Below, in pieces: positions 1 to 63,311 of a stretch of DNA of 63,311 bases. The notes under the pieces were generated by a model. It was not told the origin of the DNA. It ran no database searches and was given only the letters and a program-made list of their open reading frames with translations. The position numbers and the translations under genes were made by a program. Location of the stretch: assembly GCA_003569365.1 (NCBI GenBank), contig BGOS01000008.1:1-63311 (forward strand). Direction: 5' to 3'. This DNA comes from Anaerolineaceae bacterium. GTDB taxonomy: Bacteria; Chloroflexota; Anaerolineae; Anaerolineales; UBA11657. Numbering within the stretch: the stretch's first letter is position 1; the number at the start of each line of letters is the position of its first letter.

Positions 1-1303
<1,303 letters not shown>

Positions 1304-1362
1304 GATACGGAGAACTTGAAGTTCATAAATCATTCTGTTCAGGAACAATGTCTTGGGAATTT

Positions 1363-1484
1363 TCCCTTGGTGATTTGTGCGGCGGGGGTACACCTGGTCC
1401 CATCCCGAACCCAGAAGTTAAGCCCGCCAGCGCCGATGGTACTTGGCTGGTAACGGCCCGGGAGAGTAGGTCATCGCCAAGGGA
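1363..1484 (+). rRNA. 5S ribosomal RNA
   Basis: About 120 nt lying roughly 60 nt after the 23S gene. The ends pair (cccttggtgat at 1364 with atcgccaaggg ending at 1483). The interior carries the conserved hallmark cccatcccgaac followed by agaagttaagcccgc, and near the 3' end gggagagtaggtc. The order 23S then 5S on the same strand is the usual end of an rRNA operon. A short T-rich stretch (attttctt) directly follows the closing stem and may help termination. Confidence 0.96.
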
Positions 1485-1718
1485 TTTTCTTATTGTGTTG
1501 TTGGCTGGCGCCTTCGTCCAGACTCTTAGCGGAGTTTGAGTGTCGGCGCCTTTAGTTGATGGGAAAACCGAACTTTACCAATGCTGCGATCCGGCCCAAG
1601 TCGTAATGGGTTGCGCCGCATTCGGAGTGGGTTGGGATAAGATTGGTGGCGCCCAAAACAATAGTTTGCGGGCTCCAGCAAATTTTAGTTACGAACACCA
1701 CACAAGAGGATTACCGCA

Positions 1719-2836
1719 TGCCGATAACGCCCTTTAAGCTTGAGCGCTATTTTGCCAAGCATGAATTCAGCGCAAAGTATTTGCTCAGTGCATCTGATTG
1801 CGAAAGCCTGACGATGGCCGAATTACTGCAAATGGCCACGCCCGAGAGCCGGGAGCTTTGGGATTCCTTAAATCTGGGTTATACAGAATCGCCGGGGCAT
1901 TTGTTGCTGCGGACAGAAGTGGCCAAACTCCATGAGCGCATTGCGCCAGACCAGGTGCTGATCGCAGTTCCTGAGGAAGCAATCTATATTGCGATGCGCA
2001 GCCTGCTCTCGCCGGGCGATCACGTGATTGTGCTTTCGCCGTGTTACCAGTCACTGGCGGAAATTGCGCGCTGGATGGACTGCACCGTGACACCATGGCT
2101 CTTGGAACCCGCCGGCGACGGCTGGCAACTGGACCTAGGGCAATTGGAAGCAAGCGTGACCCGCGAACCCGCTTGCTCGTACTTAACCTCCCGAACAACC
2201 CACTGCTATCTGCCGGCGCGCGCGGAATTTGATGCCATTATCAGTTTTGCGAAAAAACACCAGCTCACAATTTTTTCGGACGAAATGTATCGCTTGCTGG
2301 AATCGGATGCTGCATTGCGGCTAGCCTTCCGTGGCCGATGTTTATGAACGTGGGTAGCTTTGTGCGGCTTGTCCAAGTCATTTGCGCTGCCGGGACTGCG
2401 CATTGGATGGCTGGCCAGCCAAGACCGCCAGCTGCTTGAACGTTGTCTGGAGTTCAAGGATTACACGACGATTTGCAGTAGTGCGCCGTCCGAAATTTGG
2501 GCATCATTGCTTTGCAAAACACGGCTATCGAATTGTGCAGCGCAATTGCGGATCATCCGGGGCAACGCACGCCAGCGCTGAGCAGTTCTTTAGCAAGCAC
2601 CGCGATAAAGTTTTCATGGGCAAGCCCCAAAGCCGGGTCGGTTGCATTTCCGAGGTGGCTTGGCGATGAGCCGGTGGAGCAATTTTGCCAAAGCGTGCTG
2701 GAGGAACATGGTGTATTTATTGTGCCGGACAGCTTGTTTGATTTTGTGGGCAATTACTTCAGGGTGGGACTGGGGCGCAAGAATTTTGGCGAAGTCCTCG
2801 AAACAGCTGGATGATTATCTTGGATCCCACAAGTAA
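1719..2836 (+). pseudogene. PLP-dependent aminotransferase class I/II, multiply frameshifted
   Basis: Reading across three frames reconstructs a fold-type I aminotransferase of about 370 aa. The N-terminal half is in one frame from the ATG at 1719. The PLP-lysine region reads LSKSFALPGLRIGW near 2380, and the C-terminal part reads GDEPVEQFCQSVLEEHGVF followed by a glycine-rich end that stops at 2836. The frame is broken several times. An extra base near 2321 is compensated by a lost G in a G run near 2355 (gtgggtag), and at least four further indels fall between 2490 and 2660. The active-site sequence itself is intact, which argues for very recent decay or for consensus error. Substrate unknown; the sequence resembles family members annotated as capreomycidine-synthase-like. 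Confidence 0.8.
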
Positions 2837-2996
2837 GCGTACCTGCCGTGTGCTGAGAACGAAGTTTGGAGCCGCACATTGGGGTGGCGTAGTTCTTTGT
2901 GATGAGTATGTCGGATTGCGGCCCACGGTCATCGCGCGCACACATAATTCGGGATTGGTCTATCGGGTAGTGGGTGTGGGCTCCCGCAAAATCTGA

Positions 2997-4087
2997 TTGC
3001 CGGTGGCATGCCGTGAAATCAACCTCAAATATTGGTTCAGAGTTATTGAGAGTTCCATTAAAAGAGCGCCTAGCGCGTTGTTGAACTGGTTGGTGGCTCT
3101 GGTGTTATGTGCTGCTTGTGCAACACCGCCGTCGACTGCTGGCATAATGCCGACCGCAGTTGTGCCGGCACCGCAGCCCACTGCAAAACCAACGTCTACT
3201 GTGCTGGCCAGCTTCTCCAACACCTGTGCCGCAGGACTTTCGGATTATTGCGTACGTCACGGATGCCATCGTTGAGAGCATTATCCCGTACGACAAATTG
3301 ACGCACATCAATTATGCGTTCCTGATTCCAAAAGACGATGGCACCTTCAATCCCATCAGCAATGCATGGAAGTTACAACGCATCGCTAAGAATGCCCATG
3401 CCCGCGGGGTGAAGGTGCTTGTGTCAGTGGGGGGCTGGGGTTGGGAAAAGCAGTTTGAAGTTGTGTCAGCCTCGCCAGAAACGCGCGGCATTTTTGTGCG
3501 CAACTTGAAGGCAGTGGTTGATGGGTATCAAATCGATGGAGCTGATATTGACTGGGAATATCCGGCTGCTGGCCAATCCGCGGATAACTTTCTGTCACTA
3601 ATCCGTGAGCTGCGAGTGGCGCTGCCTGGTCGATTATTGACGACAGCCGTGGTATCCCATGGCGAAAATGCGGCGGGGATCTTGCCGGAGACGTTTGAGC
3701 TGTTCGACTTGTTAACGTCATGGCTTACGATGGCCCCGAACATGGCACCATGCAGCAATTTGATCAGGGCTTGCTTTTTGGTCTGGCCGGGGCGTCCCAC
3801 CGCAAAAGATTGTGATGGGACTTCCATTTTACGCACGGGTCAAAAATTCGGCGGCAGAGGGTATGCAGTATTCCAAACTCGTGAAAGCATATCCTGAGGC
3901 GGCGCAGGTTGATGCATTTGAAGTTTACGGTGCGACGCAGATTTACAATGGAATTCCCACAATCAAGGCAAAACTAAAATCGCCATGCAGCGGGCTGGGC
4001 GGCGTTATGTTCTGGAATCTGGACTCGGATGCGCTGGGCGAACTGTCGCTTGCAGCTGCAATTTATGAGGCGGCAAACCTGCCGTAG
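2997..4087 (+). pseudogene. GH18 chitinase-like lipoprotein, frameshifted
   Basis: Glycoside hydrolase family 18 TIM barrel broken by at least three 1-nt indels. The first segment carries a lipoprotein-type signal (LLNWLVALVLCAAC near 3080-3120) and a Pro/Thr linker. After a shift near 3210 the catalytic domain begins with FRIIAYVTDAIVESIIPYDK and contains the GH18 active-site motif DGADIDWEYP near 3535, with Asp and Glu intact. A lost T at 3709 and another in the T run 3775-3779 move the C-terminal part (MGLPFYARVKNS to the stop at 4087) to another frame. The protein would act outside the cell on beta-1,4-GlcNAc polymers or related glycans, or be a non-chitinolytic GH18. The true start is uncertain (TTG at 2997 or later). 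Confidence 0.75.
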
Positions 4088-4107
4088 CCTGGGTGTGCAA
4101 AATTGTA

Positions 4108-4141
4108 GTGCTAAGAACATTGCCTTGCAGTTCTTAAGCGC
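4108..4141. terminator. hairpin between chitinase and carbonic anhydrase genes
   Basis: GTGCTAAGAAC (4108-4118) can pair with GTTCTTAAGCGC (4130-4141), giving an 11-bp stem with one bulged A and one G-T wobble around an 11-nt loop. It sits about 20 nt after the chitinase stop. No T run follows, so it is not a classical intrinsic terminator. It could be a 3'-end stabilising hairpin. Confidence 0.3.
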
Positions 4142-4167
4142 TGTCGCACTCCATTATTGAAACTTAA

Positions 4168-4795
4168 ATGATCTCTGCACGAGAAGCACTCCAGCGCCTG
4201 CGAGATGGCAATCTCGATTCGTCGCCGGCGTGCGGAGGCAGGAAGTGATGACGAGCCAGACGCGGCGCAACGAGTTGGCGGCCGGGCAGGAGCCGTTCGC
4301 GATTATTCTAGGATGTTCCGACTCGCGGGTGCCAGCGGAGATCGTCTTCGACCAGGGCTTGGGCGACCTGTTTGTCATTCGGGTTGCTGGAAACATTGTT
4401 GCTTCCTCTCAGGTTGGCAGCGTAGAGTTTGCTGCTGCGCGCTTTGGTACCCGGCTGGTGGTGGTGCTCGGGCATTCCCAGTGCGGGCTATTCTGGCCAC
4501 GCTGGAAGAGCTCCAACTGGCGACGGGAAGCCAGTCCCGGAACCTGCGGTCGATCGTTGACCGCATTCGGCCGTCGGTTGAAGCGCTGCTGGCGACAGAC
4601 CTCAAGCACAACCCGGAAAACCTGATGCAGCACGCTGTGCGAGCCAACATCCGCGTCTCAGCAAACCATCTGCGCCACGGATCGGAAGTTCTCGAAGAGT
4701 TTATCCAGAGGAATCAGCTTCTTGTGGTAGGTGCCGAGTATTCACTGGAGACTGGCATCGTCGATTTCTTCGACGGTGTGCCAGAGGCTGGCTAG
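4168..4795 (+). pseudogene. beta-class carbonic anhydrase, frameshifted twice
   Basis: Beta-carbonic anhydrase (CO2 hydration to bicarbonate, zinc enzyme, about 208 aa when repaired). It begins at the ATG at 4168 with the family-typical MISAREALQRLRDGN. After a 1-nt loss near 4213 it continues with the zinc-site motif CSDSRVPAE and then GDLFVIRVAGN, SVEFAAARFGT and LGHSQCG. A second loss, in the G run at 4485-4487 (expected gggg), shifts the frame before ILATLEEL. The C-terminal part then runs to the stop at 4795. Zinc ligands Cys, His and Cys and the Asp-Arg dyad are all present, so only the indels break it. The small number of changes favours sequencing error over long-standing decay. Confidence 0.85.
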
Positions 4796-4900
4796 CCTGT
4801 TACCGGAAGCCGGGCATGATCAGTGGATGCACAATAAAGGTGCGGATGCAGAGCCGATCCCGAAACTAGAGTTTGATCAGATATTGGGGTGCTAATCCGC

Positions 4901-4972
4901 GCAGCAGAAACAGCACATGCGGCGGGGCGTGGGTGGATGTGGTCCGAGCGCTGGCTTGGTGCGGCGTATGTT
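4901..4972 (+). repeat. intergenic repeat, copy A
   Basis: About 72 bp beginning gcagcagaaacagcacatgc and ending near gtatgtt. It matches copy B (6132-6203) with roughly eight substitutions and no gaps over its length. It lies about 105 nt after the carbonic anhydrase stop and upstream of the DapA-family gene. The rest of the 4796-5188 gap shows no gene. Confidence 0.8.
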
Positions 4973-5188
4973 CAATTTGATTGACCCTTGGGCAACTGTT
5001 GGGTTGAAGTTGGAGCAAAAAGGCACCTGATTGGCCGGATATTATCAAGTAGAATGCGGCGGTACAGGTGATTGAATTTTCTGTTTGCCTCAATCGCACT
5101 TAGGACATGTGGGAATACATGGCGCGTGCGCCCGAGATCCTTGCAAGGTGATCTAACGTTTCACTCCAAACAACATAGAAAAGACAGC

Positions 5189-6118
5189 ATGGCGACAAAC
5201 GAAGCACCGGCGTGGACCGGCGTCTACCCGATCGCACCGACGCCTTTTAGCGCGGCAGGCGAACTCGACCTCGATGGCATGCGCCGGGTGATCGACTGCA
5301 TGCTCGATCAGGGCGTAGACGGCATCTGTATCCTTGCTAATTATTCCGAGCAGTTCCTGCTCACCGATACCGAACGCGACACACTGCTAGAACTGTGCCT
5401 TGCACAGGTCGCCGGCCGCGTGCCGGTGATTGTTACCTGCAGCCACTACGCGACACAGATTGCCGCGGCGCGTGCAATCAAAGCCGTCGCCGCTGGCGCG
5501 AAAATGCTGATGCTGATGCCGCCCTATCACGGAGCCACGCTGCGCGCGGATGAAAAAGGCATATTCGAGCACTTTGCCCGCATCGCCGAAGCGGCATCGG
5601 TCCCGATCATGGTGCAGGATGCGCCGCTGTCGGGCGTCAACCTGTCGGTTGCTTTTCTTGCACGCCTCGCGCGCGAACTGCCGCAGCTTTGCTACTTTAA
5701 GATTGAAGTGCCCGGCGCTGCGGCCAAGCTGCGCGCGCTGATAGCCGCTGGGGGCAAAGACATTGTCGGCCCGTTTGACGGCGAGGAATCGATCACGCTC
5801 TTGGCCGACCTTGACGCTGGTGCCACCGGCACCATGCCAAGCGCACTGCTGCCCGACCTGATCAAGCCGGTGATCGCGCATTTTTTGGCCGGCCGGCGTG
5901 CGCAAGCGGTGGCAGCCTACAACCACATCCTGCCGCTGATCAACTTTGAGAACCGCCAGTGCGGCTTGCGCGCCACCAAAACGGTGATGATGGAGGGCGG
6001 TGTGATCAAGAGCGATGCAGTGCGCCACCCACTCGAAGCCCTGCACCCGGCCACCCGCGCTGGTCTCCTCGAACTGGCGCACGCAGCCGCGCCGCTTGCA
6101 CTGCGCTGGGGGCGATAG
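5189..6118 (+). CDS. DapA-family dehydratase/aldolase (2-keto-3-deoxy-L-arabonate dehydratase-like)
   Basis: 309-aa class I aldolase-type TIM barrel of the dihydrodipicolinate synthase family, cytoplasmic. The Schiff-base lysine is Lys171 in YFKIEVPG. The substrate-site loop reads ILANYSEQF where DapA has GTTGE, and VQDAPLSGV where DapA has its YNVP tyrosine. Both substitutions are typical of the sugar-acid branch that dehydrates 2-keto-3-deoxy-L-arabonate to alpha-ketoglutarate semialdehyde, so lysine biosynthesis is unlikely. The start at 5189 (MATNEAPAW) is chosen because homologous sequence begins there; the upstream in-frame extension is not protein-like. It is flanked by intergenic repeat copies A and B. 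The exact substrate is an inference. Confidence 0.85.
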   Translation: MATNEAPAWTGVYPIAPTPFSAAGELDLDGMRRVIDCMLDQGVDGICILANYSEQFLLTDTERDTLLELCLAQVAGRVPVIVTCSHYATQIAAARAIKAVAAGAKMLMLMPPYHGATLRADEKGIFEHFARIAEAASVPIMVQDAPLSGVNLSVAFLARLARELPQLCYFKIEVPGAAAKLRALIAAGGKDIVGPFDGEESITLLADLDAGATGTMPSALLPDLIKPVIAHFLAGRRAQAVAAYNHILPLINFENRQCGLRATKTVMMEGGVIKSDAVRHPLEALHPATRAGLLELAHAAAPLALRWGR

Positions 6119-6131
6119 GTGGGAGATCTGT

Positions 6132-6203
6132 GCAGCAGAAACAGCACATGCGGCGGAGCGTGGGTGGATGTAGTCCGAGCGCTGGCAGGGTGCCGTGAAT
6201 GTT
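6132..6203 (+). repeat. intergenic repeat, copy B
   Basis: About 72 bp, starting 14 nt after the DapA-family stop. It is nearly identical to copy A (4901-4972) and shares with copy C (6928-6999) the blocks ggcggagcg and gctggc-gggtgc-gtgaat-ttag. Same orientation as the other copies. Downstream to 6360 nothing else is recognised. Confidence 0.8.
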
Positions 6204-6370
6204 AGTGCCTCATGCAATTCAATTGAAGTTGTGCAGCATGTGTCGGCTCCGTGGATCACACCTCTACGAATATTGAACAGACGTAGTCAGTGATGCTCAG
6301 GCAACGGTTGGGTGGAGCTAAGCGCACAGAGCTAATTGACCAGCGCAAATCATGCGCAGGGGCAGGTGGC

Positions 6371-6415
6371 TATAATTTAAATGTTCGTTTTCCATCCTGT
6401 GCAGAGTTTCGAGGA
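6371..6415 (+). promoter_or_regulatory. -10 box and ribosome-binding site for the SnoaL-like gene
   Basis: A perfect TATAAT lies at 6371-6376; no convincing -35 box is seen 16-18 nt upstream. GAGGA at 6411-6415 stands 6 nt before a TTG at 6422. This decides the start of the downstream gene, which has no ATG in a sensible position. Confidence 0.45.
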
Positions 6416-6421
6416 ACCATT

Positions 6422-6880
6422 TTGCTCTATACCTATTTTGTCAAAAAAGTGATTCAACAGAGTTTTGATCATGTCAACAACCGTCGCTGGGATGAGCTGT
6501 TGAGGGCAGTCGTGCCGAACGTTCATCACCGATTTGCCGGCGCCCACGCGCTTGGTGGTGAGCGCCACGACAAAGCAACCTTGCGGCTCTGGTTCGAGCG
6601 TCTCGCCCGCGTCTTGCCCAACCTGAACCTCAAGGTCAACCGCATCTTGGTGAAGGGTTGGCCGTGGCATACCACTGTATTTGTGCAGTGGGACGCCACA
6701 GCGACGCTGCTCGATGGCGACAATTCGTATTTCAACCGCGGCTTGCACGTGATCACCCTGCGGTGGGGCAGTGTGCATGTGCTGGATGTGTTTGAAGATA
6801 CCCAAGAAGTTGCCCGTGGCCTTGCCGCCCAAGCGGCAGCTGGCCTTAAAGAAGCCGTCGCCGCACAAATCGTGAGCTAG
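6422..6880 (+). CDS. SnoaL/NTF2-like family protein
   Basis: 152-aa protein if translated from the TTG at 6422. Small cone-shaped alpha+beta barrel fold of the SnoaL/ketosteroid-isomerase-like group. Visible features are an N-terminal helix (IQQSFDHVNNRRWDELL), the HHRFAGAHALGGERH loop typical of the group, and the strand segment VKGWPWHTTVFVQW. Such proteins bind small hydrophobic or polyketide-like ligands, or act as isomerases or hydratases; the ligand is unknown. A longer upstream frame exists to 6290, but it lacks a ribosome site and family-like sequence. The gene stands alone between repeat copies B and C. Confidence 0.75.
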   Translation: MLYTYFVKKVIQQSFDHVNNRRWDELLRAVVPNVHHRFAGAHALGGERHDKATLRLWFERLARVLPNLNLKVNRILVKGWPWHTTVFVQWDATATLLDGDNSYFNRGLHVITLRWGSVHVLDVFEDTQEVARGLAAQAAAGLKEAVAAQIVS

Positions 6881-6927
6881 CGAGCGCGCCGCCGGCCAGA
6901 CCGGACTGTGGGCTTTTATGCTGCCCT

Positions 6928-6999
6928 GCAGAGATGGCGCATGTGGCGGAGCGCGCATCGCTGTGCGCCAAGTGCTGGCGGGGTGCGGTGAATATTAGG
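6928..6999 (+). repeat. intergenic repeat, diverged copy C
   Basis: Third copy, 48 nt after the SnoaL-like stop. The left part is diverged (gcagagatggcgcatgtggcggagcg). The right part (gtgctggcggggtgcggtgaatattag) closely follows copy B. Its centre holds a small hairpin GCGCA-TCGCT-GTGCGC not present in A and B. Confidence 0.65.
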
Positions 7000-7121
7000 A
7001 ACTGCTGACGCTGCGCCCCACATCATTTGATCAAAAATCTACGCTGCGTTTATCATAAGTAGCCCCCAGATTTTGCGTTGCTACCAGCACAGATATTGTT
7101 AAAAAACCTATTAACCCCGAT

Positions 7122-7150
7122 TTGACAGACCCCCGCCCAAATGCTAAACT
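7122..7150 (+). promoter_or_regulatory. strong promoter upstream of rho
   Basis: Perfect -35 TTGACA at 7122-7127, exactly 17 nt spacer, -10 TAAACT at 7145-7150 preceded by TGC (extended -10). Transcription would start near 7157, giving a leader of about 225 nt before rho. Confidence 0.75.
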
Positions 7151-7156
7151 CCCTCC

Positions 7157-7382
7157 GTCGCACCAAGGCAAGTCCTTGCCCGTGACCATGAGCGCCGACC
7201 GAACTGGCGCCGAGCCCACAGTTTCACAATAATTTAGTCTGGCCTGCTTTACCACAAGCCGCATTGGGGCTTGATATCACAAACCGAAATCTTATCCACT
7301 CTGATTGGCTTGCCTTTCTGGCTGCCGCACCAGCTGCGCATTCACCCGTCTGCAAACCCGCACAAACAGGAAACGAGAGACC
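7157..7382 (+). promoter_or_regulatory. structured 5' leader of rho
   Basis: Untranslated leader of about 225 nt. Two small hairpins are visible near its 5' end: GGCAA/TTGCC at 7167-7180 (4-nt loop) and GCGCC/GGCGC at 7192-7210. Rho is autoregulated through its leader in several bacteria, so the length may matter here, but no specific attenuator can be named from sequence. A ribosome site (ggaaacgagaga) precedes the ATG at 7383. Confidence 0.4.
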
Positions 7383-8663
7383 ATGAACTTCACCGAACTT
7401 GAGAGCAAAACTTTGGACGAGCTGCGCGGCATCGCCAAGGATTCTGAAATAATCGGCTACAACCACATGAAGAAGCAGGATCTGGTGCTGCGCCTCATGC
7501 GTGCCCATGCTGAAAAACGCGGCCTGGGCTTGCGCGGCGGGGTGCTGGAGATTGTCGATGACTCGATGGGCTTTCTGCGCGGCGGCAATCTGATGCCCAG
7601 CCACGATGACATCTATGTCAGCCAGTCGCAGCTGCGGCGCTTTAGTTTGCGCACTGGGGACATGGTCATCGGCCAGGTACGCGCCCCAAAAGATTCTGAA
7701 AAGTACCATGGCTTGATCCGCGTTGAAAGCGTCAACGGCTTGGACCCCGAGGAAGCCAAGCGCCGCCCGCACTTTGAGGCGCTTACGCCCATTTTCCCGG
7801 AAGAGCGCTTTGACTTGGAGACCAATCGCTACACAATTTCGACGCGCATGATCAATCTTGTGGCTCCCATCGGCAAGGGCCAGCGTGGCCTGATTGTGTC
7901 GCCGCCGAAGGCCGGCAAGACCACTGTGCTAAAGGAGATCGCCAACGCCATTTCCAAAAAATACGAGCAGGTGCATTTGATGGTGGCGCTGATTGGCGAG
8001 CGCCCGGAAGAAGTGACCGACATGGACCGCTCGGTGGATGCCGAAGTGGTGGCCAGCACATTTGATGAACCCGTTACTTCGCATGTGCGCACGGCAGAGA
8101 TGGCGCTGCAGCGCGCCAAGCGCCTGGTGGAAACGGGGCGTGATGTTGTTATTCTGCTGGACTCAATCACGCGCCTTGCGCGCGCCTACAACCTGGTTGT
8201 AACGCCGTCCGGCCGCACACTGTCCGGCGGCCTGGATCCCGCAGCGCTTTACCCGCCCAAGCATTTCTTTGGCGCGGCGCGCAACATTGAACACGGCGGC
8301 TCGCTCACCATTGTGGCAACCTGCCTGGTGGATACCGGGTCGCGCATGGACGACATGGTGTATGAAGAATTCAAAGGCACTGGCAACATGGAACTGCATC
8401 TCTCGCGCAAAATGCAAGAGCGGCGCATCTTTCCCGCGTTTGATATTGAGCGCAGCTCCACGCGCCGTGAGGAATTGCTGCTGGGGCCGGACATCACACC
8501 GCGCGTCTGGCTGATGCGGCGCATGTTCAGCCAGATGACCAGCCCGCCACCGGCCGGCGCTGCCATGGATCCGGCCAATGCCACAGATGCAGTGTTGCAG
8601 CAAATGCGCGGCACAGAGAACAACATCGAGTTTCTCGAACAGCTCGGCAAAATTAACGACTGA
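7383..8663 (+). CDS. rho: transcription termination factor Rho
   Basis: 426-aa hexameric RNA helicase/translocase that terminates transcription. Order of domains: N-terminal SAP-like helix bundle (SKTLDELRGIAKD), cold-shock-type primary RNA-binding domain (GFLRGGNLMPSHDDIYVS, residues about 63-80), then the RecA-type ATPase. Walker A is PKAGKTT at 175-181, Walker B VVILLD at 255-260, and the C-terminal region contains DMVYEEFKGTGNMELHL. The length is ordinary and no insertion is seen. ATG at 7383 follows a good ribosome site. The gene is probably followed in the same transcript by the LysM-M23 gene, which starts 5 nt after its stop. Confidence 0.97.
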   Translation: MNFTELESKTLDELRGIAKDSEIIGYNHMKKQDLVLRLMRAHAEKRGLGLRGGVLEIVDDSMGFLRGGNLMPSHDDIYVSQSQLRRFSLRTGDMVIGQVRAPKDSEKYHGLIRVESVNGLDPEEAKRRPHFEALTPIFPEERFDLETNRYTISTRMINLVAPIGKGQRGLIVSPPKAGKTTVLKEIANAISKKYEQVHLMVALIGERPEEVTDMDRSVDAEVVASTFDEPVTSHVRTAEMALQRAKRLVETGRDVVILLDSITRLARAYNLVVTPSGRTLSGGLDPAALYPPKHFFGAARNIEHGGSLTIVATCLVDTGSRMDDMVYEEFKGTGNMELHLSRKMQERRIFPAFDIERSSTRREELLLGPDITPRVWLMRRMFSQMTSPPPAGAAMDPANATDAVLQQMRGTENNIEFLEQLGKIND

Positions 8664-8667
8664 CGCT

Positions 8668-9768
8668 GTGGAAGAGCTGTCCCCGGCCGGGCTCCTGCGC
8701 TGGCTGCGCGCCCGCGCGCCCGGGCTCGTCTATCATGCCGGGCTGGTGGGGATTGTAGCTGCGGCTTTGTGGCTGGTGCGCGCCAACCCGCTCAGCTGGC
8801 TGCCGGCGCGGTTGGATGCAGCCCTGCAAGCTGGCGCCCAGCCGGCAAAAGCGGAAGCAGCCACCGGGTTGTGGCCGGCGGGCCTGCTGCCCGTTCCATT
8901 ACAGCCGCCGCCCGCAGTGCGGCGCATCGCATCGCTCCACACCAATATTCCCGCGCGCCTGCGGCAGGACATTGTCACCTACACAGTGCAGACCGGCGAC
9001 ACGCTCTTTGGCATTGCCGAAAAATACGGCATCACGCCAGAGACCATATTGTGGGGCAACTATTATTTTCTAAAGGACGATCCGCATTTGCTGCGCCCCG
9101 ACCAGCAGCTGTTTATTGCGCCAGCCAATGGCGTGCTGCGCGTGGTGCAGGCCGGCGACACCATTGAGGGTCTCGCAAAAGCTTATCTTGCGCTGCCGGA
9201 AGACATCATCAACTGGCTTGGCAACGGCCTTGACCCGGATGCGCCCCAGTTGACCGAAGGGCAGATGCTGCTGGTGCCGGGCGGGCAGCGCGAGTTTGTG
9301 CGCTGGGCCATTCCGCAAATCACGCGCACGCAGCGCAATCCGCTGCCGGTTGGCGCCGGGCCGGGCGCCTGCTCCGGTGGCTACTCTGGCGGCGCAGTTG
9401 GCGGCGGATTTTTTGCCTGGCCATCCAACAACCGTTTTCTGTCCGGCACCAACTTCACCAGCTATCATCCCGGCATCGACATTGCGGCAGCCTATGGCGA
9501 TCCTGTTTACGCTGCCGATAGTGGTGTGGTGGTGTTCGCCGGCTGGAGTAATTACGGCTACGGCAACATGGTCGTCATCGACCACGGCAACGGCTGGCAA
9601 ACTTTGTACGCGCATCTTTCGCAGTGGAATGTTGCTTGCGGCCAGTCTTCGGCCCAGCAAAGTGTGGTCGGCCTTGCCGGCAGCACCGGCAACTCCTCCG
9701 GGCCGCACCTGCACTTTGAAATGCAATATGGCGGCGGCCGGGTAAATCCGTGGAACTACCTGCAATGA
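8668..9768 (+). CDS. membrane-anchored LysM/M23 peptidoglycan endopeptidase
   Basis: 366 aa starting at GTG 8668, five nt after the rho stop. A transmembrane anchor lies at about residues 20-40, followed by a Pro/Ala-rich stretch. Two LysM peptidoglycan-binding modules follow (VTYTVQTGDTLFGIAEKYG near 105 and VLRVVQAGDTIEGLAKAY near 157). The C-terminal M23 (LytM-type) metallopeptidase domain has zinc motif YHPGIDIA and the conserved HLHFEM. Both histidine/aspartate sets are intact, so catalysis is expected, cutting peptide cross-links outside the membrane. The stop codon overlaps the next start (ATGA). Confidence 0.92.
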   Translation: MEELSPAGLLRWLRARAPGLVYHAGLVGIVAAALWLVRANPLSWLPARLDAALQAGAQPAKAEAATGLWPAGLLPVPLQPPPAVRRIASLHTNIPARLRQDIVTYTVQTGDTLFGIAEKYGITPETILWGNYYFLKDDPHLLRPDQQLFIAPANGVLRVVQAGDTIEGLAKAYLALPEDIINWLGNGLDPDAPQLTEGQMLLVPGGQREFVRWAIPQITRTQRNPLPVGAGPGACSGGYSGGAVGGGFFAWPSNNRFLSGTNFTSYHPGIDIAAAYGDPVYAADSGVVVFAGWSNYGYGNMVVIDHGNGWQTLYAHLSQWNVACGQSSAQQSVVGLAGSTGNSSGPHLHFEMQYGGGRVNPWNYLQ

Positions 9769-11195
9769 TTCGCGGCGTGATTTTTGATTTGGGGGATACG
9801 CTGATCCTTGGGCGCAGCGCGGCGGACTCGGGCGCCATCTGGGAAAGCATGGCTGCCGGCTTGACGGCTTGGCTGCAACAAAACACAAACACGCTGCCGG
9901 ACCCGGCAGTCTTCCGGCAGCGCTTCTTGCATCACAGCGCCCAGGACAAACTGCGCCGCGACGTAACGCATGTGGAATACAGCACAGCGGCAATTCTGGC
10001 GCAGGTATACACGGAGCTGGGCTGGCCGCTGCCCGCTCCTGCCCAGGCTGCTGCTGCGCTGCATGCCTGCTACGCACCCACCGAGGAACAATGGGAGCCC
10101 ATGCCGGGCGTGCACCAAATGCTGCAAGAGTTGCAGCACGCAGGCTGCCGCCTGGCAATCGTTTCCAATGCGGGAGACAGCGCCAATGTGCAGCGCCTGG
10201 TTGACCGCCACAATCTGCGCGCATATTTTGACCCGCTTGTGATCTCCGCTGATTTGGGCATCCGCAAACCGGATGCGCGCATATTTGCTGCGCTGCTAAA
10301 CCAGTGGCAACTGCCACCAGCGCAGGTGGCCATGGTGGGCGACACGCTGGCTGCGGATGTGCTGGGCGCGCACAACGCCGGGTTGCGCTCGGTCTGGCTG
10401 CGCACGCGCGCAGCCCGCGCCGACAACGTGGCGCACACAGCCGGCATAATTCCAGATGCCGCCATCGACACACTGGCCGAGCTGCCCGCCGTGCTGCGCA
10501 ACCTGCCGCAACACGCGCAGCGCGAGCCAAAGTTGTCGATCATCATCCCGGTGTTCAATGAAGCTGCCACAATTGTGCAGCTGGTGGAACGCGTGCGGCG
10601 CGTGCCGCTGCGCATCGAGCTGGTGCTCGTAAACGACGCCTCCACAGATGGCTCGCGGGCATTGCTGGATCAGCTGGCCAACGCGCCTGACACAGTCATA
10701 ATTCATCATGCATTGAATCGCGGCAAGGGCACAGCAATTGCCAGCGGGCTGGCTGCAGCCAGCGGTGCGGTGGCCGTCATTCAAGATGCCGATCTTGAGT
10801 ATGACCCGCAGGATTTTGTGCGCATGCTGGTACCCATTCGCGAAGGCCGCGCCCAGGTGGTATACGGTGCGCGCAACCTTGAAAGCCAGCGCCCGCTGAT
10901 GCGCTTCGGCAACCAACTGTTGAGTGCGCTGACGCGCATGTTGTACGGCTCACAATTGTCAGACATGGAAACCTGCTACAAGATGATGTCGCGGGCAGTG
11001 TACCTGACGCTGGCTTTGGAGTGCCGGCGCTTTGATGTGGAGGCAGAAATTACGGCGAAGGTGCTGCGCGCAGGGCATCACATTCTCGAGGTGCCCATCA
11101 GCTACACCGCCCGCTACGAGAATAAAAAACTGTCGCCAACGGACGGCTTGCCAGCCTTGTGGGCGCTGCTTAAGTACCGCTTCTTCAGCCGCTAA
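9765..11195 (+). CDS. fusion of HAD-superfamily phosphatase and GT2 glycosyltransferase
   Basis: 476-aa continuous protein. Residues about 1-225 form a HAD hydrolase with all four motifs: VIFDLGDTL, IVSNAG, KPDARIF and MVGDTLAADVLGA. Residues about 245-476 form a GT-A-fold family 2 transferase beginning LSIIIPVFNEAATIVQLV, with the metal-site DADLEYD and the SDMETCYKMM segment typical of dolichol-phosphate-mannose-synthase-like enzymes. The junction (LRNLPQHAQREPK) shows no sign of frameshift, and the start overlaps the preceding stop. The pairing suggests coupled dephosphorylation and glycosyl transfer, or simply co-expression; the substrate is not known. Confidence 0.88.
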   Translation: MIRGVIFDLGDTLILGRSAADSGAIWESMAAGLTAWLQQNTNTLPDPAVFRQRFLHHSAQDKLRRDVTHVEYSTAAILAQVYTELGWPLPAPAQAAAALHACYAPTEEQWEPMPGVHQMLQELQHAGCRLAIVSNAGDSANVQRLVDRHNLRAYFDPLVISADLGIRKPDARIFAALLNQWQLPPAQVAMVGDTLAADVLGAHNAGLRSVWLRTRAARADNVAHTAGIIPDAAIDTLAELPAVLRNLPQHAQREPKLSIIIPVFNEAATIVQLVERVRRVPLRIELVLVNDASTDGSRALLDQLANAPDTVIIHHALNRGKGTAIASGLAAASGAVAVIQDADLEYDPQDFVRMLVPIREGRAQVVYGARNLESQRPLMRFGNQLLSALTRMLYGSQLSDMETCYKMMSRAVYLTLALECRRFDVEAEITAKVLRAGHHILEVPISYTARYENKKLSPTDGLPALWALLKYRFFSR

Positions 11196-11220
11196 ATCGT
11201 GCATGCCAGGGTGATTCGCA

Positions 11221-12630
11221 ATGGATTTGTTTGAGCATGGGCTGCAGCAGCGCTTGCGCAGCGAGGCACCGCTGGCTGCGCGCATGCGTCCGCGCACGGT
11301 GGCGGAATTTGTTGGCCACGCGGAAATAATCGGCGAAGGCCGCCTGCTGCGGCGCGCTATTGAAGCCGACCGCCTCTTCTCCTCCATCTTGCTGTGGGGC
11401 CCGCCGGGCAGCGGAAAAACCACGCTCGCCAATGTAATTGCCAACAGCACACGCGCGCACTTTGCCACGCTCAGCGCTGTGTTGAGCGGCTTGCCAGCAC
11501 TGCGGGAAGAGATTGCGGCCGCCCAGGAGCGCCGTGCGCTGCATGGCACGCGCACGCTGCTGTTTGTGGACGAGGTGCACCGCTGGAACAAAGCGCAGCA
11601 AGATGCACTGCTGCCGCACGTGGAGAACGGCACCTTCGTGCTGATTGGCGCCACCACCGAAAACCCATATTTTGAGGTGATTGGCGCGCTGCTCTCGCGC
11701 TCGCGTATTTTTCAACTGCATGCGCTGCAAGACGCGGATATTGCGCTGCTGCTGGAGCGGGCTTTGCAGGACGCGTTGCGCGGCTATGGCAGCCGCCAAG
11801 TGTCTGTGGCTGAACAGGCGCTGGCACACCTGGTCAAGGTGGCCGGCGGCGATGCCCGCAACGCATTGAATGCGCTTGAGCTGGCAGTGGAATCGACGCC
11901 ACCTGACGCAGATGGTGTTGTGCGCATCTCACTCGCCGTGGCGCAGGAATCAATCCAGCAGCGCGCGGTCTTGTACGACAAAGACGGTGACGCACACTAC
12001 GACACCGTCAGCGCGCTCATCAAATCCGTGCGCGGATCTGATCCGGACGCGGCGCTGTTCTGGCTGGCCAAGATGCTCTACGCTGGCGAATCGCCGCGCT
12101 TCATCATGCGCCGGCTGCTGATTCTGGCGGGCGAAGACATCGGGCTGGCCGACCCGATGGCATTAGTTGTCGCCAGCGCAGCTGCGCATGCATTTGAATT
12201 TGTGGGCATGCCAGAGGGCGTGTACCCGCTGGTGGAGGCCACTTTGTATCTGGCCACCGCGCCAAAATCCAACACTGCCACCCACTACTTCAAAGCGCAG
12301 CAAACAGTGATGACCGAAGGCGCGCAGGAAGTGCCGCTGCATTTGCGCGACACCAACCGGGACGGCGCCAAGCTGGGGCACGGCGCGGGCTACATCTATC
12401 CGCACGAACGCGCGGGACACCACGCTGGCCAGCAGTACCTGCCGGCCGCACTGCTGGGCACCTACTTCTACCGGCCTTCAGCAGAGGGTTATGAGGTGGC
12501 TGTGGCCGAGCGCCTTGCGCGCTGGCGCAGTGCGCAGCGCGCTGCGTTGGGCATCACCGCCACCAGCGAGCCGGCTGACCTGAACGAGCAGCAAATCCTT
12601 GCGCTCAAACGCCAGCTGGGCACTGGTTAG
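11221..12630 (+). CDS. rarA: replication-associated recombination protein A (RarA/MgsA AAA+ ATPase)
   Basis: 469-aa AAA+ ATPase of the RarA/MgsA/WRNIP1 family that acts at stalled replication forks. After a short N-terminal segment (APLAARMRPRTVAEFVGH) it has Walker A GPPGSGKTT and Walker B LLFVDEVHRW. The sensor region GATTENPYFEV is followed by the C-terminal tetramerisation domain with DKDGDAHYDTVSALIKS and RRLLILAGEDIGLADP. Full length. It begins 26 nt after the HAD-GT2 stop and is probably in the same transcript. Confidence 0.95.
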   Translation: MDLFEHGLQQRLRSEAPLAARMRPRTVAEFVGHAEIIGEGRLLRRAIEADRLFSSILLWGPPGSGKTTLANVIANSTRAHFATLSAVLSGLPALREEIAAAQERRALHGTRTLLFVDEVHRWNKAQQDALLPHVENGTFVLIGATTENPYFEVIGALLSRSRIFQLHALQDADIALLLERALQDALRGYGSRQVSVAEQALAHLVKVAGGDARNALNALELAVESTPPDADGVVRISLAVAQESIQQRAVLYDKDGDAHYDTVSALIKSVRGSDPDAALFWLAKMLYAGESPRFIMRRLLILAGEDIGLADPMALVVASAAAHAFEFVGMPEGVYPLVEATLYLATAPKSNTATHYFKAQQTVMTEGAQEVPLHLRDTNRDGAKLGHGAGYIYPHERAGHHAGQQYLPAALLGTYFYRPSAEGYEVAVAERLARWRSAQRAALGITATSEPADLNEQQILALKRQLGTG

Positions 12631-12669
12631 CCAAACGCCAGCTAGCAGTACGGCTGCGCCGGAAGTTTC

Positions 12670-12698
12670 TTGGCGGTGCCAGTATTCCCAACTAAACT
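12670..12698 (+). promoter_or_regulatory. promoter of the DoxX-like gene (leaderless arrangement)
   Basis: TTGGCG at 12670-12675, 17-nt spacer, TAAACT at 12693-12698. The ATG at 12705 lies where transcription should start (+7 from the end of the -10 box). No ribosome site can fit, so a leaderless mRNA is predicted. Confidence 0.6.
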
Positions 12699-12704
12699 CC
12701 GCAC

Positions 12705-13247
12705 ATGAAAAAACTATGGGCCAAGGCAGACGCAATTGATGCACGCATTACGCGCTGGATGGCAGCGCAGGGCATCCGCTTGTTGCGCATCAGCCTCGGG
12801 GTTGTGTTCATGTGGTTTGGCGCGCTCAAGTTTTTTGCCGGCCTCAGCCCCGCGCAAGACCTTGCCACCCGCACCATCAGCATGCTCACCTTTGGCCGCA
12901 TCGCGCCTGACACCGCGCTATTGCTGCTGGCAACCTGGGAATGCCTGATCGGTCTCGGTCTCATCCTGGGCATCTTCATGCGCGCCACATTGCTGCTGTT
13001 GTGGGTGCAAATGCTTGGCACAATCACGCCACTGATCTTCTTTCCCCAAGAAACTTTTGCGCAAATTCCCTACGCACCCACGCTGGAAGGGCAGTACATT
13101 ATCAAGAACATTGTTTTGGTGAGCGCGGGAATTGTGATTGGCGCGACCGTGCGTGGCGGCCGCCTCACGCCGGGAGCTGGTGGCCAACTCCCGCCAGCTG
13201 CCGGAATGCCGGCGGCTGCGGTTGAACCGCCTGACGGCGCGCGCTGA
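12705..13247 (+). CDS. DoxX-like integral membrane protein
   Basis: 180-aa membrane protein with about four hydrophobic helices: GIRLLRISLGVVFMWFGALKF, TALLLLATWECLIGLGLILGIF, ATLLLLWVQMLGTITPLIFF and IIKNIVLVSAGIVIGATV. The GVVFMWFGALKFF segment and the layout match the DoxX/YkgB-type family of small quinone-associated or redox-linked membrane proteins. The precise function is unknown. The C-terminal tail is Gly/Pro/Ala-rich and cytoplasmic or disordered. It is monocistronic, with its own promoter. Confidence 0.8.
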   Translation: MKKLWAKADAIDARITRWMAAQGIRLLRISLGVVFMWFGALKFFAGLSPAQDLATRTISMLTFGRIAPDTALLLLATWECLIGLGLILGIFMRATLLLLWVQMLGTITPLIFFPQETFAQIPYAPTLEGQYIIKNIVLVSAGIVIGATVRGGRLTPGAGGQLPPAAGMPAAAVEPPDGAR

Positions 13248-13630
13248 CCACTCCCGTTCCCGCTGTTAATTCTGCGAGGGGTGCACCCGCAAGACCGACA
13301 ACTTCACCTAAGCAAACCGTTGATTATTGGGTCGAGTTTTCCGAGCCAATCTTTTCATCTGTTAAGTAGCGAGGCATGTTGCTGAGGGATGGTGAACTTG
13401 GAAGTTCTCACAACAATGAGTTTGCAATCGGTCAGCGTGGGCAGCGGGATGTACACGGGCAGCTTCAAAAGCGTGAGTTGTGCCGTGCCCGGCGCAAATC
13501 AGTATTGCCGGCCCCAAAATTGCGGCTTTCGCCTGCAATGATCTTGATGTTCGACTAGCGGAATTCCGTGAGCTTCCGCTTGCTGACGATGCACACAGCA
13601 CATGCGAGTGCTGTGCGTTTGCGCTGTTCC
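13248..13630. other. gap without recognised gene
   Basis: About 380 nt between the DoxX-like stop and the converging TPR gene. Short open frames exist on both strands, including a 41-codon frame at 13416-13541 with three cysteines. None has a ribosome site or recognisable similarity. No terminator hairpin with a T run is evident. Confidence 0.4.
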
Positions 13631-14158
13631 TCAACCAACCAAAAGCTGCGCGGGTTTTGGCGGTGCGGGAACGGGTATTGTGTTTGGCTCCAAGGTTGGA
13701 GTCACCAGCGCTGGTGCTGCGGGTGGAGGAACAGGCGTGGCCATAGCGGGTGAAATGGTGCGCGGCTCATGCGCAGGTACCGGCGGACCGGCCGCAAGGC
13801 TCACTACAGCAACCAGCATTAGCCACATACTCGCTGTGGCACAGGCAGCCAAGACATACAACGCCCACGGGCGAGCGCGTCGCGCAGGCAGCCGCCGGAT
13901 GGGTTGCATCCTTATCGGCTCTGCGGGGACCGACGGCAAATTGTTTTCAATATCATCGGGATTCTGATCAGCTTCCGGTACTCCCTGCCGCAAAGCCTGT
14001 TCACCCAATCGCGCCAGCAGCATCCACCCCTGTACATTTTGCGGATCGCACTCCACAAGTTGTGCAAGCATCTGGCGCGCGCGGGTAAACTGGCGGCGCT
14101 GCACATACTCCCGGGCGGTTTTTAGCAGCTCCGCCGGAGATTGCGCTTGCGCTATCAT
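13631..14158 (-). CDS. TPR-like membrane-anchored protein with proline-rich tail
   Basis: 175 aa if started at the ATG at 14158 (MIAQAQSPAELL). The N-terminal part is a tetratricopeptide-like pair of helices (AREYVQRRQFTRARQMLAQL followed by DPQNVQGWMLLARLGEQAL). A basic stretch RRLPARRARP precedes a single transmembrane helix (WALYVLAACATASMWLMLV) and a Pro/Val/Thr-rich extracytoplasmic tail. The frame stays open upstream to 14344, but that part is low-complexity-free and unlike the family. Likely a scaffold or assembly protein; no specific role can be given. Confidence 0.65.
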   Translation of the reverse strand: MIAQAQSPAELLKTAREYVQRRQFTRARQMLAQLVECDPQNVQGWMLLARLGEQALRQGVPEADQNPDDIENNLPSVPAEPIRMQPIRRLPARRARPWALYVLAACATASMWLMLVAVVSLAAGPPVPAHEPRTISPAMATPVPPPAAPALVTPTLEPNTIPVPAPPKPAQLLVG

Positions 14159-14321
14159 GGGCGGATGCTCATCGGCCTGCACGGGCGGCAGTGCTCCATA
14201 GCCCTGCAGCGTGCTGGCCGTCTGCTCACCGCCCGCATTAAATTTTGTTGGAATTGCCGCTTTTCTCCCCCCATAGTTTTCGTCACATGCGCGTGAATGT
14301 GCACTGGCAAGCGGATGCTTT

Positions 14322-14957
14322 ATGCGAACTTTAGCTTTAAGCAAGCGCCAGCGCCGGTTTGCCGTGATCAGCGTGTGCCTGGTACTGCTGATTTCAGGCG
14401 GATACGCGGCACGGCGGCCACTGCTCGCCAGCCCGGCGGTTTATCTGCGCATCGAGGATCCGCTGCGCCCCGCCGACCTGATTGCCGTGATGCCCAGCGA
14501 ATGGCAGGGAGTGGACTATGGCATCGAGCTGTATAAAAAGGGTTACGCACCGAAGTTGATGCTGATTGGCGGCTATCCCTTTGAGTTTTTGCAGAAAGAT
14601 GGTCCATCGTTTCGTGTGGTCAAGATGGATTGGGAGCAGGTGGCGCGGGGTATTGCGCTGCAAGCGGGCGTGCCAGACGATGCGATATTGACGCGCGGCG
14701 GCAGCAGCACGTATGAACAGGCGCGCCAGTTTGTTGATTTTGCTGAAGCCAGCCACCTGAAAACTGTGATTATTGTCACTGACGATGTGCATCCGCGGCG
14801 CATCAGCTGGTCGGTGGCCAAATTCCCTGCCAGCGCGCAGCTGGAGTTAATTTACAGCCCCATAGCCCGCAGCATCTATTTACCTCAAGAGCAGTATTTT
14901 TATAATCGGTGGTGGCAATCTGAGGATGGTGCGAAAAAGTATTTTCTGAATATGTGA
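14322..14957 (+). CDS. YdcF/ElyC-type DUF218 family protein
   Basis: 211 aa, N-terminal transmembrane anchor (RFAVISVCLVLLISGGYAA), then the DUF218 Rossmann-like domain. Diagnostic parts are LRPADLIAVMPSEWQGVDYG, the YKKGYAPKLMLIGGYPFE strand-loop, GGSSTYEQARQ and LKTVIIVTDDVHPRR. Relatives act in envelope biogenesis (ElyC) or as uncharacterised factors with a nucleotide-like pocket. Divergent from the TPR gene, with about 160 nt of shared upstream DNA. Confidence 0.85.
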   Translation: MRTLALSKRQRRFAVISVCLVLLISGGYAARRPLLASPAVYLRIEDPLRPADLIAVMPSEWQGVDYGIELYKKGYAPKLMLIGGYPFEFLQKDGPSFRVVKMDWEQVARGIALQAGVPDDAILTRGGSSTYEQARQFVDFAEASHLKTVIIVTDDVHPRRISWSVAKFPASAQLELIYSPIARSIYLPQEQYFYNRWWQSEDGAKKYFLNM

Positions 14958-15005
14958 AGCTGGGCTACTACCTCGCTTTTGGCAGCCGCTAGCGCAGCGC
15001 CAACT

Positions 15006-16121
15006 ATGCGACTCGCAATCAATGGTTGGTTTTTGGAGCCAACCCACACTGGTTCCAGCCAGTACCTGCATGGCCTGCTGGCACACCTGCCGGCGGCCGC
15101 TCCCGAACTTGAACTGCATGTGATTGCGCCCGCCGCACTTGGCGAAGCGCCGAAGCTGCCGGATGGCATCCACTTGCACCATGCCGGTACTGGCCGTGGG
15201 CACGTGAGCAAGCTGCTGTTTGAGCAGCTGCACTTCCCCCGCGCCGCACAGCGCCTCAACGCCCGCCTGATGCACGTTCCATATTGGGCGCCTCCACTGC
15301 GGGCTGCGCTGCCGTTTGTACTCACAGTGCACGATCTGATTCCCATGCTGGTGCCAGCCGAACGCGGCGGCTTGCTGGCGCGCCTGTATACCGCACTGGC
15401 GGCTGCGGCCACGCCAGGCGCCGCGCAGATAGTGGCAGACTCGCACAGTTCTGCGCGCGATATTCTGCGCCTGCTGCGCGTGGCGGAAAATAAGCTGCAC
15501 ACCGTACAGCTTGCGGCTGGTGTGCAGTTCACGCCGGTGCCGCAACTGCATGACGCCGCTGCCCGCGCGCGCTATGCACTGCCTGAAAGTTATGTGCTGT
15601 ACCTTGGCGGGTTTCAGCCGCGCAAGAATGTGGGCGCGCTGATTTCTGCCTGGACCTGGGCACACGGTCCGGTGGGCGACCAATACCCGCTGGTGATTGC
15701 CGGCGCACTGCCCGCGCACTCCACGCTTCAGCAAGATGCGCAGTCGTTAGATGTGGCGGAAAGTGTGCGCTTCATTGGCGCCGTGCGTGAGCAGGACAAA
15801 CCTGCCATCTATAGAGGTGCCACCTGCCTTGTCTACCCCTCTCTGTATGAAGGCTTTGGCCTGCCGCCGCTGGAAGCCATGGCATGCGGTGTGCCCGTGA
15901 TTACCAGCAACAGCAGCGCGCTGGGCGAAGTGGTGGGGGACGCTGCATATTTAGTGGCCGACCCGCACGATGCCCGCCAACTTGGCGCCGCCATTATTTC
16001 GCTGGTGGTGGATGGCAGCCTTGCGGATGATTTGCGCGCGCGCGGCCTGAAGCAGGCAGCCAAATTTAGCTGGCAGCGCACCGCAGCCGAAACTGCGCGC
16101 ATTTATAGATTGTGCATGTAA
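15006..16121 (+). CDS. glycosyltransferase family 4 (GT-B)
   Basis: 371-aa GT-B enzyme. The N-terminal acceptor domain starts MRLAINGWFLEPTHTGSSQY. The C-terminal nucleotide-sugar domain has YVLYLGGFQPRKNVG and the GT4 signature EGFGLPPLEAMACGVPVI with its glutamates. Retaining transferase using an NDP-sugar, cytoplasmic or membrane-peripheral, probably in surface polysaccharide or glycolipid synthesis. The start at 15006 leaves a 48-nt gap after the YdcF-like gene. Confidence 0.92.
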   Translation: MRLAINGWFLEPTHTGSSQYLHGLLAHLPAAAPELELHVIAPAALGEAPKLPDGIHLHHAGTGRGHVSKLLFEQLHFPRAAQRLNARLMHVPYWAPPLRAALPFVLTVHDLIPMLVPAERGGLLARLYTALAAAATPGAAQIVADSHSSARDILRLLRVAENKLHTVQLAAGVQFTPVPQLHDAAARARYALPESYVLYLGGFQPRKNVGALISAWTWAHGPVGDQYPLVIAGALPAHSTLQQDAQSLDVAESVRFIGAVREQDKPAIYRGATCLVYPSLYEGFGLPPLEAMACGVPVITSNSSALGEVVGDAAYLVADPHDARQLGAAIISLVVDGSLADDLRARGLKQAAKFSWQRTAAETARIYRLCM

Positions 16122-16234
16122 TTCGCCGCTTGGTTTGCACTCTCGCACAATTCCTGATAATCGCTGCTCCACCAGACTCTTCCCGCGGGTTGGTTGCCAA
16201 CGGGAACTGCATGCCAGCCGGATTGCGCTCGCGC

Positions 16235-16240
16235 TATACT
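16235..16240 (+). promoter_or_regulatory. -10 box of the DNA methyltransferase gene
   Basis: TATACT ends 12 nt before the ATG at 16253, predicting a leader of only about 6 nt. The -35 region is not recognisable. Confidence 0.4.
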
Positions 16241-16252
16241 GCCTAGCGTTTT

Positions 16253-17143
16253 ATGCCCAGCACTAAACTTCCAACTTCCAACACAGTTTTGCACGGCGAC
16301 AACCTGCAAGTGCTGCAGCAGCTGCCGTCCGCGTGCGTGCCGCTGATTTACATCGATCCGCCGTTTAATACCGGCAAACTGCAGCAGCGCACACAGCTGC
16401 GCACCCGGCGCAGCGCCAATGGCGACCGCACGGGCTTCCAAGGCCAGCGCTATGAAACATTGCGCGTTGGCTCACAGGCGTTTGGCGATGTCTTTGACGA
16501 CTACCTTGCGTTTTTGGAACCGCGCTTGCGCGAGGCGCACCGCGTGCTGGCGCCAGCGGGCTCGCTCTACTTTCACATCGACTACCGCGAGGTGCACTAC
16601 TGCAAGGTTTTGCTGGACGAAATATTCGGGCGCAGCAACTTCCTGAATGAAATCATCTGGGCGTATGACTACGGTGCGCGCGCCACCCGGCGCTGGCCAG
16701 CCAAGCATGACAACATCCTGATGTACGTGAAGGACGCCAAGCGCTATCACTTTGATACGGCAGCGGTGGCGCGCATTGCGTACATGGCGCCGGCGCTGGT
16801 GGGCCCGGAGAAAGCCGCGCGCGGCAAGCTGCCCACCGACACCTGGTGGCACACGATTGTGAGCCCAACCGGCAAGGAGAAAACCGGCTATCCCACACAA
16901 AAGCCGCTGGGGGTTTTGCGGCGCATCCTGCAGGCGTCATCGCGCCCCGGGGATCTGGTGCTCGATTTTTTTGCGGGCAGCGGCACCACGGGGGCAGCCG
17001 CCCTCGAGCTCGGCCGCAGCTTTCTTTTGGTGGATAGCAACCCGCAGGCTGTGGGTGTGATGCGCAAACGCTTTGCAAATCAAGCAGTCACATTTTTACG
17101 CGCCAGCAGCTGGTGTGCCAAAGCACCCCAACACGCATTATGA
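16253..17143 (+). CDS. site-specific DNA methyltransferase (beta-class, N6-adenine or N4-cytosine)
   Basis: 296-aa amino-methyltransferase with motif IV (YIDPPFNTG) before the SAM-binding motif I (LDFFAGSGTTGAAALELG), i.e. beta-class order. Between them lies HIDYREVHYCKVLLDEIFG and the GYPTQKPLGVLRRI motif that precedes the SAM site in this class. No restriction endonuclease gene is nearby, so it looks like an orphan methylase. Its last codons overlap the next start (ATGA at 17140-17143), implying translational coupling. Target sequence unknown. Confidence 0.92.
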   Translation: MPSTKLPTSNTVLHGDNLQVLQQLPSACVPLIYIDPPFNTGKLQQRTQLRTRRSANGDRTGFQGQRYETLRVGSQAFGDVFDDYLAFLEPRLREAHRVLAPAGSLYFHIDYREVHYCKVLLDEIFGRSNFLNEIIWAYDYGARATRRWPAKHDNILMYVKDAKRYHFDTAAVARIAYMAPALVGPEKAARGKLPTDTWWHTIVSPTGKEKTGYPTQKPLGVLRRILQASSRPGDLVLDFFAGSGTTGAAALELGRSFLLVDSNPQAVGVMRKRFANQAVTFLRASSWCAKAPQHAL

Positions 17144-17583
17144 GCCGCCTCATCAAACACGAGTCGGCCGGCAAACTGCGCACGCAACTGTGCAAGGCCG
17201 TGGGCCTGACGCTGCGAGAGTTGGCTGCGAATGCGCAGCCCGATGCTGCCGCGCGCGACATGGCAGCGTTTGTGGCGCTGTGCCTGCGCGAAATTGACGC
17301 CACCATCAACGAGAGCGTGGCAGCGTGGGAGAAGCGCGATTACTGGGTGAAGGCGGACCGCTTTCGGCTGGAGTGGCAATGGGCGGGGCACTACAGCGCT
17401 GCATTGACGCGCGCGCTGCTGGACAACAATGCTGCACTGCTGCCGGAGCAGCTGCTCAAGATCAGCGCGCGGCTGCAGGCTGTGAAGCTTCCGCTGCGCA
17501 ACACTGTGGGTGAGCCGTGGCACGGCGCGCTGCAGCGCCTGCGCGACACCGCCGGCAGCGCGCCCGCTCCGCGCGCAAATTAG
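17140..17583 (+). CDS. small uncharacterised protein coupled to the methyltransferase
   Basis: 147 aa, starts MSRLIKHESAGKLRTQLCKA at the ATGA overlap with the methyltransferase. Mostly helical and charged, with TLRELAANAQPDAAARDMAAF and EKRDYWVKADRFRLEWQWA. No signal or membrane segment. Not recognised. The ATGA coupling could mean a partner of the methylase, but relatives outside this setting cannot be excluded. Its stop overlaps the stop of the converging PEP-binding gene by 4 nt. Confidence 0.7.
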   Translation: MSRLIKHESAGKLRTQLCKAVGLTLRELAANAQPDAAARDMAAFVALCLREIDATINESVAAWEKRDYWVKADRFRLEWQWAGHYSAALTRALLDNNAALLPEQLLKISARLQAVKLPLRNTVGEPWHGALQRLRDTAGSAPAPRAN

Positions 17584-19910
17584 TCCACTGGTTCAGTGCG
17601 AAAGTAACCAAGCGCCTGCTCATCTTCGGCATCCATCGCTACGGTCAGCGTTTGCCCGTAGGCCAGCGCCTGCAGGTCAATCACCCGCACACAATCAGCA
17701 AACTCGGCGTCTTGCGGGCAGAGGCTGGCTAGCAGGTTGGGGGCAGCCAGCAGGCGCTGCTCGTCAAACCAGCCGCCCGGCTCATCCGGAAACACCGCCA
17801 GCGGAAAAATCCGCGCTTCAACCAGATCCAAAAAGAAGTGCGTGCCATGTGAAGCCTCGGGCTTGGTGCGCCCGCCGGGCACGCTGCGCACAATTTCTAT
17901 CAGCATGCGCGTGTTGTAAACGTCCGCGTAGGTGGCCTTGACGCCCAGATCCGGATTGCTGCTGCCCCAACGGTTGGGGCCAATTAACACAAACTGGCAG
18001 CCTTCAAGCGCCTGGTTGACGCGCCCCACGACGCGCGCAACCGCCAGCTTGCGCGTGGCCTCGCCCAGCGCATTGTATTCTGCCAGTGGCACAAACACGG
18101 CATGCGTAATCCCCGCCACTTCGCCGCCGGTCATCATGCCGCGCGTGGCAAACAGCCGGTCTTGGGCGGGCACATCCGGCGGGATGGTGCCGCCTTGTTC
18201 TTCGCTGCGCACACTCTGTGGCCGGCATTGCACCAGGCAAATCTCTACGTCCGCATTGCCACGCGCCGCGCCGATGCGCGCTGTGAACTCGACGTCCACC
18301 GGGCGCCCATATTCGCTTGCCAGGCTGCGCAGCACATGCTTGAGGCGCGGTACCAGCTGCGTATCTTTTAGAAGCGAGTCAAACGTAAGCACAAGGCTTG
18401 CGGGGCTGATAGTTGGGCTGTTCATGAAGAGCGGCTGCAAGTAGCCATCCTTCTCTTCGGAAACCAGCTGCCGGACCCATGGCAGGTCTCCGCGCAGTAC
18501 CGCTGCCAGCGGGTGAGTCTCCAGTGCGTTCGTGGCCAGGTTAAGCAGGTCCACCTGGTGCTGTGAGTAATGCCGGATGGCGCCCGCATCCGCTTCCGGG
18601 CGCAGCAGCGGATGGCTGAGCGCCACAAGGCGCGTGTAATCATCCGTGCGTTCCACTGCGCGCGTGCCCAGCCCAAACACCAGCCGTGCCAGGCCGTCTT
18701 CGCGCCGGATGCGCTGCGTCCAGCGGAACGGGTTGCGCCCGAACGCCACGCCGGCCAGCGGTGGATAGAAATAATCGCCGTAGCGTTCGCCTTCCACCAC
18801 CTGCAGCAAAATTGCCATGCGCTCGTCATAGTCCACAAGACCCATGCGCTGCCGGTAAATCAGCGCGTCCGGGCTGTACACGCTGGCGTACACCTGCGAG
18901 ATGCTCCACGTAAGGCGCTCCAGGTTTTCCTCTGTGCTGGCTTGATTGGGGCAGAAAAAGCTGTCGTATTTGCCGGCGAACGCAGTGCCGGCTGAGTCTT
19001 CCAGCAAGCTGGAGGAGCGCACCACCAGCGGCGTGCGCCCGATCTCATCCAGCAGAACGCGCAATTCGTCGCGCACATGCTCCGGCATCTGCCCGGCCGC
19101 AAAGCCCTGTTGGATGGCCGGGTACTCCTCGCGAATTTGCGAGAGGGTTTTGTACTTCTGGTTGGTTACATACATCAAGCTGTTGCTGCGCTTGAAGTCG
19201 TGAAAAACATCTGTGCCAACAAAATATGAAACCGGGATGGAGACATGGCTGCCAATGGCGGGATCGGCCTGCAGAATCTTCCAGGCCAGCAGCATGCCGG
19301 CAGCCTTGCCGCCAATCTTGCCGCGCCCAAAGCGCCGCTTGCGAATGCCCTGCAAATCTTCGATGGTGAGCCACTGCTTGGCCACGCCCACAAAATCCAG
19401 CCGGTCACTGATGATGGCTTTGATGATGACAACAATAATTTCTTCGAGGTGGTGCGCCACCCGCTGCTGCTGATCCGGCGGCATCTTTTCAATCTGCTCG
19501 CCGTCGCGGAAGAGCACATCAATGGGCGCAGCTTCGGGCGTGTAGGAGAAGCTCACCTTCGGCGCATGCCCCGTGCGTTCCTGAATCAGGCCGGCCACAA
19601 TCTCGTCAAACAATTCATCTTGCAGGTTGTAGGCAAAGTAGAAGTCCGTGATTTGGTCGCGCACGTGTTCTTTGCGCTCTTCCCACACATCCGGCAGCTC
19701 CTCGGCCTCGGGATCCAGAATGCCCTCGAGGCGCTGCGACGCGATGGCGCGCTCGCGCACTTCGCTCTCGAGCGTTGCGGTGCTCACAATGCCGCGCTGC
19801 TGCAGCTCGGCGCGCATGCGCTCACGGATGGTGCGCGCCAGCATTGGATACTGCCGGATCTTCAAATATATCGAGAAGATCTTGGGCAGGTTGGCGGCTT
19901 CGAATGACAT
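17580..19910 (-). CDS. PEP/pyruvate-binding domain protein (PPDK N-terminal-like) without swivelling His domain
   Basis: 776 aa. The N-terminal 200 residues are a helical region peculiar to the family. From about residue 205 (FGRGKIGGKAAGMLLAWKIL) it shows the ATP-grasp-type PEP/pyruvate-binding domain, with PLVVRSSSLLEDSAGTAFAGKY and VDVEFTA...CLVQCRPQS. The TSHAAI-type phosphohistidine motif of PEP synthase and PPDK is not present. The C-terminal part holds instead VLIGPNRWGSSNPDLGV and SHGTHFFLDLVE. It may phosphorylate or bind a partner rather than run the full PEP synthase cycle. Last gene of the minus-strand run beginning with the PPIase gene. Confidence 0.82.
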   Translation of the reverse strand: MSFEAANLPKIFSIYLKIRQYPMLARTIRERMRAELQQRGIVSTATLESEVRERAIASQRLEGILDPEAEELPDVWEERKEHVRDQITDFYFAYNLQDELFDEIVAGLIQERTGHAPKVSFSYTPEAAPIDVLFRDGEQIEKMPPDQQQRVAHHLEEIIVVIIKAIISDRLDFVGVAKQWLTIEDLQGIRKRRFGRGKIGGKAAGMLLAWKILQADPAIGSHVSIPVSYFVGTDVFHDFKRSNSLMYVTNQKYKTLSQIREEYPAIQQGFAAGQMPEHVRDELRVLLDEIGRTPLVVRSSSLLEDSAGTAFAGKYDSFFCPNQASTEENLERLTWSISQVYASVYSPDALIYRQRMGLVDYDERMAILLQVVEGERYGDYFYPPLAGVAFGRNPFRWTQRIRREDGLARLVFGLGTRAVERTDDYTRLVALSHPLLRPEADAGAIRHYSQHQVDLLNLATNALETHPLAAVLRGDLPWVRQLVSEEKDGYLQPLFMNSPTISPASLVLTFDSLLKDTQLVPRLKHVLRSLASEYGRPVDVEFTARIGAARGNADVEICLVQCRPQSVRSEEQGGTIPPDVPAQDRLFATRGMMTGGEVAGITHAVFVPLAEYNALGEATRKLAVARVVGRVNQALEGCQFVLIGPNRWGSSNPDLGVKATYADVYNTRMLIEIVRSVPGGRTKPEASHGTHFFLDLVEARIFPLAVFPDEPGGWFDEQRLLAAPNLLASLCPQDAEFADCVRVIDLQALAYGQTLTVAMDAEDEQALGYFRTEPVD

Positions 19911-19937
19911 GGGGCTTGGTGGCGCGTGGCCCGCGGG

Positions 19938-20993
19938 TTAGGTCTGTGCCATGTGCGCCTTCAGGCGCAGAAGCACGTCGATCGGCGTGGGGTCAACTCC
20001 ATTTGCAATTGCCAGATAGTAACTTACGTAGTCGCCAAAGTGCAGCACGGAGAGCATCTGCGCCAGGCGCCCGCTGCCGGCGGCGGCCACCGCATCGCAG
20101 TTGTAGCCGCTTTGCATAAAGTGCGCGTGTGTCCATTGCATGCGGGCGGCGTTGCGCGGGTGGTACAAGGTGGAATTCAGAAACAGCGCAAAGCTGCGCG
20201 TGATGAGCGCCTCCGGGCGTTCGATGCCGGCGATGGCGTTGTGGTTCATTTCCGGCAGCTCGTCGGTTTGCGCCGAGGCCTTTGCATTCTCCGCAATCTG
20301 GCCGCGCCAGCGGCGCGCCACCGCCGTCAGCGGCTCTGCTGCAAACAGCAGCACCTTGCGGTCAACCATTTGCCCGGCCAGGCGCTTGGCCGGGTTGGCA
20401 ACCGCCGGCGACTCGCGGCACAGTGCCGGCTGCTGCGCTAGCAGCACCGCCACTGCTTCTTCTACCAGCGCGGTGGGGTCGGGTATGAAGCCCAGGCGCG
20501 CCAGCAGCCCAAGCGGCAGCATCAGCGCATAGCCCAGTGCCGCCCGCGGCTGGCTGGCGTACGCAAATGGCCAGTAGGTGCAGCCGGTTTGTGCAGCGCG
20601 CTGCGCCAGCTGGCCGCCGGTGGAGATGACAATCAACTTGGCACCACAAGCGTGCGCCGCTTCAAATGCAGCCAGTGTCTCTTCTGTGTTGCCGGAATGC
20701 GATGCGCACACCACCAAACTATTGGGGCCAACGAAGGCGGGCAGCTGGTAATCGCGCACGGAGAAGATGGGCAGGGTGCACTGCTCCGCAACCAGCGATT
20801 GCAGCAGCGCCCCGCCAATGGCAGAGCCGCCCATGCCGCAGATGACAATGTTTTGCACGCCGGCAGCGGCCGGCAGCGGCAGGCGCTGCGCCAGCTGCCA
20901 CGCCGCCTGCAGCTGCTGCGGCAGGCCGTCAATATGCGCAGCCATTCCCTGCGCATCAAGCGCTGCGGCTGCTTGCAGGTCGTCGAGGTTCAT
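19938..20993 (-). CDS. bifunctional phosphoglucose/phosphomannose isomerase
   Basis: 351 aa, SIS-domain isomerase of the archaeal/bacterial PGI-PMI type. The sugar-phosphate site is seen as ICGMGGSAIGG and the phosphate-binding serine loop as CASHSGNTEETL. The C-terminal SIS half contains ELPEMNHNAIAGIE, with the catalytic Glu/His. It interconverts glucose-6-P, fructose-6-P and mannose-6-P, feeding glycolysis and GDP-mannose. ATG at 20993 (MNLDDLQ) is chosen; longer in-frame sequence runs into rsmI and is not conserved-looking. Confidence 0.88.
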   Translation of the reverse strand: MNLDDLQAAAALDAQGMAAHIDGLPQQLQAAWQLAQRLPLPAAAGVQNIVICGMGGSAIGGALLQSLVAEQCTLPIFSVRDYQLPAFVGPNSLVVCASHSGNTEETLAAFEAAHACGAKLIVISTGGQLAQRAAQTGCTYWPFAYASQPRAALGYALMLPLGLLARLGFIPDPTALVEEAVAVLLAQQPALCRESPAVANPAKRLAGQMVDRKVLLFAAEPLTAVARRWRGQIAENAKASAQTDELPEMNHNAIAGIERPEALITRSFALFLNSTLYHPRNAARMQWTHAHFMQSGYNCDAVAAAGSGRLAQMLSVLHFGDYVSYYLAIANGVDPTPIDVLLRLKAHMAQT

Positions 20994-21019
20994 AGATCTG
21001 TTGTGCGGTGGAGTGCCGG

Positions 21020-21835
21020 CTACTTGCGCTCCAGCAGCTGGTACAGCGCGCGGCGTGTCCAGCCGCTGTCGGCCGCCACTTGTTTTGCAGCGGTTGCTGC
21101 AGACAAGCCGGATTGTAACGCCTCCTGCAGCGCAGCCTGCACGCGGGCAATTGCCCACTCGGCGGCAGCCGGCGCGCCGCCAAGTACCAGGGTCACCTCG
21201 CCGCGTGGTTCAAATTCCAAAAAGTGCGCGTGCGCAGTTTGCGCGGTGCCGCGCACAATCTCCTCATGCAGTTTGGTGAGCTCGCGCGCCACGGCCAGCG
21301 GCCGCTCGCCGAAGAGCTGCGCAATGTCTTGCAGTGTGGCCAGCAGGCGGTGCGGCGCTTCGAACACCACAACCGTGCGCGCCTCAACAGCCAGCTGCGC
21401 CAGCACAGTGCGGCGCTCTGCAGCCTTGCGCGGCAGAAAGCCCGCAAACACAAACGCATCACAGGGCAGGCCGGAAGCCACCAGCGCAGCGGTTACCGCC
21501 GAAGGGCCGGGCACCGGCACAACACTGTGGCCCGCGGCAATTGCTGCGCGCACCAGCTCATAACCGGGATCAGACACACCGGGCGTGCCGCCGTCCGACA
21601 CCAGCGCAACATCGCCTGCGCTGAGCGCTGCCAGCATGGCGGGCAGCTTGCCGCTTTTGTTGTGGTCGTAGTAGCTTGTGAGGGGTGTGTGCAATCCCAA
21701 ATGTGAAAGCAACTGCCGCGAACGGCGCGTGTCTTCTGCCGCAATCAGCGCCACTTCACCCAGCAGGCGCGCGGCCCGCGGGCTCAGGTCTTCCAGGTTG
21801 CCAATGGGTGTGGCAATCAGATACAGGCATCCCAT
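21020..21835 (-). CDS. rsmI: 16S rRNA (cytidine(1402)-2'-O)-methyltransferase
   Basis: 271-aa tetrapyrrole-methylase-fold SAM enzyme that 2'-O-methylates C1402 in the decoding centre of 16S rRNA. Diagnostic motifs in order: LYLIATPIGNLEDLSPRA, AAEDTRRSRQLLSHLG, SYYDHN, LVSDGGTPGVSDPGYELV, PGPSAVTAALVASGLP and the C-terminal REL TKLHEE region. The helical tail ends ALYQLLERK. Full length. It lies 17 nt after the membrane-anchored unknown and 26 nt before the isomerase gene. Confidence 0.95.
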   Translation of the reverse strand: MGCLYLIATPIGNLEDLSPRAARLLGEVALIAAEDTRRSRQLLSHLGLHTPLTSYYDHNKSGKLPAMLAALSAGDVALVSDGGTPGVSDPGYELVRAAIAAGHSVVPVPGPSAVTAALVASGLPCDAFVFAGFLPRKAAERRTVLAQLAVEARTVVVFEAPHRLLATLQDIAQLFGERPLAVARELTKLHEEIVRGTAQTAHAHFLEFEPRGEVTLVLGGAPAAAEWAIARVQAALQEALQSGLSAATAAKQVAADSGWTRRALYQLLERK

Positions 21836-21852
21836 TGCCGTTGGGGCAGCCG

Positions 21853-22533
21853 CTATGGCACGGCAGAAAAGTTAACGAGCAGCAGATTCTTTTCGCAGTC
21901 CGCAAACGTATCCAGCGCAACCGCTGCGCTCAAGTTGCGCCCCATCAAATCCTGGAGGGTAACGCGGTACTGGCCGCGCGACTCAAACGGCGCCCGCGGC
22001 AGCGCAACTTCGAAGCCGCTGGCGCCGTACTCGGCGTGATTGCCGGTTGGGTCGTCCATCCAAAATCCATCCGGCCCCTCCACATGCACCAGTAAGTCTG
22101 AGACGGGATTGCCGGATGCATCAAACACGCTGCCGGCTACGCCAATCCATTTGCAGGCCAGCTCCGGATGCGTGAACTGGCTGGTGTAGCCAATGGTGCC
22201 CGCTTGCAATGCGTAGGGGAATTTCTCGACAACAACCAGTGTGGCAGCGGCTGCAGGAATTTCAGTTGCTGTTGCAGTGGCCGGAAGCGGCGTGGCCGCG
22301 GGCAGCCCGGGTTCGACGGCAGCCGTTGTGGGCTCCAGCCCGGGTGCCGGCGGCTCAGGCGTGTCGCTGGGCGTTGCCAGCACGGAGATGGCCGGCAGTG
22401 TGGGCGGCGGATAGGGGTTGACCTCTGATTGCGGATCCATAAACAGGAAAGCAATCAAGCCGCCAAGCATCAGGCTGGCCGCCAGCAGCGCGTTGGTCAG
22501 CAGTTTTAGAAAGGCGGACTCGCGACGCACCAT
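21853..22533 (-). CDS. membrane-anchored extracytoplasmic protein of unknown function
   Basis: 226 aa. A single N-terminal transmembrane helix (LLTNALLAASLMLGGLIAFLF) is followed by a Pro/Thr/Ala-rich linker of about 75 residues. A small C-terminal beta-rich domain (residues about 125-226) contains IGVAGSVFDASGNPVSDLLV and VHVEGPDGFW, resembling a carboxypeptidase-regulatory or Ig-like fold. It probably binds something at the cell surface. Six nt separate it from the upstream PPIase gene, so they are co-transcribed. Confidence 0.75.
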   Translation of the reverse strand: MVRRESAFLKLLTNALLAASLMLGGLIAFLFMDPQSEVNPYPPPTLPAISVLATPSDTPEPPAPGLEPTTAAVEPGLPAATPLPATATATEIPAAAATLVVVEKFPYALQAGTIGYTSQFTHPELACKWIGVAGSVFDASGNPVSDLLVHVEGPDGFWMDDPTGNHAEYGASGFEVALPRAPFESRGQYRVTLQDLMGRNLSAAVALDTFADCEKNLLLVNFSAVP

Positions 22534-22539
22534 GAAATT

Positions 22540-23469
22540 CTAATTCACAAAGCGCTCAATTGTTGCCTTGGCACGCAAGCCTTCGAGCCACTTCTCCACA
22601 GCACTTTGGCGCAGCTGCAGGGCTGCTTCCGGCGCCAGCAGGTGCTGCGGGTCGCGCTCAAGCGCCTCGATCACATGAAAGCCAAGAAAAGTTTCAATCA
22701 CCGGGCTGCGCTCACCGGGCTGCATGTCAAACACTGCCGTCTCCAGTTCGGGCACGGTAAGAAAGCCGCGCGGGAACCAGCCCAGATCGCCGCCGTTAAT
22801 TTTTGTGCTTTGGTCCAGTGAGTACTCTACGGCCAGCACAGCAAAGTCTTCGCCCGCCTTCAGCCGCGGCAGCAGCGCATCGGCTTCGGCGCGCGTTGCC
22901 ACCACAATGTGGCGGGCGTGCATCTGCTCCACCGCGTCCGGCACTTGCGCCACAATCCCAGCCTGCACCTCGCCCGCCAGCAGCTGGTTGCGCAGCTCGC
23001 TCCGAAACTGGTCCGGGGTGTATTGGTTCAGCTTGAGCCAGTCTGCAAAGCCGCTATCGCCGCCGCGCGCTGCCACACTTTCCGCGTACGCAGTTTGCAG
23101 GGTAGCATCAGAAATATTCACGCCTTGGTCAATCGCGGCCTGCACCAGCAGGCGCTCATTAATCATTTGCTCCAGCACCGTCTTTTGGTAGTCGCCTTGT
23201 TTTTGCAGATCCCAGCCCAGCAATTCAAGGCCGGCTTCATAACGCACCAGCTCTTGCTCATAATCCTGCAGTGTGATCGGGGAGGCGTTGATGGTCGCGG
23301 CTAGAAACTTATCCGGGGTGGCGGCTGCACCCGGTTGTGCGGTGGCCTCAACTGCAGCCGGCACAGCCGGCACTGGTGCCGGGCTGCACGCGCTGCCAGC
23401 CAGCGCAAAACCGGCAATTACCGGCCAGAAAACAACGGACGGCGTAAAACTTGGCTTTAGTAATGGCAT
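22540..23469 (-). CDS. peptidyl-prolyl cis-trans isomerase of the SurA/PrsA (parvulin) type, lipoprotein
   Basis: 309 aa. The N-terminus has a hydrophobic signal ending in a lipobox-like FALAGSAC. An N-terminal chaperone (SurA-like) helical domain follows (LEQMINERLLVQAAIDQGV). The parvulin rotamase domain reads MHARHIVVATRAEADALLPRL, GGDLGWFPRGFL and a FLGFHVIEAL end. It folds secreted proteins at the outer face of the membrane. Divergent from the esterase gene across only 63 nt. First gene of the minus-strand run to 17580. Confidence 0.9.
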   Translation of the reverse strand: MPLLKPSFTPSVVFWPVIAGFALAGSACSPAPVPAVPAAVEATAQPGAAATPDKFLAATINASPITLQDYEQELVRYEAGLELLGWDLQKQGDYQKTVLEQMINERLLVQAAIDQGVNISDATLQTAYAESVAARGGDSGFADWLKLNQYTPDQFRSELRNQLLAGEVQAGIVAQVPDAVEQMHARHIVVATRAEADALLPRLKAGEDFAVLAVEYSLDQSTKINGGDLGWFPRGFLTVPELETAVFDMQPGERSPVIETFLGFHVIEALERDPQHLLAPEAALQLRQSAVEKWLEGLRAKATIERFVN

Positions 23470-23520
23470 TTCGTTGCGATTATACCTGCCACACCTGATA
23501 AACAAGGCGGAAATAAACTG

Positions 23521-23526
23521 TAAAAT
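23521..23526 (+). promoter_or_regulatory. -10 box of the esterase gene (leaderless arrangement)
   Basis: TAAAAT at 23521-23526, preceded by ctg. The ATG at 23533 lies 7 nt after it, where transcription would begin. No convincing -35 is seen, and no ribosome site is possible. Confidence 0.4.
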
Positions 23527-23532
23527 ATCGCG

Positions 23533-24510
23533 ATGCAAGCGTGGCGTTCTGGCAGAATTTTTCTCGCTGCTGGCTTGCTGCTGGCGGGATGTGCGCTGCC
23601 CGTTGCGGCCCAAATGCCACCCACGTTTGTGGTCGACCCGGCAAATTTTATTGCCACCACGGCGCTCCCGGTTGTGGATTTACCCAGTGCCACGATTGAA
23701 CCGACCGGCACTGCCGTTCCGACCGCTGCTCCAACCGCCAGCGCCACGCCGGATGTGCCCACCGCAACTGCCACAGCCCAACCAACCGCCACCGCAGCGC
23801 CATGCCTCAACCCGCAGGGCGTGTATGTGGATTTGCTTGCGCCCGCGGTGCAGTTGGCCAAGCCCATCTTCACGCACGTCTACCTGCCACCCTGCTACCT
23901 TAAAGCCGACGGCCGCGCCTATCCGGTGCTGTACCTGCTGCACGGCATGAACCAGACCCCTGACATTTGGGATCAGGTGGGCCTGTTGGCGGTGGCTGAC
24001 CAGTTAATAATAAATGGCGAGATACCACCGCTGGTAATTGTGATGCCGCGCGTGAACGAGAACGGCGACTTTGCGGCGGCGCTGGCAGCCGACCTTGTGC
24101 CGCACATTGACTCTGTGCTGCGCACGCTGCCGGAGCGCAGCCACCGCGCGCTGGGCGGCATCTCACGCGGCGGCGGCTGGGCGCTGCGCAGCGCCCTTGA
24201 TAGTCCGCAATTGTTTGGCGCACTCGGTTTGCACAGCCTGGCCATCATTTGGGGCGATGACAACCGCATCACCAAAGCGCTCAACCGCAGCGTGCCCGCA
24301 GCACTGCCGCGCTTCTATTTGGATATTGGCGCAAACGACTCGCTGCAGGTAAGTGCTGCGTGGCTGGATGGCATGTTGAGCGTGCGCAATATTGAGCACA
24401 CGTACCTGGTGCAGCCCGGATTCCACGGCCCGGCCTATTGGCGTGCGCAGCTGCCGGACTACCTGCGCTGGTACGGCAGCGCATGGGGAGACCTGCCCCG
24501 CGGCCCATGA
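23533..24510 (+). CDS. lipoprotein esterase (esterase D/PHB-depolymerase-like alpha/beta hydrolase)
   Basis: 325 aa. The lipoprotein signal ends in LLLAGC. A Thr/Pro/Ala linker (to about residue 95) leads to an alpha/beta hydrolase. The domain starts CLNPQGVYVDLL. The oxyanion strand is YLLHGMNQTPDIWDQVG, the nucleophile elbow is LGGISRGGGW (Ser in G-x-S-x-G), and the catalytic histidine lies in PGFHGPAYW. A surface-anchored carboxylesterase, possibly deacetylating polysaccharide or splitting feruloyl-like esters; the substrate is unknown. Stop overlaps the next start (ATGA). Confidence 0.88.
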   Translation: MQAWRSGRIFLAAGLLLAGCALPVAAQMPPTFVVDPANFIATTALPVVDLPSATIEPTGTAVPTAAPTASATPDVPTATATAQPTATAAPCLNPQGVYVDLLAPAVQLAKPIFTHVYLPPCYLKADGRAYPVLYLLHGMNQTPDIWDQVGLLAVADQLIINGEIPPLVIVMPRVNENGDFAAALAADLVPHIDSVLRTLPERSHRALGGISRGGGWALRSALDSPQLFGALGLHSLAIIWGDDNRITKALNRSVPAALPRFYLDIGANDSLQVSAAWLDGMLSVRNIEHTYLVQPGFHGPAYWRAQLPDYLRWYGSAWGDLPRGP

Positions 24511-25238
24511 CGGCGCAGCTGAGCAGCGTGTCGGCGGTGCTGCCGGCCTGCAACGATGGCGGCACAATTGCCAGCATGGTGCTGCTCGTGCTGGACACGC
24601 TGGCGCAGGTAACTACAGACTGCGAAGTGATTGTGGTGGACGATGGCTCCCGCGATTACACCCCCGCGATTTTGGAAATGCTTTGCGCCCGCCACCCGGC
24701 GCTGCGTGTAATTACCCACGCGGAAAACCGCGGCTACGGCGCCGCCCTGCGCGCCGGCTTTGGCGCCGCCACCAAGGAGTGGATTTTTTACACCGACGGC
24801 GATGCGCAGTATGACGCGCGCGAGCTGCTGGTGCTGGCGCCGGCAGCCGCCACTGCGGACATCGTCAATGGCTACAAAATTGCGCGCCACGACCCGCTCT
24901 ATCGCATTGTGCTGGGGCGCGCCTACCACCTGCTGGTGAGCACGCTGTTTGCGCTGCCGGTGCGCGATGTGGACTGCGACTTTCGGCTCTTTCGCCGCGC
25001 GCTGCTGGAGCGTGTGCAGCTCACGTCTGTGAGCGGCACAATTGCACTGGAGCTGGTGTACAAGTTTCAGCGCTGTGGTGCGCGCTTTGCGGAGGTGCCC
25101 GTGCATCACTACCATCGCGTGTACGGCCGCAGCCAGTTCTTCAGCCTGCGCTGGGTGGGGCGCACCATCCGGCAGCTGCTGGCATTGTGGCTGCAGCTTG
25201 TAGTGCGCGGCAGCGCCCACCCGCCCGCTGCGCCCTGA
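24507..25238 (+). CDS. glycosyltransferase family 2
   Basis: 243-aa GT-A enzyme starting in the ATGA overlap with the esterase. Motifs: SAVLPACNDGGTIASMV, EVIVVDDGSRDYT, the ENRGYGAALRAGF substrate loop and FYTDGDAQYD (DxD-like metal site). No extra membrane helices, so it probably works on a polyprenyl-phosphate acceptor at the cytoplasmic face. The coupling to a surface esterase suggests both handle the same glycan. Confidence 0.9.
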   Translation: MTAQLSSVSAVLPACNDGGTIASMVLLVLDTLAQVTTDCEVIVVDDGSRDYTPAILEMLCARHPALRVITHAENRGYGAALRAGFGAATKEWIFYTDGDAQYDARELLVLAPAAATADIVNGYKIARHDPLYRIVLGRAYHLLVSTLFALPVRDVDCDFRLFRRALLERVQLTSVSGTIALELVYKFQRCGARFAEVPVHHYHRVYGRSQFFSLRWVGRTIRQLLALWLQLVVRGSAHPPAAP

Positions 25239-25333
25239 TTGCAAGCATCCGCCAGCCGCCGCACCGCATTTTGCCGGAGTGGATATACTCTGCCAAGTCT
25301 GCCGAACGGCAACACCAGTTGAGGAGCGTGCAA

Positions 25334-25972
25334 ATGTTTCAACGAATATCCGACCGGTTCTCCAGCGAGAAAGCACTGCGCAGTGCGGACCGGCTGCCGC
25401 CCGGGCAGTCGCTCACCACGCGCTTTCCGGTGCTGCACTACGGGCCGGTGCCCGCCTTCGATGCGAAGAAGTGGGACTTTCGAATCTACGGGGAAGTGGA
25501 GCGCGAGGCGCGCTGGACGTGGGCGGAGTTCAACCAGCTGCCGCGCACCAAGCTAACGCTGGACCTGCATTGTGTGACGCGCTGGAGCAAGATGGACACG
25601 GCCTGGGAGGGCGTGCACTTGCGTACGCTGATTGAGCAGGGCGTGCTTGCGCTAAAGCCAGCTGCAAAGTTTGTGGTGCAGCACTGCGAGCATGGTTTCA
25701 CCACCAACATTCCATTGGCGCTGGCGCTTGCCGACAACTTTCTGCTGGCCACGCACTACGATGGCAAGCCGCTGGATGCGGAGCATGGGTATCCGCTGCG
25801 CGGTGTGACGGGCGCGATTGCCGAGCGCAGTGACTTGAAAGATGTTTATTTGTGGAAGGGCGGCAAGTGGCTGCGCGCGCTGGAGTTTCGGGCCAAAGAC
25901 CAACTGGGTTTTTGGGAGCAGGCCGGCTACCACAATGAAGCCGACATTTGGGGTGAGCAGCGCTTTTCGTAA
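25334..25972 (+). CDS. molybdopterin-dependent oxidoreductase (sulfite-oxidase/MsrP family)
   Basis: 212 aa with the sulfite-oxidase molybdopterin fold. Cys80, in LHCVTRWSKMDTAWEG, is the molybdenum ligand. Further family sequence is CEHGFTTNIPLALAL, EHGYPLRGV and LGFWEQAGYHNEADIW. No Tat signal is present, so unlike periplasmic MsrP this protein would be cytoplasmic. The reaction is unknown (MsrP relatives reduce protein methionine sulfoxide). A strong ribosome site (gaggag) precedes the ATG, and TATACT at 25284-25289 may be its -10 box. Confidence 0.87.
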   Translation: MFQRISDRFSSEKALRSADRLPPGQSLTTRFPVLHYGPVPAFDAKKWDFRIYGEVEREARWTWAEFNQLPRTKLTLDLHCVTRWSKMDTAWEGVHLRTLIEQGVLALKPAAKFVVQHCEHGFTTNIPLALALADNFLLATHYDGKPLDAEHGYPLRGVTGAIAERSDLKDVYLWKGGKWLRALEFRAKDQLGFWEQAGYHNEADIWGEQRFS

Positions 25973-26020
25973 GGCTGGGCGCAGTCACCCGCGCGGGGCC
26001 GCACAACCATAGCGCTGCAT

Positions 26021-26038
26021 TGCGGGCAGCCGCCCGCA
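26021..26038. terminator. GC hairpin between converging genes
   Basis: TGCGGGC (26021-26027) and GCCCGCA (26032-26038) form a perfect 7-bp stem with a 4-nt loop in the 73-nt gap between the converging oxidoreductase and dnaN genes. No T run follows on either strand in the right position, so it may work with Rho or as an mRNA 3'-end hairpin. Confidence 0.35.
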
Positions 26039-26045
26039 GCAAAAA

Positions 26046-27179
26046 CTATCCGCCCAGATGCATGGGCATGATGACCGACAGGAAGTCGTCATTGCCCAGC
26101 GGGCGCACCACCCCCGGCGCGTTGGAGCCGCTTAGCTCCAAGGCCACCGACTCGCTGCTGATTACATTCAGCACGTCGGCCAGGTACTTTACATTGAAGG
26201 CGATATCCAGCGCCGAGCCCTCCACCGTGGCACTTACCTGCACTTCGTTTGAGCCGGTCTCTGCCGAGCGCGCATCCAATTCCACATTGCCGGGCTTCAA
26301 TTCGCTGCCGGGCTTAACAGAAAGCCGCACAGAGTAAGCCGACTCGCGCGCAAAAATATCGGCGGCGCGGCAGGCGGCGCGCAGTTCGGATGTGGTCATT
26401 ACGGCGCGGGTGGTGTGCGAGCGCGGGATCAGCTGCGCATAGTCCGGGTAGTTGCCCTCAAGCAGCTGCGACACGAGCACGGTGTCGCGCAGTTGAAAAT
26501 AAACCTGGCCCTTCGCCGCCAGCAGGTACATGGTAACCAGCTCGTCCTGGTCGCCCAGCAGGCGCGCCAGCTCGGCCAGCGCCCGTGCGGGAATAATGGC
26601 GGTGATGGGTGTGGCGGCCGGCGCAGCCAGATGCGCTGTGCAAACTGCCAGCCGAAAGCCATCCGCTGCCGCCAGCTTCAGTTCGCCACCCTTTATGCGC
26701 AGCTCCGCGCCGGTTAGCACCGGCCGCGCATCATCCTTGGCAGCGGCAAAAACCACCTGGTTAATCGCTGACCGCAGGTCCACCACATTGAGCTCGATGC
26801 CAACTTCTTTGTCCGGGCCGGGCAGCAGCGGAAACTCCTGCGCGTCAATGCACTTGATGTCGTTGTTGATGGTGGCACAGCTGACGTTGATGGACTGCGT
26901 GCGCGCGGTGTAGCCCATGCTCACCTGTCCCTTGGGCAGCGCATTCACCAGGTCCACCAAAGTTTTTGCTGGCACAGTGGTGGCACCTTCCTCTTCCACT
27001 TTTGCGCCAATCCAGCACACCAGCCCCAGCTCCAGGTTGGTGGCGGAAAGTTTCAGGCGCGCGTTGTCTGTTTCAATTTTAATATTTCCAAGTACGGGCA
27101 GCGTGCTGCGCGCTGCCACTGCACGCCCCACAATGTTTAATCCCTTCGCAAGATTCTCCTGCAAGCAAGAAACTTTCAT
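26046..27179 (-). CDS. dnaN: DNA polymerase III beta subunit (sliding clamp)
   Basis: 377-aa clamp made of three similar domains; dimer encircling DNA and tethering polymerase III. Visible features are the start MKVSCLQENLAKGLNIVGRA, the centre ARPVLTGAELRIKGGELKL followed by AADGFRLAV, and the C-terminal MPMHLGG (family MPMR-x variant). The usual neighbours dnaA and recF are not adjacent; recF lies 13 kb away on the same strand. No DnaA-box cluster is seen here, so this is not the origin. Confidence 0.96.
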   Translation of the reverse strand: MKVSCLQENLAKGLNIVGRAVAARSTLPVLGNIKIETDNARLKLSATNLELGLVCWIGAKVEEEGATTVPAKTLVDLVNALPKGQVSMGYTARTQSINVSCATINNDIKCIDAQEFPLLPGPDKEVGIELNVVDLRSAINQVVFAAAKDDARPVLTGAELRIKGGELKLAAADGFRLAVCTAHLAAPAATPITAIIPARALAELARLLGDQDELVTMYLLAAKGQVYFQLRDTVLVSQLLEGNYPDYAQLIPRSHTTRAVMTTSELRAACRAADIFARESAYSVRLSVKPGSELKPGNVELDARSAETGSNEVQVSATVEGSALDIAFNVKYLADVLNVISSESVALELSGSNAPGVVRPLGNDDFLSVIMPMHLGG

Positions 27180-27272
27180 ATCACACTGCTCCGTTGAATG
27201 CTGCGCACATGGGTCGAGTATACAGCAGTCCTGCGCAGCCCCCGCCGCCAAAAAACTTTTTTCAAAATACCC

Positions 27273-27302
27273 TTGACACAGTGCATCTACATGCGCTATC
27301 TT
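27273..27302 (+). promoter_or_regulatory. promoter of the stand-alone SET gene
   Basis: Perfect TTGACA at 27273-27278, 18-nt spacer, TATCTT at 27297-27302. AGGAG at 27331-27335 then serves the ATG at 27339, so this gene uses a normal leadered mRNA. Confidence 0.6.
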
Positions 27303-27338
27303 CTGGGTAATTCGGCTTTTTAGACCAATGAGGAGACT

Positions 27339-27800
27339 ATGTTCAAAGTAGAAGAAGGAGGCAGCGCCTACGGCGCACGCCTGGTGGCCACACAGCCACT
27401 AACTGCCGGCACTGTCATTCACCGCATTACAGACTACCGCACCACTCCGCACCCCACTTACCAGACAATTCAAATCGGACCCGATACCCACATCAATGAA
27501 CTGGGCATGGTTGCGTACCTCAACCACTCGTGCGCGCCCAACACTATCATTGATACCAGCGAACTGACCATCTCGGCCGTGCAGGACATCAATGCCGGCG
27601 CGGACCTGACGTTCTTTTACGCCTCAACCGAGTGGGAAATGGAGCGGCCGTTTATTTGTTTGTGCGGGGCGCCGCAGTGCGTGCGCCTGATGGCCGGCGC
27701 CAAGCATCTTTCAGTAGATACGCTGAGCCGCTATTTCATCAACGCGCATATTCGCGCGTTCGTGCTGGAGTCGCTGGGGGTTCCGGCGCTGGCGCAGTAG
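27339..27800 (+). CDS. stand-alone SET-domain protein (putative lysine methyltransferase)
   Basis: 153 aa consisting almost wholly of a SET domain. The N-terminal part GARLVATQPLTAGTVI corresponds to the SET-I strand region. NHSCAPN at 62-68 is the catalytic/SAM motif, Y94 in DLTFFYASTEWEM is the expected catalytic tyrosine, and a post-SET-like cysteine group C107, C109, C114 follows. It would methylate protein lysine with SAM; the target is unknown. Start fixed by AGGAG 3 nt upstream and a consensus promoter. A second SET domain lies in the ATP-grasp fusion at 48174. Confidence 0.85.
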   Translation: MFKVEEGGSAYGARLVATQPLTAGTVIHRITDYRTTPHPTYQTIQIGPDTHINELGMVAYLNHSCAPNTIIDTSELTISAVQDINAGADLTFFYASTEWEMERPFICLCGAPQCVRLMAGAKHLSVDTLSRYFINAHIRAFVLESLGVPALAQ

Positions 27801-27827
27801 CCCACAGCCGGAAAAACAGGCGCAGCG

Positions 27828-28502
27828 CTACAGGTTGCGCTCGCCCTCGTCCAGCTCTTTGAGCTGGCCACTGGATGCAAAGATAACGCGCTCGCAGATA
27901 TTCACTATGCGGTCGCCAATGCGCTCCAGATTATGCGCCGCAAAAAGCAGTGCGAGTACGTAGTCGGTTGTCAGCTTGTCAGCGCGCAGCTGGGCAGCCA
28001 GCTTGTGGAAAACCGCCTGATATTGCGCATCCATAATCTCGTCGTCATCTGCCACCCCGTAGGCCTGCTGGGCGTCGCGCGCCAGAAAGGCGGTCATCAC
28101 CCGGCGCAGCATAGTAACGCCAAGATCACCCATTTGCTGCAGCGCTGTCGGGAAGGGCGCCAGCCGGTCGTCATGCACGCGCATCGCAAGCTTGGCAATG
28201 CCGGTGGCGTGGTCACCCATGCGCTCCAGCTCTGTGGCAATAGTCATGGTGGCCAATACCACGCGCAAATCGCGCGCCGCCGGTTGTTGCGTGGCAAGCG
28301 TCTGCAGGCACAGCTCCTCAATCGCAAAGCGCAGGCGGTTGATTTCCGCATCATTTGAAATCACCTGATCCGCTATCTCAGAATCAAGCCCAATAAATGC
28401 CTGCATCGACCGCTCAATGGCGTTTTGCACCAGACTGCTCATGCGCAGCAGATCGTCCTGCATGGCTGCCAGCTCTTTGGTTAAAACTACACGCGTTAAC
28501 AA
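27828..28502 (-). CDS. phoU: phosphate signalling regulator PhoU
   Basis: 224-aa all-helical protein with two PhoU three-helix repeats. The metal-binding motif E-x-x-x-D is seen as TIATELERMGDHATGIAKLA in repeat one and as HNLERIGDRIVNICE in repeat two. It couples the Pst phosphate transporter to a PhoR-type kinase. The start is TTG at 28502, supported by AAGGAG 7 nt upstream. No pst or phoBR genes are adjacent. Confidence 0.93.
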   Translation of the reverse strand: MLTRVVLTKELAAMQDDLLRMSSLVQNAIERSMQAFIGLDSEIADQVISNDAEINRLRFAIEELCLQTLATQQPAARDLRVVLATMTIATELERMGDHATGIAKLAMRVHDDRLAPFPTALQQMGDLGVTMLRRVMTAFLARDAQQAYGVADDDEIMDAQYQAVFHKLAAQLRADKLTTDYVLALLFAAHNLERIGDRIVNICERVIFASSGQLKELDEGERNL

Positions 28503-28855
28503 TTTATTTCTCCTTGCTGATCCAGCTTGCCGAAACTAACACAACGACCAACCCAAGCCGATTGCAGCGGCCAAAAGTTTACGGGGCGCTTCAGAGCAAT
28601 ACCATGGATTATGCGGCACAAGCACCTTCTCCGCAAGTGGCGCCGGCCAGATTTCGAAATTAAATTCATTTGAGATTTGGTTCGCGGGCCGCATACCATC
28701 TGGCGCCGGAATGTTCCGCGCGGTTAAGCACGGTAAATGTTGCTGGCTTTCACGCCGGGACGCCAAGCGCGGCTTGCTGCCGGCTTCATGCCCGGAAAAT
28801 TCCCCGCCGCACAATTGGAGAAATCACAGTCAATAGTTCTTGGTGCAACAATGCT
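28503..28855. other. gap without recognised gene
   Basis: About 350 nt between the phoU start and the end of the GT4 gene, both on the minus strand. It must contain the phoU promoter, but no clear -35/-10 pair is visible. No RNA gene or repeat is recognised. Confidence 0.4.
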
Positions 28856-29995
28856 TTAGCGGTCTTCGACCAGCTGCAATAGTTTTTCCAACCGCTCTGC
28901 GAAGCGTTGCGGGGTGAACTCGTTTAAATATTTCTCGCGCGCTGCCTGCCCCATCTGCTGCCTTAGCTCTGCATCACCCAGCAGCTGGCACAGCCGGTCA
29001 CTCAAGTCCCTGCTATCGCCCTTGTTTATCAGGAAGCCCGTGTGTCCATTTTCAATTATTTCGGGGATTGCGCCTTCGATGGTGCTGACTACCGGCAAGC
29101 CCTCGGCAATCGCATGCAGGAGCACCAGTGAAAAGGCATCGCGGTTGGAGGGGAAAAGAAACACATCCGCGGAGCGGTAAGTCTGGGTGCGTGTAAGCGC
29201 GCTGGAAACATAACCGGAAAATATTACATGCGGGCCCAGATTGTTGGCTGACACAAATTCAAGCAGCGCTATCTTTAAAGCTTCGGACTCAAACGGCCCG
29301 GCAAACTCGAACACTGCCTGCGGTATTTTGGCGATCACCAAGGGCAAGGCATGCATGGTGGTCCAGATGCCTTTTGAGACGCTTATAAACGCCAAGCTTA
29401 GCACGCGGACAGTTTGCGCCGGGCGGCTTTCAATTGGAAGGTTGTGTGGCGGAAACAAGCGCTGGCTGTCTGCAACTGCAGCGCGGCCGACGAGGATCTT
29501 CTCTTTGGGCAGCAGCCGGATGTAGAGTTCGCGCTGGGAGCGGCCCAGCACCAGGATCCCGGTCACCTTGGCCAGCAGCCAGCGCAATGCGGGCCGGCGC
29601 AGCGGCCCGGCACTATCGTACAGCTCCCCAGCGTACTGGCCCATGTCATGCAGGATCACGCGGCGCCCCAGCAAGATGCCAACTCCGCAAAAAAGCAGGT
29701 CCTTCCAAAATGGCAGCACATCAAAGCTGATGGCGTACACCACATACTTTGGCCGGCGGGCAGCAATTAAAAAGACGTAGTGCGCTAAATACACCAGCAT
29801 CTTTCCTAATTTGTTGATGGTGAGCTGCTTATGCTCGGCATAGCTCCAAAAATGCATATCCAGAAATGTAATGTCGTGCTGCTCGGCAAATTCAGAGGCC
29901 ATCAATACTTCGTAAACCATGCTGTGCCCAAAGTAGGGCGGCGGCAGCATGCCACAGATCAGAATTTTGAGGCGCGGGATCGGGTGTTTAGGCAT
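28856..29995 (-). CDS. glycosyltransferase family 4 (GT-B)
   Basis: 379 aa. It begins LKILICGMLPPPYFGHS, with an acceptor domain that includes a hydrophobic membrane-associating stretch (MLVYLAHYVFLIAARR). The C-terminal donor domain shows FISVSKGIWTTMHALPLV, VIFSGYVSS and the GT4 motif DAFSLVLLHAIAEGLPVVST. The start at 29995 overlaps the epimerase stop by 8 nt, so it is the last gene of the rmlB-led operon and likely adds the sugar made by it. No SAM or lipid-linked motif reveals the acceptor. Confidence 0.9.
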   Translation of the reverse strand: MPKHPIPRLKILICGMLPPPYFGHSMVYEVLMASEFAEQHDITFLDMHFWSYAEHKQLTINKLGKMLVYLAHYVFLIAARRPKYVVYAISFDVLPFWKDLLFCGVGILLGRRVILHDMGQYAGELYDSAGPLRRPALRWLLAKVTGILVLGRSQRELYIRLLPKEKILVGRAAVADSQRLFPPHNLPIESRPAQTVRVLSLAFISVSKGIWTTMHALPLVIAKIPQAVFEFAGPFESEALKIALLEFVSANNLGPHVIFSGYVSSALTRTQTYRSADVFLFPSNRDAFSLVLLHAIAEGLPVVSTIEGAIPEIIENGHTGFLINKGDSRDLSDRLCQLLGDAELRQQMGQAAREKYLNEFTPQRFAERLEKLLQLVEDR

Positions 29996-30869
29996 GCGCG
30001 TAAGCCTGCTGGCATTCTTGCAGGATATCGTCCACAGAAGCGGCGGGCCACCACTGCAGCTGGCGCGCAGCTTTGTGGGCCAGCACGGGCGAGTACTGTG
30101 CGGGCTTGTTGTTGCTGTAGCGGATTTGCGAGCTTGAGTGCGCAAGTTCCACAATGCGCTCGGCCAGTGCATCCAGTTGGATCGCTGCGGCGGGCGCCAG
30201 GTTAAAAATCCCCGCGCAGCCGCCGCAATCAATGAGTGCTGCGCCGGCAGCCGTCATATCGGCAACATGCAGCAGCTGCAGCATGCTGGTCTTGGGCGCA
30301 AAGATATCAAGGGGCCGGCCGGCATGCGCATTTGCAAACAGCACCGGCACGAGCGCCTTTTCCGCTTGTCCGCGCCCCACAATGTTCACGGCCCGAAAAA
30401 TGGTCAGGCGTTTTCCGGCAAACAACGCGTTCAATGCATACTCGGCTTCCAGCTTGCTGCGCTCGTAATCCGCCAGCGGCATGGTTGGCGAGCTTTCGTC
30501 AATGGGCTGGCCCGCCTGCTGGTACACCTTGCTGGTGGACATGAACACAAAGTCCGGCGCAGCCACGGCGCGCAGCACATTCTCCGAGCCGGTTACGTTT
30601 ACGCGCTGCAGCTCGGCGTAATCCACCGTGCCAACATGGGTGATGTTGCGCGCTGCCAGGTGAAACACAAAATCAAAAGGCTCTGCAATCTCAAAGGGCA
30701 AGCCAATATCCTGCGTGTAAAAGCGCTGCAGATCCGGTGGCGGTGCGGGATCCGGGGCCGTGTCCAACGCGGACACTTTGTGCCCGGCTGCAATCAGGCG
30801 CTGCACCAGGGCGCGGCCCACAAACCCGTTGGCGCCGGTGACCAGCACCGAACGGCTGGAGTTTGTCAT
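29988..30869 (-). CDS. NAD-dependent sugar epimerase/dehydratase (extended SDR)
   Basis: 293 aa, Rossmann fold with SVLVTGANGFVGRALVQRL, HLAARNITH, catalytic YERSK (Tyr-x-x-x-Lys) and a substrate domain with FRAVNIVGRGQAEK. Acts on a nucleotide-activated sugar, probably after RmlB. It could be a 4-reductase (RmlD-like) or epimerase; sequence alone does not decide. Start overlaps the stop of the nucleotidyltransferase gene (ATGA at 30866-30869). Confidence 0.88.
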   Translation of the reverse strand: MTNSSRSVLVTGANGFVGRALVQRLIAAGHKVSALDTAPDPAPPPDLQRFYTQDIGLPFEIAEPFDFVFHLAARNITHVGTVDYAELQRVNVTGSENVLRAVAAPDFVFMSTSKVYQQAGQPIDESSPTMPLADYERSKLEAEYALNALFAGKRLTIFRAVNIVGRGQAEKALVPVLFANAHAGRPLDIFAPKTSMLQLLHVADMTAAGAALIDCGGCAGIFNLAPAAAIQLDALAERIVELAHSSSQIRYSNNKPAQYSPVLAHKAARQLQWWPAASVDDILQECQQAYAHA

Positions 30870-31609
30870 CTGGACTTGCGGCGCTGCTGGTCTTCGAGGC
30901 GCTTCATCAAAACTGTGGCGCGGTAAAGCGACTCGAACGAGCCGGCATCCGTCCACGCAGATTTGAGAATTGAGTAAGTGAGCAGCCCCTGCCGCGCGTA
31001 AGTGGCCAGCGCATCCGTTACCTCGTATTCACCGCGCGCGCTTTTCTTGAGCCCTTTCAGCAGCGCAAAAATATCCGGCTGAAACATCCACAACCCTGTG
31101 TTCACATAACTTGAGGCGGGGCGCTTGGGCTTCTCCACAATCGAAGCCACGCGGTTGCCTTTGATGGTGACCACGCCGTACTTGCGCGGATCTTTGACCT
31201 TGCTGATGAGGATCTTGGCTTTGAATAACTCTTTTTCTTTTTGAAAACTGCGTACGAAGCGCGCCACATCTTCACTGACAACGTTGTCGCCCAGAATCAC
31301 CATAAACTCGGAGTCGCGCACAAAGTCCTCAGCCAGCAGCAGAGCCGCTCCCGTGCCGGCAGCGCCCGCCTGCAGTTCGTAGCTGAAGCGCGCGCCCCAT
31401 TCCTTTCCGGAGCCCAGCAGCCGGAAAAAATCGCCAACGTGCTCGCCACCAGTCACAATTAAAATATCGCGGATGCCCGCTTTCAAAAGCGTTTCCAGCG
31501 GGTAAAAAATCATGGGCTTCTTGTAAACCGGCAGCAGGTGCTTGTTGGTGACGCTGGTGAGCGGCCGCAAGCGCGTGGCGGTGCCGCCGGCCAGCAGCAC
31601 ACCCCTCAT
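30866..31609 (-). CDS. short RmlA-type sugar-1-phosphate nucleotidyltransferase
   Basis: 247 aa. The nucleotide-binding signature MRGVLLAGGTATRLRPLT is at the N-terminus, followed by NKHLLPVYKKPMIFYPLETL, VILGDNVV (metal Asp) and IVEKPKRPASSYVNTG. It makes a dNDP- or NDP-sugar from the sugar-1-phosphate, most likely dTDP-glucose given the adjacent rmlB. It is shorter than RmlA (about 290 aa), lacking the C-terminal allosteric part, as in other short family members. The start overlaps the rmlB stop (ATGA). Confidence 0.9.
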   Translation of the reverse strand: MRGVLLAGGTATRLRPLTSVTNKHLLPVYKKPMIFYPLETLLKAGIRDILIVTGGEHVGDFFRLLGSGKEWGARFSYELQAGAAGTGAALLLAEDFVRDSEFMVILGDNVVSEDVARFVRSFQKEKELFKAKILISKVKDPRKYGVVTIKGNRVASIVEKPKRPASSYVNTGLWMFQPDIFALLKGLKKSARGEYEVTDALATYARQGLLTYSILKSAWTDAGSFESLYRATVLMKRLEDQQRRKSR

Positions 31610-32646
31610 CGTTTGCGCCCCCAGTAGCCGGTGAAGAAGCGCCGCTCCATGTTGGCTTTTACCGGCCGCCACCAGTCTTCGTTGGCGCTGTACCAGTCAA
31701 TCGTGCTGCGCAGGCCGCTGCGCAGATTGTGCTCCGGCCGCCAGCCAAGGCGCTGCAGCTTGCTGCAATCGAGGCTGTAGCGAAAGTCGTGCCCGGGGCG
31801 GTCTTGCACAAATTTGATGGAGCGCTCGTCGCGCTGCATCAGCTTCAGCATGCGGCGCACAAGCGAGATGTTGGTGCACTCCTGGCCGCCGCCCACGTTG
31901 TACACCTCGCCGCTGACGCCGCGATCCACCAGCATGTGCACGGCGCGGCAGTGGTCACTCACATACAACCAGTCGCGGATTTGCAAGCCGGCGCCATAAA
32001 CAGGCACTTTTTGGCCGTCAAGCAGGTTGGTTACAAAGAGCGGGATCATTTTTTCCAAATAGGCGCGCGGCCCGTAGTTGTTGGAGGCGCGCGTGATGAT
32101 CACCGGCAAGCCGTAGGTTGCAAAGAAACTGTATGCCAGCCGGTCGCCACCGGCCTTGGCGGCGGCATACGGGTTGCGCGGGCGCAGTTCGGAATTTTCA
32201 TAAAAGCTGCCGCGCTTGATCTGCCCGTACACTTCGTCGGTGGAAATTTGGATGAAGCGCTTGAGCTGCGGCTCTTTGCGGGCTTGCTGCAGCAGCGTGT
32301 GCACACCCTCAACGTCTGTGCGCAAAAAGGTGTGCGGGTCATCGATGGAACGGTCAACGGCGGTTTCGGCGGCAAAGTTGACCACCACATCCGCGCCGGC
32401 CATGGCGCGCGCCACCGCGCGCGCATCACAAATGTCGCCCTTGATAAACTGAAAATTTTTGCGGCCGCGGAAGAGCTGCAAATTTTTGAGGTTGGCGGAA
32501 TAGGTTAGCTTGTCCAGCACGCGCACGCGGGCGTTGGGCTCTTGCGCAAAGAGCAGGTGCACAAAATTACTGCCGATGAAACCGGCTCCGCCAGTTACCA
32601 GCCACGTGCGCGCAGCGGGCGCGCCGGAAGTTTTACGCACAGTCAT
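31606..32646 (-). CDS. rmlB: dTDP-glucose 4,6-dehydratase
   Basis: 346-aa extended SDR making dTDP-4-keto-6-deoxyglucose. Seen are LVTGGAGFIGSNFVHLL (NAD site), DKLTYSANLKNL, FAAETAVDRSIDDP, the catalytic STDEVYG and YAAAKAGGDRL. The region ITRASNNYGPRAY and the C-terminal GRPGHDFRYSLD-like segment are typical of RmlB. First gene of a four-gene operon with overlapping reading frames. rmlC and rmlD are not in the window, so the final sugar need not be rhamnose. Promoter region 32647-32937: a TAAAAT on the minus strand near 32742 is the best -10 candidate. Confidence 0.95.
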   Translation of the reverse strand: MTVRKTSGAPAARTWLVTGGAGFIGSNFVHLLFAQEPNARVRVLDKLTYSANLKNLQLFRGRKNFQFIKGDICDARAVARAMAGADVVVNFAAETAVDRSIDDPHTFLRTDVEGVHTLLQQARKEPQLKRFIQISTDEVYGQIKRGSFYENSELRPRNPYAAAKAGGDRLAYSFFATYGLPVIITRASNNYGPRAYLEKMIPLFVTNLLDGQKVPVYGAGLQIRDWLYVSDHCRAVHMLVDRGVSGEVYNVGGGQECTNISLVRRMLKLMQRDERSIKFVQDRPGHDFRYSLDCSKLQRLGWRPEHNLRSGLRSTIDWYSANEDWWRPVKANMERRFFTGYWGRKR

Positions 32647-32937
32647 GGGTTGGCAACTCCATTGTGTTCAGCTGGCGGACGAGCCGGATGCGAAAGCACG
32701 GCACTGAGATGGCTGCAGCCCGCAAAACATTTATCATGCTTGCTATTTTACAATATGGCGCAGCTATAAGGTTGTTGGTGCAAAAAATAAGCAGGCGCAA
32801 GCCACGCGGACCGTGTATCCGGGCGCAGGCTTCCGGCTTGCACAGGTGCTGCTGAATTGCCAACCCGCTGTTGCAGATTAGCGGCCGTGGTTGGCCGCAC
32901 AACTAAATTGCTGGTGGCCAGTTGGTGGCGGACGCTG

Positions 32938-34509
32938 CTAAATCAGCCACGGTGGCGCCAACAGCGCCGCCGCCTTAAACTGCTCCAGCGCTGTCCGGCT
33001 GGCGGTGACGCCCGCCTCAATTTGGTGCGTGCTGCCACCCGGGCGCGAGAGTGTGTCGAATCCTGCTTGCAGCGCAGTCACCTGCTTTTGCAAGCTGAGC
33101 AAGCTGTGCTGCGCGCGGTCGGTGGCCGTGTGCAGTGCAGCCGCAAGTTCCTCAAAAGCTGCTGCCGTTTGCCGGGCTTGGTCCATGCCGGCAGCGAGTG
33201 GCGGATCGTCTGCCTGCCCAGCCGGTGCAGCTGCCCCCGTTCCGTTCTCAAGCTCCGCCACAAGGTGCTGGATGTGGTCATCAGACTTGCGACTCTCATC
33301 CGCGAGACGGCGAATCTCCGTGGCCACTACGCTAAAGCCTTTGCCATGCTCGCCGCTGCGCGCAGCCTCAACTGTGGCGCGGCGCGCCAGCAGGTTTGAC
33401 TGGGCCGCAAATTCGCCAACACAGCTGCTGAGGGAACCGATTTGGGTGTGGTGGCTGGACAGGTGCGCCAGCTGCTCGGAATTTGCGTGCAGTTGCGATT
33501 GCAGCTCGTCGAGTATCGCAAGAGTGTCCTGGCCGGCGGCGTGCGCACTTTGCGCAGTGGTCTGCGCTGCAGCGCTGGTGTCGGCAAGCGTACTGTACAG
33601 CTCTTCCAACGCTGCCGCAAAGATGGCAAAAGCAGAGCTCTGGGCCTGCATCACTGCGGCGCTCTTGTCCGCAGCAGCAGCCTGATGTAGCACCGTCAGC
33701 GCCACCTGCTCGGAGTTTGCGCTAATGATGCTGGCGGCCTCCTGCATGGAAGCGATAGCAGTGCCCAGCGTGCGGCGCACGGAGACCCTGCTTAGCTGAT
33801 AGACCGCAGCCAGCACCAGCACCGACGCAGCACCCAACACCAGGCGGCCAGCGCTGCCGCCGGCCGGGGCTGCGCTCTCGCGGTCCTGCAGCTGCTGGCG
33901 GGCCAGTTGCGCGGCCTCCTCCAGCACAGCGCGGTGTTCGGCATAGGCTGGCGTTAGCTCCAGGTTGAAGACGCGCGCTGCCAGCTCCGGCGCCACACGC
34001 AGGGCAGGCATCAGCCGCGCATCAAACACCTCAAAGAAATGCTGCGCTGGTTCATCAGCTGCCTGCAGTAATGTTTTCAATTCTCCATCCGGCTGGTTGG
34101 CCTGCCAGTACTCGTGGCGCGCCACAAACTCCTCCTGCAGCAGCGCCATGCGTTCGAGCAGCGCAGCCTGTTGCGCGGGTTCGGTTGCAAGGATTAGAGC
34201 GCTGGCAGTGGCGTAGCTTTCCAAAAGGTGTGCCGGTGGCGGCAAAATCTCAGCCAGCAGGTCCTTGTCCGCACTCACTTGCGCATACAGCGCAGCCGGC
34301 ATGCCGCTGTTGCTGGCGGCAGCAACCAGCAGCGGCATGAGCGCAGCCCCAACACTCACCGCAAAAAAAACGGCGAGCAACGTGCGCGGGCTGGCATTCT
34401 GTGCGCGGGCCAATAAGCCCGCCAGCAGCGTTGTGGCAGCCGGGATTTGGCGGGCTGCAACAGACGGCATTTGCCGTGTTACGGGTGTGGGTTTGTTTGG
34501 CGCTTTCAA
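32938..34509 (-). CDS. diverged methyl-accepting chemotaxis-like receptor
   Basis: 523 aa. TM1 lies at about 42-66, an extracytoplasmic helical sensor domain at 67-218, and TM2 at about 220-240. No HAMP domain is evident between TM2 and a long coiled-coil signalling region. The hairpin tip (365-403) reads GEFAAQSNLLARRATVEAAR then SGEHGKGFSVVATEIRRLAD. This is clearly MCP-like, but the highly conserved ALNAAIEAAR core is changed to ARRATVEAAR. It lies 10 nt after the CheA-like gene and should be co-transcribed with it. The signal sensed and the output are unknown; no CheY, CheR or CheB gene is near. Confidence 0.85.
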   Translation of the reverse strand: MKAPNKPTPVTRQMPSVAARQIPAATTLLAGLLARAQNASPRTLLAVFFAVSVGAALMPLLVAAASNSGMPAALYAQVSADKDLLAEILPPPAHLLESYATASALILATEPAQQAALLERMALLQEEFVARHEYWQANQPDGELKTLLQAADEPAQHFFEVFDARLMPALRVAPELAARVFNLELTPAYAEHRAVLEEAAQLARQQLQDRESAAPAGGSAGRLVLGAASVLVLAAVYQLSRVSVRRTLGTAIASMQEAASIISANSEQVALTVLHQAAAADKSAAVMQAQSSAFAIFAAALEELYSTLADTSAAAQTTAQSAHAAGQDTLAILDELQSQLHANSEQLAHLSSHHTQIGSLSSCVGEFAAQSNLLARRATVEAARSGEHGKGFSVVATEIRRLADESRKSDDHIQHLVAELENGTGAAAPAGQADDPPLAAGMDQARQTAAAFEELAAALHTATDRAQHSLLSLQKQVTALQAGFDTLSRPGGSTHQIEAGVTASRTALEQFKAAALLAPPWLI

Positions 34510-34519
34510 CTGGCTGTCC

Positions 34520-36904
34520 TCAATTTTTGTTGATTACAAGGGCTGCAACTGCCGTGCCGGCACAAGAAACGGCGCGCACTTGCGCCAGTGCGCTGGCAAA
34601 CAAATCCGGCGGGTGCAGCACAATACACACCTCGCCAGTGGCCAAAATAGCGCTGCCAGCCACTGTGCGCACGTGTTTAAGTAGCGGGCCGTGCGGTTTG
34701 ATGGTCACTGTTTGCTCATCCATCAGGCTGTCCACCAGCAGGCCCAGCCGCTCTGCCCCCATTTTTACGATGACGCACGGCCACGCCACCGCACTGCCGC
34801 TCACCTGCTCCGCGGGCAGTGGCTGGCGCAGTTCCAGCAGCCGCTCCAGCATCACCACTGCCACCGGTCGCTGGCCAACGCGAATGGTTTCCTGGCCGTT
34901 CACAAGTAAAACATCGTTGCCTGTCACCAGGCGGGTGGTTTCCAGTGCCGTGCATGGGATGGCGTAGCTGTGGTTTCCCACGCGCACAACCCGCACGCGG
35001 ATGGCGGGCATGCGTACGGGCAGCTCGATGGTAAAGACTGAAGCGTTGCCCGGCGCGGACTGCACATGAACCGAACCGTTGAGGCGCACCATTACAGCGC
35101 GGGCGGCAAGCAGCCCCGCTTCCACCGCCGGGACGATGGAAAGAGTTTGTGTCCCGGTTACTGCAGCACGGGCCGGAGTGTCCGGCTGTTCGGTGCCCGG
35201 TACATTTTGCCGCCGCAGCATGCGGTTGGTGGCCGGCTCTTTCACTTCTGGAGCTTGGGTCGTGATTTCAACGATGAGGCTGGCGCTGGTCTGCCGGGCT
35301 TGCAGGCGGATTGTGCCGGCGGCCGGCTTGCCAAACCGCAAGCGCTGCAGCGGGGCCGCGACCGCGTGGTGCACGCAGTTGCTTAAGATGTGCATGATCG
35401 CAGCGAGGAGTTCTTCAATGCTGCGCGCATCTGCGTCAAGCTCGCCACCCGTTATTGCCAGCCTTACATCTTTGGAGAAGCCACGCATTAAGCGCGGCAG
35501 GCGGCTAAAGATGGTGGACAGCGGCTGCATTGCAAGTGTGTGGATGTGCTCTGCCAGATCGCGCACTACCGCAGTGAGATTTTCGTCGTTGTCATCGGCG
35601 CAGCTGCGCAGGCGCGCCAGCGTGACGTCCAGCTGTTGCAGCCGCTGCAGCGGCAGTTGGTGACCTGCATGCTTGAGATCCAGCACGTCCGCGGGAACGC
35701 GCATTTTTTCTTCCCAGAATCCCACCAGGTCCTCAACCTGCCGCAGCAGCATTCCCAAACGGGTGCGCGTTTCGGCCGGGTCGCCAGCGCCCGGCAGCAG
35801 CCCGTGTGCTTGTGGAGCAGCAGGGCCAAGGTTGTTGATGCTGGAGCTGGCTGACGAGCCGGCAGCGGCGCTGCTGGACCCGGGCAGCGCAGGCCGCGCT
35901 GTGTCCTCTACGATGAGCCCGCCGTGCAGCAGCAGCCCTGGCAGGTTGAGAATGTTGAGCACCTGGTCATCAAATGCAGTCGTACTGCTTACAAAGCCGC
36001 CGGCAGCAACGTTGCCAGCCGGCGCGGATTGACAGTGCCGCGGGTCAACATAGACCACTGCAATCACTTCATCCACCAGCAGCCCCGCTGTCAGCTCCGC
36101 CAGCTTTACAACCACCACGCTGCCGTTCGGCGCGCCATCTGGTGCGGCAATTGGCAGGCGCAGCGCACGCCGAATATCCACAACTGTCAGGATCTCGCCG
36201 TTCAAGTTCATGTTGCCCGCAATGTGTGGCGGGCAGCACGGCACTGGGGCCACGCTGCCCAGTTCGCAAAACTCGCGCACCAGATCCAAGTCCAAGCCAT
36301 AATACGCCTGTTCGATGGCAACCACTGCGAACGCAAGCGGCTTTGAGGTGCTAACGGCAGCAGCTTCCAGCGGCAAAGCCGCAGCACGCTGCTGCAGCAC
36401 AGCTGGTGCAGCATGCCCGTGTGCTGTTACCGAGCACAGCGCAGCAGCCAGCTGCTGCTGTGCCAGTAAAGGCGCCAGCTCACCGTACTGCAGCAGCCAC
36501 GCAATCTGCGCACCCAGCTTGGCCATGCGCGTGGCCAGCCGCAGCGCAAGCGAATCGCCAGCCGCGTGCACTGGCACCAGGTCCGCAGCAGAAATTAACT
36601 TCACATCCAGCACTTCGTTGGCCAGAATGCCCAGCGGACCGCGGCTGCCACTCAAGAGCATGACACAGTCTGCTTGTTGCGCGCCAACCGCGGAATGCCC
36701 GAGCTGCGCGCTCAGGTTTAGCACCGGCACCGCAACGCCGTGCAAGTTGAAACTGCCGGCAATGCACGCGGGCTGGCCCGGCATTACCGTCAGTTGTGGC
36801 ACAGACAGCACCCCGCGTACTTCCGCAGCAGCCACCGCAAAGAGCGTATTTTGAAACCGAAAAGTTAAGTGCGGTTTTTGTTCCATTAAATTACAAACAC
36901 GCAT
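34520..36904 (-). CDS. CheW-CheW-pseudoCheA-CheW scaffold protein
   Basis: 794 aa. Two N-terminal CheW-like domains (about 12-150 and 190-330) precede a Ser/Ala/Gly linker (335-375). A CheA-like core (about 380-630) and a C-terminal CheW/P5 domain (635-775, ending GLLVDSLMDEQTVTIKPHGP and SAILATGEVCIVL) follow. In the core the P3/P4 framework is recognisable (LAMQPLSTIFSRLPRLMRGF; N-box HILSNCVHHAV with Asn509). The G1 box DDGRG is replaced by ITTQAPEV and the GxGLG box by AVEAGLLAARAVM. There is no Hpt domain with a phospho-accepting histidine. A catalytically dead scaffold is inferred. Start: ATG 36904, with 36886 as alternative; neither has a ribosome site. Confidence 0.85.
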   Translation of the reverse strand: MRVCNLMEQKPHLTFRFQNTLFAVAAAEVRGVLSVPQLTVMPGQPACIAGSFNLHGVAVPVLNLSAQLGHSAVGAQQADCVMLLSGSRGPLGILANEVLDVKLISAADLVPVHAAGDSLALRLATRMAKLGAQIAWLLQYGELAPLLAQQQLAAALCSVTAHGHAAPAVLQQRAAALPLEAAAVSTSKPLAFAVVAIEQAYYGLDLDLVREFCELGSVAPVPCCPPHIAGNMNLNGEILTVVDIRRALRLPIAAPDGAPNGSVVVVKLAELTAGLLVDEVIAVVYVDPRHCQSAPAGNVAAGGFVSSTTAFDDQVLNILNLPGLLLHGGLIVEDTARPALPGSSSAAAGSSASSSINNLGPAAPQAHGLLPGAGDPAETRTRLGMLLRQVEDLVGFWEEKMRVPADVLDLKHAGHQLPLQRLQQLDVTLARLRSCADDNDENLTAVVRDLAEHIHTLAMQPLSTIFSRLPRLMRGFSKDVRLAITGGELDADARSIEELLAAIMHILSNCVHHAVAAPLQRLRFGKPAAGTIRLQARQTSASLIVEITTQAPEVKEPATNRMLRRQNVPGTEQPDTPARAAVTGTQTLSIVPAVEAGLLAARAVMVRLNGSVHVQSAPGNASVFTIELPVRMPAIRVRVVRVGNHSYAIPCTALETTRLVTGNDVLLVNGQETIRVGQRPVAVVMLERLLELRQPLPAEQVSGSAVAWPCVIVKMGAERLGLLVDSLMDEQTVTIKPHGPLLKHVRTVAGSAILATGEVCIVLHPPDLFASALAQVRAVSCAGTAVAALVINKN

Positions 36905-37363
36905 ACGCAGCCGGACAATCGCCCGGCAGCGGCAATCCCAAATGGAAAGAAGTTATCGGCAAATCAGGCTGATTCTGCAAAGAACGGCCGGATTTTGGGG
37001 TGGTGTGGGGCGTAAAACTTAGCAACGCCGTTCGGCGGATCGCATAACACGATTGCCAGCCCGCAATTGGGCGTGAATTCCAGTGCCAATAACCGTGGAT
37101 AGATGGCAAAACGCTGGTACGAGCTGGATTCAAAGGGTTATTTTCAATTAGTGCGCGCCTCAGAGTGGTGCCCATTGCCTTCCAGAGCCCGGCTCTTTCA
37201 TCTTCGTGTTCTTGCGCAAATATCACCTGTGCCGGGAAAATGGCAAGTTGCGCGCGGGCGGAATTTGCGCCGGCACCGCGGCCGGCTTTGCGGGTGCCGG
37301 TGGCTGCTCTGGTTAGAGCCCTGCAGCTACCGGGCCGGCAGCCACGCTATGGCAATCGTGCAG
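36905..37363. other. gap without recognised gene
   Basis: About 460 nt between the start of the CheA-like gene and the end of the penicillin acylase gene, both minus. A small GCCGG/CCGGC hairpin lies at about 36909-36928, directly upstream of the CheA-like start. The promoter must be here but is not clear. Open frames present are unlike proteins. Confidence 0.35.
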
Positions 37364-39730
37364 TTACTCGTTGCGCGGCATAAGCACCAGCACGGCCCCC
37401 TTTGCATCAGCCCGCCCAAATGTCATGGGCAAATACTCCACCGCTTGATGGCGGGCAATCAAATCCGCATAGTGTGCGCTGAGCACGTTGCCGGACTGGC
37501 CCGTGGTGTTGATGAAGCGATCTGCGGTGGGATCCGCCATGTCAATCAGCTGGCGGTAGCTGGCCAGATGATTTTGCAAGAAGGGCGTGGTGAATGGATA
37601 GCCGGCCTCATTGATGGTGTAGCTGTCGCCGCCGTTGGCGATCTGGCGATGGAACAGCGGCTTAAGCAGCGCCACCTCACTGAAGGGCTTGTGCGGAAAC
37701 TGGGTCTGGTGCAGCTGTCCCCATTGCCAGTTGCTCATATTGGATCCGGCCAGCTTTTCCAGCTGGTCCAGTGCGCGTTCAAGTGCTTCGTGCGCTGCGG
37801 CGGCGCAGTCTTCGCGCGGCGCACTGAGCACATTGTCGCACCAGGTGCTGCGCGGGTCGCCCAGCACTGTGGCCAGATAGACCGGATGCTTGCGCTTTGC
37901 AAACTGCTCGTACAGGTCGCCGCGCAGCTCGTCTTCAAACAACACGCGCCCGATCTGATAAAACCACGCCTGATAAATTGTGGCCGGCACGCTGTCCACC
38001 GCCAGCGTGCCATCCCAGGCTTTGAGCTGCGCCAAGGCCTGCTCTTCGCGTGGCAGTTCCGGCTGCACTGCCTGCAGGAAAGGCAGCAGTTCGCGTGCCT
38101 GCGCGCTGCGCTGGTCGCCCTGAATGCGGGCCATGTCGTCCATGGTCAGCTTGTCGCTGTCCCCCGCCAGCTGCTGCAGCAGTTCGGTGATGCGCTGTGC
38201 GCGGTAGGGTGGCGCCCAGTCGTTTGCGATGAAGTACGGGTAGTCATCGCCCACCACGCGATTGTTGGCAGTGACGATAAAACCGGCTGCGGGGTTATAG
38301 CTCTGCGGCAAATCGTCGAAGGGAATGTAGCCGGTCCACTCGTACTTGCTATCCCAGCCCGGCACCGGCACGCTGCCATCGCCCTGCGCCCGGATGGGCA
38401 TGCGGCCCGGCCCGAAGTAACCGATGTTGCCCAGGCTGTCGGCGAAGACCATATTCTGGCTGGGCGCCACAAAGTCTTTCAGCGCTGCGCGAAACTGGTC
38501 CCAGGTGCCGGCATACGCTGCGCCCAGAAATGCATTGAGTGTGGTGTCAGCTGGGTCCAGCGCGGTCCAGCGCAGTGCCAGTGGCTGCCCGGCACTGCCC
38601 ACCACATCACTGATGAGCGGGCCGTGGCGCGTGCTGCGCGCTGCATATTGGAGCGGCTCATCCACATCTTTTACGCGAATGACCTCTTCCACAATTGTCA
38701 GGTCCACAAATTTTCCATCCACCTCGTACTGGTTGGGGTTGTCGGGATTTAAGCGCTCAATGTACAGGTCTTGCACATCCGGCCCGAGGTTGGTGAGGCC
38801 CCACGCAATGTTGTCATTGTGGCCAATGATGACGCCGGGGATACCGGGCAGTGAGGCGCCGGTAACATGCAGCTTGTCGCCCTGCAGTTCCACCAAATAC
38901 CAGATGGCCGGGATCTGGCTGCCCAGATGCGGATCGTTGGCCAGCATGGGCTTGCCGCTGGCGGTGCGGCTGCCGGCCACCACCCAGCTGTTGCTGCCGG
39001 CATTGATGCCGCCCAAGTGCAGCATGGATTGCAGGCCGTCATCGAGGCGCAGCAGTGCGCTGGCCGTACCGTCATCCAACGCCGCCAAAATATCGGGAGC
39101 GTTTGGCGGATAGCCCGGCAGCAGGGCAGCCGCTCGCTTTGCACCCACCGCCGGAAAGAGGCGCGCGCGCAGCAGTTCGGAATCCCAGTTGCCGCCCAGA
39201 TCCCACATCATCATCTTGGACCATACCAAAGAGTCGTACACGGTCCACGGCTCGGGCTGCACGCCAAGGATCACAAACTCAAGCGGCAGCATTTGATTCT
39301 CAGCCAGCCAGGCGTTGACGCCGGCGGTGTACGCCTCCAGCGCAGCTTTGGATTGCGGGTTGAGCGCATCAAAGGCGCTGCGCGCAGCGCGGTAAAAACC
39401 AACCGTCCGCAAAAACTTGTCTGTGTCGAGGGTGGCCTTGCCCAGCATCTCGCTCAGGCGGCCGGCGCCGGTGCGGCGCTGAAACTCCATTTGAAACATG
39501 CGATCCTGCGCATGCACGTAGCCCTGCGCAAAAAATGCATCGTGGTCGGTGGAGGCGAAGATGTGCGGAATGCCGGCGGCATCGCGCACGATTTCCACCT
39601 GGCCATCAAGGCCGGCAATGGTGGTGGTGCCGCGGGTTTTGGGCAGGCTGAGGCTGAGCACCAGCCAGGCGGAGAGCAGCAGCGCCACAAGCACGCCCGC
39701 CACAATCAGTGCGATCCGAATTTTGCGCAT
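37364..39730 (-). CDS. penicillin acylase family N-terminal-nucleophile hydrolase
   Basis: 788 aa. An N-terminal membrane anchor (IRIALIVAGVLVALLLSAWLVLSL) is followed by the alpha-chain region (GIPHIFASTDHDAFFAQGY, HAQDRMFQMEF). The beta chain would begin at Ser246 of GSNSW after autocleavage. Downstream family sequence includes NDPHLGSQIPAIWYLV, GVIIGHNDNIAWGLTN and SMWRHGP-like TRHGPLISDVVG. It hydrolyses amide bonds of acylated compounds, in relatives including beta-lactams and acyl-homoserine lactones; the substrate is unknown. Full length. Confidence 0.92.
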   Translation of the reverse strand: MRKIRIALIVAGVLVALLLSAWLVLSLSLPKTRGTTTIAGLDGQVEIVRDAAGIPHIFASTDHDAFFAQGYVHAQDRMFQMEFQRRTGAGRLSEMLGKATLDTDKFLRTVGFYRAARSAFDALNPQSKAALEAYTAGVNAWLAENQMLPLEFVILGVQPEPWTVYDSLVWSKMMMWDLGGNWDSELLRARLFPAVGAKRAAALLPGYPPNAPDILAALDDGTASALLRLDDGLQSMLHLGGINAGSNSWVVAGSRTASGKPMLANDPHLGSQIPAIWYLVELQGDKLHVTGASLPGIPGVIIGHNDNIAWGLTNLGPDVQDLYIERLNPDNPNQYEVDGKFVDLTIVEEVIRVKDVDEPLQYAARSTRHGPLISDVVGSAGQPLALRWTALDPADTTLNAFLGAAYAGTWDQFRAALKDFVAPSQNMVFADSLGNIGYFGPGRMPIRAQGDGSVPVPGWDSKYEWTGYIPFDDLPQSYNPAAGFIVTANNRVVGDDYPYFIANDWAPPYRAQRITELLQQLAGDSDKLTMDDMARIQGDQRSAQARELLPFLQAVQPELPREEQALAQLKAWDGTLAVDSVPATIYQAWFYQIGRVLFEDELRGDLYEQFAKRKHPVYLATVLGDPRSTWCDNVLSAPREDCAAAAHEALERALDQLEKLAGSNMSNWQWGQLHQTQFPHKPFSEVALLKPLFHRQIANGGDSYTINEAGYPFTTPFLQNHLASYRQLIDMADPTADRFINTTGQSGNVLSAHYADLIARHQAVEYLPMTFGRADAKGAVLVLMPRNE

Positions 39731-39813
39731 TGGTTTTTCGGGCTGCGAATCTAACTGCGCGTTGCTTGCGGTTGCAGCTGCCCGTTTGCACTGTAAAGTT
39801 TACAGCACGAACG

Positions 39814-41031
39814 CTAGGGCCGTTGCTGCACCACGCCGGCTGCCACCTCCCAGATTTGGGCACGCGCGCGAAACGGCGCGTCAAAGAGTTCAGCGTCGGC
39901 GGTTGTGAGCAGCAGTTGCTCGGCACCGGTGACGTGGCGCAGCAGCTGTGCGCGGCGCTGCGGGTCCAGCTCGGCCAGCACTTCGTCCAGCAGCAGAATT
40001 GGCCACTCGCCAGTGCGCGTGTGCATCCACGCCATCTGCGCCAGCTTCAGCGCCAGCACGGCGGTGCGCCCCTGCCCGCGCGAACCATACAGCCCGAGGT
40101 CCACGCCATCCTCCAAGAAGCGCAGCTCATCGCGGTGCGGCCCGATGAGCGTGCTGCCCCGCGCAATTTCTTCGGCGCGCAGCGCACGCAGGCGCACGAG
40201 CATGCCCGCCGCAATTTCTGCGGCGCCCGGCGCGCTTGGCGCAGCCGCGGCAAACAACCCCGGCTGCGCTTGTGTGTTGGCGGGTGGGCCGGCAGTGTAG
40301 GACGGGCGGTAGTCCAGCTGCAACAGCACCCGGCCGCCTGCCAACTCGCGATGCAGCGGGCCGGCGTGCGCTGCAAGTTCGGCGATGGCAAGCGTGCGGC
40401 GTGCCAGCAGCTGCGCGCCGTGTGTGCACAGCTGCCCATCCCAAAACTCCAGCTGCGCGCCGCCGTTGGGGCGCCGGTCTTGCAGCGCTTTTAGCAGCGC
40501 GTTGCGCTGCGCCAGTACGCGCGTGTATTCGGCCAGCGCTGCAGCATAAGCGGCATCCACCTGGCACAGCGTTGCATCCAAATAGTGGCGCCGCCCGCCC
40601 GGGCCGCCCTCTATCAGTGCCATATCCTGCGGCAAAAACAGCACCGCGTTCACCACGCCGGCCAGGTCGCTCACGCGCTTCTTGGCGCCGTTGAGCAGCA
40701 CAGTTTTGCGCAGGCGCGGCTCTGCAGCTGCACTTGTGGGCTTGCCCAGCTCCAGGCGCACTTCCACTTTGCGAACGCCATCGGCGGCAGCCACTTCGGC
40801 GGCGATTTTTAAGTAAGGGTTGCTGTCGGTGCGGGCCGCGTCCCAGTGCAGCAGCTGGCGGTCCGTGGCGGCTTGTGGCGAGTGCGCTGCCGTCAGGTAG
40901 TGCACGGCTTCCAGCAGGCTGGTCTTTCCCTGGCCATTGCGGCCGCACAGAATTACGGCGCCCGGCGGAAAGGCAGCTTCAAGGTGCCGGTAGTTGCGGA
41001 AGTTGGTAAGCGCGAGATATTGAAGATGCAT
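39814..41031 (-). CDS. recF: DNA replication and repair protein RecF
   Basis: 405-aa SMC-like ATPase that loads RecA at gaps. Motifs: start MHLQYLALTNFRNYRHLEAA, Walker A LCGRNGQGKTSLLEAVHYL, VLFLPQDMALIEGGPGGRR, signature YGSRGQGRTAVLALKLAQ and Walker B ILLLDEVLAELD. Slightly longer than E. coli RecF through an Ala/Pro-rich insertion around residue 265. Neighbours are unrelated; it is not next to dnaN or gyrB. Confidence 0.95.
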   Translation of the reverse strand: MHLQYLALTNFRNYRHLEAAFPPGAVILCGRNGQGKTSLLEAVHYLTAAHSPQAATDRQLLHWDAARTDSNPYLKIAAEVAAADGVRKVEVRLELGKPTSAAAEPRLRKTVLLNGAKKRVSDLAGVVNAVLFLPQDMALIEGGPGGRRHYLDATLCQVDAAYAAALAEYTRVLAQRNALLKALQDRRPNGGAQLEFWDGQLCTHGAQLLARRTLAIAELAAHAGPLHRELAGGRVLLQLDYRPSYTAGPPANTQAQPGLFAAAAPSAPGAAEIAAGMLVRLRALRAEEIARGSTLIGPHRDELRFLEDGVDLGLYGSRGQGRTAVLALKLAQMAWMHTRTGEWPILLLDEVLAELDPQRRAQLLRHVTGAEQLLLTTADAELFDAPFRARAQIWEVAAGVVQQRP

Positions 41032-41089
41032 TGGGCGGCGCGCCGTGCGCACTGCGACTGCCGGGCCAGCGCCGGGCGGGCGGCTCTGG

Positions 41090-43030
41090 TTACGGCAGCT
41101 GGCTCACAACGCAGCGGAAGCCGATGTTGTGGGTGCCAACCTGATTGTCAATTGCAAAGCCGTGATACGCCGCACGCTGCTTGGAGGCGCTGTCTGTCCA
41201 GCTGCCGTTGCGCAGGCCGTACGCGCCACCGCGAAAACTTTCTTCCGGGGGCGGGGTAGCTGTGAGCACCTTGTCTAAATTGAACCAGTGGCTGCGGTAG
41301 AAACTGGACACGCGCTCTGCGACGTTGCCGGACATATCCAGCGCACCGTACGGGCTGGCGCCAAGCGGGTATGTGCCAACCGCGGTTGTGTCGCGGCTTT
41401 GCGAGGCGAAGTTAGCACGCGTGGAATCCGGCGGGGCGACGCCCCATGGATATTTGTTTCCGTCCGGCCCGCGCGCAGCTTTCTCCCACTCCATGTCCGT
41501 TGGCAGGCGCCGGCCCGCCCACTCACAATAATTTGCGGACTGCGCCCAGTTGAGCCACAGCACCGGATACGCGGCGTATTTTTCATCATCAAAGTATTTT
41601 GCGCGCGTGCCGGAGCTTGTTTTTTCCGGCGGGGTGCAGGCGTTCGCAGCGATGCACTTTTGGTACTGGCCCACGGTGACCTCGGTGCGGTCCACCCAAA
41701 AATCAGGCAGGGTGACGGTGTTCAGCGGCTGCTCATCCAATTGCGATGTGCGATCGCCAAAGTCCGAGCCCATAATGAAGCTGCCGCCGGGCACAAACAT
41801 GAGCGTGGCGCCATCGATGGCCGAGATGGCACTGGAGCCAAGCGTGGGCGGCAGCGTGGGTGTAATAGTGGGCGTGCTGGTTGGCGTGGGTGTGGGCGGC
41901 ACCGCTGTGGCAGTGGGCAGCGCTGTCGGGCTGGGTGTGGCAGTTGCGGTTTCCGTTGCAGCAACCATGGCTATGCCGTTGGCGGGCGTGGCCGTCTGCG
42001 CCACAATCACCAACACCTGCGTGGGTGCCACCGGCTCAAAACGAAGGCTGCCGTTCACCTGTTGAAACACAATCATGGCCACCAGCACCGCAACAATAAC
42101 GCCGCCGATCACAATCGACTCGCGCATGAACAGTTTTGCCAGGCGCTGCAAGTTGCGCAGCCTCGAGCCTGCCGCGGTCGGCGGGGGTTCCTCCACTTCA
42201 CCCGGCGGAAAAGGTGTGTCAGCGGGCGGCGGAGGGTCAACGGGAATGTGCAGCGGAGTTACGTGCGGCACAACCTTGCCCAGCGCCTTGCGCATTTCAC
42301 GCACGCTTTCATAGCGGTCTTCCACCCGGAAGGCCATGGCCTTCTCCACGATGCGCGTCAGCTCCTTGCCCGGCGGCTGTTCAAAAGTGCGCAGTTGGCG
42401 GATGGCAAACCGGTCCGGTATGCCGTTCTGGCTGTCACCCGGAATTGTGCCGGTAAGCATGAAGTACAGCACACTGCCAAGTGCATACACCTCGCTGGCG
42501 GCTGTTACCTGGCCGGTCAGCTGCTCGGGCGCCACCAGGGTGGCCGGTGTGCCCGGCCGGTGCGTTTTGCCGATGCTGTAGTCCACCAGCACCGCCTGGT
42601 CTTCGCTGGTAAGCAAAATGTTGGCCGCCTTGATGTCGCGATGGAAAAGCGGCACCGGCCGTTCGTGCAGGTGGTGAACTGCAACCAAAATCTGCATCGT
42701 CAATTCAATTGCGACAGCTTCCGCCAATGGACCTTCGTCCGCAACGCGGTCGGCAACGCTTACGCCGCTCACATACTCCATCACCAGGTAGCGCGTGTCG
42801 CCCATAGTAAAGTGGTCGAGCACCCCCGCCAGATTGGGGTGCACCACCTGGCGCAGCGCTGCGGCAATTGTGTCGAACTCCGCACCATCCACGGTGCCAA
42901 ATTCCTTCACCACGCACGTCTGATTGCTGATGGTGTCGTACGCAGCGTACACCGTGCCGGCCTCAAACGGCGATAGCAGCGCGTCTATGCGGTAGCGATG
43001 ATGAACGTGGAGGCCGGGCTGCAGGGGCAT
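41090..43030 (-). CDS. Ser/Thr protein kinase fused to FGE-sulfatase (SUMF1-like) extracellular domain
   Basis: 646 aa. The cytoplasmic kinase domain (1-260) has Lys42 in CVVKEFG and HRD at 130-132 in LFHRDIKAANILL. The DFG aspartate is in VDYSIG (150-152, Phe replaced by Tyr), and VAPEQLTG is the activation-segment end. A Pro-rich stretch leads to TM 306-323. An outside Thr/Pro linker (about 350-400) and a formylglycine-generating-enzyme-like domain (402-646: FVPGGSFIMGS, VDRTEVTVGQYQKC, RRLPTDMEWEKAARG, GFRCV) follow. The FGE part probably senses or binds rather than modifies sulfatases. The start at 43030 is chosen because the region upstream is antisense to the next gene. Confidence 0.92.
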   Translation of the reverse strand: MPLQPGLHVHHRYRIDALLSPFEAGTVYAAYDTISNQTCVVKEFGTVDGAEFDTIAAALRQVVHPNLAGVLDHFTMGDTRYLVMEYVSGVSVADRVADEGPLAEAVAIELTMQILVAVHHLHERPVPLFHRDIKAANILLTSEDQAVLVDYSIGKTHRPGTPATLVAPEQLTGQVTAASEVYALGSVLYFMLTGTIPGDSQNGIPDRFAIRQLRTFEQPPGKELTRIVEKAMAFRVEDRYESVREMRKALGKVVPHVTPLHIPVDPPPPADTPFPPGEVEEPPPTAAGSRLRNLQRLAKLFMRESIVIGGVIVAVLVAMIVFQQVNGSLRFEPVAPTQVLVIVAQTATPANGIAMVAATETATATPSPTALPTATAVPPTPTPTSTPTITPTLPPTLGSSAISAIDGATLMFVPGGSFIMGSDFGDRTSQLDEQPLNTVTLPDFWVDRTEVTVGQYQKCIAANACTPPEKTSSGTRAKYFDDEKYAAYPVLWLNWAQSANYCEWAGRRLPTDMEWEKAARGPDGNKYPWGVAPPDSTRANFASQSRDTTAVGTYPLGASPYGALDMSGNVAERVSSFYRSHWFNLDKVLTATPPPEESFRGGAYGLRNGSWTDSASKQRAAYHGFAIDNQVGTHNIGFRCVVSQLP

Positions 43031-43101
43031 GCCGATAAATTGCGGTAGAAACTTGAAAGCGAACTGACTGTAATTATAGCTTTGTTGATGCGTACAGGTG
43101 C

Positions 43102-43129
43102 TTGACGGCGGGTGTTGGCGCCCTATACT
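43102..43129 (+). promoter_or_regulatory. promoter of the zinc-phospholipase-like gene (leaderless arrangement)
   Basis: TTGACG at 43102-43107, 16-nt spacer, TATACT at 43124-43129, ATG at 43136. The start codon coincides with the expected transcription start, so the mRNA should have no leader. Confidence 0.6.
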
Positions 43130-43135
43130 TTTGCC

Positions 43136-43876
43136 ATGCCCACGCCTTTTTATCACCTGCAGGTGGCTGCGACCCTGCAGGTTGCGCTGGATGCGCCCGC
43201 TGCGCACAGCGCCTTTCTCTTTGGCAACACCGCGCCAGATGTGCAAACGCTCTCTGGCGCAGCGCGCAGCGCCACGCATTTCTTTGACATGCCGGTTACC
43301 CAGGCGCCGCGCGCCGTGCTTAGCCTGCTGCAGGCGCATCCGCAGCTCGCTGCGCCCGGCCTTTCTTCCGCACAGCGCGCCTTCGTTGCCGGCTACCTGG
43401 CGCACCTGGCACTGGATGAGCTGTGGCTGCGGGAGATCTTTCAGCCGGTGTTCGGGCCGGAGGCGGGCTGGGAGGATTTTGGCGAACGCCTGTTTTTGCA
43501 CAACGTGCTGCGCACGTATCTCGATGAGCGCGACCGGCCGCTGCTGCCCGCCAGCATGGCTGCACTGCTGGCGGCTGCCGAGCCCGCCGGCTGGCTGCCG
43601 TTTGCCAGCGACACAGATTTGTGCAGCTGGCGCAATTTTTTGGTGCAACAGCTGCAGCCCGGCGCTACTGCCCAAACCGTCGCCGTTTTTGCACAGCGCA
43701 TGGGCCGCACCCCGCAGGAGTTTGAGGCGCTGCTGGGCTCGCCGGCAGAGCTGCAGGCGCGCATCTTCAGCCGCATCAGCGAGGCACAACTGGATGGCTT
43801 TCAAAGCCGGGGAGCCAGCTTGTGCAAGCAGGTGGTGGATGATTTTCTGCAGCCGCCAGCGGCTGGAAATCGGTAA
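43136..43876 (+). CDS. zinc-dependent phospholipase C/S1-P1-type helical protein
   Basis: 246 aa, all-helical. Several metal-ligand-like residues are placed as in the zinc-dependent phospholipase C family: MPTPFYHLQVA (His), SAFLFGNTAPDVQTLSG (Asp), THFFDMP (His, Asp) and AGYLAHLALDELW (His, Asp). No signal peptide is seen. Function is uncertain: lipid phosphodiesterase is the family-level guess. It diverges from the kinase-FGE gene over about 105 nt. Confidence 0.7.
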   Translation: MPTPFYHLQVAATLQVALDAPAAHSAFLFGNTAPDVQTLSGAARSATHFFDMPVTQAPRAVLSLLQAHPQLAAPGLSSAQRAFVAGYLAHLALDELWLREIFQPVFGPEAGWEDFGERLFLHNVLRTYLDERDRPLLPASMAALLAAAEPAGWLPFASDTDLCSWRNFLVQQLQPGATAQTVAVFAQRMGRTPQEFEALLGSPAELQARIFSRISEAQLDGFQSRGASLCKQVVDDFLQPPAAGNR

Positions 43877-43940
43877 TCAATCCCGCGTTATAAATCCGTA
43901 AAAGTCCTGCGGCGGGGCGGGATACATGGTGCTGCAGGGT

Positions 43941-43946
43941 TAGACT
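43941..43946 (+). promoter_or_regulatory. -10 box of the PD40 lipoprotein gene
   Basis: TAGACT, 8 nt before the ATG at 43955; a leader of about 2 nt is predicted. No clear -35 box. Confidence 0.35.
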
Positions 43947-43954
43947 CAGCTTGC

Positions 43955-45358
43955 ATGAAATCCCGAGTCCGGCCGGCCGCGCCCGCTAAAACTTTACTGG
44001 CAGCAGCACTGGTGTGGGTGCTGTCAAGCGGCTGCGATTCGCTGGCAGCAAATTTTGCGCCTTCCCCCGCGCCCGTGATCACAGCCACGCGCAAGCCCAC
44101 GCGCACTGCCACCGCCACCATCACCAGCACGCCCACTGTCACCATTACGGCAAATGGCACTGCGGCCGGGACGGCGGACCCAAACGCCAGCGCAACGCCC
44201 GGCACCACACCCGGCCAGCCCCAAACCGGCACAGAAGCTGCAACTGCCACAGCCACGCCCGGCGCCACAGTCACAGTTTCGCCCACAGCCATCGGCGGCG
44301 GCGGACGCATTGTGTTTACTTCCAACCGCGACAACCCGGCCTCCGAAGACATCTACATCATGGAAGCCGCTAGTGGCGCAGCCGGCCGCCTGACGGACAA
44401 CCCTGCGCGCGACATTTATCCCAAATGGGCGGATGGCGGCCGCAAGCTGGTGTTTGCATCCAATCGCGATGTGAATTTTGAAATCTACAGCATGCAGAAC
44501 AACGGGCTGGACCAGATCCGCCTCACCAACAACCCCGCGCACGACACTTACCCGGCCTGGTCAGATGCGCAGCAGCTGATTGTGTTCGCATCCGACCGCG
44601 ATGGCAACTTTGAGATTTACACCATGAAACTGGACGGCAGCGACCAGCGCCGCCTAACCAACAGCAGCGCCAACGATAGCTGGCCGGTATGGTCGCCGGA
44701 CGGCCGCACAATCATCTTTCAATCATTGCGCGATGGCAACTGGGAGCTGTACAGCATGGCAGTGGATGGCGGCAGCCAAATGCGCCTCACGGTTAATGAG
44801 TCGGATGATGCCTTCCCGGCATGGTCTGCTGACGGCAGCATGGTGGCGTTTGTTTCGTATCGCGATGGCAGCGCGGAGATTTACCAGATGAGCGCCAGCG
44901 GCACCGGGCAGACGCGCATCACCAACAGCTCGGCGGACGACAGTTATCCGGCGTGGTCACCGGATGGGGCCTTGCTGCTTTTTGTATCAGACCGCGACGG
45001 CAATTTTGAGATTTACACCACGCGCCCGGATGGCACCGCGCAAACGCGCCTCACCAACAACCCGGGCTTTGACTCTTATCCGGCGTGGGAGCCGCAGCAA
45101 TCCGTGGCCGGCGCGCCGGCAGCCGGATTGCCAACTGCTGCCGTAGCGCCCACCGTTGCCACAACGGCTGCCCCAACGCTGGCGCCGGCATCGGCAACAC
45201 CTTTGCCCACTTCTACGCCAGTATCCATTACAGTGGTGCCCTCAGCCACCCGCACAGTGCCGGCGCCCATGGCTGGCACACCTGCCCGTACTGCTACGCC
45301 GGCTTCCATTACCGCCGTGCCGTCCGCCACAAAACCTTCCCCCACTCCCAAGGGCTAA
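43955..45358 (+). CDS. TolB-like PD40 beta-propeller lipoprotein
   Basis: 467 aa. The lipoprotein signal ends LSSGC. A long Thr/Pro/Ala linker (about 35-110) is followed by a beta-propeller of six WD40-like PD40 repeats, each with a SNRD or SDRDGNFEIYTM core and a LTNNPAHDTYPAWS-type turn. A second Thr/Pro/Ala-rich tail runs from about residue 385 to the end. Surface-anchored and probably a binding scaffold; TolB itself works with Pal in the outer membrane, which is not implied here. The repeat units are alike at DNA level, which could make this gene prone to slippage. Confidence 0.88.
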   Translation: MKSRVRPAAPAKTLLAAALVWVLSSGCDSLAANFAPSPAPVITATRKPTRTATATITSTPTVTITANGTAAGTADPNASATPGTTPGQPQTGTEAATATATPGATVTVSPTAIGGGGRIVFTSNRDNPASEDIYIMEAASGAAGRLTDNPARDIYPKWADGGRKLVFASNRDVNFEIYSMQNNGLDQIRLTNNPAHDTYPAWSDAQQLIVFASDRDGNFEIYTMKLDGSDQRRLTNSSANDSWPVWSPDGRTIIFQSLRDGNWELYSMAVDGGSQMRLTVNESDDAFPAWSADGSMVAFVSYRDGSAEIYQMSASGTGQTRITNSSADDSYPAWSPDGALLLFVSDRDGNFEIYTTRPDGTAQTRLTNNPGFDSYPAWEPQQSVAGAPAAGLPTAAVAPTVATTAAPTLAPASATPLPTSTPVSITVVPSATRTVPAPMAGTPARTATPASITAVPSATKPSPTPKG

Positions 45359-46893
45359 GCCGCGTCTTCACGTGCCAGCGCTGCCAGCGCGCCAAACTCG
45401 GCGGCCAGCGCGGGGTACAGCGCCTGATAGCGGGGGTAATAGCGCGCATACGCTGCGGCTGCAGTGCCCGCGGTCACCCGCTCTGTAACCGTAATGGTGG
45501 CGCGCGCCGCCTGTGCCACATCTGCAAAAACTCCGGCGCCCACGCCGGCCAGCAGCGCCGCGCCAAAGGCCGCGCCCTCGGCCACATTAATCGTCGCAAT
45601 CTCAGTGCCAAAAATGTCCGCCAGCATCTGGCGCCAAAGCACACTGCGCGCACCGCCGCCAGAAGCACGCACTTGCGCCGGCTCAATCTGCAGCGCGCGC
45701 ATTAGCTGCAGCGAGTCGCACAACCCGTAGCTCACACCTTCCAGCACGGCGCGCGTCAGGTGCGCCTTGCCGTGGCGCACGGTAAGCCCCACAAATGCGC
45801 CGCGCGCATCCGGGTCGGGATGCGGCGTGCGTTCGCCCGTAAGGTACGGCAAAAACAGCAGCCCCTCGCATCCCGGGGCCACACCTGCGGCACTCTCGGT
45901 GAGCAGCTCGTACACATCCCGCCCCGCCGCCGCTGCTGCTTGCTGCTCGGGCTGCCCCAGCGTGTCCCGGTACCAGCGCAGGCTGCCCGCAGCGGACAGC
46001 ATCACGCCCATCAAATGCCACATGCCGGGCACTGCGTGGCAGAAAGCATGCAGCCGGCCCTGCGGCTCCACGCGGTATGTGTTGCTGGCAGCAAACACAA
46101 CGCCGGATGTGCCCAGCGTGGCGGACACCAGGCCTTCACTGACAATGCCGGCGCCCACGCCTTGTGCAGCCTGATCGCCGGCACCGCCCACCACGGGTGT
46201 GCCCGCCAGCAACCCGGTAAGTTGTGCAGCTGCGGGGCTGATGCGCGCCGTTACCACCGGCGACTCGCTCACCTCCGGCAGCCAGGCCCGCGGAATGCGC
46301 AGCGCCTGCAGCATTTCGTCCGACCATGCGCGCCGGCCCACATCAAACAGCGAAGTGCCGGACGCATCCGACACCTCGCCAAAAAATTCACCAGTGAGCT
46401 TGTAGCGCAGGTAGTCTTTGGGCAGCAGCAGCTTGCCGATGCGCGCGTAGTTGTGCGCCTCATGCTCCCGCACCCACAGCAGCTTGGGCGCGGTGAAGCC
46501 GGTGAGCGCCGGGTTGCCGGTAAGCTGCAGCACGCGCGCCGCGCCTACCGCCTGCGTGATGGCCGCGCATTGCGCTGCCGTGCGCTGGTCGTTCCACAAG
46601 ATGCACGGGCGGATGACCGTGCCTTGCGCGTCCAGCAAGGTGAGGCCGTGCATCTGGCCGGTCAGGCCCACGGCGGCAACATCGGCTGCGCGCACCTGCG
46701 CCTGCTGCAGCACCGCGCGCACCGTGCTGATGGTGGCCTGCCACCACAGGTCTGGATCCTGCTCTGTCCATTGCGGGCGGGGCGTGGCGTACCCATATTC
46801 GCTGGTGCTCACAGCCAGCACGCGCCCGCGCTCGTCCACCAGCAGCGCCTTGGTGGCGGTGGTGGAGGTGTCTATTCCCAGCAGGCATGCCAT
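45355..46893 (-). CDS. xylB: xylulokinase-like FGGY carbohydrate kinase
   Basis: 512 aa. FGGY kinase with the N-terminal ATPase lobe CLLGIDTSTTATKALLVDE, the substrate loop VGLTGQMHGLTLLD (Met/His-Gly as in XylB), ILWNDQRTAAQCAAI and the C-terminal GGGARSVLWRQMLADIFG. It phosphorylates D-xylulose to xylulose-5-phosphate for the pentose phosphate pathway; related polyol-ketose substrates are possible. Its start is 4 nt after the stop of the mutarotase-like gene, so the two are one operon. The stop overlaps the stop of the PD40 gene by 4 nt. Confidence 0.9.
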   Translation of the reverse strand: MACLLGIDTSTTATKALLVDERGRVLAVSTSEYGYATPRPQWTEQDPDLWWQATISTVRAVLQQAQVRAADVAAVGLTGQMHGLTLLDAQGTVIRPCILWNDQRTAAQCAAITQAVGAARVLQLTGNPALTGFTAPKLLWVREHEAHNYARIGKLLLPKDYLRYKLTGEFFGEVSDASGTSLFDVGRRAWSDEMLQALRIPRAWLPEVSESPVVTARISPAAAQLTGLLAGTPVVGGAGDQAAQGVGAGIVSEGLVSATLGTSGVVFAASNTYRVEPQGRLHAFCHAVPGMWHLMGVMLSAAGSLRWYRDTLGQPEQQAAAAAGRDVYELLTESAAGVAPGCEGLLFLPYLTGERTPHPDPDARGAFVGLTVRHGKAHLTRAVLEGVSYGLCDSLQLMRALQIEPAQVRASGGGARSVLWRQMLADIFGTEIATINVAEGAAFGAALLAGVGAGVFADVAQAARATITVTERVTAGTAAAAYARYYPRYQALYPALAAEFGALAALAREDAA

Positions 46894-46897
46894 GGCG

Positions 46898-47818
46898 TTA
46901 TGCCGCCTGTAGCGCCGGCAGGCGCGGCAGCACATGCGCAGTTACATCGGCTGCGTGCGCCACGGGCGGCACATCACGCACCAAGTGCCAGCGCTCCACA
47001 TGCTCCACGCTCGCACCGGGTTGCAGCGTTGCCAGCGGCCCCAGGCTTTCCAGCTCCAGTATTTGCGCATCGGTGTAGGTTTCAAATGAACAGCCGCGGT
47101 CCGGATATTCGGCGGCGGGATGGAACGGGAAGCTTTTAATGAAAAGCTGTCCGGCAAGCCAGTAGGCTGCCCAACCGGCAGGCACTGGACCGCCCGCTTT
47201 TTGGGGCGTTTTAGCGGATGGATCCTGGCGCAGAAGCACATAGCGGCTGCCCCAAGTCCAGCGCGCATCGCTCATGTCTGTGTAAGACCACAAGCTCAGG
47301 CTGCCCGTGGGCAACAGGTCGGCACTATGGCTGCCGCGTGGTGGCAGCGGGAACACCGCCACGCCGCCGGCTGCCATAACCGTGATGGCCCACGGCGCCA
47401 AAGTCACGGGCCATAAGTTTTGGTTGGTCAGGCGGTGGCGCAGCGTTGCCTGCGCCGCATGCGGGTCCAGCGTCAGCTGCAGCTCTTTTTGGATGCCGGT
47501 GGTTGGCTCGGTTGGCTGTGTCAGGCAGATGCCGTTCTCCAGCGCTTGCACTTGCACCGGCGTGTTGTCCGGGTGGTATGTGCGCGGTTGGGACTCCGGC
47601 GCGTGCCACAAACGGTGGCCGCCGTAGTTGCGCCACTGCGTTCCGCCCGTCTTGCCGAGCGTGTCGGGCAGCTCGCACAACACGTTATCGCCGCCCATAA
47701 ATGCAAAACGCATCACGCGCGGCCCCACATCACTGGTGGCAACCAGTTCCACGCTGCTATTGCGCAGCCGCCAGCATGCCGGCCAGCCACCGTAGGAAAT
47801 TTTTTCGATGCTTGTCAT
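46898..47818 (-). CDS. galactose-mutarotase-like (DUF4380-type) protein
   Basis: 306-aa beta-sandwich protein of the galactose mutarotase-like superfamily. Seen are VELVATSDVGPRVMRFAFMG, NYGGHRLWHAPESQP and ETYTDAQILELESLGPLATL, typical of the DUF4380 group. The histidine and glutamate expected in a mutarotase site are plausible in HRLWHAPE and ELESLGP. Probably acts on or binds a sugar that the co-transcribed xylulokinase consumes. Start ATG at 47818. No signal peptide. Confidence 0.78.
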   Translation of the reverse strand: MTSIEKISYGGWPACWRLRNSSVELVATSDVGPRVMRFAFMGGDNVLCELPDTLGKTGGTQWRNYGGHRLWHAPESQPRTYHPDNTPVQVQALENGICLTQPTEPTTGIQKELQLTLDPHAAQATLRHRLTNQNLWPVTLAPWAITVMAAGGVAVFPLPPRGSHSADLLPTGSLSLWSYTDMSDARWTWGSRYVLLRQDPSAKTPQKAGGPVPAGWAAYWLAGQLFIKSFPFHPAAEYPDRGCSFETYTDAQILELESLGPLATLQPGASVEHVERWHLVRDVPPVAHAADVTAHVLPRLPALQAA

Positions 47819-48004
47819 GTGCTGCGCTGCGAATGCGCTGCCTCCGCTGGTGCAAAATTAATCCGGGCGATCGCTGCTGTGATGCGCGCATAATACCATG
47901 TGCCTGTGTGGCTGCTGCAGGCCTGTGCGCTGCGGCAGCCAGCAGCCTGGTGGCTGCGCGCCCGGCGGCAGCCAAACCGCCAACCTTAAAGTTTTAAAAT
48001 TTCG
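47819..48004. other. divergent intergenic region without gene
   Basis: About 185 nt of Ala/Gly-codon-like GC-rich sequence upstream of the ATP-grasp-SET promoter. Nothing recognisable apart from the adjoining promoter. Confidence 0.3.
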
Positions 48005-48033
48005 TTGACTTTTCAAATCTAATCGGGTATTCT
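48005..48033 (+). promoter_or_regulatory. promoter of the ATP-grasp-SET gene
   Basis: TTGACT at 48005-48010, 17-nt spacer, TATTCT at 48028-48033. Transcription would start near 48040, leaving a leader of about 134 nt before the ATG at 48174. An aaggaa about 14 nt upstream of the ATG is a weak ribosome site. Confidence 0.65.
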
Positions 48034-48173
48034 CTAGGCACGCTGCTCAATCGGTCTGTGTGATTTACCCCCAGCGCGCCCGAACTCCTTTCTGTTTGTC
48101 CCCAGGTCAAAGTCAACTTCGCATCGGTGGTGCCGGCTAAGCGCCTGCCCCCAAGGAACAACTCCCGGTTTTT

Positions 48174-49709
48174 ATGAAGATTTGCATACTCAATGTTAGT
48201 TACGAAGATTCCAACTCGCCCATCAAGGAGTACGAGCTGCAGTCCGACCCCGGACGCTGGCTCGCCGGCCATGAGTGCGAGCTGCACCTGATCAAGAAAT
48301 CCACGGCCGTGCGCCAGGTGCAAGAACTGGCGCGCCAAAACTTCGACCTGTTCATTAACTTGTGCGACGGCGCGTGGGACGAGGACCGCCCGGGCATTGA
48401 AGTGGTGCAGGCGCTGCAGCGGCTGGGTGTGCCCTTTACGGGCGCCGGCGCCGGCTTTTATGAGCCAACACGCGAGGAAATGAAGCTGGTGTCGCACTAC
48501 TGGGGAGTCAACACGCCGGCTTATTTGCATGTGAGCGGGGTCGAAGACATCAAGCTGGCAGCCAAGGCGCTGCGCTACCCACTGATCGTCAAACACCCCA
48601 ATAGCTACAACAGCATTGGTCTCACGCGCGAGTCGCGCGTTACAAATGCTGCGCAGCTGCAGGTGCAGGCCAAGCGCATGCTTGAGGCATTTGGCGGTGC
48701 CTTGGTGGAGGAGTTTGTGGAGGGGCGCGAATTCACAGTGCTGGTTTCTGAAAATCCGCGTGACGCGCTGGCCCCGCTGGCTTACCAGCCCGTGGAGTTC
48801 AGCTTTCCAAAGGGCGACACATTTAAGCACTTTGACTTGAAATGGGTGAACTACGCCGGCATGCAGTGCAAGCCGGTGCGTGACCGGGAGCTGGCTGAAC
48901 GCCTGAAGGACGCCTCGCGCAAGCTTTTTGTGGGGCTCAACGGCACCGGCTACGGGCGCTGCGACTTGCGCCTGAACGCAGCCGGCGAACTGTTTATGCT
49001 GGAAATCAACCCCAATTGCAGTATCTTTTATCCGCCGGAGCAAGCCGGCAGTGCGGACTTCATTTTGCTAAATGACCCCGCCGGCCACCGCGGATTTTTA
49101 GACACGATTATTGAAAGTGCACAGCTGCGCGCCCGCAAACAAAGCCAGGCGTGGACGCTGCAGTTCAACAACCAAAGCCAGTTTGGCATGTATGCTGCGC
49201 ACGAGCTGCGCGCTGGCGAGCTGATTGTGGCGTTTGAAGAAGCGCCCCACAATTTGGTGAGCAAGACCCACGCCATGCGCAAGTTCAGCCGCCAGCAGAA
49301 GCGTTGGTTTGGCCAGTTTGCCTATCCACTTTCTGACGACACCTACGTTACGTGGAGCGAGAATGCCGTCGACTGGAAACCGCTCAACCACTCCTGTGAC
49401 CCAAGCGCCTGGCTGGACGGGCTGAATGTGGTGGCGCGCCGGCCCTTAAAACGCGGCGAACACATCACAATGGACTACGCTACTTTTTATACTGATCAGA
49501 TGCCGCAATTTGCGTGCAACTGCGGCGCGGCCAGTTGCCGCGGCGTTGTGCGCGGCACGGATTACAAAAAGGCATTTGTGGCGCAGTACGGTGAGCATGT
49601 TTCCGACTTTGTGCGCACCAAGCGCCTGGCCCTGAACGGCGCAGCGCAGCCGCAAATGGAAACGCAGCCGGCCAAGCGGCAGCGGCGCGTGCTCACGGCC
49701 AGCGCCTGA
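48174..49709 (+). CDS. ATP-grasp ligase fused to SET-domain methyltransferase
   Basis: 511 aa. Residues 1-310 are a D-Ala-D-Ala-ligase-like ATP-grasp: LFINLCDGAWDEDRPGIEVV, GVPFTGAGAGFYEPTREEMK, the ATP lysine in LIVKHPNSYNSIGL, and GYGRCDLRLNAAGELFMLEINPN split over 258-281 with metal-binding Glu277 and Asn279. Residues about 330-460 are a SET domain: FGMYAAHELRAGELIVAF, NHSCDPS (405-411), the tyrosine of TMDYATFY and a post-SET cysteine group C448, C450, C455. A basic tail follows. An ATP-dependent ligation joined to lysine methylation is implied; the substrates are unknown. Confidence 0.9.
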   Translation: MKICILNVSYEDSNSPIKEYELQSDPGRWLAGHECELHLIKKSTAVRQVQELARQNFDLFINLCDGAWDEDRPGIEVVQALQRLGVPFTGAGAGFYEPTREEMKLVSHYWGVNTPAYLHVSGVEDIKLAAKALRYPLIVKHPNSYNSIGLTRESRVTNAAQLQVQAKRMLEAFGGALVEEFVEGREFTVLVSENPRDALAPLAYQPVEFSFPKGDTFKHFDLKWVNYAGMQCKPVRDRELAERLKDASRKLFVGLNGTGYGRCDLRLNAAGELFMLEINPNCSIFYPPEQAGSADFILLNDPAGHRGFLDTIIESAQLRARKQSQAWTLQFNNQSQFGMYAAHELRAGELIVAFEEAPHNLVSKTHAMRKFSRQQKRWFGQFAYPLSDDTYVTWSENAVDWKPLNHSCDPSAWLDGLNVVARRPLKRGEHITMDYATFYTDQMPQFACNCGAASCRGVVRGTDYKKAFVAQYGEHVSDFVRTKRLALNGAAQPQMETQPAKRQRRVLTASA

Positions 49710-49813
49710 TACGGGCGCCGCAGCCGGCGCCAGGCAATTAAAACCGCGCCGTCCGCAATGGCTGCACCAGCCGGCGGGCGGCGGATTTATTTAAGCCGGG
49801 CCATGCCAATAGC

Positions 49814-49821
49814 AGGAGGAG
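49814..49821 (+). promoter_or_regulatory. strong ribosome-binding site of the dienelactone hydrolase gene
   Basis: AGGAGGAG, a full anti-16S match, 3 nt before the ATG at 49825. This is in contrast to the leaderless genes elsewhere in the window. Confidence 0.6.
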
Positions 49822-49824
49822 TGT

Positions 49825-50481
49825 ATGCCCGGGAAGTTAATTGAATTTGAAAGTGGCGGGGTCTTGCGCAGCGCCTATCTGGCATTGCCCGCCATACCCG
49901 CAACTGCTGGCGTGCTCGTTATCCAAGAGTGGTGGGGGTTGGTGCCGCACATCAAAAATGTGGCTGACCGCTTTGCCGCAGCGGGCTACGCTGCGCTGGC
50001 GCCGGACCTGTACCACGGCCGCGCTGCCACCGAACCTAACACAGCCCAAAAGCTGATGCAAGAACTGAACATCGAGCAGGCCGCTGCCGATGTGGCTGCA
50101 GCGGCTGCGTTCCTGCGCACGCTGTGCAAACGCGTGGGCTGTGTCGGCTTTTGCCTGGGCGGCGGCCTCACGCTGCAGCTGGCAGCGCTGGGCGTGATTG
50201 ATGCGGCTGTGCCCTACTACGGCGTGCTGCGCAGCGCGCCGGACTGGCAGGGTGTGCGCTGCCCCATCCTCGGCCACTACGCCGCGCAAGACAGCGCCAC
50301 TGATGCGTTGCCCGAACTTCAGGCCGCGCTCGCCGCTGCCGGCAAGCCCGCACAGTTTTACATTTATCCCGGCACTGGCCACGCCTTCTTCAACGACGAA
50401 CGCCCGCAGGTTTACAACGCCGCCGCCGCGCTGCTTTCATGGCAGCGCACACTGCAGTTTCTTGGGGAAAATTTGGGGTAG
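49825..50481 (+). CDS. dienelactone hydrolase family protein
   Basis: 218-aa alpha/beta hydrolase. The catalytic cysteine is Cys110 in GCVGFCLGGG, and the family-specific Glu35 lies in VIQEWWGLVPHI. The histidine is in YPGTGHAFFND, with an Asp in HYAAQDSATD. Hydrolyses lactones or esters such as dienelactone; housekeeping relatives have broad or unknown substrates. Cytoplasmic, single gene. Confidence 0.92.
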   Translation: MPGKLIEFESGGVLRSAYLALPAIPATAGVLVIQEWWGLVPHIKNVADRFAAAGYAALAPDLYHGRAATEPNTAQKLMQELNIEQAAADVAAAAAFLRTLCKRVGCVGFCLGGGLTLQLAALGVIDAAVPYYGVLRSAPDWQGVRCPILGHYAAQDSATDALPELQAALAAAGKPAQFYIYPGTGHAFFNDERPQVYNAAAALLSWQRTLQFLGENLG

Positions 50482-50569
50482 CACAGCGTGCGCTGCGCAC
50501 ACGATGTGCAGGCGCGCACCGCCAGCAATGCGCGCGGTGCGCGCTCGCAGCCAGCAGCCGCGCTGGCAG

Positions 50570-52033
50570 CTACGGGATGGTCAGCTTCTGGCCAATGGAG
50601 ATGCGCGCCGGATCCTTTAGCTTGTTGGCCGTTGCAATCGCTGCTGCTGTCGTGCCGTAACGCGCCGCAATTTTGACGAGGCTGTCGCCCTTCACCACCG
50701 TATACACGCGGCCGGCAGCCAAGCCAGTCGTGGCTGCGGGTACAGCGGTCGCCGTAATTTTTGCAGTGGTGGCCGCAGCCGTTGGCACTGCTGTCGCAAC
50801 GCTTGTGGGCGTGGCAGCCACTGCAGCTGCTATGCCGCTAAACGCCGCCCCCTGATAGTAAAAGTTCGAAGTCTCGCCGGTCGATCCATCCAGCTTCACT
50901 ACCGTTACCGTAAAGCTGTAGTTGCCGTTGTAAGCAATCTTTAACCCGGTGATCTGCGAGGCGCCGGAATGCTGGCGATCAACTACGCCGCCGGAACCCT
51001 GTTTCACCAGTGCCACCAATTGTGCTTCGGTAATGTCGCCCACAAAACCCAGCGTGTTGGACCAGAACTGGATGCTGTGCACAAAATCGCGCGAGGTGGC
51101 GTCCAGCGCCTTGACCGTGTCCGCCGGCCAGTTGTTGCGAATGAAGAAGGAGTCAATCAGCTTGGCCGTGATCGCGGCGGTACTGTACAGCCGGATGGAT
51201 GACACAGTGTCTTCCCCCACCGTGTTATTGGATAGCGTAATGTCATCGCCCAAAATAGTGTCGGACGAACCACCATACGTGCCGCTGCTATAAGTTGCGC
51301 TTTGGTAGCTGGGCCGGGTATATAAAATTGCGACCGTGTGCGGGCCCACTTTTATGCTGGAGGCTTTATTGTCGCCAATGATGTTGCCAGCCAGCACGGC
51401 ATCACTCTCGCGAAAGGTTTCGTCCTGGCCCAGGTAGTCATTCAGCGCATACAGCGTGGCACTGGCCTGAGACACCTGCGCGGGGCGTACTGCTGTCTCG
51501 CATACATCGCCCAGCCCGGAGCCCCAGGTGTTCTCCTGGTACGGGTTGTAAACCAGCGGGCAGTTGTCCGCGGAGTTTGGAATGCCATCAAAGTCGCCGC
51601 CCAGGTCCGGTGAGCATTTGTCGCCGCGCCCGTCAGAAAGGCCGGGTACTACCACGCGCACTTCGCCCTCTTTCGGATCAAAAGTTAATACTTGCAGGCT
51701 GGTACCGGACCAGCTGTAGTTCTTGCCAACCACTTGCAGTTTGTCACCCACATAAATGAGGCTGGTGGCCTGTGGCGCATACCAGGTGTTTTGCGGGGTG
51801 TACAACATGCTGTTGTGCGAAGAAGATATTATCCAGGAGCTCACGTCGTCGGACTGGTCCGCGTTGGCGATTGCGGTGCAGTTGTCTTGGGCGTTGGGAA
51901 TGCCGTCGTCATCGGTGTCGCCTACGGCAGCACTCACGCGCGGCGCAGACAACACATTTGCGCCCAGCACGGCAAGGGCCGCAGCTGCCAGCAGTAAACG
52001 CAAAAATACCGAGTCTACTTTTGTTGCTTTCAT
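50570..52033 (-). CDS. secreted protein with thrombospondin type-3-like repeats and C-terminal LysM
   Basis: 487 aa. A signal peptide (LRLLLAAAALAVLGANVLSA) is followed by two calcium-binding TSP3-like motifs (DTDDDGIPNAQDNC and DFDGIPNSADNC). A middle domain of about 250 residues (180-400) with many Ser, Asn and Gly is not recognised. An Ala/Thr/Val linker ends in a LysM module (YTVVKGDSLVKIAARYG). It probably sits on the cell wall or sheath with calcium-stabilised structure. The ATG at 52033 has AGGAC 9 nt upstream. A TATAAT lies on the minus strand at 52092-52087, next to a palindrome. Confidence 0.82.
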   Translation of the reverse strand: MKATKVDSVFLRLLLAAAALAVLGANVLSAPRVSAAVGDTDDDGIPNAQDNCTAIANADQSDDVSSWIISSSHNSMLYTPQNTWYAPQATSLIYVGDKLQVVGKNYSWSGTSLQVLTFDPKEGEVRVVVPGLSDGRGDKCSPDLGGDFDGIPNSADNCPLVYNPYQENTWGSGLGDVCETAVRPAQVSQASATLYALNDYLGQDETFRESDAVLAGNIIGDNKASSIKVGPHTVAILYTRPSYQSATYSSGTYGGSSDTILGDDITLSNNTVGEDTVSSIRLYSTAAITAKLIDSFFIRNNWPADTVKALDATSRDFVHSIQFWSNTLGFVGDITEAQLVALVKQGSGGVVDRQHSGASQITGLKIAYNGNYSFTVTVVKLDGSTGETSNFYYQGAAFSGIAAAVAATPTSVATAVPTAAATTAKITATAVPAATTGLAAGRVYTVVKGDSLVKIAARYGTTAAAIATANKLKDPARISIGQKLTIP

Positions 52034-52086
52034 AATTATTGTCCTGCTAGCGGGAACATCTGTGTCACATGCGATAACAGGCCTGA

Positions 52087-52114
52087 ATTATACGCTATCC
52101 CAAAATAATTTTGG
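52087..52114 (-). promoter_or_regulatory. promoter and palindromic site upstream of the LysM gene
   Basis: On the minus strand TATAAT occupies 52092-52087. A perfect 15-bp palindrome CCAAAATAATTTTGG spans 52100-52114, just upstream, overlapping where a -35 box would lie. No consensus -35 is present. The position fits an operator for a dimeric regulator, or a weak end signal for the upstream comEC transcript. Confidence 0.4.
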
Positions 52115-52138
52115 CATGAACGACGCCGGAATTACGGC

Positions 52139-54529
52139 TTAGCGCTGGGTCCAAACCCATAGTTGCCGGCCGTCGGTGGCAAAATCCACCCAGCCGTTGC
52201 GGTCTGTGCGCAACACCGCGCGGCCAGCCAGCATTTGCAGCGTGGCCGCACCGGGTGCGCCGTCCGGGTTGCCGGCGCCCACGGGGATCACCGCCGCCCA
52301 CGGGTTGGCGCGCAGCATGAAGAGCAGGCTGAGCACATCCACACCGCCCTGCTGCGCCACCTGCAGCACATTGGCGGCCGGCACCACACCCTCGGCTGCC
52401 AGTTGGCCGCTGCTCTTGCCAGTCAGGTCGGACCCAAACAAAAAGCGCGCGGAACCGTGGCGCAGCTCCAGCAGCGTACGCTGCGCGCCCACCGCCAGCA
52501 GCCGCAAGCGCACACCATCACCCAGGTCATATTCGGCGTTGGGTTGGGCGCGGTCCAGCGGAATGCCGCGCCGCGCAATCCCCTCCGACCATTCACGGTA
52601 GCCGGCTTCTTCAGATGGCTCGGCAGCCTGCATTGCGCGCTCAATAGTGAAGCGCTCCAGCAGGCCGGGCAGGCCGTTGACGCTGCCGGCGCCCGAGCCG
52701 GCAGTTACCACCAGCTGCAGGGTGCGATGCGTGAACGGCAGCTGTTCCCCCAGGGCAGCTGCCAGCCGGCGCGGGCTGGGGCCGCCGTTAAGCAGCACCC
52801 GCGCACCGCCGGGTGTTGTTATCAACACAGCATCGCCGGCACCCACATCCAAAAAAGTGACATGCAAGCGGCCGTCCGGCAGGCGCGCGTACACGGACCA
52901 TGCCAGCACGGTTGCCAACGCCAGCACAACCAGCGCGCCATCTTGCAAGCGCAAGGTGCGCTCGCGCAGCCAGGCGGCTGCCGCCGGCACGGGCTTGTGC
53001 GCAAACCATGTGGCGCCAAAAATTATTGCGTAGCAGCCCAGCAGCGCTTGCAGTGGAAAGCGGTCCAGCGGCAGGGCGGCGAACGGCACGCGCGCCAGCA
53101 GCTGCACACATTGAATGGTGTATGCCAGAAAGGGCCACACCACCCAGGCCAGCAACTGGCCGACTGCTGGCGAGATGAGGCCGGCCACTGTGGCAAGCCC
53201 GCCCAGCACCATCACGGCTGGCTGCGCGGGCAGCACAATCAGGTTGGCCAGCAGGCCGACCACGGACAGCTGCCGAAAGTAGTAAGCCGTGAGCGGCAGC
53301 GTGAGCACCTGCGCTGCGGCCGTCAGTACCGTGAACTCGCCGAGCACGCTTGCGATGCGCACGCCGGTTGGCCCCGCCCAGCGCTGCGCCAGCGCAGTCA
53401 CCGCGGCTTGCAGCGCCTGGCTGTAAAGCAGCAAGCTTAGCGTGGCACCCACGCTCAACTGGAAGCCCACATCCCAAACTGTGCGCGGCTCCCACGCCGT
53501 CATCGCAACTGCCGCAAATATTAATGCGGTCAGCGCTTGTGCCGGGCGCCCCAGCCCCTGCGCCACAATCACCAGCGCACCCATCAAGGCAGCGCGCACC
53601 ACGGAAGCATCTGCGCCCGCCAGCACGGTGTAAGCGGCGATGCCCAGCAGCGCGAGCGGGCGCGCGCGGCGCTGCCCCAGCACGCTGCCCAGCCCGCGCA
53701 TTAGGACCGCTGCGATCACACTGATGTTGAAGCCGGAGATGGCAATGATGTGCGCGGTGCCGGTGGTGCGGAAGTCATCCTGCAGGGTGCGCGGCAGGCC
53801 GCTGTCCACGCCCAGTAAGATGCCGCTGAGCAGAGCCGCATGCGGCTGTGGAAAATCGCGTGCGATCACGGCGAGGCCGGCAGCGCGCACCGTTTGCAGC
53901 CGGCGTTGCCACCACATTCCGGCGCAAGTGATGGCGCCGGCGCCGGGCACATCGGCCGGGCAGCCCACCGCGGCAGCTGGCTTCAGCACTGCCAAGGATT
54001 GGATGCCCGTGAGCGCAGAGTACACGCTGCGGCGCGCCATCAGGGCGGCGTAATCAAAATCTGCAAACGGCGCCGGGGCATCCAGCCAGCCACTGGCCTG
54101 CAGCCGGTCGCCCACTTGCACCTGCGGATAGCGCGGCGCGCGCATCAGCACCAGGCCATGCACGCCAAAGGCCTGCGCGCTGCCAGTGGGGCGCAGGCTA
54201 TCAGCGCGCACGCGCAGCAAAATCGTTTGGTCGCGCTCCAGCGGCGCCTCAAGCACAATGCCGCTTACATGCACCAGTCCGGCGCCGTTATGGTGGGAGA
54301 TGAAAGCCGGGTCGCCCCAGGCGGGCTGCGCACTTTGGGTGCGCGCTGCACCCAGCGCAGCCACGGCCAGCAGCCCCAGCGCAACACGCGCCCGCGGCCG
54401 CGCGCGCAGCAGCGCAGCTGCCAGTGCTGCAAGGCCGCCAACAAGCAGCCAAAGCAACATCGGCTGCGCCAGCCATTCAGCCAGCGCAACACCACCCAGC
54501 CAGGCCAGGCCGGAGTACAGCAGCGTCAT
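52139..54529 (-). CDS. comEC: ComEC/Rec2-family DNA uptake channel with degenerate beta-lactamase-like domain
   Basis: About 796 aa. N-terminal DUF4131-type OB region with two membrane helices (GVALAEWLAQPMLLWLLVGG). The polytopic competence domain follows, with IIAISGFNISVIAAVLM and LLSGILLGVDSGLP. A C-terminal metallo-beta-lactamase-like domain starts VTFLDVGAGDAVLITTPGG. Where other ComEC proteins have HPHADH, this one reads TAGSGAGSVNG, so zinc binding is lost. GAGG at about 54536-54540 supports the ATG at 54529; the upstream ATG at 54547 is an alternative. Would import single-stranded DNA. Other competence genes are not in the window. Confidence 0.9.
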   Translation of the reverse strand: MTLLYSGLAWLGGVALAEWLAQPMLLWLLVGGLAALAAALLRARPRARVALGLLAVAALGAARTQSAQPAWGDPAFISHHNGAGLVHVSGIVLEAPLERDQTILLRVRADSLRPTGSAQAFGVHGLVLMRAPRYPQVQVGDRLQASGWLDAPAPFADFDYAALMARRSVYSALTGIQSLAVLKPAAAVGCPADVPGAGAITCAGMWWQRRLQTVRAAGLAVIARDFPQPHAALLSGILLGVDSGLPRTLQDDFRTTGTAHIIAISGFNISVIAAVLMRGLGSVLGQRRARPLALLGIAAYTVLAGADASVVRAALMGALVIVAQGLGRPAQALTALIFAAVAMTAWEPRTVWDVGFQLSVGATLSLLLYSQALQAAVTALAQRWAGPTGVRIASVLGEFTVLTAAAQVLTLPLTAYYFRQLSVVGLLANLIVLPAQPAVMVLGGLATVAGLISPAVGQLLAWVVWPFLAYTIQCVQLLARVPFAALPLDRFPLQALLGCYAIIFGATWFAHKPVPAAAAWLRERTLRLQDGALVVLALATVLAWSVYARLPDGRLHVTFLDVGAGDAVLITTPGGARVLLNGGPSPRRLAAALGEQLPFTHRTLQLVVTAGSGAGSVNGLPGLLERFTIERAMQAAEPSEEAGYREWSEGIARRGIPLDRAQPNAEYDLGDGVRLRLLAVGAQRTLLELRHGSARFLFGSDLTGKSSGQLAAEGVVPAANVLQVAQQGGVDVLSLLFMLRANPWAAVIPVGAGNPDGAPGAATLQMLAGRAVLRTDRNGWVDFATDGRQLWVWTQR

Positions 54530-54639
54530 GGCAACCTCGCGGGTCATTCTGCCACACCTGCCGCTGCGGGCAATGCAATGGCATTCCGCGTTGGCGCTGC
54601 AGTAAACTCTGCGCGCAAGCCGCCCCGCCGTACGCAACA

Positions 54640-55392
54640 ATGCCAAAACCAGACTGGATGCAAGCCCTGGCTGCGCACTACCGCGCAGCCTGCAGTACAC
54701 GCATGGCGCCGCTGCTGCTGCTGTTCGATATTGACGACACACTGCTGGACACGCGCTTCATGATCCGGGCAGTGCTGCAAACCGGCGATGCAGAGCGCGG
54801 CACCCGCTACTTTGCAGATTTGGAGCTGGATGAAATTTGGATGGCGGAGAGCCGCCTCGCGGAATTGCTGGCGCCGCGTGGCGTGCCGCAGGCAGAGCAG
54901 GCGGCCGTGCTAAGCAGTTATGCGCAGCACGCGTGGTCCGCACCGGCATTGCGCCACTGGCAAACGGCGCTGCCCGGCGCCATGCAAATGGTGGCTTGGT
55001 TTCAGCAGCAGCCGCGCACCAGCGTGGCGCTGGTTACCGGCCGCTCTGCATGGATGCGCGCCGACACGCTGCACTGCGTAAACCGCTTGGGCGCGCCGCA
55101 TGGCGCCAGCTTTACCGAGGCGCAGCTCTTCACATGCAGCGCCAACTGGGAGGACGAACACCTGCCGTCCATGAAAGTGGCCGGCTTGCAGCACTACGCT
55201 GCGCAGGGTTTTAGTGTGCTCGCCTTCATAGATAATGAGCCGGCAAATCTGGCGGCGGTGGCTGGCGACCCGCTGGCCAGCGACTGCCTGCTGCTGCACG
55301 CAGACACAATCTTCGAGACCGATCGCGCGCTGCTGCCGGCGCGCGCAGTTTCCGGCAGCAGTTTTCATCTGGCAGCGCTGCAGGCGGGCTGA
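54640..55392 (+). CDS. HAD-superfamily hydrolase
   Basis: 250 aa. Motif I LLFDIDDTLLD (Asp-x-Asp), motif II VALVTGRSAW, a region with EDEHLPSMKVAGL as motif III Lys, and motif IV AFIDNEPANLAAVAG. The cap is short and helical (TRYFADLELDEIWMAE). A phosphatase on an unknown small metabolite. TAAACT at 54603-54608 could be its -10 box with a 25-nt leader. Diverges from comEC. Confidence 0.82.
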   Translation: MPKPDWMQALAAHYRAACSTRMAPLLLLFDIDDTLLDTRFMIRAVLQTGDAERGTRYFADLELDEIWMAESRLAELLAPRGVPQAEQAAVLSSYAQHAWSAPALRHWQTALPGAMQMVAWFQQQPRTSVALVTGRSAWMRADTLHCVNRLGAPHGASFTEAQLFTCSANWEDEHLPSMKVAGLQHYAAQGFSVLAFIDNEPANLAAVAGDPLASDCLLLHADTIFETDRALLPARAVSGSSFHLAALQAG

Positions 55393-55446
55393 GGCGGCAG
55401 CACTGCGCAGCCCCACACTCCGCGCACAACCCAATGGACAAATCAC

Positions 55447-56634
55447 ATGAATGAAAAAATATCGCAGTGGGTATTGACGGACACCGAGCGCAACATTTGG
55501 GTGGAGACGCTGGAGTTGGGCGCAGCAGAGCTGGGCATTGCCGCGCCGGCACGCATCAGCAAGCGGGTGCTGCATGGCGGCTTGCAGGAGGGCGTGGAGC
55601 TGGTGGAGGTGGACAATGGCGCGCTTTCGTTCAGCATCCTGCCAACGCGCGGCATGGGGTTGTGGCGCGGCAGCTATCGCGGCGAGTTCATCGGCTGGCG
55701 CTCGCCGGTGCGCGGGCCGGTGCATCCGCAGTTTGTGCATGCCAACGAGCGCGGTGGGCTGGGCTGGCTGCAGGGCTTTGACGAGTGCATTGTGCGCTGC
55801 GGATTGGAGTCCAACGGTGCGCCCGGCGTTGACATCTTGCCGGGCAACACCGGCGAACCCATGCCTGTGCAGCTGGGCTTGCACGGGCGCATTGCCAACC
55901 TGCCCGCGCATTACGTGGCAGTGGAGGTGGGCCGCGAAGCCCAGCCCGTGCTGCGCGTGCGCGGCGTTGTTGATGAAGCTGCGCTCTTCCTGCCGCAACT
56001 GCGCCTCACCAGCTGCATCTCCACAGTACTGGGCTCAAATGCGCTGCTGATCACTGATGAGATAGAAAACCGCAAGCCGGTGCCGGCCGAAATGCAGCTG
56101 CTCTACCACTGCAACTTTGGCGCGCCGTTTATGGATGCGGGCGCGCGCCTGCTGCTGCCGCGCACCACCACCGCGCCGCGCGACGCCACCGCTGCGGCCG
56201 GCCTCACGCAGTGGGATACCTATCGCGAGCCCACGCCCGGCTACATCGAGCAGGTTTACTTTCACCGGCCGCACAGTGCGCCAGATGGCAGCACAATGGC
56301 ACTGCTGCACAATGCCGCCGGCACGCGCGGCGTGGCGCTGCGCTACAACACGCGCCAGCTGCCCTGCTTCACGCAGTGGAAGCAGGGCGGCAGCTTGGGC
56401 GAGGGTTATGTAACCGGCCTTGAGCCCGCCACCAACTACCCGAACCAGCGCGCCACCGAGCGCCGCCACGGCCGCGTGGTGACCCTGCAGCCCGGCGAGA
56501 TTTACCGCGTTGAATTAAAGATGGAAGTGCTGCTGAGCGCGGCCGAAGTGCACGCAGCCGGGCGCGAAGTTGCCGCTCTGCAAGCGGGCGTTACGCCACA
56601 AGTAAGCCGGCTGCCCCTCCCTGACTTTTCCTGA
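55447..56634 (+). CDS. DUF4432 family aldose-epimerase-like protein
   Basis: 395 aa beta-sandwich of the DUF4432 type. Distinctive parts are LEVDNG-like VELVEVDNGALSFSILPTRG, MGLWRGSYRGEFIGW, LHGRIANLPAHYV, LYHCNFGAPFMDAG and GLEPATNYPNQRATER. The family is often beside sugar catabolic genes and probably isomerises or binds a sugar; it has no settled reaction. Full length. Starts 54 nt after the HAD stop. Confidence 0.85.
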   Translation: MNEKISQWVLTDTERNIWVETLELGAAELGIAAPARISKRVLHGGLQEGVELVEVDNGALSFSILPTRGMGLWRGSYRGEFIGWRSPVRGPVHPQFVHANERGGLGWLQGFDECIVRCGLESNGAPGVDILPGNTGEPMPVQLGLHGRIANLPAHYVAVEVGREAQPVLRVRGVVDEAALFLPQLRLTSCISTVLGSNALLITDEIENRKPVPAEMQLLYHCNFGAPFMDAGARLLLPRTTTAPRDATAAAGLTQWDTYREPTPGYIEQVYFHRPHSAPDGSTMALLHNAAGTRGVALRYNTRQLPCFTQWKQGGSLGEGYVTGLEPATNYPNQRATERRHGRVVTLQPGEIYRVELKMEVLLSAAEVHAAGREVAALQAGVTPQVSRLPLPDFS

Positions 56635-56755
56635 AAGTGCGGCGCAGTGCTGCGCGCCAAACAATTTACAGTCATTGCCTGTGCGCACAACTGCGCAGCT
56701 GCTTTGGCCAAACGCACAAATTTTTGCTTTAGCCCGCACTGACGGGCACGCGCTG

Positions 56756-57391
56756 CTAAATATCCAGCAGGCCGCTGTGGCCGCTTTTGTGCGCCTCCAG
56801 CATGCGCTGCGCAAGCTCCGCCGGCGCCAGTGCCCCGGCCGGCATGCGAAAGGGAACCTTGGCCCAGAACGGCGTGTTCACCGCGCCCGGCCGCACCAGC
56901 GTCACGCGCCGCTTGCGCTCTTCCTTGCGCAAGGTGTCGGTGAACGCCTCCAGCCCGGCTTTGGCGGCCACATACGCGGACAAGCCGGGCAGCTTCAAGC
57001 GTTCAACCACAGCGCCCACAAACATAAAGTGCGCCTCGGCTGTCAGCAGCGGCAGCGAGTAGTGCGCTGTGAGATAAGCACCCGTGAGGTTGGCGTTGAG
57101 AATGCGCGCAAAATCGGCGGGCGTTAGTGCCTCCAGCTTCAACGATGCAATGTCACCGACAGCGTAGATTGCCAGCGCCACATCCGAAGTTTCCATCGCA
57201 ATCGCCTGCACCGTGCGCTGCACGGATTGCGCATCCGCCACATCGGCCTCGTAGCAGTGCGGTGTGAGCGCCGCCACCGCCGCCGATGGGCTGCGCGTAA
57301 CGGCATGCACTTGCCAGTCTTCCGCCCGCAGTGCGGCCACCAGCGCTTGGCCCAGCCCGCCGGCAGCCCCCCAAATTACAGCGTTGTTCAT
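56756..57391 (-). CDS. short-chain dehydrogenase/reductase
   Basis: 211-aa classical-type SDR. N-terminal NAD(P) loop AVIWGAAGGLGQALVAAL (Gly-x-x-x-Gly-x-Gly). The Asn motif is in ILNANLTGAYLTAHY and the active-site Tyr-x-x-x-Lys in LSAYVAAKAGLEAF; the usual catalytic Ser is replaced by VGAVVERLKLPG. Reduces a carbonyl substrate that cannot be named. AAGGAA 8 nt upstream supports the ATG at 57391. Diverges from the kinase gene. Confidence 0.85.
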   Translation of the reverse strand: MNNAVIWGAAGGLGQALVAALRAEDWQVHAVTRSPSAAVAALTPHCYEADVADAQSVQRTVQAIAMETSDVALAIYAVGDIASLKLEALTPADFARILNANLTGAYLTAHYSLPLLTAEAHFMFVGAVVERLKLPGLSAYVAAKAGLEAFTDTLRKEERKRRVTLVRPGAVNTPFWAKVPFRMPAGALAPAELAQRMLEAHKSGHSGLLDI

Positions 57392-57546
57392 TTGTATGTT
57401 TCCTTGCAGGCCCGTACCTGCGCATAAAATATTCTGCAGCGTTAACAACTGCGAGTTTATCGCTTCAAAATTGAAACAGCGTGTTTGTGCCGGGCTGGCA
57501 GCCGGCGGCCTGCGCTGCTTGGAACCTCAGCCACTGCGCATTAGTT

Positions 57547-57552
57547 TAGAAT
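57547..57552 (+). promoter_or_regulatory. -10 box of the sugar kinase gene (leaderless arrangement)
   Basis: TAGAAT at 57547-57552; GTG start at 57560. TTGGAA at 57521-57526 would give a 20-nt spacer, too long for a confident -35. Confidence 0.35.
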
Positions 57553-57559
57553 TCCCGCC

Positions 57560-58518
57560 GTGCCACGTTTTGACCTGACCAGCATCGGTGAAGCCATGTG
57601 GCGCCTGAGCGTGCCCACCGGCCGCCGCTTGGAAGACACGCGCACACTGGATGTGGAGGTGGCCGGCGCGGAAAGCAATGTCTGCACTGCGCTTGCGCGC
57701 CTCGGCCGGCGCACCGGCTGGGTCAGCCGTGTGCCGGATCACGCCCTCGGTAGCAGCATTGTGCGCGCGTTGCGCGCGGATGGCGTGGATGTGTCAGCCG
57801 TGCGGCGCGCCCCGAACGAGCGGCTGGGCACATATTTCATTGAGTACGCAACTCAACCGCGCCCCATTCAGGTGATCTACGACCGCGCTGATTCGGCTGC
57901 GGCGCGCATGACGGTGGAGGATGTGGACTGGGCGTATCTGCTGGACACGCGTGTGCTGCATCTGACCGGTATCACCGCAGCGCTGGGCGACAACGGCCGC
58001 GCAATTGTGGCGCAAGCGCTGCAGCGGGCGCGGGCCGCCGGTATCACCATCAGCTTTGACGTGAACTACCGCGCAAAGATGTGGCCGGCTGAAACTGCAG
58101 GGGCTGCGCTGCGCCCCATGCTGGCCGAAGCCGATGTGTTGTTCTGCAAAGGCGCGGATGCACAGCGCCTGTTTGGCTGCAGTGGCGAGCCGCAGCCAAT
58201 GATGGAAGCACTGCAAAAGCTTACGCGCGCAAGCGCCATCTACTGCACGTTTGGCGAGCTGGGCGCTGCGCTTTTGCATGGCGTGCGTTTTTATTTCAAC
58301 CGGCGCTGCCGGTGCAGATTGTGGACCGCGTGGGCAGTGGCGACGCCTTTGCGGCCGGTGCGCTTGACGGCTGGCTGGATGACGATCCGCGCGCTGGCTT
58401 GCGGCGCGGTGCCGGCTTGGCTGCCATCGCGCTGTCACAGTTTGGGGATCGCGTGCTGTCTTCCCGCGCGGAGCTGGACGCTGTGCTCACCGAAAAAACC
58501 GCCGACATCGTGCGCTGA
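57560..58518 (+). pseudogene. PfkB-family 2-keto-3-deoxygluconate kinase-like, one frameshift
   Basis: Ribokinase-fold kinase of about 319 aa when repaired. From GTG 57560: FDLTSIGEAMWRLSVPTG and VEVAGAESNVCTALARLG (sugar site), then ISFDVNYRAKMWP. The frame breaks at 58294-58296, where ttt should be tttt. The missing part then reads, in the next frame, VDRVGSGDAFAAGALDGWLD (catalytic Asp of GAGD-type motif intact) and ends at 58518. It would phosphorylate KDG to KDPG, the substrate of the aldolase gene 33 nt downstream. A single missing T in an otherwise intact gene suggests a consensus error. Confidence 0.88.
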
Positions 58519-58551
58519 AATCTAAAACAGCAGCGCTCCCCCAACACAAGT

Positions 58552-59175
58552 ATGTCTGCCTTGCAGCAAGTTCTCGCTGAAAAAATCATCGCCATTGTGC
58601 GGCTGGATGATTACGCCAGTGCCGTGGATGTGGCGCGCGCGCTTGCCGCTGGCGGCATCCGCGTGCTGGAGTTCACGCTCACCGGCACGGGCGCAATCGA
58701 AGCAATAGCCGCCACCCGGCTGGCATTGGGCGACACGGTGTGCGTCGGGGCCGGCACGGTGCTCAGTGCGGCTGATGCGCACGCCACAATTGCGGCGGGC
58801 GCACAGTTTGTGGTCACGCCCGCGCTGCGCCCCGCAGTCATTGACGCTTGCGTGAGCCACAATGTGCCGGCAGTGTGCGGCGGCTTCACGCCCACAGAGC
58901 TGCTGCAGGCGCACGAGTGCGGTGCGCAATTGATTAAAGTATTTCCGGCGCAAGCCGGCGGCGCGCGCTACTTAAGTGACGTGCTGGCGCCGCTGCCATT
59001 TCTAAAGCTTGTGCCAACCGGAGGCATCAGCGCCTTGAATGCGCATGAATATCTGGCTGCTGGCGCCGTGGCTGTGGGCATCGGCGGCAGTCTGGTATCC
59101 CGCAAGGCAGTTGCGGCGCGCGCCTTTGATGAAATCACGCAGGCTGCCATGCAGTGCCGCGCTGCAATCAGCTAG
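58552..59175 (+). CDS. eda: 2-keto-3-deoxy-6-phosphogluconate aldolase
   Basis: 207-aa class I TIM-barrel aldolase that splits KDPG into pyruvate and glyceraldehyde-3-phosphate (Entner-Doudoroff and uronate pathways). Signature parts: KIIAIVRLDDY, RVLEFTLTGTGA (catalytic Glu), GAGTVLSAADAHAT, AQFVVTPAL, and the Schiff-base lysine in LIKVFPAQAGG with PTGGIS. It follows the KDG kinase-like gene by 33 nt and should be one operon with it. Confidence 0.94.
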   Translation: MSALQQVLAEKIIAIVRLDDYASAVDVARALAAGGIRVLEFTLTGTGAIEAIAATRLALGDTVCVGAGTVLSAADAHATIAAGAQFVVTPALRPAVIDACVSHNVPAVCGGFTPTELLQAHECGAQLIKVFPAQAGGARYLSDVLAPLPFLKLVPTGGISALNAHEYLAAGAVAVGIGGSLVSRKAVAARAFDEITQAAMQCRAAIS

Positions 59176-59314
59176 CCACCGCCCGCGCCCGGGCAGCAGT
59201 TAATGAAGCTGCGAACTGGGTCCAGCCCCGCCCAAACTTACTGACCCAGTCCGTTTGGCGCAAGATGCCCCCCTCATAAAATCCTCAGGCATAACGCATG
59301 TGGCTGCATACAAC

Positions 59315-59986
59315 TCAGCCCAGCAATCCAAGCAGACTGCTAACGAGCAGCACCTGACCCGCGTAATAAGCGGACCAGATGATCGGCCCGCGCCATGGAA
59401 CTGCCACCCGGAATTTATCCACCGCGATCACCGCATCGGAAAACGTAAAGAGCAATGCGCCAACGCCGAGCAGTGGCACCGGCACACTGAGGGCTGCGAG
59501 CGCCATCAGGCAGATGACGCCAAGGTAGATGCCGACGGGCACACGCAAGCTGCCCAGCACCGGCCACAGCCACGCCAGCATGCCGGCTGCCAGCGCCAAC
59601 AGCGCAAGCATGCCCGCAATTTGCAAGGCTTGCGGAAATGTGGTGTGCGGCAGCATCACAAGCAAATAGCATAGATGCGCGCCCAGAAAAGCGCCCAGCC
59701 CGCGCACAAAGTTACGCCGGCCATCTGGCAGCGCAAGATAATAATCGCCAACACTCGAGAGCAGCAATGCCCCGGCCAGCAAACCCAGCGCCACCCGGGG
59801 CGCCGCTTCGCCGCCAAACCCCAATAGCGGCAGCGGCACAAGTGCACCCAGCGCAGCGCTTTTGACGGCAGTCCGCAATGCGGACACGGGCCGTTGCATC
59901 ACGCCGAAATAGCCAAGCGCACTCGCCAGCGACAAGAACGCCAGCGCCTGGCGCACGCCGTCCAGACCATCGCCAAAGCGCTGCAT
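59315..59986 (-). CDS. YhhN/lysoplasmalogenase family membrane protein
   Basis: 223 aa with about eight hydrophobic helices. Family motifs are LLSSVGDYYLAL and FVRGLGAFLGAHLCYL in the first half, and LLFTFSDAVIAVDKF with the two aspartates of the proposed active site near the C-terminus. Relatives hydrolyse the vinyl-ether bond of lysoplasmalogens. Whether this organism makes plasmalogens is unknown. Confidence 0.88.
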   Translation of the reverse strand: MQRFGDGLDGVRQALAFLSLASALGYFGVMQRPVSALRTAVKSAALGALVPLPLLGFGGEAAPRVALGLLAGALLLSSVGDYYLALPDGRRNFVRGLGAFLGAHLCYLLVMLPHTTFPQALQIAGMLALLALAAGMLAWLWPVLGSLRVPVGIYLGVICLMALAALSVPVPLLGVGALLFTFSDAVIAVDKFRVAVPWRGPIIWSAYYAGQVLLVSSLLGLLG

Positions 59987-60064
59987 AGTTAAATTAATTT
60001 GCCTTCGTGCTCGCTTTGGAAGCTAATGCAAGCACGGCGCCGCCCGAAGATGAAATGCCTGCAG

Positions 60065-60376
60065 CTAAAACGCTGGCTCCGTTACGCGGGCAGTAACGCT
60101 CTCCCGCATTGCTTGTATTCGCGGGCCAAACTCTTTCATGTGCGCCTGCTCCGTGTGCACCTGAAGCGCAGCAAGCGATTCCCATTTTTCAACCAAAGTT
60201 ATCCGGTTGGAATTTATGGCTTCCTGGATGCCCAATGGGGAAGCAATATCGCGGGTGTACACATATTCGATGCAGCCTTGCTCGGCCAGCACCAGTGGCC
60301 GCAGCTTTTCACACTCAGCCAGAAAATCCGGCAGGCGGCCGGGTTTTACAATCATGGTAACGACAATGTGGATCAC
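60065..60376 (-). CDS. antibiotic biosynthesis monooxygenase (ABM) domain protein
   Basis: 103 aa from GTG 60376, preceded by GGAGGA 4 nt upstream. Single ABM dimeric alpha/beta-barrel domain: IHIVVTMIVKPGRLPDFLAE, LVLAEQGCIEYVYT, LVEKWESLAALQVHTEQAHM. Relatives include quinol monooxygenase YgiN and heme or quinone-modifying enzymes; function not assigned. A much longer open frame continues upstream to 60982 but is antisense to the DarA-like gene and unlike any protein. Confidence 0.82.
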   Translation of the reverse strand: MIHIVVTMIVKPGRLPDFLAECEKLRPLVLAEQGCIEYVYTRDIASPLGIQEAINSNRITLVEKWESLAALQVHTEQAHMKEFGPRIQAMRESVTARVTEPAF

Positions 60377-60613
60377 TGGTTCCTCCGCAAATAAAATGAA
60401 AGTTCTAGCAGGTGCGGCGCGTTTTCTGCGCCGAACTATTATTATGGTGGATGCAACCAAATGGCGCAAGCGCGGCAGCCCGATGTATGGTGGTGACGCC
60501 TGTTGCCGGCAGTTTGTGCAACGTGCATTTCTCCAGTTGACAATTTCAGAGCAGCGCAGATAATTGCTATGCAGGCGCTGAAATAATCTGCAGCTTATCC
60601 GGAAAAAACTTTT

Positions 60614-60958
60614 GTGACAACACAAGCAACGGTTGATCGCCTGTTTTTTATCACCGTGATGGGTGAACAGGCCGAAGACCTGACCGAGCGCCTGACGCGT
60701 GATGGATTTCAAATCACTCAGATTGGCAGCAGCGGCGGGCTGCTCCAGCAAAGTCAGGTGTCGTATCTGGTTGGCTTTAACCAACTGCGCCAGGCGCAGC
60801 TTTTGCGCAACATTCGCGAGTGCTGCAAACGGCAGCGGCGCTTTATCCCGATCAATATGGAGGGACCGGCCTCGCTGTTGCATGCCACAGTGATTGAGGC
60901 CGAGGTTGGTGGCGCCGAAGTGTTTGCCCTCAATGTGGAACGGTACGAGCAGGTCTAA
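60614..60958 (+). CDS. DUF970/DarA (PstA)-like protein, first of a tandem pair
   Basis: 114 aa from GTG 60614 after ggaaaaaac. P-II-like fold of the cyclic-di-AMP receptor family: RLFFITVMGEQAEDLTERL, DGFQITQIGSSGGLLQQSQV (loop at the ligand site), VSYLVGFNQL. The family's usual T-x-G-G-F-L-R is changed to SGGLLQQ, so c-di-AMP binding is doubtful. It is followed by a second, more typical copy after 5 nt, co-transcribed. Confidence 0.8.
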   Translation: MTTQATVDRLFFITVMGEQAEDLTERLTRDGFQITQIGSSGGLLQQSQVSYLVGFNQLRQAQLLRNIRECCKRQRRFIPINMEGPASLLHATVIEAEVGGAEVFALNVERYEQV

Positions 60959-60963
60959 ATCCC

Positions 60964-61227
60964 ATGAAACTTGTAATTGCAATCATCCGTGACTCTGACG
61001 ACCGCCAAGTAATTGAGGCGCTGATGGCGCGCGCCTTTCGCGTGACGCGTGTGGCCAGCACTGGCGGCTTTCTGCGCCGGGGCAATGTTACGCTGCTAAT
61101 TGGGGCCGAAGCCGACCAGGTGCAGCCAGTGTTGGATCTGGTGAAGGCTACGTGTGCTGTGCCAGAGCCGGGCCAGTTTCGCGCCACCGTGTTTGTCGTC
61201 GACACGCCGCACTTCGAGCAAATTTAA
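60964..61227 (+). CDS. DUF970/DarA (PstA)-like cyclic-di-AMP receptor, second of a tandem pair
   Basis: 87 aa. KLVIAIIRDSDDRQVIEALM, FRVTRVASTGGFLRRGNVTL and LLIGAEADQVQPVLDLV match the trimeric P-II-like receptor family; the TGGFLRRGN motif that contacts cyclic-di-AMP is complete. Shorter than DarA of Gram-positive bacteria by about 20 residues, mostly a shortened B-loop. Probably forms homotrimers, or heterotrimers with the upstream copy. No diadenylate cyclase gene is in the window. Confidence 0.88.
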   Translation: MKLVIAIIRDSDDRQVIEALMARAFRVTRVASTGGFLRRGNVTLLIGAEADQVQPVLDLVKATCAVPEPGQFRATVFVVDTPHFEQI

Positions 61228-61268
61228 CCCGCCGGCTGGGGCGCGCGCCCCGCACTTTCCACCGCCAC

Positions 61269-62573
61269 ATGCCCAAACTTAGCTGGCCGGTTCTGCCTCC
61301 CTGGCTGCGCTGGTCGGCTGCGCCCGCCGAGGCCCCGCCACTCCAGCGCCGCAACTTCATCAACGTCCAGATCGATGGCATTGGCGTTGGATTGGCATCT
61401 GCCGCTGCCCCGTTTCTGCCGGTTTTTTTGGTGCGTCTGGGCGCCTCCAATTTGCAAGTGGGCTTGCTCACCAGCATGCCCGCCGTCACTGGCTTGCTGC
61501 TGGCTTTTGCAGTCGGGCGCTTCCTGCAGCGCCAGCGCAATGTGGTTCCATGGTACGGTCGCGTGCGCGTGTTCAGCATCATGGCCTACACCCTCACCGG
61601 CCTCGTGACACTAGTCGTGCCATCCGAGCATGCCGTGCTCGTCGTGCTTGCTATCTGGGCCGCCGCCACCCTCCCGCAAACCATGGTTGCCATCAGTTTC
61701 ACGGTGGTGATGAACGGCGTAGCTGGAGAAAACGGGCGCTACGAGCTGATGAGCCGGCGCTGGTCTGTGCTGGGCATCACCACCGCGGTGACGGTGCTGC
61801 TGATTGGGCAGGTATTGGCCCGTGTGAGCTTTCCCGCCAACTACCAACTGGTGTTCATTCTGCTCAGCGCCGGCGGATTGATCTCACTCTATTTTTCCAG
61901 CAATCTGGTGCTGCCGGACCAAGAGTCGCCGCCACTCACTTCGCGCCAGCCAATGCTGGATCAACTGCGCAGTGCAATCCAAAATGTGCGGCAGCAGCCA
62001 GCTTTCATTGCGTTTACCACCCGGCGCTTCGTGTTCCTCTCTGGTATTGCGTTGGCTGCTCCAATTTTTCCGCTCTACCTTGTGCGTGAGGCGCATGCCA
62101 ACGAGGCCGCCATCGGCCTCATCAGCACTGCGCAAACTTTCACGCTCGTCATTGGTTACTGGCTGTGGGCCGGCGTGTCACGCTCGCGCGGTTCCCGGTT
62201 GGTGCTGCTCTCAGCCACCCTCGGCCTGTCAATTTATCCAGCCCTCGTGGCCACCACACTGCAAGTGGAGGTCATTGTGCTGCTGGCTGCGTTCTCGGGT
62301 ATTTTTCAGGCCGGCCTTGATCTGGTGTTCTTTGATGAGCTTATGAAGACGGTGCCACCCGACCAGACAGCACTGTTCGTTTCAATTGCGCAAAGCCTGC
62401 AGTACATGTCGGCAATTGCCGCCCCGCTGATCGGCACACTCCTCGCCGACTACATTGGCCTCGGGGGAGCGCTACTGGCAAGCGCCGCGCTGCGAGCCTT
62501 GGCGTTTCTAATGTTTGTGCGCAGCGGCGGGGTTGGCGGAAGTTCCAGCCATAATGCGGCGCTGGTGGTGTGA
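61269..62573 (+). CDS. major facilitator superfamily transporter
   Basis: 434-aa membrane protein with about 11-12 helices. After a cytoplasmic N-terminus (PPWLRWSAAPAEAPPL) come VGLASAAAPFLPVFLVRLGA, the loop AVGRFLQRQRNVVPWYGRV, VLGITTAVTVLLIGQVLARV, a central cytoplasmic loop (LDQLRSAIQNVRQQPAF) and the second six-helix half (GIALAAPIFPLYLVREAHA). Substrate unknown; the fold is closest to efflux or sugar-type permeases. The start at 61269 is chosen because upstream in-frame sequence is Arg-rich and overlaps the DarA gene. Confidence 0.85.
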   Translation: MPKLSWPVLPPWLRWSAAPAEAPPLQRRNFINVQIDGIGVGLASAAAPFLPVFLVRLGASNLQVGLLTSMPAVTGLLLAFAVGRFLQRQRNVVPWYGRVRVFSIMAYTLTGLVTLVVPSEHAVLVVLAIWAAATLPQTMVAISFTVVMNGVAGENGRYELMSRRWSVLGITTAVTVLLIGQVLARVSFPANYQLVFILLSAGGLISLYFSSNLVLPDQESPPLTSRQPMLDQLRSAIQNVRQQPAFIAFTTRRFVFLSGIALAAPIFPLYLVREAHANEAAIGLISTAQTFTLVIGYWLWAGVSRSRGSRLVLLSATLGLSIYPALVATTLQVEVIVLLAAFSGIFQAGLDLVFFDELMKTVPPDQTALFVSIAQSLQYMSAIAAPLIGTLLADYIGLGGALLASAALRALAFLMFVRSGGVGGSSSHNAALVV

Positions 62574-62795
62574 AGAGAGAGCCGTGGAGGACAACCGACT
62601 AAGTCTCTTGGATAGGCAGCGCTCTTCTGTCAATTTGCACGCTGCCCGAGCGCTCGAATAGTTGATTGCCAGGAAATCCTGAAATATCTTGTCCGGATGA
62701 CCAACCGTATCCACTAATCCCATTGCCCTACTGATTGGCTAGCTTTTGTTGTCCCAGAAGATCTGGATGGAGCCTGAGCGGCAGCAATTTATAAG

Positions 62796-63311
62796 TTAAA
62801 AACAACCATCTCCATCATAAGTGCATGGGTCCCACACATCCGGATTAAGTAGTGCTTTTTCCAATTCGGGATTCTGCTCACTTACTTTGTACCAAAACAT
62901 CCAAGATGGTAGTTGGCGCTGGTAAGGTGCAAGTGCATCGATCTGCTTTCTGCGCACATTTCCAAAACCAATCGACTCGAGCAAATGTATGCGTTCAGCA
63001 CGGCAGCGGGAAAGTGCAACTTCAATGACGTCATGCAAAAACTTGGCCCCATCGCCTTCGGATTGAAAATCAACCAGACGCACGCGGCGCAGCCCAATAT
63101 CAGGGCTGTCCTGCCGCAAAAACACGGCATAGCCGGCAAAACCTTGCGGACCGTTCTCGTACGAAAAGATCCAGGCGTTACCCGCGCGGAGTGGCCGTTC
63201 AAAGCGCCACGCCACCGCTGCGCGGTCCCGCACGCACAGCAATCGGTTTGGCTGGGAACGTAGTTTCTCCCAAACCGGTCAAAGCGCTCATCAATCGTGT
63301 TCACCTCTCTG
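62796..63311 (-). pseudogene. GNAT-like acetyltransferase, frameshifted and cut by the window end
   Basis: The longest intact piece (148 aa, 62796-63242) reads LCVRDRAAVAWRFERPLR, IFSYENGPQGFAGYAVFLRQ, VRLVDFQSEGDGAKFLHDVI and a C-terminal LPSWMFWYKV, resembling the C-terminal GNAT domain of proteins with a FemAB/MurJ-like use. The preceding segment FDRFWEKLRSQPNR is recovered only by adding a base to AAA at 63272-63274 (expected AAAA on the plus strand). The gene continues past 63311, so its start is not seen. Function not assigned. Confidence 0.65.

Follow-up and report, generated by a model that had tools for sequence, protein, structure and literature searches.

Genes and domains at the locus

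The analyzed window (63,311 nt of an Anaerolineaceae genome, contig BGOS01000008.1) contains two adjacent genes encoding a CheA-like protein, further referred to as pseudoCheA, and an MCP chemoreceptor; the coordinates, strand, and both open reading frames of the original prediction are correct (Table 1). The sequence TGAGGA overlapping the pseudoCheA stop codon is a plausible ribosome-binding site for the MCP gene, and a scan of the locus for promoters and terminators yielded no more than the shuffled expectation. The pair is flanked by sugar-nucleotide and acylase genes, and CheR, CheB, and CheA-REC are absent from the locus.

Table 1. Features of the pseudoCheA-MCP locus (window coordinates)
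Feature	Coordinates	Strand	Description	Basis
pseudoCheA gene	34520..36904	(-)	CheW1-CheW2-linker-P3-P4(degenerate)-P5; 794 aa, without Hpt	
CheW domain 1	36470..36871	(-)	residues 12-145; dN/dS 0.25	Pfam CheW
CheW domain 2	35927..36337	(-)	residues 190-326; dN/dS 0.28	Pfam CheW, 87.6 bits
P3-like dimerisation helices	35519..35707	(-)	residues 400-462	alignment to T. maritima CheA; helical in model
P4 GHKL domain	35009..35518	(-)	residues 463-632; ATP boxes lost; stretch missing in frame in G001 ortholog	
Former G1 box	35243..35260	(-)	residues 549-554; replaces DDGxGL	comparison with relatives
Former F-box/ATP lid and G2 box	35105..35173	(-)	residues 578-600; deleted/replaced	comparison with relatives; model pLDDT
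P5 (CheW-like)	34580..35008	(-)	residues 633-775; 16/16 conserved positions kept	Pfam CheW, 53 bits
MCP chemoreceptor gene	32938..34509	(-)	523 aa; TTG start 10 bp after pseudoCheA stop	
Periplasmic sensor domain	33859..34323	(-)	ADKDLLAEILPPP motif; 35% identity to sensor of other MCP	
MCP hairpin tip	33292..33414	(-)	genus-specific LARRA[TA]	comparison with relatives

In pseudoCheA, Pfam identified three CheW domains, a HATPase_c match below the threshold, and no Hpt domain, and all PDB matches to residues 435-764 are CheA P3-P5, bearing out the predicted order CheW-CheW-CheA core-CheW without Hpt. The P3-like region falls below Pfam H-kinase_dim detection, though it was aligned to CheA P3 and modelled as helical. 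For modelling, P3-P5 was aligned alone, because the full-length alignment put CheW2 onto P5. CheW1 keeps 11 of 20 conserved positions, and the conserved Arg of the NLRG motif is gone from both CheW1 (R55H) and CheW2 (R235N) in the window species only, not in the other two species. We rejected the possibility that an Hpt is concealed by a frameshift or a simple ORF artefact: the genome has no Hpt beyond that of its other CheA, and the orthologs have the same architecture. In a survey of 13,673 CheA sequences, P1, P3, P4, and P5 form the core of all homologs, the partitioned case being Rhodobacter sphaeroides CheA3/CheA4 (PMC10782961); compared with this core, pseudoCheA has P5 but lacks P1/Hpt and the G1, F, and G2 boxes of P4.

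The second gene encodes an MCP with an MCPsignal domain (Pfam, 5.3e-23), two TM segments, and a signalling hairpin with a conserved tip. It is, as predicted, a transmembrane receptor without HAMP, a trait common to the other MCP of the genome; the sensor domains of the two MCPs are likewise of one rare type. The tip reads LARRATVEAAR, with LARRAT at the place of LALNAA in the other MCP. The alteration of the tip is thus only partly unusual: this change is genus-specific, whereas the change of F373 (Tsr numbering) to A is usual in the receptor family. The receptor keeps 46 of 114 conserved positions, and acidic residues found in the first methylation helix of its relatives are replaced by K/N/Q/A. 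The distance from TM2 to the tip is 145 residues, compared with 133 in the other MCP.

The absence of CheR, CheB, and active CheA noted originally is true of the immediate neighborhood but not of the genome: another contig, C9, contains a complete intact chemosensory operon that includes an active-type CheA, CheR, and CheB and ends in a REC-adenylate cyclase. Thus, the pair does not reside in an otherwise kinase-less cell. The C9 CheA contains the sole Hpt of the genome, in which no separate Hpt protein was found.

Loss of the ATP-binding motifs and selection on the pair

Comparison of P4 with its relatives revealed the loss of three ATP-binding motifs in pseudoCheA: G1 reads EITTQAPEV, whereas DDG is present in 25 of the 26 relatives, the PGFST F-box/lid is deleted, and G2 reads PAVEAGLLAA in place of SGRGxGLDVV. 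The lid deletion and the G2 loss are common to both P4-bearing orthologs, and G1 and the N-box are eroded differently between the two; the N-box Asn, predicted to survive, does so in the window species but is His in G002. P4 keeps 20 of 55 conserved positions, compared with 16 of 16 in P5, and low pLDDT at model residues 173-213 (pseudoCheA residues 553-593) leaves the lid disordered in the model. In the G001 ortholog, P4 has been cleanly removed in frame (170 aa), the CheW domains and P5 remaining; no P4 was found elsewhere in the G001 assembly, a MAG that is 68% complete.

The dN/dS ratio is 0.25-0.33 for CheW1, CheW2, and P5 (CIs 0.14-0.50, well under 1) versus 0.71 for P4 (CI 0.45-1.11), a contrast with permutation p = 0.0015, and the P4 of the intact CheA of the same genome has a dN/dS of 0.01. 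The ratios are 0.23-0.27 for the MCP and 0.15-0.26 for its tip, and the reading frames remain open in each of the three species (dS about 0.3-0.8). Judged by these ratios, CheW1, CheW2, and P5 remain under selection; P4, missing in G001, is dispensable. The motif comparison bears out the predicted loss of G1 and G2, and together with the absence of P4 in G001 and the P4 dN/dS it gives good support at the sequence level to the assignment of pseudoCheA as kinase-dead; the protein would be expected to have lost ATP binding. Since pseudoCheA lacks both Hpt and the ATP motifs, the paired receptor should be unable to signal via its phosphorylation.

Distribution and ancestry of the fused architecture

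Each of the three genomes of the genus (the window genome, G001, and G002, all of them MAGs) contains the two genes in synteny. The pairing is not due to chance, because the orthologs occur in the same gene order in both other genomes. A profile scan found the fused architecture in this genus only, and none was detected outside it in a non-exhaustive sampling of 400 genomes from the order (CheW family), 396 from the class, and 400 from the phylum; a scan of genome contigs with the single pseudoCheA protein found no fused architecture elsewhere. Likewise, literature searches on tandem CheW, kinase-dead scaffolds, and CheA pseudokinases found no matching system.

The two parts of pseudoCheA match separate proteins of one type of operon: residues 1-335 match a separate tandem CheW of ~350 aa (up to 155 bits), and residues 400-780 match CheA P3-P5 of tandem-CheW operons, P3-P5 clustering at 100/99 with CheAs of this kind. 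The paired MCP belongs to the same family as the MCPs of these operons, but has the sensor domain of the other MCP of the genome. Such ACF/Wsp-type operons, known in Cyanobacteria, Nitrospirota, and a few Anaerolineae, contain CheR, CheW-CheW, MCP, CheA-REC, and CheB; the ACF label is based on operon resemblance (CheR with a long C-terminus, two CheWs, CheA-REC) and on PMC3447774 rather than on a class profile. Their MCPs have a tip related to that of the paired MCP and the same 141-142 residues from the tip to the C-terminus. In contrast to the pair, these operons encode CheW-CheW and CheA-REC separately, their kinase is intact and has both Hpt and REC, and they include CheR and CheB. By these matches, pseudoCheA is a tandem CheW-CheW fused to the CheA core from a Wsp/ACF-like operon. 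This fusion origin was missed by the original prediction, whose kinase-dead scaffold with a dedicated receptor otherwise agrees with Pfam, the motifs, dN/dS, and the P4-less G001 ortholog.

We do not claim a direct origin from Cyanobacteria, because tandem-CheW operons are also present, near the base of the clade, in two Anaerolineae genomes (G493 and G559). The pair was also judged not to stem from a duplication of the CheA/MCP operon of the same genome, since its P3-P5 and MCP hairpin cluster with a different chemosensory class.

The window comes from a flagellated member of the Chloroflexota living in a lake, and the genus (Anaerolineales MAGs) includes lake Chloroflexota MAGs. In deep lakes, planktonic Chloroflexota with flagella (CL500-11), a lineage to which this genome might belong, are reported to be abundant (PMC6169038).

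Possible roles of the pair

PseudoCheA retains the array-building parts only, and one species (G001) dropped P4 entirely. We consider it slightly more probable than not that the pair is a kinase-free receptor-plus-scaffold, in which a tandem CheW and a CheA core were fused, the kinase was lost, and array building was kept. PseudoCheA arose by fusion of a tandem CheW-CheW coupling protein to the P3-P4-P5 core of a Wsp/ACF-type CheA; Hpt, REC, CheR, and CheB are absent, and the ATP-binding motifs are lost. In this scheme, CheW1, CheW2, and P5 would bind the paired MCP at its tips and link neighboring receptors into a baseplate, P3 would make the pseudoCheA dimer, and P4 would be a dispensable spacer. 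The pair would probably serve to assemble or position a second receptor patch, or alternatively influence the one active array of the cell by contact or competition; the output might, as proposed originally, be structural or pass through another kinase. That the fused CheW-CheW-P3-P5 replaces CheW and CheA in a dedicated kinase-free baseplate with a non-phosphoryl output (mechanical, positional, or competitive) is possible but doubtful. Receptor coupling by the pair could be decaying too, given the losses in the NLRG Arg, CheW1, and the methylation helix. If pseudoCheA binds its receptor, the structural and kinase roles of CheA have been separated in nature, and the pair would be a ready tool for asking what a phosphorylation-free receptor array does.

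Another explanation is that pseudoCheA and its MCP join the C9 array, where CheW/P5 or a mixed P3 dimer would couple a second receptor to the C9 kinase or dampen it as a dominant negative. The sensor type shared by the two MCPs, the C9 CheA as the only Hpt kinase of the genome, and the mixed baseplates of paralogs documented in Azospirillum (PMC6759762) speak for such an arrangement. However, the hairpin of the paired receptor has 12 more residues between TM2 and the tip, which favors separate arrays, the tip carries LARRAT rather than LALNAA, the CheA core and the MCP of the pair come from a different chemosensory class, and P3 is far diverged from that of the C9 CheA (about 25% identity overall); we regard a mixed array as rather unlikely. 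Still less probable is a functionless relic of a decaying ACF operon: CheR, CheB, REC, and Hpt are gone, P4 is eroded or deleted, the NLRG Arg was lost twice in the window species, and methylation residues are lost, but the frames remain open in all three species, the dN/dS of CheW1, CheW2, P5, the MCP, and its tip is low, and P4 was taken out in frame without breaking the gene.

The absence of P1 next to a retained P3-P4-P5 is also the layout of R. sphaeroides CheA4, whose partner CheA3 has a degenerate P4 (PMC10782961, PMC3591291), and pseudoCheA might by analogy be the active half of a split kinase acting on the Hpt of another protein. This is highly improbable, as pseudoCheA has lost G1, the F-box/lid, and G2, the model shows a disordered lid, G001 lacks P4, and the genome encodes no separate Hpt protein. 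Unlike pseudoCheA, which has neither, CheA4 has an active P4 and CheA3 a working Hpt; pseudoCheA also has two extra N-terminal CheW domains.

Two other known systems share single features with the kinase-free scaffold proposed here. In the CheW-CheR-like protein of Treponema (F2 systems), a CheW-domain scaffold is likewise joined to a presumably inactive enzyme domain (PMC7666581), but the dead enzyme is CheR, and the array has a co-transcribed active CheA. More than one CheW domain is found in multi-CheW CheAs of the F5 class, such as that of Thermomicrobium roseum with three (PMC10782961); these reportedly contain the core domains P1, P3, P4, and P5, whereas in pseudoCheA the extra CheW domains are N-terminal and P1 is missing.

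Degeneration of the catalytic core

Comparison of the CheA-like protein of the window (pseudoCheA) with its homologs indicates that it is kinase-dead, as the original prediction claimed; motif loss, column conservation, selection, and a domain deletion in a related genome all agree on this reading. Motifs and columns were compared using 26 relatives with intact CheA as the reference: (i) pseudoCheA and its ortholog from Chloroflexi bacterium isolate ZSMay80m-chloro-G1 (G002, a MAG) both carry a deletion of the lid/F-box (IFxPGFST) and have lost G2 (SGRGxGxD), (ii) G1 is lost in pseudoCheA (TTQAPEV) and half kept in the ortholog (TDDGAAL), and (iii) the N-box Asn, which had been said to survive, is indeed retained in pseudoCheA but is His in the ortholog. 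At a threshold of ≥90% conservation among the relatives, P4 has 55 conserved columns, of which pseudoCheA keeps 20, and P5 has 16, all of them kept.

Pairwise NG86 dN/dS between the genome of the window (G000) and G002 is 0.25 for CheW1, 0.28 for CheW2, 0.33 for P5, 0.48 for P3, 0.62 for the linker, and 0.71 for P4 (CI 0.45-1.11), the difference between P4 and CheW1+CheW2+P5 having a permutation p of 0.0015. For P4 of the CheA encoded on another contig of the same genome (C9), the matching value is 0.01. In Anaerolineales bacterium isolate ZE-17mar17-73 (G001, a 68% complete MAG), an in-frame 170-aa deletion takes out P4 (...GMQPLS/ALNVLVVRVGNHSYAIP...), and P4 was not found elsewhere in this assembly. 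One G001 contig retains the P3 helices, CheW2, and P5; CheW1 is on another contig, the two overlapping in CheW2.

Residues 381-794 were modelled with AlphaFold2 (28 sequences; mean pLDDT 76.5, pTM 0.48); the model predicts a helical P3, a retained alpha/beta core of P4, and a confident P5, and its best Foldseek matches are CheA structures (1b3q, 6s1k, 2ch4).

Features of the gene pair and related loci (nucleotides of the window unless a locus or residues are named)
Feature	Position	Strand	Remarks
pseudoCheA, 794 aa	34520-36904	minus	
MCP, 523 aa	32938-34509	minus	
CheW1	residues ~12-145 of pseudoCheA		Pfam and PDB searches
CheW2	residues 194-325 of pseudoCheA		Pfam and PDB searches
Former lid region	residues 553-593 of pseudoCheA		pLDDT <50 in the AlphaFold2 model
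Sensor domain with motif DKDLLADILPPP	33859-34323; L031:12449-14017		no Pfam match
Ser/Thr protein kinase + FGE-sulfatase (formylglycine-generating-like) protein, 904 aa	41090-43804	minus	adjoins RecF-like gene
C9 operon	L031:9253-16871		sole kinase-competent chemosensory operon of G000

Architecture, distribution, and origin of the pair

In Pfam and PDB searches, the two CheW domains are followed by a CheA-like P3-P4 core (HATPase_c 21.9 bits, under the 26.4 cut-off) and a C-terminal CheW/P5 domain; these searches detected no Hpt domain, in accord with the original prediction. The MCP gene starts with TTG 10 bp past the pseudoCheA stop codon, and TGAGGA overlapping this stop is a plausible ribosome-binding site. 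The MCP has two TM segments, a periplasmic domain, and an MCP hairpin, and lacks a HAMP domain by Pfam. The pair is surrounded by a penicillin-acylase-family gene, a RecF-like gene, and sugar-nucleotide genes.

Orthologs of the pair occur in both other genomes of the genus, G001 and G002, in the same gene order; no fused CheW-CheW-CheA-core protein was seen beyond the genus in scans of genome contigs. Sampling at higher ranks (order, 400 genomes, CheW family only; class, 396; phylum, 400) likewise gave the fusion in this genus alone, and family genomes outside the genus have no CheW domains. In a survey of 13,673 CheAs, P1, P3, P4, and P5 were present in all, with CheA3/CheA4 as a split exception, and three CheW domains in a CheA were a rarity of two Chloroflexota (PMC10782961); pseudoCheA, in contrast, has no Hpt and a degenerate P4.

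The first 335 residues of pseudoCheA match the tandem CheW (~350 aa) of cyanobacterial and Nitrospirota operons ordered CheR, tandem CheW, MCP, CheA(Hpt...P3P4P5-REC), CheB. Residues 400-780 match the CheA of these operons (220 bits to that of locus L054), whereas the whole protein scores 90 bits against C9 CheA. In maximum-likelihood trees, the core falls inside the tandem-CheW clade (support 100/99), distant from C9 CheA; its exact place within the clade is unsure because of the long pseudoCheA branch. Two Anaerolineae genomes, G493 and G559, share the tandem-CheW arrangement, the G559 copy being split between two contigs; elsewhere in the order and class, most examined Chloroflexota operons have two separate CheWs flanking a CheR. 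Tandem CheW-CheW proteins of ~350 aa adjoin CheR, MCP, or CheA-REC genes at seven loci (L100, L102, L108, L120, L071, L147, and L148), whose hosts are Cyanobacteria, Nitrospirota, and two Anaerolineae; examined sister operons mostly have two separate CheWs.

The hairpin of the pair's MCP belongs to the same family as those of tandem-CheW-operon MCPs, with a shared tip framework and 142 residues from tip to C-terminus (141 in that family). The predicted tip alteration was confirmed: LALNA is changed to LARRA in all three genus genomes, with additional changes in G002. The sensor domain shares 35% identity with the C9 MCP sensor and was absent from the other MCPs examined; given its tandem-CheW-family hairpin and C9-type sensor, the receptor looks chimeric. 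Sensor domains of this type also occur in alphaproteobacterial plasmid sequences, mostly of Rhizobium (~37% identity), several of the matches being annotated as MCPs.

Possible role of the pair

In known arrays, CheW domains and P5 bind receptor tips and one another in rings, and CheA dimerises through P3. Purifying selection acts on the array-building parts of pseudoCheA, most clearly on CheW1, CheW2, and P5, whereas no such selection is measurable in the catalytic part; from this we infer a structural role, in which CheW1, CheW2, and P5 would serve as building parts of a receptor array without kinase function. CheW-only linkers have been proposed to couple receptors without a kinase (PMC4672929), and Treponema has a conserved scaffold in which CheW is fused to a presumably inactive enzyme domain (PMC7666581). 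The first methylation helix of the pair's MCP has lost acidic residues, and CheR and CheB are missing locally; both points are consistent with a receptor that has ceased to drive an adapting kinase.

The altered tip and a hairpin 12 residues longer than that of the C9 MCP favour an array of the pair's own, separate from the C9 array. These same features count against the pair feeding into the C9 array, a reading favoured by the sensor domain common to both MCPs and by mixed baseplates known in other arrays (PMC6759762). Alternatively, receptor coupling could be decaying in this species, where the NLRG arginine is lost from both CheW1 and CheW2; it is kept in the other two species of the genus.

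The intact chemosensory operon

G000, of which the window is one contig, is likewise a MAG (2.63 Mb, 95.5% complete). It encodes exactly two MCPs, and C9 is its only CheW/CheA cluster besides the pair. The C9 operon encodes CheA, CheW, MCP, CheR, and CheB, and its last gene specifies a class III adenylate/guanylate cyclase with a fused receiver domain; this protein is 97% identical in G002. C9 CheA has an Hpt domain (HTFKG) and intact ATP boxes; the whole genome contains a single Hpt. Flagellar genes are present, no type IV pilus/secretion ATPase match was obtained in G000, and none of its nine receiver domains lies in a CheY-sized frame. Given the terminal receiver-cyclase, the lack of a CheY-sized receiver, and the flagellar genes, C9 output may run through a cyclic nucleotide. 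Between the C9 operon and its counterpart on G002 contig C2 (L036), dS is lower for cheA and cheW (0.15-0.19) than for MCP, cheR, and cheB (0.44-0.73), which suggests a recent exchange of part of this operon.
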